Positions 1-64,000 of a stretch of 64,000 bases of DNA are shown piece after piece. The first letter of the stretch is position 1; every line of letters begins with the position of its first letter. The DNA comes from Chloroflexota bacterium (lineage in GTDB: Bacteria; Chloroflexota; Dehalococcoidia; Lucifugimonadales; UBA3495), in assembly GCA_009837355.1 (NCBI GenBank), contig VXTR01000068.1, forward strand, positions 224,178 through 288,177, in the 5' to 3' direction. A program made the translations under genes and the position numbers. A model generated the notes under the pieces. It saw only the letters and a program-made list of their open reading frames with translations. It made no database searches and was not told where the DNA came from.

Positions 1-8564: not shown

Positions 8565-9035
8565 ATGTCGCGAAGACGCCGCGCCGAACCCAGGGTCATC
8601 AAGCCGGACCCTCGGTACAACAACCTGGAGCTGGCCAAGTTCATCAACCGGGTTATGATTAAAGGCAAGAAGTCCACCGCCCAACGGGTCGTGTATGACG
8701 CCCTGGAACTGGTTCGCCAGGACGCCAGCCAGGATCCCATGGTGGTGTTCACCGCGGCCATGCGCAATGCGACGCCGCTGGTGGAAGTCCGTCCCCGTCG
8801 GGTCGGCGGCGCGACCTACCAGGTTCCCGTGGAGTTGCGCCCCAACCGCAGCGAAGCCCTGGCCATGCGCTGGATTATCCGAGGCGCCCGTGGCCGCAAC
8901 GGTATGCGGATGGCTCGCGGTCTCGCCAACGAATTCATCGACGCCGCTCGGGGTGAAGGTTCTGCGGTGCGCCGCAAGGACGAACTTCATCGCATGGCCG
9001 AAGCCAACCGGGCCTTCGTTCACTATCGCCGCTAA
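8565..9035 (+). CDS. rpsG: 30S ribosomal protein S7
   Basis: MSRRRRAEPRVIKPDPRYNNLELAKFINRVMIKGKKSTAQRVVYDAL... Confidence 0.97.
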   Translation: MSRRRRAEPRVIKPDPRYNNLELAKFINRVMIKGKKSTAQRVVYDALELVRQDASQDPMVVFTAAMRNATPLVEVRPRRVGGATYQVPVELRPNRSEALAMRWIIRGARGRNGMRMARGLANEFIDAARGEGSAVRRKDELHRMAEANRAFVHYRR

Positions 9036-9088
9036 TTGCAGCCACGGTCAAACGCAACGGGCTGTATAGAGGAATCACAGGTTTCCCC

Positions 9089-11167
9089 ATGACTGTCGTA
9101 CAGACGCCGGCCAACAAAATCCGCAATATCGGGTTCATCGCTCACATCGATGCCGGAAAGACCACCGTCACCGAGCGCGTGCTTTACCTCACCGGACGCA
9201 TCCGCAAGGTCGGCGGCGTCGATCAGGGCACCACCGCTATGGACTGGATGCCCCAGGAGAAAGAGCGGGGCATTACCATCACCGCCGCCGCCACCACCGC
9301 TTACTGGCAGGACCACCAGGTCAACATCATTGACACCCCCGGCCACGTGGACTTTACGGCGGAAGTGGAGCGCAGCCTTCGAGTGCTGGACGGCGGCATC
9401 GTCGTTCTGGACGCGGTAGCCGGCGTGCAGCCCCAGTCCGAAACCGTCTGGCGTCAGGCCGATACTTACAACGTTCCCCGCATCTGCTTCGTCAATAAGA
9501 TGGACCGCGTTGGCGCATCCTACGAACGCACCATTGAGTCGGTGCGACGACGGCTGAAAGGCAACCCGGTGGCCGTACAGATACCCATGGGAGCCGAGGA
9601 CGAATTTCGTGGCGTGGTCGATCTCATTGAAGGCCAGGCCATTATGTATTCCGATGGCCGCGACGACGTGGCCGAGCCGCCTGAACTCATCCCAGTTCCG
9701 ACGGAATACGAGAAGGCTTTCCACGACTACCGCCAGGAGATGATTGAGAAAATCGTCGAAACCGACGAAGCCTTGCTCATCAAGTACCTGGAAGGCGAAG
9801 ACATCTGCGCCGAAGACCTCCGCTCAGCCCTGCGCAGCGCGACCATCAATCGGCAACTGGTGCCCGTGCTGTGCGGCAGCGCCATGCGCGGCAAGGGCAT
9901 CGACCCCCTGCTGGATGCCATCATCGGCTATCTGCCATCGCCCCTGGACGTGCCGGCGGTGGAGGGCACTGTTCCGGGCACCGACGACGTGGAACTCCGG
10001 GAGCCGGTGGATAGCGAACCCCTGTCGGCCCTGGCTTTCAAGGTCGTCGTTGACCCTTACGTGGGCCGGCTGGTGTTCCTGCGGATTTATTCCGGCACGG
10101 TCGGAGCCGGCGCCGCGGTCCGCAACGTTACGCGAGGCAATCGCGAGCGCATGGGCCGGCTGCTCCGTATGCACGCCAATCACCGCGAAGAGCTGGAGAC
10201 GATAACCGCCGGCAACATCTGCGCCGCTGTCGGCCTGAAAGACACCTTTACTGGCGACACCATCTGCAGCGACCACAAGCCAGTCATCCTGGAACCGCCT
10301 CACTTCCCCGAACCGGTAGTTTCCGTGGCCATTGAGCCGGCAACCCGCGCCGATCAGGACAAGCTGGGCGAGGCCATGCGCAAGCTTTCGGAGGAAGACC
10401 CCACCTTCGTCGTCCGTTATAACGACGAAACCGGGCAGACCATCATCTCCGGCATGGGCGAGCTGCACCTGGAAGTGCTGGTTGACCGGATGCGCCGAGA
10501 GTTTGACGTTGAAGCCCGGGTGGGGCAACCCCGGGTCGCCTACCGCGAAACCATCACCAAGCCGATCCGCATTGAAGGACGGTTCGTGCGCCAAACGGGC
10601 GGACACGGCCAGTTCGGGCACGTATGGCTGGAAATCGAACCGCAGGAGCGTGGTGAAGGCAACGAGTTCGTTGACGGCATCACCGGCGGCGTGATTCCTC
10701 GCCAGTTCATCCCGGCGGTCCAAGCCGGTGTGATGCAAGGGCTGGACAACGGACCCTTGGCCGGGTACCCTCTCGTGGACTTGAAGGTAACGCTGGTAGA
10801 TGGCAGCTATCACACGGTAGATTCGTCCGAGATGGCCTTCCGTTCCGCGGCGATGATCGCCCTGCGAGACGGAACCCGCCGCGCCGCGCCGGTACTCCAG
10901 GAACCCATCTTCGAGATGGAGATAGTGACCCCGGGCGAGTACCTCAGCGAAGTGCTCAGCGACCTGGGCGGACGCCGCGCCCAGATTCGCAGCATTGAGG
11001 GGGTCGAAGACCTCCAAACCGTGAGCGCGATGATTCCGCTGGGGGAGACTTTCGCCTACACTACGGCGCTGCGTTCGTTGACCCGCGGTCGGGCTTCGTA
11101 CACCATGGAGTTCAGGCACTACGAGCCGGTGCCCGAAAACCTGCTGCGGAACATCACAAACATCTGA
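9089..11167 (+). CDS. fusA: elongation factor G
   Basis: 692 aa; NIGFIAHIDAGKTTVTERVLYLTGRIRKVG, DTPGHVDFTAEVERSLRVLDG, NKMDR. Confidence 0.98.
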   Translation: MTVVQTPANKIRNIGFIAHIDAGKTTVTERVLYLTGRIRKVGGVDQGTTAMDWMPQEKERGITITAAATTAYWQDHQVNIIDTPGHVDFTAEVERSLRVLDGGIVVLDAVAGVQPQSETVWRQADTYNVPRICFVNKMDRVGASYERTIESVRRRLKGNPVAVQIPMGAEDEFRGVVDLIEGQAIMYSDGRDDVAEPPELIPVPTEYEKAFHDYRQEMIEKIVETDEALLIKYLEGEDICAEDLRSALRSATINRQLVPVLCGSAMRGKGIDPLLDAIIGYLPSPLDVPAVEGTVPGTDDVELREPVDSEPLSALAFKVVVDPYVGRLVFLRIYSGTVGAGAAVRNVTRGNRERMGRLLRMHANHREELETITAGNICAAVGLKDTFTGDTICSDHKPVILEPPHFPEPVVSVAIEPATRADQDKLGEAMRKLSEEDPTFVVRYNDETGQTIISGMGELHLEVLVDRMRREFDVEARVGQPRVAYRETITKPIRIEGRFVRQTGGHGQFGHVWLEIEPQERGEGNEFVDGITGGVIPRQFIPAVQAGVMQGLDNGPLAGYPLVDLKVTLVDGSYHTVDSSEMAFRSAAMIALRDGTRRAAPVLQEPIFEMEIVTPGEYLSEVLSDLGGRRAQIRSIEGVEDLQTVSAMIPLGETFAYTTALRSLTRGRASYTMEFRHYEPVPENLLRNITNI

Positions 11168-11239
11168 CGGCCAAGCCCGTTCGCCGGGACGCTTTGTTCA
11201 ATTGGACGGTCAAATCAGGGGAGCGTTGAAAACTGAATC

Positions 11240-11551
11240 ATGGTAGCCAGGCAGCAAATGCGGATAATCCTCAAGGCCTTTGACCACAAGATGCTGGACC
11301 AGTCCAGCGCGCAGATTGTGGAAACGGCAGAACTTACCGGAGCCAGGGTGGCCGGGCCAGTGCCCTTGCCTACCCAGATCCGGCGTTTCTGTGTGATTCG
11401 CGGCCCCCACGTTGACAAGGATTCCCGCGAGCACTTTGAAATCCGCACGCACAAAAGGCTGCTCGACATCATGGAACCCACCAGCAAGACCATCGACGCT
11501 CTCACCCGACTCAATATGCCGGCGGGGGTGGATATTTCCATCAAGCTCTAG
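11240..11551 (+). CDS. rpsJ: 30S ribosomal protein S10
   Basis: [46 protein letters not shown]; likely start at the internal MRIILKAFD. Confidence 0.95.
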
Positions 11552-11591
11552 TCGCGGCGCCGGATTTCCGGCCTTGATGCCCTGACCAGGC

Positions 11592-11620
11592 TTGAATAAA
11601 TACTAAACCCGTCGTAAAAT
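11592..11620 (+). promoter_or_regulatory. internal sigma70-type promoter upstream of rplC
   Basis: TTGAAT-17 nt-TAAAAT in the 216-bp rpsJ-rplC gap. Confidence 0.5.
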
Positions 11621-11632
11621 TATAGTTCCTCT

Positions 11633-11658
11633 GGCGGCAGGCACAGGCCACTGCCGCC
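11633..11658 (+). other. leader hairpin upstream of rplC
   Basis: GGCGGCAG-N10-CTGCCGCC perfect 8-bp inverted repeat. Confidence 0.5.
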
Positions 11659-11767
11659 GTTTCATCTGAATTGAACTCCCCAGGCCCCGTCGATACGGCG
11701 AGTCGCGCACCACCAACACGGGCGCTCGCGGCGGTGAGGCCAAGTCTCGAACAGACAGGCAAAGAAA

Positions 11768-12400
11768 ATGCTGAAGGCATTCTTAGGCAAAAAAATAGGC
11801 ATGACCCAGGTGTTCAACGACGCTGGGCAGGTGGTTCCGGTAACCATTATTGAGGCCGGCCCTTGTGCCGTTACCCAGATTCGTACTGTGGAGAACGACG
11901 GTTACGAGTCCGTGCAGTTGGGCTTCGGCCGGGTCCGCCGCCCCAACAAGCCCGACGCCGGCCATCTCAAGGGCAGTCAGATTGGACGCCGGCTTCAGGA
12001 AGTTGCTGCCGACGATATCGGTGAATACGAAGTCGGCCAACTGGTTTCGGTGGAAATTTTTGAACCGGGCGAAATCGTGGACGTGAGCGGCAAATCCAAA
12101 GGCCGCGGCTTTGCCGGAACTATGAAACGACACGGTTTTGGAGGCGGCCCTCGTACGCACGGTCAGTCCGACCGGGCCCGCGCTCCCGGATCCATTGGCG
12201 GCGGCACTACGCCCGGCAAGGTCTTCAAGGGCCTGAAAATGGCCGGACACATGGGCAACCGCCGTGTTACCAGCAAGGGGCTGGAAGTAGTCCGGGTTGA
12301 CGTGGAGCGCAACCTGCTGATGGTCAAAGGCGGCATCCCCGGCGGCCCCAACAGCCCGGTTACCATTCGCAAGACAGGAAAGAGCAAGGCGCAAGCATAA
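11768..12400 (+). CDS. rplC: 50S ribosomal protein L3
   Basis: [32 protein letters not shown]... Confidence 0.97.
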
Positions 12401-13080
12401 TGGAACTCCCCGTAGTCAACGCCAATGGCGACGCCATCGACACCATCAGCATTGATGATGGCATCTTCGACGTGCCGATGAATCAAACGCTGGTGCACCA
12501 GGCCATGGTGATCTACCAGCTCAACCAGCGGCAGGGCACCCACTCAACGCGTACCCGCGCCGAAGTGTCAGGCGGCGGCCGCAAACCGTGGATTCAGAAA
12601 CACACCGGGCGCGCCCGCCAGGGCAGCATCCGCTCACCCCAGTGGCGGCACGGTGGTATCGTATTTGGCCCCAAGCCGCGGGACTACCGTAAAGCCCTGC
12701 CCCGGGCGATGCGGCGGAAGGCTTTGCAGTGCGTGCTGTCTGAGAAAATCCGAAACGGACGCCTGGTCTGCATCGACTCGCTGGACAGTTTGGACGGACG
12801 CACTAAGTCCATGAAGCAGTTGCTGGAAAGCCTGCGCATCATCGGCTCGGTGCTGGTGGTTTCCGGAGAAGCTCAGCAGAACGTGGCCCGGGCCGGCGGA
12901 AATCTGAAGCAGGTTTGGACTTTGCCGTCCGATTTGGTGAACGCGAATGATGTTCTCAAGCGCGAGACCGTCCTGATTACCGTGGATGGCATCCGTCGGA
13001 TTGCGGAACTGTGCACCAAGCCCCGGTTCCGAGCCAGGCAGGCGGCGGAAGCAGCGGCAAGCGAGGAGGCCCAGGAATGA
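12400..13080 (+). CDS. rplD: 50S ribosomal protein L4
   Basis: RAEVSGGGRKPWIQKHTGRARQGSIRSPQWRHGGIVFGPKPRDY. Confidence 0.97.
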   Translation: MELPVVNANGDAIDTISIDDGIFDVPMNQTLVHQAMVIYQLNQRQGTHSTRTRAEVSGGGRKPWIQKHTGRARQGSIRSPQWRHGGIVFGPKPRDYRKALPRAMRRKALQCVLSEKIRNGRLVCIDSLDSLDGRTKSMKQLLESLRIIGSVLVVSGEAQQNVARAGGNLKQVWTLPSDLVNANDVLKRETVLITVDGIRRIAELCTKPRFRARQAAEAAASEEAQE

Positions 13081-13361
13081 ATATCAGCGAGGTGCTGCTC
13101 AGGCCCACCATCACGGAAAAGAGCACGCTGCTGCATGAGGACGGCCAGTACACCTTCCAGGTCGCCCCTCGGGCAAATAAAACCCTGGTGAAGCAGGCCG
13201 TGGAGCAGAATTTCGGCGTGAAGGTGGTCAGCGTCAACATCACCGTCAACCGGGGCAAGCGCAAGCGCTACGGTCCGCGCTTCAAGAAGCAGCCGGACGT
13301 CAAGAAGGCCGTGGTTACCCTCCGACCCGGCGACCGTATCGACCTGATTGAGGGCCTGTAA
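13077..13361 (+). CDS. rplW: 50S ribosomal protein L23
   Basis: [38 protein letters not shown] overlaps the rplD stop. Confidence 0.95.
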
Positions 13362-13363
13362 TC

Positions 13364-14200
13364 ATGCCGTTGAAGAACCTGCGACCCATCACTCCAGGCA
13401 CGCGCAACGCGGTGCGTCCCTCCTTTGAGGAGATAACGACCAGGAAGCCGGAAAAGTCTTTGCTGGAGCCACTGCAGAAGCGCGGCGGACGGAACAACCG
13501 GGGCCGCATCACCGCCTATCATCGGGGCGGCGGCTCCAAGCGGATGTACCGGCGCATCGACTTCAAGCGGCGCAAGGACGGAGTGCCGGCCACCGTAAAG
13601 AGCATCGAGTACGACCCCAACCGGACCACACGGATCGCCCTGCTCCACTACGCCGACGGTGAGAAGGCTTATATCCTGGCGCCGGTGAACCTCTCGGTAG
13701 GCGACAAGGTGGAGTCCGGCCCGGACGCGGAAATCAGCCCCGGCAATACTTTGCCCCTGCGCAACATTCCCACCGGTACGGTGGTGCACAATCTGGAACT
13801 GACCCCCGGTCGCGGCGGGCAACTGGTACGCGGCGCCGGCACCGGAGCGCAGGTATTGTCCCGGGAAGGCGATTACGTGCTCATCCGTTTGCCCTCCGGC
13901 GAGATGCGTCGCATCCTGCTGAACTGCCGGGCCAGCGTGGGGCAGTTGTCCAACCCCGACCACAAGAACGAAAGCCTGGGCAAGGCCGGCGCCAAACGGC
14001 ATCTTGGCCGTCGTCCCCACGTGCGCGGCGTCGCCAAGAACCCGGTTGACCACCCCCACGGCGGCGGCGAAGGGCGCTCCCCCATCGGAATGCCCGGCCC
14101 CAAGTCGCCCTGGGGCAAGCCAACCCTGGGTCACAAAACTCGCAACAAGAAGAAGACCTCCAGCCGGTTCATCGTCCGCGGACGTCGCTGGCGGCGGTAA
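13364..14200 (+). CDS. rplB: 50S ribosomal protein L2
   Basis: [24 protein letters not shown] ... [23 protein letters not shown]. Confidence 0.98.
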
Positions 14201-14254
14201 GCAACAGCATCACACTGCGCCCTTTGCTGCGGCGCTTCAGGCAGTCATAAGGCT

Positions 14255-14539
14255 ATGTCTCGTTCAGTCAAAAAAGGACCTTACGTCCATCCCAAGCTGC
14301 TGAAAAAGGTGAACCAGGTTCGCGAATCTGGCGAAGCCACCGTCATTCGTACCTGGTCCCGCGATTCGATGATAATGCCCGAGATGGTCGGGCTGAACTT
14401 CGGCGTGCACGACGGCCGCCGCCACGTGCCGGTTTTCGTCACTGAGAACATGGTAGGCCATCGCCTGGGAGAATTTGCCCCCACGCGTACCTATCGCGGA
14501 CACGTCGCCCGCTCCGAGCGTTCCAGCAGGGTGAGGTGA
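14255..14539 (+). CDS. rpsS: 30S ribosomal protein S19
   Basis: [19 protein letters not shown]...[16 protein letters not shown]. Confidence 0.97.
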
Positions 14540-14543
14540 CCTG

Positions 14544-14888
14544 ATGCCGGCAGTACGAGCAGTAGCCAAGCAGGTGGGCGCGTCGCCCAAGCGCCTCAAA
14601 CCCATTCTGGACGCTGTCCGGGGGATGGCCGTCAACGATGCCCTGGACCACCTGAGCCTGATGACTTCGCCCTGGGCCCGCTCCGTGGCCAAGGTGGTGC
14701 AATCGGCGGCTTCCAACGCCGAGAACAATCTGTTTATGAACCGGAACGAGCTGCGTATCACGCGCATTTCCGCAGACCAGGCCCGCCCGCTCAAGCGTTT
14801 CCGCGCCCGGGCCCGGGGCCGCATCGGTCGGGTTACCCGCCGTTCCAGCCACATCATCATCGAAGTGGACGAGATACAGGAGGGCTGA
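14544..14888 (+). CDS. rplV: 50S ribosomal protein L22
   Basis: L22 position and sequence; ASPKRLKPILDAVRGMAVNDALDHL. Confidence 0.95.
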   Translation: MPAVRAVAKQVGASPKRLKPILDAVRGMAVNDALDHLSLMTSPWARSVAKVVQSAASNAENNLFMNRNELRITRISADQARPLKRFRARARGRIGRVTRRSSHIIIEVDEIQEG

Positions 14889-14892
14889 CCTG

Positions 14893-15627
14893 ATGGGCCA
14901 TAAAACCCACCCCCTGGGGTTCCGGCTGGGGATTATCAAAGACTGGAAAACCCACTGGTACGCCAACAACGGCGCCCAGTACCGCGACGGTGTCATGCGT
15001 GACCTGTCCCTGCGTGACACTATTCACGACGAATACGCGGCTTTTTCCGACGCGGGAATCGCGCGCATCGAGATTGACCGTACGGCCCAGGAAACCATCA
15101 TCAACATTCACTCGGCCCGGCCCGGCATCCTCATCGGGCGCGACGGCGACCGGGTGAAAGGTCTGCGCACCCGCTTGGAGACCATGACCAGTGGACAACT
15201 CCGCCTGAACATCGTCGAAATCGAGCAGCCCGAACTTGACCCCTACCTGGTGGGCCGGAACATTGCTGACCAGCTCAGCCGGCGCGTCGCCTACCGCCGC
15301 GCCATGCGCCAGGCTGCGTTGCGCACCATGCAGGCCGGCGCCGAGGGCATCAAAATCATTACCAAGGGCCGGATCTCCGGCGCCGAAATCGCCCGCACCG
15401 AAAAGCTGATGATGGGCCAGGTTCCCCTGCACACCCTGCGGGCCGATATTGATTACGCCCTGGCCGAGGCGCACACCGCCATGGGCCGCATCGGCATCAA
15501 GGTGTGGATTTATAAAGGCCAGATCATGCCGGCCGCCGCAGAAGAGGACGGCGAACTCGAAAGCATCGAATTCCGCGTCACCAGCCAGGACGGCGACGGC
15601 GAGATGGAAATAGAGCTGGACCAATAG
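14893..15627 (+). CDS. rpsC: 30S ribosomal protein S3
   Basis: [26 protein letters not shown]...[15 protein letters not shown]. Confidence 0.97.
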
Positions 15628-15650
15628 CCCCTGCTACGGAGATTTTCACC

Positions 15651-16091
15651 ATGTTGCAACCTAAGAGGACAAAATTCCGAAAGATGGGGCGGGGCAAGCG
15701 CCGGGGTGCCGCCAGCACCGGCAATACTGTCGAATTCGGCGAGATTGGCCTGAAAGCGATGAGTCCCGAGTGGATTACCGCCCGGCAGATTGAATCCGCC
15801 CGTATCGCCATCACCCGCCATTTGCAGCGCGGTGGCAAGACCTGGATTCGAATCTTTCCCGACAAGCCGGTTTCCAAGAAACCTGCCGAAGTGCGCATGG
15901 GCGGCGGTAAGGCTGCTAACGACCACTGGGTCGCCGTGGTCAGGCCCGGCCGCATCATGTTCGAAGTCGGCGGCGTGCCCATCAACCAGGCTGAAGAAGC
16001 CCTGCAGCGCGCCGCCCACAAGCTGCCCATTCCCACCAAGGTCGTGTACCGCGACCGGGTCAACTCCCTGCTGTCCGGTTCGGGAGGATAA
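15651..16091 (+). CDS. rplP: 50S ribosomal protein L16
   Basis: [36 protein letters not shown]. Confidence 0.97.
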
Positions 16092-16094
16092 CCC

Positions 16095-16295
16095 ATGAAA
16101 ATGTACGAGATCCGGGCGTTGACCGACGACCAGATTCGCGACGAGTTGGGCAAGTCCTACCAGGAATTGATGAACCTTCGCTTTCGCGAGGCCACCAACC
16201 AGCTCACTGACACCAACCAACCCCGCAAAACCCGCAGAGACATCGCCAGAATGTTGACCTGCCTGCGCGAGCGGGAATCCTACCAGGCATCATAA
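16095..16295 (+). CDS. rpmC: 50S ribosomal protein L29
   Basis: MKMYEIRALTDDQIRDELGKSYQELMNLRFREATNQL. Confidence 0.93.
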   Translation: MKMYEIRALTDDQIRDELGKSYQELMNLRFREATNQLTDTNQPRKTRRDIARMLTCLRERESYQAS

Positions 16296-16314
16296 CCGCA
16301 AGGGACATTAACCA

Positions 16315-16701
16315 ATGGCCAAAACGATGCGAAAGATTCGGGTGGGCTCCGTCGTGAGCACCCGGATGGACAAGACCGCCGTAGTGGAACTGGTCTGGAA
16401 GCAGCGCCACCGCGTCTATCGTAAGCAGATGCGTCGCGTTACCCGCTTCTACGTCCACGACCCGGAAGGGCAATGTGCGATTGGGGATACCGTGCGCATC
16501 CAGGAGACGCGCCCGATTTCTCGTACCAAGCACTGGCGTCTGCTGGAAATTCTGTCCCGACGCGAAGTCGCCGACGTCCGGCCCATCGACCTGGAAACCG
16601 ACGTGGCGATTGAGCCGGCCGACGGCGAAGTGGATTCCGATGCTCCGGCTGATGCCGAAACCGAAAATGGCGTTACTGCCGAAAATAACGAGGATGCGTA
16701 A
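16315..16701 (+). CDS. rpsQ: 30S ribosomal protein S17 with acidic C-terminal extension
   Basis: VGSVVSTRMDKTAVVELVWKQRHRVYRKQMRRVTRFYVHDPEG; about 40-aa acidic tail. Confidence 0.95.
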   Translation: MAKTMRKIRVGSVVSTRMDKTAVVELVWKQRHRVYRKQMRRVTRFYVHDPEGQCAIGDTVRIQETRPISRTKHWRLLEILSRREVADVRPIDLETDVAIEPADGEVDSDAPADAETENGVTAENNEDA

Positions 16702-17070
16702 ATGATACAGAGTTACACCAGGCTCCACGTCGCCGACAACAGCGGCGCGCGGCGCATCCGACTGATTAACATCCCCGGCTCCAGCCGACGCAAGTATGCG
16801 TCGGTAGGAGACATCATCGTGTGCACGGTCCGGGAGGCCGTGCCCAATTCTCCCGTCCGTAAGGGTTCGGTGGTCAAGGCTGTGATAGTCCGCCAGGCCG
16901 CGCCGCTCCAACGCCCGGATGGTACTTATATCAAGTTCGACGACAACGCCGCCGTTCTGATTAACGACAACCAGTTGCCCCGGGGCACCCGCATCTTCGG
17001 CCCGGTGGCCCGGGAACTCCGCGACAAGGGCTTTATGCGTATCGTTTCGCTGGCTCCGGAGGTGGTGTGA
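16702..17070 (+). CDS. rplN: 50S ribosomal protein L14
   Basis: [37 protein letters not shown]. Confidence 0.97.
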
Positions 17071-17342
17071 TGGCGAAGGCGAAGATTCGGCGCGGCGACG
17101 ATGTCCTCGTCATCGCCGGCAAGGACAAGGGTAAGACCGGCCGCGTCCTGCAGATGGTGCCCGAAAAAAATCGGGTCATAGTTGAGGGCGTCAACATGGT
17201 GGTCAAACACTACAAGCCGCGTCCCGGAATTCGCCAGGGTGGGCGGGTCCAGCAGGAAGCCTCCATCCACATCTCTAACATCAAGCTCATCCAGAGCAAT
17301 TACACCGAACCCAGCACGCAGTTCCGCAACCGGGACGAGTGA
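17070..17342 (+). CDS. rplX: 50S ribosomal protein L24
   Basis: [29 protein letters not shown] (KOW motif). Confidence 0.95.
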
Positions 17343-17347
17343 TTATC

Positions 17348-17929
17348 ATGGCCACTGACCAACAGGAACAAACTGCGGAATTGCAGCCGCCCTCTTTCAA
17401 GGCCCGGTTTCGCGATGAGATTATCCCGGCAATGGTGTCGGAGTTCAGCTACTCCAGCCCGATGCAGGTGCCCAAGGTTACCAAGATCAACCTCAACATT
17501 GGCTTGGGCGAAGCCCTCACCAACGGCCGGGCAATGGAGAGCGCCGTCAGGGACCTGACCACGATATCCGGTCAGAAGCCCATCATAACCAGGGCCCGTA
17601 GATCCATCGCCGGCTTCAAAGTCCGCGAGGGCAACCCCATTGGCACTGCGGTTACCCTGCGCGGCGACCGCATGTATTATTTCCTGGAACGGCTCATCAT
17701 CACCGCGCTGCCCCGTATCCGCGACTTTCGGGGCATCTCCCGTCGCGGATTCGACGGGCGCGGTAATTTCTCGCTGGGACTGCGCGAGCAGATCGTGTTC
17801 CCCGAAATCGACTACAACAGCATCGACCGGCTGCGCGGGTTGCAGGTTACCATAACCACCAGCGCTCCCAATGACGCCGAGGCAACTCGCTTGCTCGAGC
17901 ACTTCGGTATGCCCTTCATCCGCCAGTAG
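17348..17929 (+). CDS. rplE: 50S ribosomal protein L5
   Basis: [16 protein letters not shown]...[20 protein letters not shown]. Confidence 0.95.
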
Positions 17930-17967
17930 GCCCGGCAATCAGACCCCAGCCAACGGAGAAGACAGTT

Positions 17968-18273
17968 TTGGCCAAGAAATCCTCCATCGTGAAGAACGAG
18001 CGACGCAAGCGAACCGTCGCCAAGTACGCTGCCCAGCGAGCCGCGCTGCTGGCCGAGGCTCGCGATTTGTCCAAGCCCATGCGCGAACGCTTTGAAGCCC
18101 GCCAGAAGCTGGCGCTGCTGCCCCCTGACGCTAACCCCAACCGCATCCGCAATCGGGATGGCGCTACGGGTCGGCCCCGAGGATACATCCGCCACTTCGG
18201 CCTGTCGCGTATTTCCTTTCGCGAAATGGCTTTGGACGGGCTGCTGCCCGGAGTTCGCAAGGCCAGCCTCTAA
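17968..18273 (+). CDS. rpsN: 30S ribosomal protein S14 (long, Cys-free form; TTG start)
   Basis: MAKKSSIVKNERRKRTVAKYAAQRAALL...RPRGYIRHFGLSRISFREMA. Confidence 0.95.
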   Translation: MAKKSSIVKNERRKRTVAKYAAQRAALLAEARDLSKPMRERFEARQKLALLPPDANPNRIRNRDGATGRPRGYIRHFGLSRISFREMALDGLLPGVRKASL

Positions 18274-18314
18274 GCTCGGGCCTCACCGGAATCCACTCAT
18301 GGAGATTTGTCGCA

Positions 18315-18713
18315 ATGCCCATTAACGACCCCGTTGCCGATATGTTGACGCGCATACGCAACGCCATTCATGCCCGACACCGGACGGTTTTGGTGCCGCA
18401 ATCCAAAGTCAAGACGGCCATCGCCGACATCTTGAAGGAGCAGGGCTACATCCGGGACTGGGACTTGGCGCGGAATCGCAAGTTCCCGACCATGCGCCTA
18501 CATCTCACCTACCGCGACGACGACCAGAACGCCATCCGCGGGTTGAAGCGTGTCAGCAAGCCCGGACTGCGGGTTCACGTGGGCCGAGGTGAGATTCCGA
18601 GAGTGTACGGCGGCTTGGGCGTCGCTATCGTTTCCACTTCCCAGGGGATGATGACCGGTTACGAGGCCTGGCGAAAGGGCATCGGAGGAGAATTGGTCTG
18701 CTATGTCTGGTAA
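18315..18713 (+). CDS. rpsH: 30S ribosomal protein S8
   Basis: MPINDPVADMLTRIRNAIHARH... Confidence 0.96.
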   Translation: MPINDPVADMLTRIRNAIHARHRTVLVPQSKVKTAIADILKEQGYIRDWDLARNRKFPTMRLHLTYRDDDQNAIRGLKRVSKPGLRVHVGRGEIPRVYGGLGVAIVSTSQGMMTGYEAWRKGIGGELVCYVW

Positions 18714-19317
18714 CGAAAACCTGGTCAGCGTCGGCGTCACCGAGCGAACGCCGCCAACCGAACGACCCCTCTCACGTATCGGCCGCCAGCCCATTCCCAT
18801 TCCCCCCGGCGTAACTGCCGAGGTGTTTTACGGCGGCATCACCGTAACCGGCCCCCAGGGTACTCTGACCCAGAAGTACCACCCTGAGGTCAACGTGAAA
18901 GTTGAAGACGACCAGATCGTCGTGGAGCGGCTCACCGAGCGCAAGTTCCATCATTCACTGCACGGCCTGACCCGCTCCCTCATCGCCAACGCCGTGACCG
19001 GCGTTACCGACGGGTACAGCAAAACCCTGGAACTGATGGGCGTCGGTTATCGGGTGCAGCAGAACGGCGAGGGTATTACCCTCAGCGTCGGTTACAGCCA
19101 CACCGTGGACGTTTTTCCTGAAGAAGGATTGACCATGCAGGTGGAAGGCAACAACCGGGTGCACGTCAGTGGCGTAGACAAGCAGAAGGTCGGTCAACTG
19201 GCGGCCAAGGTTCGCCGGGTGCGTCCCCCCAACGCCTACAAAGAGAAAGGCATCCGCTACCAGGGCGAGGTGCTCCGGCTCAAGCCCGGCAAGGCCGCCG
19301 CACGCCGAGCCGTCTAA
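18703..19317 (+). CDS. rplF: 50S ribosomal protein L6
   Basis: [33 protein letters not shown]-terminal start uncertain. Confidence 0.95.
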
Positions 19318-19357
19318 CAACCACAATCAAGCATCTGGATTTGAGAGTAATCTGAAA

Positions 19358-19717
19358 ATGCCGCGCGATAAAGACTCCCGAAAGCTACGCGTTGTCCGGC
19401 ATCGCCGGGTGAGAAACAAGGTCCATGGGACCCCGGAACGGCCCCGGCTGTGCGTCTTTCGCAGCCTGAAAGGTATTTACGCTCAGGTGATTGACGACTC
19501 CCGGGGACACACTCTGGCCTACGCTTCCAGCCAGGAGGTTGCATCTGCTGAGGCAACCCCCAAGACGACGGCGTCAGAGGCGGTAGGCAAACTGGTGGCC
19601 GAGCGGGCCATCGCCGCCGGCGTCAATACCGTTGTGTTCGACCGCGGCGGCTATCGGTTCCATGGACGTGTGAAAGCCCTGGCCGACGCAGCCCGTGAAG
19701 GAGGGCTTGTTTTCTGA
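19358..19717 (+). CDS. rplR: 50S ribosomal protein L18
   Basis: [45 protein letters not shown]. Confidence 0.95.
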
Positions 19718-20571
19718 TGGTATCCCAGGCATCCCGCAGAGGTGAACGAGGCGAACGGGGCGGCGGCGAACGCGACCGTCGTGGCGGTGGAGGTCGCGGC
19801 CGTGGCCGCGGCGACCGCGATCAGCGTCAGCGCGAGGAAGACAGTGGCGGTTTCAGCGAGCGGGTGGTACATACCCGCCGTATCGCCAAAGTGGTCAAAG
19901 GCGGTCGTCGCCTGCGCTTTAACGCTCTGGTGGTCGTGGGCGACGGCCAGGGTCGCGTCGGGGCCGGCATGGGCAAGGCGCTGGCGATTCCCGACGCGGT
20001 GCGCAAGGGAACCGCAGTAGCGCGACGCAGCACCGTTACCATTCCCATTAAGGGCAGCACCATTCCTCACGAAATTTCGGTGCGCAAGGGTGCGTCTATC
20101 GTCATCATCAAACCGGCTCCACTCGGCACCGGCATTATCGCCGCCGGCGCGATGCGGGCGATGCTGGAATTGGGCGGCGTGCAGGACGTGGTCGGCAAGT
20201 CCCTGGGTTCCCGCAACCCTATCAACATCGTTCAGGCAACTATGGAAGCGCTCAGCCTGCTGCGCGACCCGGAAACCGAGCGAGCCAACCGTTTGGGGTT
20301 GAACAAGCCGGAACCGGAACCCGAAGCGCCGGCTGAACCGGCTCCCCAGGCGGAGGCTGCTACCGCTCTTGAGCCGGCTGCCGAAGCCCCCGCTGCCGCG
20401 CCGCCGGCCGAAGAATCTGCTGCGCCCGCTCCCGAACCGGTTGCAAGTTCGGCGGAGGAATCCCCGACTGCCGCCGCTGAGCCTGAAACTCCGGACCCTG
20501 AAGCGGAAGCGGAGCCTCAGGCCGAAGCCGCTGCAGAGCCGTCGGATGACGCCGGCGACGCTACCACATAA
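19717..20571 (+). CDS. rpsE: 30S ribosomal protein S5 with RG-rich N-terminus and about 90-aa A/E/P-rich C-terminal tail
   Basis: RVVHTRRIAKVVKGGRRLRFNALVVVGDGQGRVGAGMGKALAIPDAVRKG core; low-complexity ends. Confidence 0.95.
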   Translation: MVSQASRRGERGERGGGERDRRGGGGRGRGRGDRDQRQREEDSGGFSERVVHTRRIAKVVKGGRRLRFNALVVVGDGQGRVGAGMGKALAIPDAVRKGTAVARRSTVTIPIKGSTIPHEISVRKGASIVIIKPAPLGTGIIAAGAMRAMLELGGVQDVVGKSLGSRNPINIVQATMEALSLLRDPETERANRLGLNKPEPEPEAPAEPAPQAEAATALEPAAEAPAAAPPAEESAAPAPEPVASSAEESPTAAAEPETPDPEAEAEPQAEAAAEPSDDAGDATT

Positions 20572-20602
20572 CTACCACCGCACCGCGCAGGTACGAAAGA
20601 AA

Positions 20603-20785
20603 ATGGCGCAAATCAAAATCACCTGGAAGAAGAGCTGCATCGGACGACCGTCGTATCAGCGGCGTATCGTCCAGTCCTTGGGCCTGAAACGGCTCAACCA
20701 CTCGGTGGTGCATGAAGACAGCCCTACCATCATGGGCATGGTGAAAAAGGTTCAGCACCTCATCGTAGTGGAACCCGCCGAATAA
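20603..20785 (+). CDS. rpmD: 50S ribosomal protein L30
   Basis: MAQIKITWKKSCIGRPSYQRRIVQSLGLKRLNHSVVHEDSPTIMGMVKKVQHLIVVEP. Confidence 0.95.
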   Translation: MAQIKITWKKSCIGRPSYQRRIVQSLGLKRLNHSVVHEDSPTIMGMVKKVQHLIVVEPAE

Positions 20786-20841
20786 CCGCTGCGCCCGAAG
20801 TTCAACTTGCGGGCTGCTACTGGAGCTTGTTGATAATCATG

Positions 20842-21285
20842 ATGCAGCACGATATAGCGCCGCCCAAAGGAGCGCGCCGCCGTCGCAAGCGCGTCGGCCG
20901 GGGCGACGCCGCGGGTGGCGGCAGCTACGCGGGACGCGGCATGAAAGGTCAGAAATCCCGCTCGGGATGGCGCTTGCGACCCGGATTCGAGGGCGGCCAA
21001 CTCCCGCTTATCAAGGGTCTGCCCATGAAGCGGGGATTCAATAACCGCTATAAGACCTGCTATGCCCTGGTGAACCTGGACACGTTGCAGGAACGATTCG
21101 AAGCCAACAGCCGGGTAACCCCGGAAATGCTGCGTGGATTGGGCATCATCAGGCGCGTTAACCGTCCCGTCAAGGTGGTTGGCGACGGTGAGTTGGGATA
21201 CCCGCTGACCGTGGTGGCCCACAAATTCACCGCGTCGGCACGCGCCAAGATTGAAGCGGCCGGCGGCTCCGTAGAGGAAATCTAG
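20842..21285 (+). CDS. rplO: 50S ribosomal protein L15
   Basis: ARRRRKRVGRGDAAGGGSYAGRGMKGQKSRSG...GFEGGQLPLIKGLPMKRGF. Confidence 0.94.
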   Translation: MQHDIAPPKGARRRRKRVGRGDAAGGGSYAGRGMKGQKSRSGWRLRPGFEGGQLPLIKGLPMKRGFNNRYKTCYALVNLDTLQERFEANSRVTPEMLRGLGIIRRVNRPVKVVGDGELGYPLTVVAHKFTASARAKIEAAGGSVEEI

Positions 21286-21322
21286 CCCAGCTCTCCCATC
21301 CGGAGTGTGAGGCATAGCAGCC

Positions 21323-22654
21323 ATGATTCAGTCAGAGGTACAGGGCGGGGGCCGGTGGCCCCGACTGGTTCAGGCTGCGATCGACGCGTTCAGCGTACCT
21401 GACCTACGCGCGAAAATCCTGTTCACTCTGGGAATGCTGGCCCTCTACCGGCTGGTGGCTCACATTCCGATACCGGGCCTCGACGCCGGCGCCCTGGACG
21501 ACTTGTTCCGCAACAATCAGTTGCTGGGCTTCCTGGACCTCTTTTCCGGCGGCGCCTTGAGCCGCATGAGCATCGTTGCTCTGGGCGTGTTCCCCTACAT
21601 CACTGCCTCCATCATCATGCAGCTGCTCACTCCGGTGATACCGCAATTGCAGAATATGTCCCGGGAAGGTGAGGCCGGTCGCATCAGGATGAACCGCATC
21701 ACCCATTGGGGAACCGTGCCCATCGCCATCGCCCAGGCGTTTGCGCAACTGGTGCTGCTGCAGCAGGCCAACGTGCTGACCAACGTGGGCTTCACGGGAG
21801 ACGCCTTCCTGCCGACGATGGCCGCCGTTCTTTCGCTAACCGCCGGAACTATGTTCCTGGTGTGGTTGGGTGAATTGATTACCGAGCGGGGGATCGGCAA
21901 CGGCATTTCGCTGATTATCTTCGCCGGTATTGTGGTTGGCTTCCCTGGCTTGCTGGCGGCCGGTTTCATCAGCACTGAAGATTATCTCGGCATCTTCTTC
22001 TTCGCGCTCATTGGCCTGCTGATTATCGCGCTGATCGTCGTCTTCAACGAAGCCCATCGCCGCATACCGGTACAGTACGGGCGCAGCATCTTCCGGGGTG
22101 GGCAGATGTACCGCCAATCCGGTTCCACCTACATACCGCTGCGCATCAACTCCGCCGGCATGATTCCGCTGATTTTCGCTTTCTCTATCGTCATTCTCCC
22201 CGGTACGGTGGCCCAGTATCTCAGTACCACCGGCGGATTCATCGGCAATTTGGCTGGCAATCTCCAGACCGCGCTCAGCCCGGCCGGCCCGTTCTACTGG
22301 GTGCTTGCCTTCTTCCTGGTGGTGGCCTTTACGTTCTTCTACACACTGGTTGTATTCCAGCAGCAGAATATCGCCGAGAACCTCCAGCGCAACGGTGGTT
22401 TCGTGTTGGGTATCCGGCCCGGCCGGCCTACTCAGGACTACCTGAACCGCGTTATCGTTCGCCTCACGCTGGGCGGCGCCCTGTTCCTCGGTTTCATCGC
22501 CATCGTACCCTACCTGGCTTCCCTGGCTACCGGCTTTGAGGCGGTTGCCCTCAGCAGCACCAGCCTGCTCATCATGGTGGGCGTCGGCCTGGACACCCTG
22601 CGGCAACTGGAGGCGCAGCTGATGATGCGCAATTACGAAGGATTCCTCAGATGA
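21323..22654 (+). CDS. secY: preprotein translocase subunit SecY
   Basis: 443 aa; HIPIPGLDAGAL...FSGGALSRMSIVALGVFPYITASIIMQLL. Confidence 0.97.
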   Translation: MIQSEVQGGGRWPRLVQAAIDAFSVPDLRAKILFTLGMLALYRLVAHIPIPGLDAGALDDLFRNNQLLGFLDLFSGGALSRMSIVALGVFPYITASIIMQLLTPVIPQLQNMSREGEAGRIRMNRITHWGTVPIAIAQAFAQLVLLQQANVLTNVGFTGDAFLPTMAAVLSLTAGTMFLVWLGELITERGIGNGISLIIFAGIVVGFPGLLAAGFISTEDYLGIFFFALIGLLIIALIVVFNEAHRRIPVQYGRSIFRGGQMYRQSGSTYIPLRINSAGMIPLIFAFSIVILPGTVAQYLSTTGGFIGNLAGNLQTALSPAGPFYWVLAFFLVVAFTFFYTLVVFQQQNIAENLQRNGGFVLGIRPGRPTQDYLNRVIVRLTLGGALFLGFIAIVPYLASLATGFEAVALSSTSLLIMVGVGLDTLRQLEAQLMMRNYEGFLR

Positions 22655-23340
22655 GCCTCGCCAATGCAGCCAGCGGTCTCAGGCTCGTCCTCTTCGGTCC
22701 TCCAGGTGCCGGCAAGGGCACTCAAGCGCAGCTGCTCAAGGAACGGCTGGGTGTTGATCACGTCAGCTCCGGAGACCTGTTCCGTCACCACCTCTCCACC
22801 GGCACTGAACTGGGAGATTTGGCCCGAGGCTATATGAACCGCGGTGAACTGGTGCCCGATCAAGTTACCATCGGGATGGTGCTGGATCGCATCGGCCAGT
22901 TGCCCTGTGGACAGGGATTTATGCTCGACGGTTTCCCACGCAATACTAACCAGGCCCGCGCCCTTGACGAATCCCTTACCCTGGCAAACGCCGCCATTGA
23001 CCGGGTGGTTCATATCGCGGTTGCCGATGACGAACTCATCCGTCGCCTCAGCAATCGCTACATTTGCCGCTCTTGTCAAAAGCCATTCGCCCGCGACCCG
23101 GCTACGGGCGCACCGCCATCCGGCTGCGATACCTTCCCAGACGACTGCGACATTTACCAACGCGACGACGACACACCGGAAGCCGTCGCCAATCGCTTGG
23201 TGGTGTACCACCGGGAGACCGCGCCGGTGTTAGACTACTACCGGGAGCGTGGCCTGCTCACTGATGTGGCTGGCGAAGGGGCCGTTGAATCGGTCAACGA
23301 ATCCCTCCTCCACGCCCTGGGGTTGACGGTTGAGGTATAA
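22651..23340 (+). CDS. adk: adenylate kinase
   Basis: LVLFGPPGAGKGTQAQLLKERLGVDHVSSGDLFR, DGFPRN; Cys-containing LID. Confidence 0.96.
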   Translation: MSLANAASGLRLVLFGPPGAGKGTQAQLLKERLGVDHVSSGDLFRHHLSTGTELGDLARGYMNRGELVPDQVTIGMVLDRIGQLPCGQGFMLDGFPRNTNQARALDESLTLANAAIDRVVHIAVADDELIRRLSNRYICRSCQKPFARDPATGAPPSGCDTFPDDCDIYQRDDDTPEAVANRLVVYHRETAPVLDYYRERGLLTDVAGEGAVESVNESLLHALGLTVEV

Positions 23341-23345
23341 TTACA

Positions 23346-24155
23346 ATGGTGAGTAATAAGAAAAAGCGGAAGACTGCTTCCAATGCCCCGTCGTCTTACA
23401 GCGGCGGAATCACAATCAAGTCCCGCCGTGAACTGGAAGCCATGGCGCGCGCCGGCGGTATCGTCGGCGACACTTTATCGTTGCTCAAGCGGTCGGTAGA
23501 ACCGGGCATCACGACCGGCGAGTTGAACCGGATTGCCGAGAAGAATATCCGCAGCATGGGAGCCGTGCCTGCCTTCCTCGGTTACCAGGGCTTCCCTGGC
23601 ACCATCTGCGCCTCCGTGAACGAGGAAATCGTTCACGGCATTCCTGGCAAGCGGGTCCTGAAGGAAGGCGACATCATCAAAATGGACGTGGGCGCCATCA
23701 TTGACGGCTTCATTGGAGACGCTGCCATCTCGGTAGGCGTGGGTGAAGTTGATCCGTCAGCCCAGCGCCTGATGGACGACACTGAAGCCAGCCTGTACGC
23801 TGGTATTGCCGCCGCTCAGCCTGGCAATCGCCTCGGCGACATCGGGGCCGCCATTGAGGGTTACGCCCTGGAGCGAGGCTATGGCCTTGTACGCGGGTAC
23901 GGCGGCCACGGCATCGGGCGGCACTTACACGAAGATCCTCACGTGCCCAACTACGGCGAACCTGGCAAAGGCGTGCTGCTCCGCCCTGGTATGTGCATCT
24001 GCATTGAACCAATGCTCAACTTGGGCACTGAAGAAACCCAGGTGCTGGATGACGCTTGGACTGTGGTTACTGCCGATGGGGCTTTGTCCTGCCATTTCGA
24101 GCATACCCTCGCCATAACCGAAGACGGCCCGAAGATTCTCTCCGTTCACGACTAA
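23346..24155 (+). CDS. map: type I methionine aminopeptidase
   Basis: IKSRRELEAMARAGGIVGDTL...YGGHGIGRHLHEDPHVPNYG. Confidence 0.96.
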   Translation: MVSNKKKRKTASNAPSSYSGGITIKSRRELEAMARAGGIVGDTLSLLKRSVEPGITTGELNRIAEKNIRSMGAVPAFLGYQGFPGTICASVNEEIVHGIPGKRVLKEGDIIKMDVGAIIDGFIGDAAISVGVGEVDPSAQRLMDDTEASLYAGIAAAQPGNRLGDIGAAIEGYALERGYGLVRGYGGHGIGRHLHEDPHVPNYGEPGKGVLLRPGMCICIEPMLNLGTEETQVLDDAWTVVTADGALSCHFEHTLAITEDGPKILSVHD

Positions 24156-24215
24156 CTTACCACTCACCGCCGGCCATCGGTTAACCCGGATGGCGCGGCG
24201 AAAGCAGGATGATTT

Positions 24216-24434
24216 ATGGCTAAAAAGGAAGCGATAGAGGTCGAAGCTCAGGTTACCGAAGCACTCCCCAACGGAATGTTCCGGGTGGAGCTCCCAAACG
24301 ACCACCAGGTGCTCGCGCACATCTCTGGCAAGATTCGGATGCACTTCATCCGCGTGTTGCCCGGTGATCGAGTGCTGGTGGAACTTTCACCTTATGACCT
24401 CAGCCGCGGCCGCATTACCTATCGCTTCAAGTAG
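24216..24434 (+). CDS. infA: translation initiation factor IF-1
   Basis: [41 protein letters not shown]. Confidence 0.96.
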
Positions 24435-24452
24435 CCAGCCGGGAGATCCCTT

Positions 24453-24566
24453 ATGAAAGTTTCCGCATCCGTAAAACCCCGTTGCGACCGCTGTCGGATT
24501 ATCCGGCGTAAGGGTCGCATACGCATTATCTGCGTCAACAGCAAGCACGCCCAGCGCCAGGGCTAA
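24453..24566 (+). CDS. rpmJ: 50S ribosomal protein L36 (too short for the ORF track)
   Basis: [37 protein letters not shown], 37 aa with Cys3-His zinc motif. Confidence 0.96.
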
Positions 24567-24586
24567 GAAAGTAGAGGAGCATCCTT

Positions 24587-24979
24587 ATGGTTCGCATCGC
24601 CCAGGTTGACGTGCCGGATCGCAAGCGCGCCCACATCGCGCTGCGCAGCATCTACGGCATCGGCCCTACCAAGGCCATGGAAATCGTTGGCAAGGCCAAC
24701 CTCGACACCGATATGCCCCCCCGCATGAGCGAGTTGTCCGAAGACGAGCTGGACCGCATCCGCGCCATCGTGGACCGGGACTACCTCACCGAGGGCGACC
24801 TCCGGCGGGAGAATAATGAAAACATCCGCCGCCTGATCGACATTGGCAGCTACCGAGGCCTCCGCCATCGCCGCAACCTGCCCGTCCACGGCCAGCGCAC
24901 TCGTACCAATGCCCGCTCTCGCAAGGGCGCGCGCCGCACCGTCGCCGGACGCGGTCGCCGCACCGGCGGTAAGAAGTAG
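24587..24979 (+). CDS. rpsM: 30S ribosomal protein S13
   Basis: MVRIAQVDVPDRKRAHIALRSIYGIGPTKAMEI...GLRHRRNLPVHGQRTRTNAR. Confidence 0.97.
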   Translation: MVRIAQVDVPDRKRAHIALRSIYGIGPTKAMEIVGKANLDTDMPPRMSELSEDELDRIRAIVDRDYLTEGDLRRENNENIRRLIDIGSYRGLRHRRNLPVHGQRTRTNARSRKGARRTVAGRGRRTGGKK

Positions 24980-25005
24980 CTTCCAGCACAGAGAGGTAGC
25001 AATCA

Positions 25006-25389
25006 ATGCCCCGACCACGCACCCGACGCCGTGAACGCCGCTCTATTCCCCAGGGCCGCGCTTACATCTACTCCACCTTCAACAATACGCTGGTCAGCCT
25101 CACCGATCCCGATGGCAACGTGGTGGCTTCCACCAGTTCCGGCACCGCCGGCTTCCGCGGTTCCAGGAAGGGCACCGCCTTTGCCGCCCAGCGCGCCGCA
25201 GAGCTGGCCGCCCGCCGCGGCGTTGATATGGGGATGCGCAACATCGACGTTTATATCAAAGGCCCCGGCTCCGGGCGGGAGCCGGCCATCCGCGCCCTGC
25301 AGGGCGCCGGCCTCAACGTAACCAGCATCAGGGACGTTACCCCCATTCCTCACAACGGCGTGCGTCCGCCCAAGCGGCGCCGGGTGTAA
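25006..25389 (+). CDS. rpsK: 30S ribosomal protein S11
   Basis: [46 protein letters not shown]. Confidence 0.97.
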
Positions 25390-25480
25390 ATCGTCCAGCT
25401 GACCAGCCGCCCGGTGGTTTACCCAGAGCCGGAACCGCGATTGCCTCCAACACCACAACACTACCAACGGACAGACAGAT

Positions 25481-26107
25481 ATGGGCAGATATACCGGACC
25501 CTCTTGCCGCCTGTGCCGGCGCGCCGGGGAAAAGCTTTTCCTCAAAGGCGACCGCTGCTTCTCGCCGCGGTGCGCCATTGAACGCCGCCACGTTCCGCCC
25601 GGCGGTGGCGGCAATCGCCGACGTCGGGTTTCCGACTACGGCGTTCACCTCCGCGAAAAACAGAAGGCGCGTCAGATGTACGGCATCATGGAAAGCCAGT
25701 TCCGTAAGTACATGACTGACGCCTTCAACACCCCCGGCATTTCCGGCAATAACCTCCTGCGTACCCTGGAGCGCCGCCTGGACAACGTCATTTACCACTT
25801 CGGATTCGCCGACTCGCGCAAACAGGCCCGGCAGATGGTCCAGCACGGTCACTTCGCGGTCAACGGTCGCAAGACCGACATCCCATCTTTCCTGGTCAGG
25901 CCCGGACAGACCATCTCCTGGACCGAGAGTTCCAAGAAACGCGAGTTTTTCGCTGACCGGACCGACGGGCTACCCCGGCGAACCCTCCCCAGTTGGCTTA
26001 CCCTGGACCTGACCAACATGGAAGGCCAGGTGGTCTCCATGCCGCCGGACAACGAGCTGCCGGAAACCATTAACTCCCGCCTCATCGTCGAGTACTACTC
26101 GAGGTAG
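25481..26107 (+). CDS. rpsD: 30S ribosomal protein S4 (zinc-type, CxxC...C...C)
   Basis: MGRYTGPSCRLCRRAGEKLFLKGDRCFSPRCAIERR...YGVHLREKQKARQMYG. Confidence 0.97.
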   Translation: MGRYTGPSCRLCRRAGEKLFLKGDRCFSPRCAIERRHVPPGGGGNRRRRVSDYGVHLREKQKARQMYGIMESQFRKYMTDAFNTPGISGNNLLRTLERRLDNVIYHFGFADSRKQARQMVQHGHFAVNGRKTDIPSFLVRPGQTISWTESSKKREFFADRTDGLPRRTLPSWLTLDLTNMEGQVVSMPPDNELPETINSRLIVEYYSR

Positions 26108-26114
26108 CGACTGA

Positions 26115-27197
26115 ATGCTGAACCCCCAGATTCTCCCGCCGCTGCGGGAACCGGAACCTGAAGCTCCTACCCCGGCCATCCGGGTCATTGAGAGCACGGA
26201 TACCTACGCCTCCGTCGCCCTCGAGCCCTTGGAGCGAGGCTTTGCCACCACCGTGGGCAACCCCTTGCGCCGGCTGCTGCTCAGCTCTATCCAGGGCACT
26301 GCGGTTACGTGGGTCAAAATCGAAGACGTGCCCCACGAATACAGCGTCATCCCCGGCGTCAAGGAGGAAGTCATGGACTTGCTCCTCAGCGTCAAGCGAA
26401 TCCGCATCCATGCCTTGGCCAAGCGTCCGGGCAAGATGCGCCTTGACGTTACCGGAGAAGGACGCGTTTGCGCCGGCGATATTTCCACCGCCAGCGATTT
26501 TCAGATTGTCAACCCCGAATTGCACCTGGCTACCCTGGACAACCCCGACGTTTCGCTCTCCATCGAGTTCAACGTGGAGTCCGGCAAGGGTTACCAGCAG
26601 GTCGCCCAGGGCGACAGCATGGCGGGCCTGCCGGTGGGAGTACTCCCGGTTGACGCTATCTATAACCCCGTTCGCAAGGTAGAGTACTCCGTAGAGCGGA
26701 TGATGGTCGGTCAGCAAACGGACTGGGAACGGCTGGTGCTGCAGGTGTGGACCGATGGCGCGGTTACGCCCCTCGCGGCTATTCAGGAGGCTTCGGAAAA
26801 CCTGGTCCAGCACTTCTATATGTTTAACCAGCTCAGCCGACCGGCTGATTTTCCGCTGGACACCACCAACCTGTCCGTCGCTTCGGAAGTGTATCTGATG
26901 CCCATCGAGCGGCTGGACTTGTCATCCCGCACTCTCAACTGCCTCAAACGCGTCAAGCTGGACCGCGTCGGGCAGGTTTTGGAATTGACCTCGGACGATC
27001 TTCTGAACATCCGCAACTTCGGTCAGAAGTCGCTCGAAGAGCTCCAGGGAAAACTGGCCGAGCTCGGCGTCAGCTCCGCAAGAACCGCCGAGGCTGTCGA
27101 AGACTTGGACTTCGCCCCCGATTCCGGTGTTCTTTCATCCGGTTCGCTTATCTTTGAACCGGACGATGACCTGGATTACGATGACGACGGAGACTGA
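26115..27197 (+). CDS. rpoA: RNA polymerase subunit alpha with acidic C-terminus
   Basis: [30 protein letters not shown]; alpha-[14 protein letters not shown]; tail [11 protein letters not shown]. Confidence 0.97.
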
Positions 27198-27199
27198 TT

Positions 27200-27553
27200 A
27201 TGCCTTCCCATCGCGTCACCGGCCGCAAACTCAGCCGGTATAAGGACCACCGCAAGGCCCTGCTGCGTGGCTTGACCGCCGACCTGATTCAGCATGAGCG
27301 CATCACCACCACGCTGGCCAAAGCCAAGGAAACCCGGGTGATGGCCGAAAAAATCATTACCCACGGTAAGAAAGGCACTCTTCACAACCGCCGCGTGGCT
27401 TTGAGTCGGCTGCCTAACAAGAAGGCAGTCGCCAAGGTGTTCGATGAACTCGGCCCGCGCTACGCTGAACGCCCCGGCGGCTACACCCGTATTGTCAAGC
27501 TTGGCCCACGCCAGGGCGACGGTGCCTACATGGCCGTCATCGAGTTGGTGTAG
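27200..27553 (+). CDS. rplQ: 50S ribosomal protein L17
   Basis: [44 protein letters not shown]. Confidence 0.97.
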
Positions 27554-27612
27554 GACGAAATTAACCTGTCATTCCCCTTCCAGTGAGGAATTGCCATCGC
27601 CAAACCACTGCA

Positions 27613-28437
27613 ATGACATCCGAACGCACCGCAGACGATAACGTCCGGCGTATCGCGTTGGTGGTAGCCTACGAAGGAACCGACTACGCCGGCTTTCAAT
27701 TGCAAGCCGCCGTACCCACCATCCAGAGTGAGTTGGAAACCGCCATCGGCAAGCTTACCGGGACGCCCACCAGGGTTCGCGGGGCCAGCCGCACTGATTC
27801 GGGAGCTCACGCCTCCGGTCAAGTGGTGGATTTTTCTACCCACAGCAAGCACGGTCCATCGGTTTTCCGGGCAGGTTTGAACCACTATTTGCCCGATGCC
27901 GTCCGCGTCCTCGCTGCCAGCGACGTCCCTGCGAAGTTTCACTCCCGACGCAGCGCCGCCCGCCGTGATTATCGGTACAGCATCCTGAACCGTGCGATTG
28001 AGTCGCCCTTGCTCCGCCGTACTCATTGCCTGGAATCAACTCCACTGGATGTGGGAGCGATGCAGCGGGCTGCGGCCAGCTTGCTTGGCATCAGGGATTT
28101 CCGGCAAATCGCCACCGGGCACCCCGTGGATCAGTCTGCCGTGCGCTTGGTTCACCAATGGGATGTGAACCGCCGCTCCGATACATCGGACGTCATTACA
28201 ATCGACTGTGCCGCCAACGGGTTTCTGCGCCACCAAATCCGGCGCGCCAACGCTGTTCTGGTCGAAATCGGTAAAGGGAGACTGCCAGTACACTCCATGG
28301 CCGAAGCTCTGGCAGGACGCACGCTAAATCAAGGACAGATTACTACTCTACCGGCCAAAGGCCTCTGCCTGCAGTCGGTGCACTACCCTCAATACGACCA
28401 CTTGTTGAAGGTTGCCAACTACCATGAAACGCACTAG
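27613..28437 (+). CDS. truA: tRNA pseudouridine(38-40) synthase
   Basis: VAYEGTDYAGFQLQA...RGASRTDSGAHASGQVVDF. Confidence 0.95.
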   Translation: MTSERTADDNVRRIALVVAYEGTDYAGFQLQAAVPTIQSELETAIGKLTGTPTRVRGASRTDSGAHASGQVVDFSTHSKHGPSVFRAGLNHYLPDAVRVLAASDVPAKFHSRRSAARRDYRYSILNRAIESPLLRRTHCLESTPLDVGAMQRAAASLLGIRDFRQIATGHPVDQSAVRLVHQWDVNRRSDTSDVITIDCAANGFLRHQIRRANAVLVEIGKGRLPVHSMAEALAGRTLNQGQITTLPAKGLCLQSVHYPQYDHLLKVANYHETH

Positions 28438-28855
28438 TACCTATTTCGCCAAGCCCGGAGACGTGCCGGACCAGTGGCGAGTCATTGACGCTACCGGCAT
28501 CAGCCTGGGGCGGCTGGCTCGGCAGGTTGCCATCGCCCTCCAGGGCAAAGACCAACCCACCTATACGCCCCACGTCATTAGCGGATGCCATGTCGTCGTC
28601 GTCAACGCCGACAAAGTGCGCGTTACGGGCCGCAAGCTGATGCAGAAGATGTACTACCGTCACAGCGGCTACGTGGGCAACCTCAAGTCCTTCCTGATGC
28701 GCGACATGATGGAACAGCGCCCGGAGCGCGTCGTCCGTCTGGCCGTCAAGGGAATGTTGCCCTCCAACAAGCAGGGCCGCCAGATGCTGCGCCGCCTGCG
28801 CGTCTATGCCGGCGACCAGCATCCTCACCAAGCACAGGTCGGCGCCGCCGAATAG
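28424..28855 (+). CDS. rplM: 50S ribosomal protein L13
   Basis: WRVIDATGISLGRLARQVAIALQGKDQPTYTPH. Confidence 0.95.
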   Translation: MKRTSTYFAKPGDVPDQWRVIDATGISLGRLARQVAIALQGKDQPTYTPHVISGCHVVVVNADKVRVTGRKLMQKMYYRHSGYVGNLKSFLMRDMMEQRPERVVRLAVKGMLPSNKQGRQMLRRLRVYAGDQHPHQAQVGAAE

Positions 28856-28901
28856 TCCACCCTCTGCGTACACGCACACCTAACCCACAGGCAGGTTTTC
28901 A

Positions 28902-29318
28902 ATGACGTTGCAAGCCGACACGCAACAGCAGCAGTATTTCTACGGAACGGGCCGGCGGAAGTCCGCCATTGCCAAGGTGCGCCTCTTCCCGGACGACGGG
29001 ACCGCCATCATTGTCAACGACAAGCCCATGGAGGAATACTTCAACTGGCTGCCCTGGCAGTCCACGATCCGCGAGGCTTTCGCCGTTTCCGGCACCACGG
29101 GACGCTTCCGAGTTCAGGCGGAGGTCAAAGGAGGCGGCGTCAACGCTCAAGCCGAAGCCATCCGCCACGGCATCGCCCGCGCTCTGGTCGTTTCCGACCC
29201 CAACCTCAAGCCCAGCCTGCGCCGTGCCGGATTCGTCACCCGCGACGCCAGGGTCAAGGAGAGCAAGAAGTACGGCCTGAAGCGCGCCCGCCGCGCACCC
29301 CAGTACACCAAGCGCTAA
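28902..29318 (+). CDS. rpsI: 30S ribosomal protein S9
   Basis: FYGTGRRKSAIAKVRLFPDDG...GLKRARRAPQYTKR. Confidence 0.97.
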   Translation: MTLQADTQQQQYFYGTGRRKSAIAKVRLFPDDGTAIIVNDKPMEEYFNWLPWQSTIREAFAVSGTTGRFRVQAEVKGGGVNAQAEAIRHGIARALVVSDPNLKPSLRRAGFVTRDARVKESKKYGLKRARRAPQYTKR

Positions 29319-29323
29319 CTGCT

Positions 29324-29350
29324 CCGTCATTCCTGCCTATGCGGGATTCG
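29324..29350. repeat. dispersed palindromic repeat, copy 2 (CCGTCATTCCTGCCTATGCGGGATTCGAC)
   Basis: Same pattern as the other three copies. Confidence 0.55.
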
Positions 29351-29368
29351 ACGTTATACCAACATTGC

Positions 29369-29395
29369 GCCGGGGCGAATGCAAATCGCCCCGGC
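29369..29395. terminator. intrinsic terminator between convergent rpsI and ccdA-like genes
   Basis: GCCGGGGCGA-ATGCAAA-TCGCCCCGGC followed by ATTTGTT; 10-bp stem. Confidence 0.75.
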
Positions 29396-29400
29396 ATTTG

Positions 29401-30330
29401 TTACAGCAGGTCCCCCAGCGTCAGCCAGTAGAACACAATGTACGTGCCGGCTACCACCATCAGCCACGCGCCCACCACTGAGACGTAAGGCAGCACTGCC
29501 CGCATCCAGCGTATCAGTACCGAGCGAGCAACCGCCATGCCCAACGTCAGCACCATGATGACGCTGCCCATTCCCCCTGCGTACAGCACGAATTGCCCCA
29601 GCGTTTCCAGCCACCCCGACGACAGCCCTGCTCCCACTCCCAGCACCGCCAGGAACAGCGGCAGCGTGCAGCTCAGGGAAGCCAGACCATAGCTGACTCC
29701 AAACAATATGTAACCGGGTATGTTGAGCTGACCCGGGTCTCCGACGCGTGACGCGGCCCGTTGCGCCAGGCTGGTGTAGATTTTCCCGCCGCCAGCCATG
29801 AAGGCTCCGGCGCCGATGAGCAGCACGCCCACGGCCAGCCCCACGTAAGGCAGCGCGGTAACCACCACCGCCTGCGAGCCTAACCCCAGAATCAGCCCGA
29901 CGGCGCCGAACAGCGCTACAAACCCTACCGACACGGAAAGCCCGACCATAACTGCCCGGGCCACCAGCAGCGCGGGGTTGCGCCCTTCCTGCTCCCGGTT
30001 GCCACCGCTGACGTACAGTCCCAAATATGCCGGCAGCATGGCGAAACCACAGGGGTTCACGGCGGACGCCGCGCCCACCGCGTAGGCGAATCCAAGCTTG
30101 ATGCCGACGTTGCTGATGCCGGACCCCGAGGACCCCGACAGCAGTTCAACGAATCGGTTCACGCCGTCAATCCCCGTGGCGTTGCGGGCGAACAGCGCTC
30201 CGACGATGGCGATGGCATAGGCGATGGTAGCGATGATTACCGCCAGAACGATGCCCCGATGGGCCGCAACTCGTTCCAGCAAATTGGATGCAAGGCCGCT
30301 TAAGTTGGCAGGGGTAGCCATTTCGCTCAC
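29401..30330 (-). CDS. CcdA/DsbD-type cytochrome c biogenesis membrane protein
   Basis: FAYAVGAASAVNPCGFAMLPAYLGLYV and ASLSCTLPLFLAV; multiple TM helices. Confidence 0.85.
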   Translation of the reverse strand: MSEMATPANLSGLASNLLERVAAHRGIVLAVIIATIAYAIAIVGALFARNATGIDGVNRFVELLSGSSGSGISNVGIKLGFAYAVGAASAVNPCGFAMLPAYLGLYVSGGNREQEGRNPALLVARAVMVGLSVSVGFVALFGAVGLILGLGSQAVVVTALPYVGLAVGVLLIGAGAFMAGGGKIYTSLAQRAASRVGDPGQLNIPGYILFGVSYGLASLSCTLPLFLAVLGVGAGLSSGWLETLGQFVLYAGGMGSVIMVLTLGMAVARSVLIRWMRAVLPYVSVVGAWLMVVAGTYIVFYWLTLGDLL

Positions 30331-30379
30331 CTCCGACTTGAGGATAGTCTCAAACGGGAACCCGGGAATTCCAGTGCTA

Positions 30380-30712
30380 TCAACCGTGCACTATCACCGT
30401 GCCGGCCACTCGGTCTGACAGGGAACGGTGCTCTTCATCATCCATCAGCAGCAGGATGACGTCCGCAAAGAATCCGATGACGAAGCTGTGAGCCACGTAC
30501 TTGACGATTTCGCGGACGAAAGTGGTTCCCCACCCGGATGAGCCTCCCTCTCGCTTCATGGCCCGGATCCCCAGCAGTTGCTTGCCCTGCGTCTGACCGC
30601 GGCCCAGGACAATCAGCCACCAGATGATGTAGCCGATGATGAGTGTCAAGAAGAACAACAGGCCGTCCAGCAGGGCGGCGAAGAGTCGGCGGATTGGGCT
30701 GGCAATTTCCAT
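30380..30712 (-). CDS. RDD family membrane protein
   Basis: IRRLFAALLDGLLFFL...GQTQGKQLLGIRAM...SLSDRVAGTVIV. Confidence 0.8.
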   Translation of the reverse strand: MEIASPIRRLFAALLDGLLFFLTLIIGYIIWWLIVLGRGQTQGKQLLGIRAMKREGGSSGWGTTFVREIVKYVAHSFVIGFFADVILLLMDDEEHRSLSDRVAGTVIVHG

Positions 30713-30760
30713 GATGGCCCCTTACTTATGCTACGTTAGGTTTCGGCTATTGGTTTGCTG

Positions 30761-32173
30761 TTATACCCCTAAGTGCGCCTGCATCGCGTCCAGCAGGCGG
30801 CTTACGTTGTCGGTGCTGTCGGCCTCGCAGTAAATTCGCAGCAGTGGTTCCGTGCCGGAAAAACGTGCTGCGACCCATCCGGCATCAAACATCCAGCGCC
30901 GGCCGTCAATTTGGTCCACGCTGCTCACCGTCATCCCGGCCAACTCCGTTAATGGCGAATCGGTCAGCCGCGCCATGATTGCATCGCGCGCCGATGGATC
31001 AAAACTCACGTCCCGCCGTTGGTAGTGATGCTCGCCTACGGTGTCGAAGAGGTGGCGCACCATGCCGGACGCTGTAAAGCCCCTGACCGCCATGTACTCC
31101 AGCAGGTACAACCCGCTGAGGATGCCGTCCCGCTCCGGGATATGTCCCCTGAAAGCGTAGCCGCCGCTCTCCTCGCCGCCCAGTATGGCGTCGTCGGAGA
31201 CGAACCGAGGGCCGATGTTCTTGAAGCCCACCGGCATTTCGGCCAGCGGTACGCCGTACTGCTCGGCCAGCTTGTTCAGCATCACCGAAGCGGTTACCCC
31301 CTTTACCAGCGCGCCCCGGTCGCCTCGTTCCAACAGATACAGTGTCAGGAGCGAGAACACTTCCAGCGTACTGACGAAACGGCCCGTTTCGTCCACCAGG
31401 CCGATGCGGTCGGCGTCGCCGTCCAGCGCCAAGCCAGCCGATGCGCCGTCGGCCGGCACACGACGGCAAAGTTCGGTCAAGTTATGGGCGATAGGTTCCG
31501 GCTGGGCCATGCCCGGAAAGGCCGGGTTAGGTTCGGCCCGCAACTCCTTTACCGAGGTTGCCCCGCCATCCAGAAAGCTGCTGACATAGCCGGCGCCGGC
31601 GCCGTGCATGGCGTCCACCAGCACCGACAAGCCGGCGTTGCGGATGGCTTCCAGGTTCACCAGCCCGGCCACAGCTTTGCCGTACGCTGGAGCCGGGTCA
31701 ACGTCCTGCACCAGGCCGGCGGCGCGCCCGTCGTCCAGGGGGAGATTTTTCGGCGCGCCGGCGGATTCAATGCACAGCTCCAGCGTGTCGGTGACGGCCT
31801 GGCTGGCGCTGCCCCCCTGGGACGACTTGAACTTGAACCCGCTCCAGGCCGCCGGATTATGGCTGGACGTGATGACCACTCCGCCGGCCGCGCCCTGCTG
31901 AACGACCTGGTGGCTAACCACCGGCGTCGGCGCCGGCTCCCGGCACAGGTACACGCCGATGCCGTTGCCGGATATGACCGACGCCACCGTTTCCGCAAAC
32001 TCCCGGGAGGCAAAGCGCGTGTCATATCCGACCACCAGCCCCCGGCTGGCGGAACCCTCAATGCGGATGTAGTCCGCCAGTCCTTGCGAGCAGCGCGCTA
32101 CGTTGGCAAAGGTGAAGTCGTCGGCAATAATGCCGCGCCAGCCGTCGGTGCCGAATTTGATTGGGGAAGCCAT
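30761..32173 (-). CDS. phosphoglucomutase/phosphomannomutase family protein
   Basis: IKFGTDGWRGIIADDFT, ITSSHNPAAWSGFKFK, LDGDADRIGLVDE. Confidence 0.92.
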   Translation of the reverse strand: MASPIKFGTDGWRGIIADDFTFANVARCSQGLADYIRIEGSASRGLVVGYDTRFASREFAETVASVISGNGIGVYLCREPAPTPVVSHQVVQQGAAGGVVITSSHNPAAWSGFKFKSSQGGSASQAVTDTLELCIESAGAPKNLPLDDGRAAGLVQDVDPAPAYGKAVAGLVNLEAIRNAGLSVLVDAMHGAGAGYVSSFLDGGATSVKELRAEPNPAFPGMAQPEPIAHNLTELCRRVPADGASAGLALDGDADRIGLVDETGRFVSTLEVFSLLTLYLLERGDRGALVKGVTASVMLNKLAEQYGVPLAEMPVGFKNIGPRFVSDDAILGGEESGGYAFRGHIPERDGILSGLYLLEYMAVRGFTASGMVRHLFDTVGEHHYQRRDVSFDPSARDAIMARLTDSPLTELAGMTVSSVDQIDGRRWMFDAGWVAARFSGTEPLLRIYCEADSTDNVSRLLDAMQAHLGV

Positions 32174-32228
32174 AGGTTCATTCTAGCACGACAATAATCG
32201 GCTCCCCTTCTCTGTGGTTGAACCGGAG

Positions 32229-32678
32229 CTACCGTCGTCGAGGGCTGATTACCGTCCCTGCCAGAATGTCGGGAATGGAGCGCCGCTCCGTAGTATCCCG
32301 CAGGATGAACACGGCGTCGATGACGAAACCCACCAGGGAGAGATGAAGCAGGATTTTCGCCACCGCGCGAATCAGTTTCCTGGGCCGGCCGGCCGCGCCG
32401 CCACGACGACAGCGTACTTCGGTGAACGTCAAGCGCCGTCCCGGCGGGCCAAACTTTACGATGACGAAGAGCCAAAGGGCGTAGGTTAAAAGCAGCGACA
32501 GCGGCGCCTGAATCACCAGCAGTTCGTGCAGGTCAAAACTCACCGACCTTCCCCCTCCAATGCCGACCAGCAGGTCAAGCTGGTGTATGACGTACAGCAT
32601 TCCGGCGCCGGCGGCGAAGAAGATCAGGCTGTCAATCACCCAGGAAGCAAACCGACGTATGGGAACTACCCGCTCCAT
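32229..32678 (-). CDS. RDD family membrane protein
   Basis: IRRFASWVIDSLIFFAAG...SIPDILAGTVI. Confidence 0.75.
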   Translation of the reverse strand: MERVVPIRRFASWVIDSLIFFAAGAGMLYVIHQLDLLVGIGGGRSVSFDLHELLVIQAPLSLLLTYALWLFVIVKFGPPGRRLTFTEVRCRRGGAAGRPRKLIRAVAKILLHLSLVGFVIDAVFILRDTTERRSIPDILAGTVISPRRR

Positions 32679-32789
32679 CTTGCGCGCTCCAACATTGCCC
32701 TGTGTTGCATTTGAGCAATTCTACCCGGTTCAGTCAGGATGAAAGGGATACAGAGGTTTGCAGCGTTTTGCAATTATGAGCGTACCGAC

Positions 32790-32824
32790 GAAAATGCGCC
32801 CCTCACCACAGGGGTGAAGGGCGC
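32790..32824 (-). terminator. intrinsic terminator after metK
   Basis: Minus strand GCGCCCTTCACC-CCTGT-GGTGAGGGGCGC-ATTTTC; 12-bp stem. Confidence 0.75.
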
Positions 32825-32860
32825 TCCTGAGAGAGGTTCCCCCGGTGCGGGGGAGATGGT

Positions 32861-34105
32861 TTAAGTGGTAGCTCCAGCAACCGCTCCGGCGGCCTGCTTC
32901 AGCTGCTCTGCCTTGTCGGTCCGCTCCCAGGGCAGATCAATATCGGTGCGCCCGAAGTGTCCGTAGGCAGCCGTCTTCCGATAGATCGGGCGACGCAGGT
33001 CCAGGTCTTCGATGATGGCGCCGGGGCGCAGGTCGAAGTGCTCTTGCACCAGTTCCTCAATGCGCTCGTTGGGTATGTGGTTGGTGTCGAAGGTCTCGAT
33101 GGCGACGGAGGTGGGTTCCGCCACTCCTATGGCGTAGGAGACAAGCACCTCCAGGCGGTCGGCGAAACCGGCGGCGACCAGGTTCTTGGCCACGTAGCGG
33201 GCTGCATAAGCGCCGGAGCGGTCAACCTTGGTCGGGTCTTTGCCGGAAAAGGCGCCGCCACCGTGCCGGGCGATGCCGCCGTAGGTGTCCACCAGGATTT
33301 TGCGCCCGGTGAGGCCGGTGTCGCCCTGGGGGCCGCCCACCACGAACCAGCCGCTGGGGTTGACGAAGATCTTGGTATTTTCGTCCAGCAGATGCGCGGG
33401 CACTATGGGCCTGATGACGTGTTCCTCCACGTCGGCGCGGATCTTGGCGGTGAAGGCGTCGCGGTCGGCGGTGTCGTCGTGCTGGCTGCTGACCACGACG
33501 GCGTCAACCCGGTGAGGCTTGCCGTAGCGGTACTCCACCGTAATCTGCGACTTGCCGTCAGGACCCAGGTAGGGCAGCGTGCCGTCCTTTCGCACGGCGG
33601 CCAGGCGTTCCACCAGCCGGTGGGACAGGTCAACGGTAATCGGCATCAAGCCGTCGGTTTCGTTGCACGCGAAGCCGACCATCATGCCCTGGTCGCCGGC
33701 GCCTGTGGCGCGACGTGCATCGGCGGCAGTCGCGCCATTGCTGCGGGCTTCCAGCGCCGTGCTCACGCCGGCGTTGATGTCCGGCGACTGCTGGCTGGCG
33801 TTACGAATGACGCCGCAGGAGTGGCCGTCAATGCCGTACTTGACGTCGGTGTAGCCGATTTCCAGCAGCGTCTTGCGGGTAATGGCGTCAAAGTCCAGCT
33901 CGGCCTGTGTGGTGATTTCGCCGGTAACCATGATCAGGTTCTTGCCGGCCACGGTTTCGCAGGCCACGCGGCTCATTGGGTCAACGGTAAAGGCGGCGTC
34001 CAGCACGGCGTCGGAAATCTGGTCGCATACTTTGTCGGGATGCCCTTCAGTAACCGACTCCGAGGTGAGCAGGTACTTGGGCGAGGTCATAAATTGGATT
34101 GGCAT
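32861..34105 (-). CDS. metK: S-adenosylmethionine synthetase
   Basis: [61 protein letters not shown]. Confidence 0.97.
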
Positions 34106-34120
34106 TGGTTGGTTTCCTCC

Positions 34121-35530
<1,410 letters not shown>

Positions 35531-35534
35531 TCAG

Positions 35535-35894
35535 TTACGGGTCTTCTCCGTAGGACGTCGGGTTGCCGGCGGCAATCCAGGCCGGCGTGCCGTCGTCAAC
35601 GTTGTAGAGCAGCTCCGAGTCGATACCCAGGGCGGCGGCGTACTCGCAGGCCACGCCGCTGCGTACGCCGGCGGCGCAGATAAACAGCAGCTTCTTGCCT
35701 TCGGGCAGCTCGTCGACCCGGTCCATGAACTCGTCCACGTTGATGTGAATGGCGCCGCTGGCGTGGCCGGTAACCCATTCATCATCCCGCCGCACGTCGA
35801 CGACTACTGTGCCGTCGGGGTCGGCGTTAAGAATTTGGAGCGCTTCGGGAGAGTCAACCCGGTAGTAGGGTTCGCCCGGATTCTGTCGTGGCAT
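35535..35894 (-). CDS. rhodanese-domain sulfurtransferase
   Basis: VVDVRRDDEWVTGHASGAIHINVDEFMDRV...LLFICAAGVRSGVA; start MPRQNPGEPYYR. Confidence 0.88.
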   Translation of the reverse strand: MPRQNPGEPYYRVDSPEALQILNADPDGTVVVDVRRDDEWVTGHASGAIHINVDEFMDRVDELPEGKKLLFICAAGVRSGVACEYAAALGIDSELLYNVDDGTPAWIAAGNPTSYGEDP

Positions 35895-35918
35895 TCGTTT
35901 ACCTCCTTGCTTTCTTAC

Positions 35919-35944
35919 CGTCATTCCTGCGAGAGCAGGAATCT
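35919..35944. repeat. dispersed palindromic repeat, copy 3 (CCGTCATTCCTGCGAGAGCAGGAATC)
   Basis: GATTCCTGCTCTCGCAGGAATGACGG hairpin in the mtnP-rhodanese spacer. Confidence 0.65.
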
Positions 35945-36833
35945 AGGAGACGGCTGGGGGTTCCAGGTGTGTCCCGGCAATGGGATACAGCCTCCGCCGC
36001 ACTTCGGCGGGTATCTGGTTCCGGTCGGTGATGATGGCGTTGGACAGGGCCGTCTGGCACTCGCATGGGCCGAGCTCGGCCAGCGTCGGCATGATGTGCC
36101 GCAGAATGATGCGGCTGTTGGCCACGTTGGCGATAAGATTCTCCACCACCATTTCCACCGTAACCGCGTCGTGCTCGGGATGCCAGCAGTCGTAGTCGGT
36201 AACCCAGGCCATCGTCGCATAGCAGATTTCCGCCTCACGGGCCAGCTTGGCCTCCGGCAGCGCCGTCATTCCGATGAGGTCGCCGCCCCAGGCGCGATAC
36301 ATTTCCGACTCGGCCTTGGTGGAAAAGGCCGGACCTTCCATCACCACCAGCGTCGCGCCCAGGTGAGTCGGAATGCCCTGGCCCTGGCTGCCTTCGGCTA
36401 ATACCCGGCTCATGTCCGGGCAGAAAGGTTCGGCGAAGGATATGTGCGCCACCACGCCGTCCTCGAAGAAAGTGCTGGTCCGCAGCCCACGGGTACGGTC
36501 AATGAGCTGGTCGGGAACCACCATATGCTGCGGCTGCAACCTGGCCTGCAGGCTGCCCACGGCGCTGACCGACACGATGCGTTTCACGCCCAGCGTTTTC
36601 AGCGCGTAAATGTTGGCACGGAAGGGCAGTTCCGTGGGGCTGACCCGATGGCCTCGGCCGTGGCGAGGCAGGAACGCCACCGGCACGTCCAGCAGCTCGC
36701 CTACCGTGACAACGTCGCTGGGCTTCCCGTAGGGAGTGTCGACGTCCACCACGGCAGTCTCGGCAAACCCCTGGATTTCGTAGAGGCCGCTGCCGCCGAT
36801 GATGGCGATTTCCGCTTGAGGGTGGTTGGGCAT
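35943..36833 (-). CDS. mtnP: S-methyl-5'-thioadenosine phosphorylase
   Basis: IAIIGGSGLYEIQGF...FLPRHGRGHRVSPTELPFRANIYALK...MEGPAFSTKAES. Confidence 0.95.
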   Translation of the reverse strand: MPNHPQAEIAIIGGSGLYEIQGFAETAVVDVDTPYGKPSDVVTVGELLDVPVAFLPRHGRGHRVSPTELPFRANIYALKTLGVKRIVSVSAVGSLQARLQPQHMVVPDQLIDRTRGLRTSTFFEDGVVAHISFAEPFCPDMSRVLAEGSQGQGIPTHLGATLVVMEGPAFSTKAESEMYRAWGGDLIGMTALPEAKLAREAEICYATMAWVTDYDCWHPEHDAVTVEMVVENLIANVANSRIILRHIMPTLAELGPCECQTALSNAIITDRNQIPAEVRRRLYPIAGTHLEPPAVS

Positions 36834-36864
36834 TGGGTTGGTTCCTTGGTCGGCGATGAAAGAG

Positions 36865-37959
36865 TCAACTCAGCTGCGGTATTTCATCCGGCAGGTAGTG
36901 TGTGGCCCGAAATACGCTGTTCACCACGTACCCCTGCTCGTTCGGCGCGAAGTGCGGGTTGATGTACTCCCAAACAACCTCTCCCGCCGGTGTTACCTGA
37001 AAGATGCGCCCGAAGTGTCCCTCGGTAATCAGCGTGTTGCCGTTGGGCAGACGGCGCGCGCCGGAGATGTACGCGCTGAAGAAGTTGAAGGGCGGGTTGT
37101 CCCGGTACTCCCAGACGATTTCGTTGGTATGTGGGTCAACCTCAATGACGCGAGAGGCCGGCATCGGGTTGTGCCGGCTGTGGGAGCCGTTGTCGTAAAT
37201 CAGCACGTTCCCGTTATCCAACATAGATGGGTCGTGCTGTTGCGCCAGCACGTCGTCCCCAACCTGCCACACGATGTTGCCGCTGTCCTTGTCGATGATC
37301 CCCACGGTGGAGATGTTGCGGAAGCTGAACATCACCCGGTCCTCCGGCAAAGGCACGACGGTGTTGCCGTGGCTCCACTCGTCCCGCAGGTCGTTGAAGG
37401 TAATCACGTGTCGCTCCGGGTCCAGATGCTCAGCGGCGTGCCACTCCCAAACGCGGTTGCCAGCAGCGTCCACTTCCACCAGCACGTCGGCCCACATACC
37501 GCCGGCGTCGCTGCCGGGTTGTCCGCCGCGGATCTGCGCGGCTTGCGCGTCGTCCATACGCTCCACCGTCATGTACAGGCAGCCGCCCGATGCCGTCCGC
37601 CTGGCATCGTGGTGATGGTAAGCATCCCGATGTTCCCAGACAATGTTGCCGTCCCAGTCCACTTCCAGCATCGCGCCGCCCTTGAACCGCTTCATCGCCT
37701 CAAAGACGTCCCAGCCGCCGTCGTCGCGCACCTTGCCGCCGTAGAACAGGTTGCCGTTGGGCAGCAGATAGCCGTACAACCCCGGCGGGTAGGGCAGTTG
37801 CCACTGATGGGCCACCTCGCCGTTGCTGTCCAGCAGATAGACCTCCCCATTGCCGGACATTGGAGCGTAGAGGGTGTAACCGGGGCTGGCCTGCGCCGGG
37901 TTGTGAGCGGTCAGGCCGGTGCGGGCAATGCGGCGGCGGGTTTGTCGGTCAACGGTCAT
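36865..37959 (-). CDS. arylsulfotransferase-like beta-propeller protein
   Basis: MTVDRQTRRR...YTLYAPMSGNGEVYLLDSNGEVAHQWQLPYPPGLYGYLLPNGNLFYGG; repeated W.../LPNGN motifs (ASST family style). Confidence 0.75.
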   Translation of the reverse strand: MTVDRQTRRRIARTGLTAHNPAQASPGYTLYAPMSGNGEVYLLDSNGEVAHQWQLPYPPGLYGYLLPNGNLFYGGKVRDDGGWDVFEAMKRFKGGAMLEVDWDGNIVWEHRDAYHHHDARRTASGGCLYMTVERMDDAQAAQIRGGQPGSDAGGMWADVLVEVDAAGNRVWEWHAAEHLDPERHVITFNDLRDEWSHGNTVVPLPEDRVMFSFRNISTVGIIDKDSGNIVWQVGDDVLAQQHDPSMLDNGNVLIYDNGSHSRHNPMPASRVIEVDPHTNEIVWEYRDNPPFNFFSAYISGARRLPNGNTLITEGHFGRIFQVTPAGEVVWEYINPHFAPNEQGYVVNSVFRATHYLPDEIPQLS

Positions 37960-37970
37960 GGTTTCTTCTG

Positions 37971-37998
37971 TCGTCATTCCAGCGAAAGCCGGAATCCG
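37971..37998. repeat. dispersed palindromic repeat, copy 4 (TCGTCATTCCAGCGAAAGCCGGAATCCG)
   Basis: Same pattern, in the mtnA-arylsulfotransferase spacer. Confidence 0.65.
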
Positions 37999-38003
37999 GT
38001 GGG

Positions 38004-39047
38004 TCAAGCGGCATCCACGGCCTGCCGCAGCGATTCGGTATAAGGTGGGCGGCAAACCATCGTTTCAGTAACAATGCCCGCGATGTAACGGTGTGGCGTA
38101 ACGTCGAAAGCCGGATTGTAAGCCGGCGTGCCCTCCGGCGCGACGGGTGTGCCGCCATACCCCGTTACTTCATGCTGTGGACGTTCCTCGATGGCGATGT
38201 CGTCGCCGTGGGCGATGGCCAGGTCAACGGTGCTGGTGGGCGCTGCGATGTAGAAGGGTATGCCGTTTTCCTGGGCCAGCACGGCCAACGTGTAGGTGCC
38301 AATCTTGTTGGCGGTATCCCCGTTGGCGGCGACCCGGTCGGCGCCCGTAATCACGCAGGACACGTCGCCCTGTCGCATCAGCACGCCGGCCGCGGAATCG
38401 GCGATTAGCGTGGCCGGTATGCCCAGCTGCTGAAACTCCCAGGACGTGAGCCGGGCTCCCTGCAGCCAGGGCCGGGTCTCGGTGTTATACACGTTGAACC
38501 GTCCGCCGGCTTCCCAACCGGCTCGTATCACGCCCAACGCCGTGCCGAAGGCCGACGTAGCCAGCGCGCCGGTGTTGCAGTGCGTCAACACACCCTGGCC
38601 GTCCGACGGCATCAGCCCCCGGCCGTGTTCGCCGATGCGGCGGTTGATGCTTTCGTCCTCTTCCTGGATGCGCCGGGCCTCGGCTTCCAGGCGCGGCAGG
38701 ATGCTGCCAGGGTCCGGTTCTGCCTCAGCCACCCGCAGCATCCGGCGCACGGCCCAGCCGAGGTTGACGGCAGTGGGCCGCGCCGCCGCCACGTGTGCGC
38801 CGGCCTGCCGCAGCGCCCCGATGAAGTGGTCCCGCTCGCGCGATTGTAGCTCGGCGGCGGCCAGCACCATGGCGTAGGCGGCGGTTACGCCGATCGCCGG
38901 GGCGCCCCGCACGCGCATCTCCGTGATGGCAGCAGCGGCGTTGCGATAGTCGGTGATGTTGACCGTCGCCTGCTCGTGTGGCAGCAGCATCTGGTCAAGC
39001 AACTGGAGGCTGCTTCCAGTCCAGTTGATAGGTCGGATTTCGCTCAT
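38004..39047 (-). CDS. mtnA: S-methyl-5-thioribose-1-phosphate isomerase
   Basis: MRVRGAPAIGVTAAYAM, LTHCNTGALAT, TETRPWLQGARLTSWEF, ITGADRVAANGDTANKIGTY; start MSEIRPINW inside the longer ORF. Confidence 0.95.
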   Translation of the reverse strand: MSEIRPINWTGSSLQLLDQMLLPHEQATVNITDYRNAAAAITEMRVRGAPAIGVTAAYAMVLAAAELQSRERDHFIGALRQAGAHVAAARPTAVNLGWAVRRMLRVAEAEPDPGSILPRLEAEARRIQEEDESINRRIGEHGRGLMPSDGQGVLTHCNTGALATSAFGTALGVIRAGWEAGGRFNVYNTETRPWLQGARLTSWEFQQLGIPATLIADSAAGVLMRQGDVSCVITGADRVAANGDTANKIGTYTLAVLAQENGIPFYIAAPTSTVDLAIAHGDDIAIEERPQHEVTGYGGTPVAPEGTPAYNPAFDVTPHRYIAGIVTETMVCRPPYTESLRQAVDAA

Positions 39048-39052
39048 AGGGC

Positions 39053-39087
39053 AAAAAAATACGGGCCCACCCACGCCGGGAGAGCCC
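39053..39087 (-). terminator. riboswitch-linked intrinsic terminator just before mtnA start codon
   Basis: GGGCTCTCCC-GGCGT-GGGTGGGCCC-GTA-TTTTTTT; 9 of 10 pairs plus U7. Confidence 0.85.
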
Positions 39088-39159
39088 ATCAGTACAGTAC
39101 TCCCCTCATCTTTCGTCATACCGCTACCGTCGCGTCGCGAGGCGACACTACGCGCGGGA

Positions 39160-39255
39160 CGCCGGATTTAGCACCTGACCCCACTGGGTTAGCGGGATTG
39201 GTTGCCAGGCTTCACAGGGCCGTTCCCTCCGCCTGTCTGGATAAGGGTTCCAGCA
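39160..39255 (-). promoter_or_regulatory. SAM-I (S-box) riboswitch aptamer
   Basis: Minus: UGCUGGAACCCUUAUCCAGACAGGCGGAGGGAACGGCCCUGUGAAGCCUGGCAACCAAUCCCGCUAACCCAGUGGGGUCAGGUGCUAAAUCCGGCG; matches S-box conserved core (UUAUC-AGA-GG-GGAGGGA-GGCCC-UGAAGCC-GGCAACC-GGUGCUAAAUCC); P1 GCUGGA/UCCGGC. Confidence 0.93.
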
Positions 39256-39361
39256 GAATTCACGCTTGTTAATCGTTATCTATGCTACCGGCAATGCCCG
39301 ATTTTGTCAAATTGATTACGATTCCCGGCAACCTCTGGGACTGCGTAATCTGCTTGCCGGG

Positions 39362-39868
39362 CTACAATTCCAGCGCGTACAGGTACAGCGTGAGGCTGGT
39401 GTGGGGAAAAGCGTGCTCCTCCACCAGATGGTAACCCCGGCCCCGCAGGAACGCGATGGCTCCCGGCATATGGTTATACGTCCAGGCAATGGTGCGCGCG
39501 TAGCCAACGTCCCGGCCAAAGGCTTCGGCATGATCCAGCAGTTGGGACGCTATTCCATGCCGTCGGGCGTCGCGGTGGACGGCCAGCCGCCGGATTTCTA
39601 CGTCTTCGTGGCCCCTCTGATACGCGCCAATGCAGCCCACAGTTTCACCGTCTTGCACCGCCACCCAGAAGTTGCTGCCCGGGTGTTCCAGGTAGCTGCG
39701 CTGGATGTCGGCCAGGTCCCGGGTCAGCGCACCTTCAACATAGTCGTTGAAGTCCTCCCGAGCCTCTTCGGAGTGCAGGTAGCTCTGCACGAAATCGTCC
39801 TGCGCGTGGGAAAACAACTCCCGCACGGCTTCGTAGTCTCTGCGGTGGTACAGGCGGATATCCAGCAT
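39362..39868 (-). CDS. GNAT-family N-acetyltransferase
   Basis: FWVAVQDGETVGCIGAYQRG...IRRLAVHRDARRHGIASQLLDHAE. Confidence 0.85.
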   Translation of the reverse strand: MLDIRLYHRRDYEAVRELFSHAQDDFVQSYLHSEEAREDFNDYVEGALTRDLADIQRSYLEHPGSNFWVAVQDGETVGCIGAYQRGHEDVEIRRLAVHRDARRHGIASQLLDHAEAFGRDVGYARTIAWTYNHMPGAIAFLRGRGYHLVEEHAFPHTSLTLYLYALEL

Positions 39869-40959
39869 CAGGTATTGACCAGGAAGTTGATGATGTCGCC
39901 GTCCCGCACCGGATAGGTCTTCCCTTCCGAACGCAGTAGGCCCTCCTTCCGTCCCTGGGCCATGCTGCCGCAGGCGGAAAAGTCGTCGTAAGCGATAACC
40001 TCCGCGCGGATGAACCCCCTGGTGAAGTCGGTATGAATGACGCCGGCCGCATCCACCGCCGGAACTCCCCCCGGCACGCTCCAGGCGCGCACTTCATCCT
40101 CACCCACGGTCAGGAAAGAAACCAGGCCCAGAGTATCGTAGCTGGCGCGAATCACCTGCGACGTTGCCGATTCGCCCAATTCCAGGTCCGCGCGGAACTC
40201 AGCCGCCTCGTCCGGATCCATCATCGCCAACTCAGCCTCGATGCGAGCGCTGATGCTCACCTCGCCGACGCCGCGCGTCAGGTCGGCGTCAAGGTCGAGG
40301 TCGGCAATGCTCATGCTCTCACCGTCCTCGTCAGTGTTGAAAACTGCGATAACGTTCTTGTCGGTCAGCAGTTGGTAGTTCACCAGCACGGCGCGCTCGG
40401 AATCGGTGAAGGCTTGCAGCCGCACGGGTATGCCCCGCTCCAGCCCGGCACGCGCTTTTTCCACCGCGTCCTTGTGGCGATTCGCCGTCGGCCGGTCTGC
40501 CGGCTTGGTCTTGTTCATCTGGTCGGCCAGGCGCGTTGAGGCCCGTTCCAGGACTTCCAGGTCGGCGAAAACCAGCTCGCTGAGCATGGTTTCCAGGTCT
40601 TTCGCCGGATTGACTTCCCCGGTGGGATGCGGAACCGTGTCGTTGTTAAACGCCCTCACCACCACCAGGAAGGCCGTGGCGGATTGCAATATGTTGCGAT
40701 AACGCCCGCCGATGCCCTGCGACTTCGCCATGGACTCCGGCCCCGGCAGGTCGGTGTACCGTATTTCCGCCGGCACCACTTTGCGGGGCTGGTATACGGC
40801 GGCCAAACTGTCCAGGCGCGTGTCGGGAACCTTCACTACGCCCAGGTTCATTTCGGTGGCCGAGCCGGAGGCGCCACTGGCGTCGGACTTACCCAGGGTA
40901 AGGGCGTTGAACAGCGTGGTCTTGCCCGATTGGGGCAGGCCGATGATTACCGTGTCCAT
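39868..40959 (-). CDS. ychF: redox-regulated ATPase/GTPase YchF
   Basis: MDTVIIGLPQSGKTTLFNALT, LGVVKVPDTRLDSLAAVYQPRKVVPAEIRYTDLPG, C-terminal TGS-like domain. Confidence 0.93.
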   Translation of the reverse strand: MDTVIIGLPQSGKTTLFNALTLGKSDASGASGSATEMNLGVVKVPDTRLDSLAAVYQPRKVVPAEIRYTDLPGPESMAKSQGIGGRYRNILQSATAFLVVVRAFNNDTVPHPTGEVNPAKDLETMLSELVFADLEVLERASTRLADQMNKTKPADRPTANRHKDAVEKARAGLERGIPVRLQAFTDSERAVLVNYQLLTDKNVIAVFNTDEDGESMSIADLDLDADLTRGVGEVSISARIEAELAMMDPDEAAEFRADLELGESATSQVIRASYDTLGLVSFLTVGEDEVRAWSVPGGVPAVDAAGVIHTDFTRGFIRAEVIAYDDFSACGSMAQGRKEGLLRSEGKTYPVRDGDIINFLVNT

Positions 40960-40967
40960 ATTGCGGA

Positions 40968-42143
40968 CTAGCCCGTCGCCAGCACCACCGTTCCAGTCGA
41001 TGATAGCGAGCCGCCTGTGCCGTTCACGATGCTGGTAGCGGCCGGCTGCTCCGACGAGCCCTTGCGATGGACTTGCCGATCCCCGCACTCGCCCCGCAGC
41101 TGCCGTACCGCTTCCACGAGCAGGAAGCTGCCGTACATGCCCGGGTGAGAGTAGGACAGGCCGCCGCCGTTGGTATTCAGCGCGAAGTCACCGCCGGGCG
41201 CGGTGCGCTGGTCGGCTACGAAGTCAGGCCCTTCACCCGGCCCGCAGAACCCCAGTCCCTCCAGGGTAACCAACGTGGTGTAGGTGAACGAGTCGTAAAT
41301 CATCGTGTGGTCGATGTCGGCGTGCGTCAGGCCGGCCCGTTCCAGTGCCCGCGGGCCAGTCTCCCGCGACCAGGTGGACGTATGGTCCGGCATAAAGCTG
41401 ATGAGATTATGGTCGTGCCCTTCGGCGGCGCCTAGCACCCACACCGGCTCCTTCTTACAATTCTGCGCCTTCTCCGCCGTGGTCACGATGATTGCCGCCC
41501 CCGAGTCGGTAACCAGGCAGCAGTCGAACAGGTGGAAAGGCCAGGCCACCCAGCGCGAGTTGTGGTAGTCGTCAAAGGACATCGGCGTTTCGTGCATATA
41601 CGCCACCGGGTTCAGGTTGGCCCACTTGCGGGTGGAAACGGCGATTTCTGCCAGCGCCTGCCGGGTCCGTTCCTCGCCGTACTCGTGCATGTACCTGGTG
41701 CAGGCCATGGCGTAGTTGATGGGCTGCCCAATCATCCCGTAGGGCGTCTCGTACTGCGCCACCGGCAAGTTCCGGTCCGGTGGCACTGGCGCGCGCGTGG
41801 AACGTCCCGCCTGGCCGTGGGTAATCAGCACCGTGTCGCAGTAGCCGGCCCGGATGGCCGCCGCGGCGTGGGCCACATGGATCACAAAGGAAGAACCACC
41901 CACGGAAGTATTGTCCGTGAAAGAGGGCTCCAGCCCGAAGTACTCAGCTGTAACCAGCGTGCTGAAGCCCGCAGTCATCAGGCCGTTCACGTCGGACAGG
42001 GACAGCCCGGCATCCTCCAAAGCGTTGTACGCCGCCTCGGCATGGTGTTGCAGCGAGGATTTGTCGGGCACCGTGCCCATTACGTCGGATTCGGCGACGC
42101 CCACGATGGCGATGTCGCGTTCACGTTGTGCGGTGCTGGCCAT
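40968..42143 (-). CDS. thiolase family protein (SCP2/lipid-transfer thiolase-like)
   Basis: IAIVGVAESDVMG...AAYNALEDAGLSLSDVNGLMTAG...NTNGGGLSYSHPGMYG. Confidence 0.85.
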   Translation of the reverse strand: MASTAQRERDIAIVGVAESDVMGTVPDKSSLQHHAEAAYNALEDAGLSLSDVNGLMTAGFSTLVTAEYFGLEPSFTDNTSVGGSSFVIHVAHAAAAIRAGYCDTVLITHGQAGRSTRAPVPPDRNLPVAQYETPYGMIGQPINYAMACTRYMHEYGEERTRQALAEIAVSTRKWANLNPVAYMHETPMSFDDYHNSRWVAWPFHLFDCCLVTDSGAAIIVTTAEKAQNCKKEPVWVLGAAEGHDHNLISFMPDHTSTWSRETGPRALERAGLTHADIDHTMIYDSFTYTTLVTLEGLGFCGPGEGPDFVADQRTAPGGDFALNTNGGGLSYSHPGMYGSFLLVEAVRQLRGECGDRQVHRKGSSEQPAATSIVNGTGGSLSSTGTVVLATG

Positions 42144-42328
42144 ATGTTCACTCCCGGTCTGGCATCTCGTTCGGCCACGTCAGGCTGGTGCCGGTTACGC
42201 CAAAACAGCGCCGATGATGGTACAGCATTACCCGCCCGGCGGCAATCGCCCCGGCGCTCCGCCTCCCCTCCCTGTGCTAAAATGACCTAATCTTACGGAT
42301 GCGCCCTTCATCCCATCGGATTAGATCT

Positions 42329-43093
42329 ATGCCGCATAACTTCTGGATGATTAATTGCAGCGAGCGGAACTTCGACATTACCCGTGACCTGGGCTTTATG
42401 CAGCAGGGCCTTAAGGCCGAATATCGCCGTAAAGTCCAGCGCGTCGAGCCCGGTGACCGCATTATCTATTACGTAAACGGCGCCCGGACTTTCACCGCCA
42501 CCGCTACGGTGACCAAGGGATACGAAGAGGTCGGTACTGGTCCCTGGGTCAAGGAAGGTCGCGCTTCATTGCCCTGGCGCATCGGCATCAAGCCCGACAT
42601 TGTCCTTGACCGGAAACAGTACATCAACGCCGGCCTCATCGCCTACCGCCTGGAATACCTGCGGAAATGGCCCCCGGAAGATTGGTACCTGGCTTTTCAG
42701 GGCAACCTGCACCTGCTGTCCAAGGGCGATTTCTTCCTCCTCGAAAGCGAGATGCTGAAACTGCGGGACGGCCGGGAGACAGCCATCCGGCAAATCGACG
42801 CCGAGCTGGCCGCCGAAGAAGAACGCGTCCGAGCTCTCCGGGAACGCCGCCGCCGTACCTCCGAGCGTAACCCGGACCGCGCTTCGGACCAGTCCCACGA
42901 CGCGCGAACCTCGGAAGTCTCGTCCCGTCAATCGGATGAATCCCAAGCCGGCTCATCACCCATCGAATCCGATGCCGAGTCGCCCTCGGCCCCGGCTGGC
43001 AATACTCGTGCCGGTGGCCGTAACCGTCGCCATCAGCCCCGGCCGCGCAAACGACGCGCCTCTGCCAACGAGCCAAAGCACGACGCCAACTAG
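42329..43093 (+). CDS. EVE-domain (PUA-like) protein with basic disordered tail
   Basis: FWMINCSERNFDITRDLGFMQQGLKAEYRRKVQRVEPGDRIIYYVNGARTFTATATVT; R-rich tail. Confidence 0.75.
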   Translation: MPHNFWMINCSERNFDITRDLGFMQQGLKAEYRRKVQRVEPGDRIIYYVNGARTFTATATVTKGYEEVGTGPWVKEGRASLPWRIGIKPDIVLDRKQYINAGLIAYRLEYLRKWPPEDWYLAFQGNLHLLSKGDFFLLESEMLKLRDGRETAIRQIDAELAAEEERVRALRERRRRTSERNPDRASDQSHDARTSEVSSRQSDESQAGSSPIESDAESPSAPAGNTRAGGRNRRHQPRPRKRRASANEPKHDAN

Positions 43094-43101
43094 CCGCTTC
43101 C

Positions 43102-44271
43102 TCAGCGGGCCAGCGCCTGCCGAATCTCGCACAGCGCCGATTCGTCCTGCTCTGTCTCCCGCGCCGAGTCGAGAGCTGCTCGCGCTTCTGGACCTCCGAT
43201 GCGCCCCAAGGCCCAGGCAGCATGCTGCCGTACCAGCGGGGGCAGTCCCCCGGATACCGACACTGCTCGCGCCAACGCCGGTACGGCTGATGTATCCCCG
43301 ACGTTCCCAAGAGCAACGCAGGCGTTCCGCTGCATCCCGGTCCACTTGGCCCGCATTATTGGCGTGCCCGCGAACCGCCGGCGAAAATCGGCTTCCGTCA
43401 TTTCCAGCAGTTCAATCAGGTCCAGCGCCGACAGGTCGCGCCGGCCGAAGTTGGAATCATCAGCGGCTTTGGCCTTCCGATTGACCGGGCAGACCTCCTG
43501 GCAAATATCGCAGCCGAATACCCAGTTGCCCATTCCCTCCCGCAACTCGCGGGGTATTGTCCCCTTGTGCTCAATGGTGAGGTAGCTGATGCACCGGCGG
43601 TTGTCCACCACATACGGCGCGACGATAGCGTCGGTGGGGCAGGCCGGCATGCAGCGAGTGCACTGCCCACAGTTTTTCGACAGCGGCGCGTCCGGTGTCA
43701 GGTCCAGGTCGGTAATAATCTGCCCCAGCAGCAACCAGGAGCCGAAACTGGGATTCAGCACGTTGCCGTTCTTGCCGAACCAGCCGAGGCCGGCGCGGCC
43801 GGCGGCTGCCCGGTCCAGCATCGGCCCATCATCCACGAACCAGCGCGCGCCGATATTCGTGTCCGCGTCTTGCAGCAGCGGATGCTCAGACAAGGCTATC
43901 ACCAGCCGGCGCATTCGCCGTTTCATCAGGCGGTGATAGTCCCTTCCCCGGGCGTAACGGGCAACTCGCCCTGCCCCCGGCGTCTCGCTGTCCTCAGAGT
44001 CGGGATAGTAGTTGAGGCCGAGACAGATGATGGAACGCGCGCCCGGCAGCAGTTCCTCCGGGGAGGTTCCGCGCCGCACTCGCGATTTCGTGAACCAGGG
44101 CAGGCCGTCCATCATCCCTTCGTCGATGCGGCGCAGCGCGATGGCCCGGTCCGCCACAAACTCGGCGGCATCGGTGACGGCCACCAGGTCAAAACCGACT
44201 TCGCGGGCCAGCCGGTCCACCAGCTTGCGCCAAGCGGCGCGACTAACGGAATCGTTAGGCTTGACGTTCAC
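43102..44271 (-). CDS. queG: epoxyqueuosine reductase with C-terminal HEAT repeats
   Basis: SIICLGLNYYP, FGKNGNVLNPSFGSWLLLGQI, CGQCTRCMPACPTDAIV, CDICQEVCPVNRKA; GTG start overlapping dcd stop. Confidence 0.92.
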   Translation of the reverse strand: MNVKPNDSVSRAAWRKLVDRLAREVGFDLVAVTDAAEFVADRAIALRRIDEGMMDGLPWFTKSRVRRGTSPEELLPGARSIICLGLNYYPDSEDSETPGAGRVARYARGRDYHRLMKRRMRRLVIALSEHPLLQDADTNIGARWFVDDGPMLDRAAAGRAGLGWFGKNGNVLNPSFGSWLLLGQIITDLDLTPDAPLSKNCGQCTRCMPACPTDAIVAPYVVDNRRCISYLTIEHKGTIPRELREGMGNWVFGCDICQEVCPVNRKAKAADDSNFGRRDLSALDLIELLEMTEADFRRRFAGTPIMRAKWTGMQRNACVALGNVGDTSAVPALARAVSVSGGLPPLVRQHAAWALGRIGGPEARAALDSARETEQDESALCEIRQALAR

Positions 44272-44819
44272 AGGTTCTCGTTCCGGTAGCGTCCCGTGTA
44301 GCCTTCTGGGTCCGGGGCCGCCAGCGGGAAAAATACCAGTTGCGCCACTCGGGCGTTCCGTTCCAGCCGGAACCCTGCCGGATGGTGAACCGTCAAAAGC
44401 GCCTGGGAACGCCCGGAATAGCCACCGTCCCATACGGCGGTATGGATGGCAACACCGGCGCGTAACAGGCTGGAACGAGGCCGGGCCAAAGCCATCAAAT
44501 GGCGGGGGATGTTGACGATTTCGTTGAACGTAATGAGGTAAGGTCCCGGGGTCAGTAAAACCCAGCCGTCGCCGTCGAATAGCTCTTCAACTGTGTTCGG
44601 CAACTTCCGGTCGGCATCGGCTACACCAATGCTGCCGGGCGCAGTCTCGCCATGAAAGTTCGCAACCGAGCGCAGTGTCAGATCAAACCCGTTGGGTTGC
44701 AGCTGCAGTCCCAGGTCGATATAGCCGGCCACTAGCGCCGGGTCCCCGTCAATCAAGCCCGCGATGGCGTCCCGGTTCAAGGCTCCTGGATGGGTAATGT
44801 CAAAGGGGCTCATGTCCAC
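44268..44819 (-). CDS. dcd: dCTP deaminase / dUTPase-like
   Basis: LQPNGFDLTLRSVANF...ARPRSSLLRAGVAIHTAVWDGGYSGRSQALLTV. Confidence 0.88.
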   Translation of the reverse strand: MDMSPFDITHPGALNRDAIAGLIDGDPALVAGYIDLGLQLQPNGFDLTLRSVANFHGETAPGSIGVADADRKLPNTVEELFDGDGWVLLTPGPYLITFNEIVNIPRHLMALARPRSSLLRAGVAIHTAVWDGGYSGRSQALLTVHHPAGFRLERNARVAQLVFFPLAAPDPEGYTGRYRNENL

Positions 44820-44889
44820 AGCCGGCAGTCAGCCCGCCCGTGCCTGCGTTGACCGGCAACATGGCGGGCTGTTTCATCCTGTGCTTGTT

Positions 44890-46515
44890 TTAGTCGTGCA
44901 TGAAATCCTGGATGTCGGCCGGCAAGGGTTCGTACTTGGGAATCTCTGTGATGATAGCCTGCGTGGTCAGCAACATACCTGCGACCGAGCCGGCGTTGCG
45001 CAACGCCGACCGGGTTACCTTGGCCGGATCAATGATGCCCCGGTCAACCATGCCGGTGTAATCCCCCTGGTCGGCGTCGAAGCCGTAGTCGCCATCGCCG
45101 TTGCGCACGTTCTCCACCACGACCTCGCCCTTGTACCCTGCGTTCTGCGCGATGGTGTTGAGCGGGGCTTCCAGAGCGTCACGCACCAGCTTGACCCCTA
45201 CTGCTTCATCCCCTGATGTACTGTTCATCACGCCGTCCAGCATGGCTTGCGCCCTCAACAGTGAGACTCCGCCGCCGGGTATCACGCCCTCCTCAACGGC
45301 GGCGCGGGTGGATGCCAGCGCGTCCTCGGTGCGGCTCTTTCGCTCGTTGAGTTCCGGCTCCGTGGCCGCGCCCACCCTGATGACCGCAACGCCTCCGGCC
45401 AGGTTGGCCAGCCGCTCCTGCAGCTTCTCCCGGTCGTAGTCGGAGGTGGTGTCCTCAATCTGCACCCGCAGCTCGGCCACCCGGTCGGTAAGCTGGTCGT
45501 CACTCCCCCGGCCCTCAACGATGGTGGTTTCGTCTTTCGTTGCCACCAGCCGTCGGGCGGAACCGAGGTGCTCCAGAGATACGTCTTCCAGACGCATACC
45601 GGCGTCGTTAGTGATGACCGTGCCTCCCGTCATTATGGCCAGGTCTTCCAACAGGGCCTTGCGTCGTTCGCCAAAGCCGGGCGCTTTCACGGCTAGGCTG
45701 CTGACGGTCCCCCGCAGCTTGTTGACTACCAGCGTAGCCAGCGCCTCGCCTTCTACGTCCTCGGCGATAATGACCAGCGGGCGCCGGGCGCTCTGGGCCA
45801 CCGCTTCCAGGGTCGGCACCACGTCCGCCGCTGCGGAAAGCTTCTGGTCGGTCAGCAGGAAAAGCGGTTCGTCCAGGGAGGTCTCCATCCGGTCCGGGTC
45901 GGTGATGAAGTGGGGCGACAGGTAGCCCCGATCCAGCCGCATCCCTTCTACCACGTCCAGTTCGTCGGTCAGGCCGCGGCTTTCCTCCACGGTGATGATG
46001 CCTTCGCGCCCTACCTTGTCCATCGCGTCCGCGATGAGTTCGGCGATGGCTTCCTCGTGGGCTGACAGCGCGGCCACCCGCGCCACCTGCTCCCGGCTTT
46101 CCACCGCCACCGCCTGTGCGCTGATTTGCTCGCTCACCGCGCCAACGGCTTTGTCAATGCCCGATTTCAACGCCAGCGGGTTGGCCCCCGCGGCAACGTT
46201 CATAAATCCGCCCTGGATGATGGAGCGTGCCAGCACCACCGAAGTGGTGGTTCCGTCGCCAACCACGTCGTTGGTCTTGGCGGCGGCCTCCTTGACCACC
46301 TGCGCGCCCATGTTCTCATAAGGGTCGGGCAGCTCTACTTCCTTGGCTATGGTAACGCCGTCGCTGCACACCACCGGCAGCGTCCAGACGCGTCCCAGGA
46401 TGACGTTGCGCCCGCTGGGGCCCAAAGTAAGCGCTACTACGCGCCCCAGTTGATCAACGCCGCTCATCAGGCTCTGTCGCGCGGCTTCGTCGAAAATTAG
46501 CTGCTTTTCAGGCAT
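44890..46515 (-). CDS. groL: chaperonin GroEL (divergent, no GGM tail)
   Basis: [61 protein letters not shown]; ends ...[10 protein letters not shown]. Confidence 0.93.
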
Positions 46516-46620
46516 TGCTGGAATCCTCCGGCCTATAGGTCTCGATACACGCTTTTCGCAAGATGATGACGGGATTATCCGTCCCGACACCGAAATTTTC
46601 GCACAAGTTTGTCCACGCTA

Positions 46621-46649
46621 ATTGTCCGCAACACCGCTGAAATTGTCAA
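46621..46649 (-). promoter_or_regulatory. sigma70-type promoter for groL
   Basis: Minus TTGACA (46644-46649)-17 nt-GACAAT (46621-46626). Confidence 0.5.
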
Positions 46650-46665
46650 CCGACGGATGACAATT
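46641..46665. promoter_or_regulatory. inverted repeat with CIRCE-like geometry between groL and rpsT
   Basis: AATTGTCA-N9-TGACAATT, perfect 8-bp arms, overlapping the groL -35. Confidence 0.55.
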
Positions 46666-46721
46666 CGTTCCCGCTTTGATACCATCTATTTCCTGAATTA
46701 CAGCATTGAGGAGCGTTTCCA

Positions 46722-46976
46722 TTGCCAGCTCAAAAGGCCCACCGTCAATCAGTTAAGCGCTACGCCCGCAATTTGAGCGTGCGCCGCACCACCCGTACCG
46801 CCATCGGACAAGCCCGCCGGGCGTTGGACGCCGGCTCTTCCGACTCCGAGGCAGCGGTTCGCAAGGCCATGAGCCTGCTCGACATCGCCGTTCGCAAGGG
46901 CGTGTTGCACAAGAACAACGCCTCCCGGCGCAAAGGCCGCTTGGTCGCTGCTCTCAACCGCGCCCAAACCGATTAA
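46722..46976 (+). CDS. rpsT: 30S ribosomal protein S20 (TTG start)
   Basis: MPAQKAHRQSVKRYARNLSVRRTTRTAIGQARRAL...LHKNNASRRKGRL. Confidence 0.9.
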   Translation: MPAQKAHRQSVKRYARNLSVRRTTRTAIGQARRALDAGSSDSEAAVRKAMSLLDIAVRKGVLHKNNASRRKGRLVAALNRAQTD

Positions 46977-47125
46977 TTCGCCCCTGCTCGCGGCCCGCGC
47001 CTGCTGTTGACGGGCGCATTCGCCCTTTTCGCAGCATCCCCTCTTCCTTGATGGGAGAAGGCCGGAGCCTGCCCCGTACTTGATACGAGCGTGAGGGCGG
47101 ATCGAGAGACCCTGACTTTATGGTG

Positions 47126-47154
47126 TTGACAACCCTCCCACGGCAAGGTAGTAT
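47126..47154 (+). promoter_or_regulatory. sigma70-type promoter of lexA
   Basis: TTGACA-17 nt-TAGTAT upstream of lexA. Confidence 0.6.
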
Positions 47155-47214
47155 ATCCGTGCCAAACAAACGTTGCATTTATCAGCGTCAAACGCGGTGA
47201 GGAGGTAGTCCATT

Positions 47215-47868
47215 ATGCCGTCGAATAAACAGTTGCGACCACGTCAGAAGCGGATGCTCGAATTCATTGAGCAGTTCCTCGAAGAAAACGGAATGCCGCC
47301 TACGGTGCGCGATATCCAGCGCGGCTGCGAAATCAGCAGCACCTCAGTGGTGGACTATAATCTCCGCCTGCTGGAGCGGGATGGCTATCTCAAGCGCCGC
47401 TCCGAAATCGCCCGTGGCATCGAGCTCCTGGACGAAACCGGCCTTCCCGTTACTAACGGCGTCGCTCGCGTCCAGATTGTCGGCAGTATCGCCGCCGGCC
47501 AACCCATCCCCGCGCTGTCCTCCGAAGGCGATGCCGGCGCTGCCGAGTTCGACATCGTCGAAGTCCGCCCCGAGCTGAAAAAGAAGCACGGCACCCTGTT
47601 CGCCCTGTCCGTCAAGGGTACCTCCATGATTGACGCCCTCATTGATGATGGCGACGTCGTGGTAATCACCCCCACCAACGCCGCCCGCAACGGCGATATG
47701 GTGGTGGCCTGGCTCAAGGAAGAAGAAGAGGCCACTCTCAAAAAGTTCTATCGGGAGGGTGACCGCGTTCGTCTCCAACCGGCCAACAGCACCATGGAAC
47801 CCATCTACGCCGACATGGGCAATGTGGAAGTACGAGGTCGTGTGGTGGAAGTCCTCCGCCAGTTCTAA
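47215..47868 (+). CDS. lexA: SOS repressor LexA
   Basis: QKRMLEFIEQFLEENGMPPTVRDIQRGCEISSTSVVDYNL...GSIAAGQPIPA...VKGTSMIDALIDDGDVVVI. Confidence 0.95.
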   Translation: MPSNKQLRPRQKRMLEFIEQFLEENGMPPTVRDIQRGCEISSTSVVDYNLRLLERDGYLKRRSEIARGIELLDETGLPVTNGVARVQIVGSIAAGQPIPALSSEGDAGAAEFDIVEVRPELKKKHGTLFALSVKGTSMIDALIDDGDVVVITPTNAARNGDMVVAWLKEEEEATLKKFYREGDRVRLQPANSTMEPIYADMGNVEVRGRVVEVLRQF

Positions 47869-47893
47869 CCCGCTGTCCACCCACTGCCACAAC

Positions 47894-47923
47894 GAAGGGG
47901 GAGAGTAACTACTCTCCCCCTTC
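47894..47923. terminator. terminator between convergent lexA and nrtS-like genes
   Basis: GAAGGGGGAGAG-TAACTA-CTCTCCCCCTTC, 12-bp stem. Confidence 0.75.
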
Positions 47924-47933
47924 TCTTATTCGC

Positions 47934-48245
47934 CTAATTCCGGCTGTTGGACAGCGCGCCATACGTCGCCACCAGGAATGGCACGCAATAGGTCAGGGGA
48001 ATTTTCCACGCCAAGTCTCCCCCAATCTGCCCGGATATGATGGTGTCGCCCTGGTTCAATGCGGTCAACGCCGTGCCGACTACTATGCTGGCAATCAGCG
48101 AACGCTTGAGCATCGGCCGATGCTGCAGCGCGCACCGCAGGCATTTGGTGATGCCCTCGGTCTCGCCCCGGGGCCGGAAAGTGTAGCTCCCCTTCCGTCC
48201 CGTAGGCCGGCTGCATTTCTGGCACGAATTGACGGATGCAGACAT
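47934..48245 (-). CDS. NrtS-like nitrate/nitrite transporter domain with N-terminal zinc-ribbon-like Cys pairs
   Basis: MSASVNSCQKCSRPTGRKGSYTFRP...ITKCLRCALQHRPMLKRSLIASIVVGTALTALNQGDTIISG...WKIPLTYCVPFLVATYGALSNSR. Confidence 0.7.
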   Translation of the reverse strand: MSASVNSCQKCSRPTGRKGSYTFRPRGETEGITKCLRCALQHRPMLKRSLIASIVVGTALTALNQGDTIISGQIGGDLAWKIPLTYCVPFLVATYGALSNSRN

Positions 48246-48246
48246 C

Positions 48247-49221
48247 TCAATTGGGTCCCTCCGGCGCGTACGGCGACGGCGCTGTGCCCCGGAATACCCG
48301 CGTTGGCTGCCACAGGTCGCTGTCGGGCCGGTACTCCAGTATCGCCAGGAACACCCCGTCCCTGCTGTATGCCCGCCTTTGTTCATATTCACCCTGCGCG
48401 CCGCCGTGCTCGACTCCGCTAACTCCCTGGCCATGGCCAATGGCCCGTTCCGCGTCTCCTGTGACGGTCATCGGCGCCAGCTCTTGTAGCGCCCAATCGA
48501 CCGGGTGCAGGTGCTTCTGCCATCCGTCGCCGTTCCCTGCCTCGCCTGCCGCATCGGCCAGCGATTCCAGCGTAAGGCTGCTTTCCGCAGTGAACTGGCC
48601 GCAAGACAGCCGGCTCAGTTGCGTAACGTACCCTCCGCAGCCCAATGCCTCGCCCAGGTCATGGGCGATGGATCGCAGGTATGTTCCCTTTCCGCAGTCA
48701 ACCGTCAGCCGCAGATACGGCAGCGCAATTTCGTCAATGCTGATGGTGCTGACCTCAACCTGCCGTGGCGCTCGCTCGACTTCTTTGCCCGATCGTGCCA
48801 GCTCGTAGAGCCGTCGGCCGTCCACCTTGATTGCGCTGTACATCGGCGGCACCTGCTCAATCTTGCCTACGAACCCCTCCAGAGCCGCCGCGATTTCCTC
48901 CCGCGTCAAACCTTCGGGATTGGCAATCTCGGTGATGGCGCCTTCGGCGTCGTAGGTGGTGCTGGCCGCTCCCAGTCGCATCGTCATTCGGTAACGCTTC
49001 CACCCCGACACTACCTGCTCCATCAGCCGGGTGGCCTGGCCGAAGCAGATGGGCAATACGCCCTCCGCCAGTGGATCAATGGTGCCGGCGTGCCCCACCT
49101 TCTTGCGTTGCCCGGTAATGCGCTTCACTCGCCGCAGCGCTTCCATCGAAGTGATGCCCGCCGGCTTGTACAGGTTGAGAAATCCGTTCACCGCCGGCGC
49201 AGCCTGCTGGCTGCTTGACAT
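48247..49221 (-). CDS. truB: tRNA pseudouridine(55) synthase
   Basis: GFLNLYKPAGITSMEALRRVKRITGQRKKVGHAGTIDPLAEGVLPIC. Confidence 0.95.
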   Translation of the reverse strand: MSSSQQAAPAVNGFLNLYKPAGITSMEALRRVKRITGQRKKVGHAGTIDPLAEGVLPICFGQATRLMEQVVSGWKRYRMTMRLGAASTTYDAEGAITEIANPEGLTREEIAAALEGFVGKIEQVPPMYSAIKVDGRRLYELARSGKEVERAPRQVEVSTISIDEIALPYLRLTVDCGKGTYLRSIAHDLGEALGCGGYVTQLSRLSCGQFTAESSLTLESLADAAGEAGNGDGWQKHLHPVDWALQELAPMTVTGDAERAIGHGQGVSGVEHGGAQGEYEQRRAYSRDGVFLAILEYRPDSDLWQPTRVFRGTAPSPYAPEGPN

Positions 49222-49225
49222 GGTT

Positions 49226-49612
49226 TCAGCTGCCTTGTGCCGACGCTTCGGACCCACTGATGCCGGCGCTGTCCAGGTTGTCAATAATGTGCATCAACCG
49301 GTCCGCCTCCAGCATGGCGTCGTCCAGCATGAAACGTAGAAACGGCACGTAGCGCAATGCGACGCGCCCCCGCAACTCCCGACGCAGGTACGATGCGGAC
49401 GACTGGATGCCGGCCAGCGCCTCCTCCCGGATGGACTCGTCTCCCATCACGCTGACGTACACCCGCGCATTCCGCAGGTCCGACGCAGTCTGCACTTGGG
49501 TGATGGTTATGAGCCCCTTGAGACGCGGGTCGTTCACCTGCGAGGCTATCAGGTTGGAGATTTCCTCCCGCAACAACCCGTTCACGCGTTCAATGCGACG
49601 CCGGTCCGCCAT
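49226..49612 (-). CDS. rbfA: ribosome-binding factor A
   Basis: RRIERVNGLLREEISNLIASQVNDPRLKGLITITQV. Confidence 0.92.
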   Translation of the reverse strand: MADRRRIERVNGLLREEISNLIASQVNDPRLKGLITITQVQTASDLRNARVYVSVMGDESIREEALAGIQSSASYLRRELRGRVALRYVPFLRFMLDDAMLEADRLMHIIDNLDSAGISGSEASAQGS

Positions 49613-49642
49613 CTGTGATTGTGCCTCAACCGTCGCTGCCGG

Positions 49643-51451
49643 CTAATTCACCCGTTCCATACGGTAGGCCACGATTACGTCGCCTTCCTCAAACGCGTTG
49701 AATGAATCCAGCACGATCCCGCACTCGGTGCCGGCCGTCGCCTGGTTCACTTCGTCCCGGAAATGCCGCAGGCTCTCAATGTCCGTTTCCACCATCACGT
49801 CTTCCTCCCGCATCACTCTCACCGAGCCCTGACGGGTAATACGACCGTCCAGCACCCGGCAGCCGGCAATGCGCACGCCCCGCCGACCGAGGAAAATCTC
49901 GCGCACTTCGGCCCGCCCCACCACAACTTCCTCAAACTCAGGCTCGAGCATCCCGTGCAGCGCCTGCTCAACGTCCTCCAACAGCCGGTAGATTATCTGG
50001 TAGTTCCGTACCTCAACCCCCAGTCGCTCCGCGGTTCGCTCGGCACCGATTTCAAACCCCACGTTGAAAGCCAGGATGATGCCTCCGGACGCGGCCGCCA
50101 ACTGCACGTCGGAATCGCTTACCGACCCGGAGCCCGAGTGAATGACGCGCGCCTTTACGTCCCCTTCCGACATCTCTTCCACTGAGCTGACTACCGCCTC
50201 AACGCTGCCCTGCACGTCCGCTTTGACGACCAGCACTAGCTCTTTCACATCGCCGGCGTCAATCTGCTTCACCACGCTGTCCAGCGTCAGAACGGTATCC
50301 AGGTTGCCTGTACTGGCCCTCTGGCCGTTCCGGGTCGCCGTCTGCCGCGCCGTCCGCTCGTTGGTTACCACCTTCAAAATGTCGCCGGCTTCCGGCGTGT
50401 TGTTCAGGCCAATGACCACCCCGGGCGAGCCGGGTTTGATTTCTGTCATTGCTTCGCCACGCTCGTCGGTGATGGCGCGCACCCGGCCCCACGAACCGCC
50501 GGCTACGATATGGTCGCCTATCCTCAGCGTGCCCATTTGCACCAGCACCGTAGCCGTAGCCCCGCGCCTCCGGTCCAGCGTAGCCTCCACAACCACCCCG
50601 GCCGCGTCCCGGTTGGGGTTCGCCTTCAGTTCCATGACCTCTGAAAGCACCGTCAGGTTCTCCAGCAGGTCGTCCACCCCGTCGCCCGTCTGCGCGGAAA
50701 CCGGGACGGCAATGATATCGCCACCCCACTCTTCCACCAGCAGTTCCCGCTCGCTCAGCTGCCTCTTCACCACGTCCGGCTGTGCCCCGGGAAGGTCCAT
50801 CTTGTTAATGGCCACCACGATGGGCACCTCGGCGGCCTTGGCGTGATTGATTGCCTCGTCGGTCTGCGGCATTATGCCGTCGTCCGCAGCTACTACCAGC
50901 ACGGCGATGTCGGTAACCCGCGCCCCACGCGAGCGGATGGCGCTGAAGGCGGCGTGCCCCGGCGTGTCCAGAAAGGTTATCGGGCTGCCGTCCCGGTTGA
51001 TTTGATATGCTCCGATGTGCTGCGTGATGCCGCCGGCTTCCTTTTCCACTACCGACGTTTCCCGAATATAGTCCAGCAGGCTCGTCTTGCCGTGATCAAC
51101 GTGTCCCAGGATGGTAATCACTGGGGGTCGGGTCTCCAGCATTTCGTCCTGGTCGTTGGTTTCCCCGGCGCTTATTGCCGACGTATCCTCCGTCTGTTCC
51201 GCCAGCCGTGTTCGCACGCTGTACGCCGCTGCCGCCACGGTGGCAACCTGGTGGTCAATTACCTGGTTCACGGCCACCATAATGCCGTGTCGCATCAGCT
51301 GCTTGATTACGTCCACCGCCGACTGGTCCAGCAGTTCGGCCAACTCTTTTACCGTCAGCGTTTCGGGCAGCGTCAGGACGCGGGGTGTGCTGCGGCGCTG
51401 TTCGCTGCGTCGCGCTCGCCTCGGGCCCGCAGTGCGTTGTTGTGTTGTCAT
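49643..51451 (-). CDS. infB: translation initiation factor IF-2 (short form, 602 aa)
   Basis: [44 protein letters not shown]. Confidence 0.97.
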
Positions 51452-51489
51452 AAATCACACCTCCCGCCTGATGCTATGCGTCCCGGAAG

Positions 51490-51816
51490 CTATCGTCTCC
51501 CGGACGCTACGGTATCGATAAAGTAACTTTTCAGCCTTTCAAGGTCATCATCGGACACCGGCCCACGCAGGCTGCGTTCCAGTGCCCGTCGGGCCAGACC
51601 CTTCTCCCAGCATCCGGCTCTTCGGCACAGGTAAGCTCCCCGACCATTGCTGCGCCCGGCGGGATCCGGCCGCACCGACCCTTCCGGAGTCCGAACAACC
51701 CGCTCCAGCCCGTCCTTCGGCCCTTTATGGCCGCAGGCGATGCAGCTCCGTTCCGGTATGTGTCGCGTTCTGGGAATGCTTGTACCCGTTCCAGAAGATT
51801 GAATGCCGTGCCTCAA
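51490..51816 (-). CDS. YlxR/RnpM family RNA-binding protein
   Basis: PERSCIACGHKGPKDGLERVVRTPEG...GRSNGRGAYLCRRAGCWEKGLARRALERSL. Confidence 0.88.
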   Translation of the reverse strand: MRHGIQSSGTGTSIPRTRHIPERSCIACGHKGPKDGLERVVRTPEGSVRPDPAGRSNGRGAYLCRRAGCWEKGLARRALERSLRGPVSDDDLERLKSYFIDTVASGRR

Positions 51817-51839
51817 TGCCAGGTTTCTGATGGCGCCTT

Positions 51840-53615
51840 TTATCGCCGGCGAGGACCGGGGCCGCGGCCTCCCGCCCCCGGAACGTTTCCTCCTCGACGG
51901 TTGCCGCCACCTCGCCGCCGCCGTCCCGAGTTCCCTCGGAAGTCGCCAACGATGTCTTCCGCGAACCTGATTTTTCCGGCGTCCGGCGACAAGTCCGGCA
52001 GACCGGCCAGCAGGTCCTTCATTTCCTCGTCCAGTACCTCGTCATCGAAGTCATCATCAAGTTCGTCGCCTTCCTCTGCGTCTTCGTCGATAACGTCTTC
52101 GATAGTCAGATTTTCCAGTGCGTCAACGCTCAATCCCACCGACTCAGCCTCCGGCTCCGCCTCGACCGCTTCCAGTGATGCAGCGGCGGCGGCTTCCTCT
52201 TCGGCCAGCAGTTCCGCGAGCAGCGCTTCTTCGTCGTAATCTGTGTCGGCGGTCTCGGGCGCTTCAACGGCGGCTTGAAGGTCGCTTTCCTCAACGGTCG
52301 TTGCCAGGTCCTCGCTGGCCGCCTCAACCAATTCCGCCACTGCCTCCGGCTCCGGCGTTTCGGCTGCTTCTTCCGCGGATTCAATTCCCAGGCCCGTCTC
52401 GGCGATTGCCGCTTCGGCAGCCTCGGCGACGGACAGGATTTCCTCTTCAGACTCGGCTTCGGCGCGTTCAGCTTCCGCCCTTGCGGCTGCCTCCGCCTGC
52501 TCAACGGCCGCGCGAGCGGCTTCTTCGGCGGCTCTGGCCGCGCTCAGTGCCTCCCACTGCTCCACGTTCTTAATGTCCAGCCGCCACCCGGTCAGCCGTG
52601 CCGCCAGCTTGGCGTTTTGCCCGTCCCTTCCGATGGCCAGCGACATCTGGCTCTCTGGAACCACTACGTAGGCCGTTTGCTCATCCGGCTCCAGTTCGAC
52701 GCGATTCACGTCGGCGGGACTCAACGCCTTGCTGATTAGTTCCTTGGGGTCGGAGTTCCACTCGATGACGTCAATCTTCTCACCCTGCAACTCGTTCACA
52801 ATGCTTTGAATGCGGTTGCCCCGCAGCCCGATGCACGACCCAACCGGGTCCACTCCTTCCTGGTGCGACGCCACCGCAACCTTGCTGCGGATTCCCGGGT
52901 CCCGGGCGATCGCTCGTATCTCTACCGTGCCGTTGCTGATTTCCGGCACTTCCGCTTCCATCAGCCGGCGCAGCAGGTCCCGATGCGTACGGCTGACCAC
53001 CACCTCTGGCCCTCGGGTAGTCTGCTGCACTTCAACCAGCAGCACCTTCAGGTTCTGCCCCTTGCGATAGCGTTCGTTCCCCACTTGGTTGTCGGGACGC
53101 ATCACGCCGCGGGTGCGGTTCTGGCTCTGCGCTTGGTGGGGGTTCAGGTTGATGTACACCGTGGGGCCCTTCTCAATGCTCTCCACGCTGCCGCTGATTA
53201 TCTCTCCCTGGTAACCTGAGTATTCCTCAAAGGTTTTTTCCCGTTCCGCCTCGCGCAGCCCCTGCATCAGCACCTGCCGCGCCGTTTGTGCCGAGATGCG
53301 GCTGGTGTCGTAGGACACTTCGTCGGACTCGGGAATCTCGCTGTCAATCTCAGCGCTCGGCTCGATTTTCAGCGCTTCCGACAGCAATATCTCCGTCTCC
53401 GGGTCCTCAACTTCCGCCACTACCGTGCGCAGCGGAAAAATGCTGATGTCGCCGGTATTGGGATTCAACTTCACGGAGAGATTCTTGGCCCCGGCCACGC
53501 TGTCCCGGCGAAATGCCGTTGCCAGCGCGATTTCCACCTTGTTCAGCACCAACTCCTTGCGCAGCCCGCGTTCAGCGGATAGCTGGTTCAACGCCATCAT
53601 GAAATCGCTTTTCAT
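51840..53615 (-). CDS. nusA: transcription factor NusA with about 200-aa acidic plus RG-rich C-terminal extension
   Basis: MKSDFMMALNQLSAERGLRKELVLNKVEIALATAFRRD; GSCIGLRGNRIQSIVNELQGEKIDVIEW; tail GRRRRGGGNRRGGNVPGAGGRGPGPRRR. Confidence 0.95.
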   Translation of the reverse strand: MKSDFMMALNQLSAERGLRKELVLNKVEIALATAFRRDSVAGAKNLSVKLNPNTGDISIFPLRTVVAEVEDPETEILLSEALKIEPSAEIDSEIPESDEVSYDTSRISAQTARQVLMQGLREAEREKTFEEYSGYQGEIISGSVESIEKGPTVYINLNPHQAQSQNRTRGVMRPDNQVGNERYRKGQNLKVLLVEVQQTTRGPEVVVSRTHRDLLRRLMEAEVPEISNGTVEIRAIARDPGIRSKVAVASHQEGVDPVGSCIGLRGNRIQSIVNELQGEKIDVIEWNSDPKELISKALSPADVNRVELEPDEQTAYVVVPESQMSLAIGRDGQNAKLAARLTGWRLDIKNVEQWEALSAARAAEEAARAAVEQAEAAARAEAERAEAESEEEILSVAEAAEAAIAETGLGIESAEEAAETPEPEAVAELVEAASEDLATTVEESDLQAAVEAPETADTDYDEEALLAELLAEEEAAAAASLEAVEAEPEAESVGLSVDALENLTIEDVIDEDAEEGDELDDDFDDEVLDEEMKDLLAGLPDLSPDAGKIRFAEDIVGDFRGNSGRRRRGGGNRRGGNVPGAGGRGPGPRRR

Positions 53616-53830
53616 CGCTGTCCTCCGCTGGCCGGCCGCGGTCCGAGTTGATTTTAGGCCCGGTGCAAGTTTGCAAGAATAAGGCGGGTGCACGCCCCGC
53701 CTTTTGAATCCTTGAACCTCTCGCTGTGGATGCATCGGGAACCGTTCCCGCTCATCACGCAACAGGGCGTTTGTCTGTCGGCATTATAGCATCGGTTGGC
53801 ATACAGGGCAAGACAAAACAGCGCCTCGGC

Positions 53831-54781
53831 CTACCACCAGATTTTGCCCTGCGCCTCTTTCGCCAGCGTTTCGTAATCCCGTGTCCAGAGCTGACTGCTT
53901 AGGTACTTCCACCCTCCGTCGGCCAGCAGACACACCACGTTGCCGCTTTCCATCCGCTCCGCGTGCTTCAGCGCCCCGGCGATTACCGACCCGGACGATA
54001 TGCCCGCGAAGATACCCTCCTTGTCCATCAACTCCTTCGTCATATAGAACGAGTCAAAGCTGTTCACCAGGAGCCGGTTGTCCAGCATATTGATGTCCAG
54101 TATTGGCGGGATGAACCCGTCCTCCAGCCGCCGCAGCCCCGATATGAAATCATCCGGCTCTGGCGCCACCGCGATGATCTTGATGTCGCTGCTGTGCTCC
54201 TTGAGCCGCCGTGCGTTGCCCATCAGCGTGCCCCCGGTGCCCAGCCCTGCCACAAACACGTCAACGTCCGGCAGCGTCTCCACGATTTCCTGCCCCGTCC
54301 CCTCGTAGTGCGCCTCCGGGTTGCCGTCGTTGCCGTACTGGTAAGGCATCAGGTAATCGTGCGGATGTTTCTCCACAATTTCCTGCGCCATCACCACGCT
54401 GCCGTTGGTGCCCAGTGTGCCGTCGGAGTAGATTATTTCCGCGCCGTATGCTTCCAGTAGGTGCGTACGCTCCACCGAGACGTTCTCCGGCATCACCACC
54501 TTCACCCTGTAACCCTTCAACCGGCCAATCATCGCCAGCGAGATGCCCGTGTTCCCCGACGTCGGTTCCAGGATGGTTCGGTTGGGCGTAATCTCCCCGT
54601 CCGACTCCGCCCGCTCAATCATTTTGAGCGCGATGCGGTCCTTCACGCTCCCCGTAGGGTTCTGCCCCTCCAGCTTGGCGTACAGCCGGACGTTGGGATT
54701 CGGGCTGAGATTCGACAACTCTACCAGCGGCGTGTTGCCGATGGTCGCCAGCAGCCCTTTGTATGGCCCCTTGGTGAGCAT
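53831..54781 (-). CDS. cysM: cysteine synthase (CysK/CysM family)
   Basis: IGNTPLVELSNLSPNPNVRLYAKLEGQNPTGSVKDRIA, EPTSGNTGISLAMIG; start MLTKGPYKG overlaps the moeB stop. Confidence 0.93.
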   Translation of the reverse strand: MLTKGPYKGLLATIGNTPLVELSNLSPNPNVRLYAKLEGQNPTGSVKDRIALKMIERAESDGEITPNRTILEPTSGNTGISLAMIGRLKGYRVKVVMPENVSVERTHLLEAYGAEIIYSDGTLGTNGSVVMAQEIVEKHPHDYLMPYQYGNDGNPEAHYEGTGQEIVETLPDVDVFVAGLGTGGTLMGNARRLKEHSSDIKIIAVAPEPDDFISGLRRLEDGFIPPILDINMLDNRLLVNSFDSFYMTKELMDKEGIFAGISSGSVIAGALKHAERMESGNVVCLLADGGWKYLSSQLWTRDYETLAKEAQGKIWW

Positions 54782-55629
54782 TACACCGCCCCGGCAGCAA
54801 CCGCTATCGGCTCCGGCGCCTCGGCTACGCCGCAGAACACTTCGTAGTCGATGAGTTTCTTTACCGTGGGGTTGTCGCCGCACAGGGGGCAGGACGGGTT
54901 GCGCCGTAGCTTCACTTCCCGGAACTGCATGCTCAGCGCGTCAATCACCAGCAGCCGCGATGACAGCCCTTCTCCAATCCCCAGAATGTGTTTCAGCGCC
55001 TCGGTGGCCTGGATGGAACCCACCAGCCCGGTCAGTGCCCCCAGCACACCGGCCTCGGCGCAGTTGGGAACCATCCCCGGAGGCGGCGGCGCGGGGAACA
55101 GGCAGCGATAGCAGCCCTGCCCCGGCAGGAATACCGTGGCCTGCCCGTCGAATATCAGGATGCTCCCGTCAATCAGCGGCTTGTTCAGCAGGTAGCACGC
55201 GTCGTTCACCAGGTAGCGTGTCGCAAAGTTGTCCGCCCCGTTGATAACGATGTCGTACTGGCCGATGATGTTAAAGGCGTTTTCCGACGTCAGCCACTCT
55301 TCATGCAGCACCACGTCCACTTCAGGGTTGTACGACTTGATGTTGTCCAGAGCAGACTGCACCTTGGGACGGCCCACGTCCGGCGTGTGGTGCAGGATTT
55401 GCCGCTGCAGGTTGGAAAGTTCCACCACGTCGAAATCCACGATGCCCAGCTTTCCGACGCCGGCCAGCGCCAGGTACACCGCTGACGGCGAACCCAGCCC
55501 GCCCGCGCCGATAATCAGCGCGCTGGCTTCCATCATCTTGCGTTGCCCGGCGCTCCCCACGTCCTGCATGATGATGTGGCGGCTGTATCGTTTGACCTGG
55601 TCGGGCGTCAACCGTAGTGGCTGGACCAT
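54781..55629 (-). CDS. moeB: MoeB/ThiF-family sulfur-carrier adenylyltransferase
   Basis: RYSRHIIMQDVGSAGQRKMMEASALIIGAGGLGSPSAVYLALAGVGKLGIVDFD; CYRCLFP; CPLCG. Confidence 0.93.
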   Translation of the reverse strand: MVQPLRLTPDQVKRYSRHIIMQDVGSAGQRKMMEASALIIGAGGLGSPSAVYLALAGVGKLGIVDFDVVELSNLQRQILHHTPDVGRPKVQSALDNIKSYNPEVDVVLHEEWLTSENAFNIIGQYDIVINGADNFATRYLVNDACYLLNKPLIDGSILIFDGQATVFLPGQGCYRCLFPAPPPPGMVPNCAEAGVLGALTGLVGSIQATEALKHILGIGEGLSSRLLVIDALSMQFREVKLRRNPSCPLCGDNPTVKKLIDYEVFCGVAEAPEPIAVAAGAV

Positions 55630-55708
55630 TTTGAATTCCTCCGTCTGGGTAATTTACGGCGCTGCCGCCGTGTTTAGGGACTCAATCTCAGGCGGCTTGA
55701 CGCACAGC

Positions 55709-55764
55709 AAAAAAACCGCGCCCTCAAACCGTCAGGCGGCGGCTATCGCTGGGCGCAGGCGCGG
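55709..55764 (-). terminator. intrinsic terminator in the moeB-cysM leader (attenuator)
   Basis: Minus CCGCGCC (55758-55764) ... GGCGCGG (55716-55722)-TTTTTTT (55709-55715); perfect 7-bp closing stem plus U7, about 80 nt before the moeB start. Confidence 0.75.
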
Positions 55765-55789
55765 CGCAAAATTGCATTGAGCCTGCCCC

Positions 55790-55840
55790 CTATGTGCTGG
55801 GACAGGCGCAGGTGAAACGTGGCAGTTGTGTGGGCAGCAT
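55790..55840 (-). CDS. cysteine leader peptide MLPTQLPRFTCACPST (16 aa), candidate attenuator sORF
   Basis: ATG CTG CCC ACA CAA CTG CCA CGT TTC ACC TGC GCC TGT CCC AGC ACA TAG; two Cys codons inside a 9-bp hairpin; ATG 10 nt after the -10. Confidence 0.7.
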   Translation of the reverse strand: MLPTQLPRFTCACPST

Positions 55841-55850
55841 TTCGTCAGTC

Positions 55851-55880
55851 AGTCTATCGCCGCGCCGCCTTGGATGTCAA
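55851..55880 (-). promoter_or_regulatory. sigma70-type promoter of the leader/moeB/cysM transcript
   Basis: Minus TTGACA (55875-55880)-18 nt-TAGACT (55851-55856); -35 overlaps the upstream Rrf2 gene stop codon. Confidence 0.65.
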
Positions 55881-56359
55881 GATTGCCGACCCATGCTCGC
55901 CGCCGGAACCGGGTCCGGCAACGGCTCCCAGTTTGCGCTCCTCCGGTCGGCGGACTCAATCAGCGCAGCCTGCCGCTCCGCCAGATGCGCCAGCGTCGTA
56001 GCTTCCAGTACCTGCTGTATGGACTCTTCCACTGTTTGCCAGATTTCCTTTTGCGCGCAGCAGTCGGCAAACATGCAATCCGTCGGCAGCGTCAGGCAGT
56101 CCAGCGGGGAGGAGTTCCCGTCCAGTTCCTGCATAACCTCGTGCAGGTTCACCTGTTCCGGCGAACGCGCCAGCAGATGCCCGCCCTGTGGCCCGCGCCG
56201 GCTGTGTACGAAGCCGCTCTTGTTCAGCGCGGACATCAGCCGTTCCAAGTACGGTTCGGGAATGCCCTGCCGGTACGCTATCGCCGCCGTCTGCACTGGC
56301 CCGTCACCATAGCGCATGGCCAGTTCCACCAACGCCCGAACTCCGTAGTCAACTCGCAT
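55877..56359 (-). CDS. Rrf2-family transcriptional regulator (CymR/IscR-like)
   Basis: MRVDYGVRALVELAMRYGDGPVQTAAIAYRQGIPEPYLERLMSALNKSGFVHSRRGPQGGHLLARSPEQVNLHEVMQEL...; start site uncertain. Confidence 0.88.
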   Translation of the reverse strand: MRVDYGVRALVELAMRYGDGPVQTAAIAYRQGIPEPYLERLMSALNKSGFVHSRRGPQGGHLLARSPEQVNLHEVMQELDGNSSPLDCLTLPTDCMFADCCAQKEIWQTVEESIQQVLEATTLAHLAERQAALIESADRRSANWEPLPDPVPAASMGRQS

Positions 56360-56452
56360 CGGGATGCGCAAAACGAAACCTCCGTCCACCCGATTATACC
56401 CAATTCCGACGTCGTATGCCAACCCGTTTTGCGTTTCGCCCCAAGGCCACTT

Positions 56453-58003
56453 TTAGCTCGCCTGTTGACGCTGAGCCAAATTGCCCACGGCCTTAACTCG
56501 AACCCGTGTGGCGCTGCTGGGTACGTAAGTGAGGGGCACCTCGTCAATATCCACTACCTCTATTGACGAAGGTTCTGCCCCGGCGGCGGCGGCCCGCGCC
56601 TTGGCCGCCGCTGAACAGTTGGCGATGGCCTCTTCCCGGCTGACCTCTTCCAGCGAATATACCCGTTCTACCTGTCCACCGACCTGGGCGATGGCCGCCC
56701 CGATGGCGTTGGCCATCCCGGCGTGCTCCGGTCGCAGCACCTGCGACGCTCCCCTGAGGGTGTTGTTCAGCAGAATACTGCCGCCTCCAGCCAGAATCAC
56801 CGGCACGTCTTCATAAGTGAGTTTTACCTGGTCGATGGCGGTTTCCACTCTGCTCGTTACTTCCGACATCCCCAGGCGTACGAGCGACGGGTCTAGCCCT
56901 TCCACCAGTTGCGGGTTGCCCACTATGGCCCGCCCGTCCGCTGCCGCCAGATCGGTGGCAGTAAGCGTACTGCCGCCGAAAACCAGCGCTTCCTCAGTCA
57001 GCCGGTAGCCCACGCTCTCCGGCCCCATTCCAAAAGGCTCCGTCCTCACTACGGTGCCGCCACCCAGCGGTATCGACACCATGTCCGGCATCCGGAAATT
57101 GGTGCGGACGCCGGCCAGTTCAACCGCCACCGCCGCCTCCCGGGGAAATCCGTTGACCAGCGCTCCTACGTCCGTCGAGGTGCCGCCCACGTCCACCACG
57201 ATGCCGTCGCGCACGCCTGACAGCCAGGCCGCGCCCCTCATGCTGTTGGTAGGCCCCGATGAAATGGCAAAGGCGGGAAAGCGGGCCGCGAACTCGGCGT
57301 CCATCAACGTCCCGTCGTTCTGGCTCACGTACAGCGGCGCGTCAACGTCCAGAGACTCCAGGGCCTCTTTGATGCTCTCGATGACTTCCTCGGCCAGCCG
57401 CCCCAGGGCGGCATTCAGCGCTGCCGCGTTTTCCCGCTCCAGCAAACCCATCCGACCATTTTCGTGAGACAGGCAAATCCGCACCTCGGGCGATTCCTCC
57501 CGGATAATCGCCGCCGCCTCCCTTTCGTGAGCGGCGTTCACCGGAGAAAACACTCCTGAAACGGCCACTGCCGTAACTCCCTCGCTCCGCATGTCCGCCG
57601 CCACACGCCGCAATTCGCCCCGGTCCAGCGGGGCGATTTCCCGCCCGTCGAACTCGTGGCCGCCGCCTACCATATATGTATGGCCGCCCAGCGCCGCCTC
57701 CAGCTCGGCAGGCCAATCCACCGCCGGCGGCAGAAGTTGCGTCGCCGGCAGCGCCAGCCGCACCACCGCGGTGGGGCTGAGGTTGCGCTGCTCCAGCAGC
57801 GCGTTGGTGAAGTGCGTCGTTCCCACCATCACGGCGTCCACCCTCGCCCCGGCCGGCAGCCTGGCAAGCAGGGCAGTCAGAGCGCTGATGATGCCTGAGG
57901 TTACGTCGCCGGTGGTGGGCAGCTTGACGGCATTCACCAACTGCGCCCCGTCCATCAGCACGGCGTCCGTATTGGTGCCGCCCACGTCAACGCCAACGAA
58001 CAC
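56453..58003 (-). CDS. hydantoinase/oxoprolinase N-terminal (HyuA-like) protein
   Basis: MFVGVDVGGTNTDAVLMDG, VGTTHFTNALLEQ, DVGGTSTDVGALVNGFP. Confidence 0.88.
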   Translation of the reverse strand: MFVGVDVGGTNTDAVLMDGAQLVNAVKLPTTGDVTSGIISALTALLARLPAGARVDAVMVGTTHFTNALLEQRNLSPTAVVRLALPATQLLPPAVDWPAELEAALGGHTYMVGGGHEFDGREIAPLDRGELRRVAADMRSEGVTAVAVSGVFSPVNAAHEREAAAIIREESPEVRICLSHENGRMGLLERENAAALNAALGRLAEEVIESIKEALESLDVDAPLYVSQNDGTLMDAEFAARFPAFAISSGPTNSMRGAAWLSGVRDGIVVDVGGTSTDVGALVNGFPREAAVAVELAGVRTNFRMPDMVSIPLGGGTVVRTEPFGMGPESVGYRLTEEALVFGGSTLTATDLAAADGRAIVGNPQLVEGLDPSLVRLGMSEVTSRVETAIDQVKLTYEDVPVILAGGGSILLNNTLRGASQVLRPEHAGMANAIGAAIAQVGGQVERVYSLEEVSREEAIANCSAAAKARAAAAGAEPSSIEVVDIDEVPLTYVPSSATRVRVKAVGNLAQRQQAS

Positions 58004-58028
58004 GGCTCGCCTCCTTACACCGTCAGCC

Positions 58029-59198
58029 TCATACCGTCAGAGCGACGTAGTCAACGTCGTACCCGAACGCCCGCGGCCCCGCAACCGCCAGCCCCTCGTC
58101 AGAAGTCCACAGCGCCGGCGCCGGGAACCCCAGGATCGTAACCCTGAGGCCATAACGCATCATCTCGGTCGTAACGGGTTCCCCCAGGTCTGTACCCACC
58201 GCGCAGATGAGGTCCGGCACGATGCAGACAATTTCACCATCTCTCCGGGCAACGAGGTTCTCGTTCTGAAACTCGATCTCCATCTTCTGGCCGGCCCAGG
58301 AATCCAGCCCGTCGATACCCAGCGTGCCCCTGGCAAACCCGGCGGCGGTGCGACGGTCAACGTCCATCACCTTGCCGCCGAACAGCTCTTTGCCGGGGCA
58401 AACCTCCAGGATGGCAGACAGCGGATCTCGTCCTTCTTGCCTGGCTTGCTTTACGGCGTCTCCCAGGTTCCGCGCCAGGGTCAGGCTGTTCGGTACGGCG
58501 GTGCGTCGCACCTGCTGGGCAGACATCGGAGCCACGGCATAGCAGGCAACACAACCCATCTGCACCGTTATGGAGCGGGCCAGTCGTTCTGCCCACTGCG
58601 GGTTGATGGTGTCCCGTATCACCACGCTATTGCCCTTTTCGTCTGCCACCGCCATGGGACAGCATGGCACGCCGTACACAAAAAAGGTTTTCATCTGGAA
58701 CTCGGGAAAAGCCCGCCCCATGCCGTCGGCGTCCACCACCGGCAGGCCCGTCATGGCCGCCGGTATCAGCGGCTCCACCGAGTTGCTGCCGCCGATTTCG
58801 TTGGATATGAGCGCGGTGGCCTTTTCGCCCGTATAATCCTCAATGGCCCGTAGCGCGTGGTAAGACTGATAATCTCTCACCTTCTCGATACCCACCGTGG
58901 GCGCCCCGATGCCGCCCACGCATACCACCCGCGCATCGTCCGGCAGCTCCTCAGGAGACAACACGGCTACCGGGCCTTTCTCCCTGATAACTTGGCGTGC
59001 CCTCAGCTGCCCGATGTAAGGATTGCCGCCACCCCCGGTTCCGAGAATCCCGGCGCCGATGGCTATCGATTCCAGCGCGCTTTCAGTAACTTCCCACAAG
59101 TTCTCGCTCCCGTAATCCCTCAATTCCCTTGCGCTCCGTGCCCGCAATCCGGCGCCGCTACACCTGTTGGCGAAAGGCTCTCTCCGTGCCGGGCGCAC
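58029..59198 (-). CDS. DUF917-family protein
   Basis: LESIAIGAGILGTGGGGNPYIGQLRARQVIREKGPV...NEIGGSNSVEPLIPAAMTGLPVVDADGMGRAFPEFQM; start uncertain. Confidence 0.8.
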   Translation of the reverse strand: MRPARREPFANRCSGAGLRARSARELRDYGSENLWEVTESALESIAIGAGILGTGGGGNPYIGQLRARQVIREKGPVAVLSPEELPDDARVVCVGGIGAPTVGIEKVRDYQSYHALRAIEDYTGEKATALISNEIGGSNSVEPLIPAAMTGLPVVDADGMGRAFPEFQMKTFFVYGVPCCPMAVADEKGNSVVIRDTINPQWAERLARSITVQMGCVACYAVAPMSAQQVRRTAVPNSLTLARNLGDAVKQARQEGRDPLSAILEVCPGKELFGGKVMDVDRRTAAGFARGTLGIDGLDSWAGQKMEIEFQNENLVARRDGEIVCIVPDLICAVGTDLGEPVTTEMMRYGLRVTILGFPAPALWTSDEGLAVAGPRAFGYDVDYVALTV

Positions 59199-59335
59199 TA
59201 TACATCAGCGCCCCGGGCTCCACAAATCCCGCCATCTATGTCCATCCCGGTTGCTGCTTCTCATCCGGCTGATAAACTGGCCGCAACGCGTCGACCCCGA
59301 TTTCTACTTACATGCCCACGCGAGGAGTTCCCGAA

Positions 59336-60349
59336 ATGACCGATCACAGCATATTCGAGCTGGGCGACCTTGACCTCCAGTGCGGCCTTCGCCTGCGCAA
59401 CGCCCACCTAGCCTACCGCACCTACGGCGAGCTGAACGTGGCGAAAGACAACGCCATCGTTTTTCCCACCTTCTTCGGCTCTCAGCATCCGGCCAACGAA
59501 CCCATGATTGGTCCCGGCATGGCCCTTGACCCGACTCGCTACTTCATCATCGCGCCCAACCTCTTCGGCAACGGCCTGTCGTCGTCGCCCAGCAACACCC
59601 CTCCGCCCTACGACCGTGCCCGCTTCCCCAGAATCACCTACTACGACAACATCCTGTGCCAGCATCGCCTGGTTACCGAGGTGTTCGGCATTGAGCGCAT
59701 CGCCCTGGTTTGCGGCTTCTCCATGGGAGCGCAGCAGGCTTTCCACTGGGGCGCGCTGTTCCCCGACATGGTGGAGCGCATCGCCCCCTGGTGCGGCTCG
59801 GCCCGCACCGCCCGGCACAATTTCGTTTTCCTGGAGGGCGTCAAGGCCGCCCTCTGCGCCGACGACGCTTGGAATAACGGCTGGTACGACGCTCCGCCCG
59901 ATAAGGGCCTTCGCGCTATGGCCCGCGTCTATGCCGGCTGGGCCCCGTCCCTGGCCTTCTACCGCGAAAAGGTGTACCTCGACCTGGGATTTTCCTCGTT
60001 GGAGGATTACCTTATAACCGCCTGGGAAGGTCGCTACCTGCAGCAGGACGCCAACAACATCCTCGCCATGGTCGCTACCTGGCAGGCCGGCGACATCAGT
60101 GACAACCCCCTCTACGCCGGCGATTTCGAGAAAGCCTTGGCATCCATCAAAGCCCGCGCCTTCGTAATGCCCTCCCAAACCGACCAGTACTTCCCTCCCG
60201 AAGACAACGAGATTGAGGTTTCCCTGATGCCCAACGCCGAACTGCGCGTTATCCCCACCATCTGGGGACACACTGGCGGCGGCCCCGGCCGCAATCCCGC
60301 CGACACCGCCTTCATCGACGCCCAACTCAAGGAACTGCTGGCAAACTGA
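59336..60349 (+). CDS. alpha/beta hydrolase, homoserine acetyltransferase (MetX)-like
   Basis: LRLRNAHLAYRTYGELNVAKDNAIVFPTFFGSQH...VCGFSMGAQQAFHWGALFPDMVERIAPWCGSART. Confidence 0.85.
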   Translation: MTDHSIFELGDLDLQCGLRLRNAHLAYRTYGELNVAKDNAIVFPTFFGSQHPANEPMIGPGMALDPTRYFIIAPNLFGNGLSSSPSNTPPPYDRARFPRITYYDNILCQHRLVTEVFGIERIALVCGFSMGAQQAFHWGALFPDMVERIAPWCGSARTARHNFVFLEGVKAALCADDAWNNGWYDAPPDKGLRAMARVYAGWAPSLAFYREKVYLDLGFSSLEDYLITAWEGRYLQQDANNILAMVATWQAGDISDNPLYAGDFEKALASIKARAFVMPSQTDQYFPPEDNEIEVSLMPNAELRVIPTIWGHTGGGPGRNPADTAFIDAQLKELLAN

Positions 60350-60436
60350 CCTCTCTCCCTCGTGAGAGAACGCCGTCCATCTAACTACTCCCTCTCCCCT
60401 TGCGGGAGAGGGCCTGGGTGAGGGCTGTCCATTCCA

Positions 60437-64000: not shown

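Follow-up and report, generated by a model that had tools for sequence, protein, structure and literature searches.

The leader that separates rrf2 from moeB in the window, by which we mean the whole 64,000-nucleotide (64-kb) stretch of Chloroflexota DNA analysed here, is very probably (about 90%) an attenuator of the classical trp type that responds to cysteine and regulates transcription through the ribosome, judging from its sequence and that of its relatives. On the minus strand, to which all window coordinates below refer, the gene order is rrf2, leader, moeB, cysM and nusA. The predicted first controlled gene, moeB (54781..55629, with its ATG at 55629), encodes a ThiF family adenylyltransferase (Pfam PF00899), and its stop is overlapped by the start of cysM (53831..54781), which encodes a PLP cysteine synthase (Pfam PF00291). 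That the downstream operon makes cysteine had been predicted originally, and Pfam together with PDB relatives bears this out for cysM; its closest solved relative in a PDB sequence search is M. tuberculosis CysM, an O-phosphoserine sulfhydrylase. Taken with the adjoining moeB and five ThiS-like proteins encoded in the window's genome, this relative suggests a sulfur-carrier (CysO-like) route to cysteine. Upstream lies rrf2 (55877-56422; Pfam PF02082), and its product, an Rrf2-family regulator, may represent a second, CymR/IscR-like layer of control beside moeB. Elsewhere in the window, a SAM riboswitch aptamer (RF00162, 69 bits, 39103-39247) constitutes a second RNA regulator concerned with sulfur amino acids.

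The promoter and the leader ORF were read exactly where they had been proposed. The -35 hexamer TTGACA (55875..55880), which overlaps the TGA stop of rrf2, and the directly read -10 hexamer TAGACT (55851..55856) are separated by an 18-nt spacer, and a consensus scan recovered the promoter with a score of 10/12. Ten nucleotides past TAGACT begins the 16-aa leader ORF MLPTQLPRFTCACPST (55790..55840; ATG at 55840, TAG ending at 55790), whose predicted 5′ UTR of approximately 2-5 nt leaves no room for a Shine-Dalgarno sequence. It is the only promoter followed by a near-leaderless short ORF of such kind within the 64-kb window, and two Cys in 16 codons would be expected by chance with p of about 0.012 for the window leader alone. 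Folding of the single sequence was rejected as proof of the element, being uninformative with a z-score of -0.64 that is ordinary for its composition. Since a single sequence could not exclude chance, comparison with relatives decides.

We aligned 34 homologous moeB leaders, mostly from one SAR202-type family; the named relatives are SAR202-type Dehalococcoidia of the Chloroflexota. The original prediction had named conservation in relatives as a check, and Cys codons, stop position, three stems, terminator and promoter are all kept in these 34 leaders. TTGACA occurs in 33 of them, being absent in one (L021), and is followed after 17-18 nt by conserved -10 variants (TAGACT, TACACT, TAAACT or TAGGCT). 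In nearly all, the ATG lies 8-11 nt past the -10 hexamer, the promoter spacing from which near-leaderless status is judged, and an in-frame ORF runs from ATG to TAG, most encoding a 15-19-residue peptide that ends in C-x-C-P-x-T-UAG, the reading frame being kept despite an N-terminal half that varies in sequence and length. The first regulatory Cys codon, UGC in the window (55808..55810), stands at codon -6 from the stop and is UGY in 33/34; the second, UGU (55802..55804), stands at codon -4 within region 1 and is UGY in all 34. Codon -6 lies outside the stems and exchanges UGU (19 leaders) and UGC (14 leaders) freely while remaining Cys, and selection on the codon is therefore indicated. For the second Cys and the Pro codon, both in region 1, pairing alone can account for part of the conservation. 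Of 83 distinct short ORFs of the near-leaderless kind, at loci that had been selected for these leaders, 73 carried at least two Cys. One moeB leader (L012, genome G007) carries a 1-nt deletion; as read by eye, another ATG restores the frame to give MPRFAGGCPHA with one Cys left, and this leader is possibly decaying or rewired. The last sense codon (55793-55795 in the window) is ACA in 30/34 leaders although it sits in the loop of stem 1:2, a conservation explained neither by pairing nor by Cys sensing.

Four RNA regions and a U tract follow the arrangement 1:2 / 2:3 / 3:4 that the original prediction had described, each of its segments reading as given, and in the 34 leaders the pairings are conserved and cleaner than that description. 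Region 1, GCCUGUCCC (55799..55807), pairs in relatives with region 2, GGGGGCAGGC (55781..55790), the switch strand, which can pair instead with region 3. Alignment and pair counts identify region 3, GCCUGCGCCC (55751..55760), with its invariant or nearly invariant CCUG, as both the 3′ arm of the antiterminator and the conserved 5′ arm of the terminator, and alignment, pairing and folding identify region 4, GGGCGCGG (55716..55723), as the terminator 3′ arm; the U7 tract (55709..55715) of the intrinsic terminator follows, and a U run is conserved. The terminator had been drawn as CCGCGCC (55758-55764) with GGCGCGG (55716-55722). Region 4 and U7 stood; the register did not, being the predicted optimum in the window's genome only (-24.5 vs -20.9 kcal/mol). 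The conserved stem is CUGCGCCC (55751-55758) with GGGCGCGG (55716-55723), so that region 3 itself forms the 5′ arm, and in relatives region 3 pairs with region 4 as CCUGCGCCC:GGGCGCRGG. In the 34 leaders, paired cells amount to 83% for 1:2, 83% for 2:3 and 86% for 3:4. Cells of 3:4 plus 1:2 are 84% paired vs 29-53% when partners are slid, and those of 2:3 are 83% paired vs 32-54%. When partners were swapped among species, native pairing strength was matched in 0/5000 permutations for 1:2, 23/5000 for 2:3 and 0/5000 for 3:4. Compensatory double changes are few because the stem arms are highly conserved. The window terminator was not called by a generic terminator consensus scan, since its loop exceeds the 8-nt limit of that scan.

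This terminator bears on how a stalled ribosome could act. Mycobacterial polycysteine short ORFs are leaderless or near-leaderless, as is predicted for the present leader, and they too are Cys-rich and located before sulfur/cysteine operons; such ORFs were predicted in PMC1262725, and PMC9031893, describing Canestrari 2020, reports for them translation attenuation and no obvious terminator. By analogy, a ribosome stalled on the Chloroflexota leader would alter access to the moeB start rather than termination, a reading with which a near-leaderless Cys uORF ahead of sulfur genes agrees. We consider this very improbable, given that a GC stem and U run occur in all 34 moeB leaders, with region 4 followed by U in 34/34. 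In addition, about 70 nt separate the end of the conserved terminator from the moeB Shine-Dalgarno sequence in the window, a distance that varies widely among relatives.

The placement of codons and stop fits transcription attenuation. The ribosome footprint reaches 12 nt beyond the first base of its A-site codon, an established toeprint value. The last Cys codon lies 12 nt before the stop in 34/34 leaders, and region 2 begins at the stop; by this geometry, region 2 stays free while the last Cys codon occupies the A site and is covered once the ribosome stands at UAG. State folding of the window leader predicts 2:3 with a stalled ribosome, the terminator with a ribosome at the stop, and 1:2 plus the terminator with no ribosome. 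In 34/34 moeB leaders and in 14/14 leaders of the sulfite reductase gene (sir), region 2 is predicted to have found a partner by the time region 4 is synthesised. Equilibrium predictions favour the terminator over the antiterminator in 28/34 moeB leaders, usually by a small margin, so the switch would be kinetic and depend on folding order, as in other attenuators. We infer the transcription start, translation, stalling, termination and cysteine response of the leader. Transcription would begin within a few nucleotides upstream of the leader ATG, and translation would initiate close to the 5′ end with no Shine-Dalgarno sequence. With plentiful Cys-tRNA the ribosome would reach the UAG just before region 2 and mask region 2, allowing region 3 to pair with region 4 and RNA polymerase to stop at the U tract. 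In the absence of a ribosome, 1:2 would form and termination would again ensue. With scarce Cys-tRNA, the ribosome would stall on the Cys codons and mask region 1, whereupon 2:3 would form before region 4 is made, pre-empting the terminator, and moeB-cysM would be transcribed.

The same leader occurs beyond moeB-cysM. A covariance model was built from the moeB leaders, with the second copy of the window's genome outside the training set, and the one further significant match in that genome was this second copy (G000:C84:17498-17610, minus strand; E 7.8e-7; locus L146, 2999-3111). It lies directly upstream of the assimilatory sulfite reductase gene and a HemD-like gene. TTGACA-N-TATAGT precedes its leader ORF, whose ATG comes 8 nt later and which encodes MQSTCKTTCLCSCSCPHKSGAGLT. 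Second matches checked across the family lie before sulfite reductase and carry 2-6 Cys codons, the extra ones further upstream in the sir leaders. Within the genus to which the window belongs, the UAG of the sir leader has disappeared, and its reading frame runs on across region 2 to a stop beyond it. A genome of another family (G035) has one leader before sulfite reductase and another, encoding MCCCTCPP (locus L155, G035:C105, 2944-3049, minus strand), before a TauE/SafE-like permease gene followed by one for a CysH-like (PAPS/APS) reductase, both named from sequence by eye. The predicted attenuator at moeB-cysM is supported by the comparison, and the best reading is that such attenuators form a small multi-operon sulfur-assimilation regulon that includes sulfite reductase. 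Under control of sulfite reductase by the homologous copy, a lack of Cys would increase sulfide production and Cys synthesis at the same time. Conserved Cys codons and stems, recurrence of the leader at sulfite reductase and a fitting geometry support the original interpretation.

An order search with the covariance model gave a match at E <= 0.001 in 32/36 genomes of the window's family (counted by eye), and a random class sample outside the order gave scattered weak matches only; these (E 1e-4 to 1e-2) were counted only with a Cys uORF and promoter, and a model-made alignment with spurious opposite-strand matches was left out of the analysis. When sulfite reductases of the class and phylum were scanned with a broad regex, standard leaders proved rare outside the order, so that class-wide presence is only suggestive, and most sulfite reductases there had no recognisable Cys leader in the upstream scan. 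Outside the order, a Cys-rich leader precedes sulfite reductase in G204, and possibly also in G227 and G593. The loci in the latter two (L228 in G227; L200 in G593, of another class) have Cys-rich uORFs before sulfite reductase, one with MPGPHRTCACTCPQ and one ending in SCCCICTSASA, with divergent flanking structure, and a wider spread of Cys leaders is possible. The leader stays beside moeB where rrf2 is 1-2 kb away (L012, L056), rrf2-moeB occurs without a leader at L014, L063, L064 and L067, and the leader before moeB is absent in a few close relatives (L009 and L014); the distribution fits an attenuator that may have been gained between rrf2 and moeB within the window's family. More tentatively, and at somewhat less than even odds, much of the Dehalococcoidia may control sulfate assimilation by cysteine mainly through attenuators of this near-leaderless Cys uORF type located before sulfite reductase. 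The moeB-cysM leader would then be a later duplicate of an older sir leader, and this transferable attenuator cassette would have reached additional sulfur operons, the permease-CysH operon of G035 among them.

The distribution also weighs on whether the Cys codons are a by-product, the leader being an ordinary rrf2 terminator, or a protein- or ligand-binding RNA whose hairpins happen to read Cys. The high nucleotide conservation in region 1, which contains the second Cys and Pro codons, speaks for this, but the Cys codon outside the stems with its free C/T exchange, the extra upstream Cys codons of sir leaders, the promoter between rrf2 and the leader, and the leaders kept where rrf2 is not adjacent make a by-product very unlikely. 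Nor did Rfam (T-box, SAM and others) give a match over the gathering score at the moeB leader or the second copy, and a relaxed search on the moeB leader yielded nothing but scores well under gathering. In Firmicutes, Cys genes are controlled by Rrf2 proteins such as CymR, and rrf2 adjoins moeB in most relatives, yet it is extremely improbable that the upstream-encoded Rrf2 truly senses cysteine or Fe-S for the operon while the leader sets only basal read-through, as this leaves the Cys codons, the alternative stems and the recurrence of the leader at sulfite reductase unexplained; Rrf2 control and leader control could act together.

A cysteine-responsive transcription attenuator of this form shares with the trp, his and leu attenuators end-product codons in a leader ORF, here under selection, three alternative and exclusive stems, an intrinsic terminator, the placement of stop and codons, and a biosynthetic operon downstream that makes, in this case, cysteine; it differs from them in its amino acid, its predicted near-leaderless ORF and its occurrence in Chloroflexota. 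The uORFC-8-2 motif upstream of cysS in Rhodobacterales is a proposed terminator-type Cys attenuator, thought out as a sensor of Cys-tRNA, in which a uORF likewise places its conserved Cys codons in a stem and a terminator follows (PMC8632094). That motif is alphaproteobacterial, has tandem Cys codons and controls cysteinyl-tRNA synthetase, whereas the present leaders carry C-x-C and lie before sulfur assimilation genes, moeB-cysM and sir, in Chloroflexota. In the Sinorhizobium trpL attenuator the leader ORF begins right at the 5′ end of the mRNA, close to what is predicted for the present leaders, but this attenuator is alphaproteobacterial and uses tryptophan codons (PMC7298713). Cys-rich leaders of mycobacterial sulfur genes, mentioned in the original prediction, are indeed known (PMC1262725; PMC9031893), and differ from the Chloroflexota leaders, with their conserved terminator and antiterminator, in regulation without a terminator. 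The prediction had further mentioned no described case in this lineage, and our search of the open-access literature, which leaves most subscription journals outside, likewise found nothing relevant on such an attenuator in SAR202 or Chloroflexi. The attenuator is apparently unreported in Chloroflexota, and it unusually combines a predicted near-leaderless leader with a terminator, along with a new set of targets.

These findings offer a concrete, testable sulfur control circuit for a largely uncultured lineage, and indicate that attenuation of the classical kind, using near-leaderless leader ORFs, can act as a multi-operon cysteine regulon beyond the well-studied phyla. The covariance model and motif can annotate cysteine regulation in many metagenome-assembled genomes, and also the likely start sites of leaderless mRNAs.
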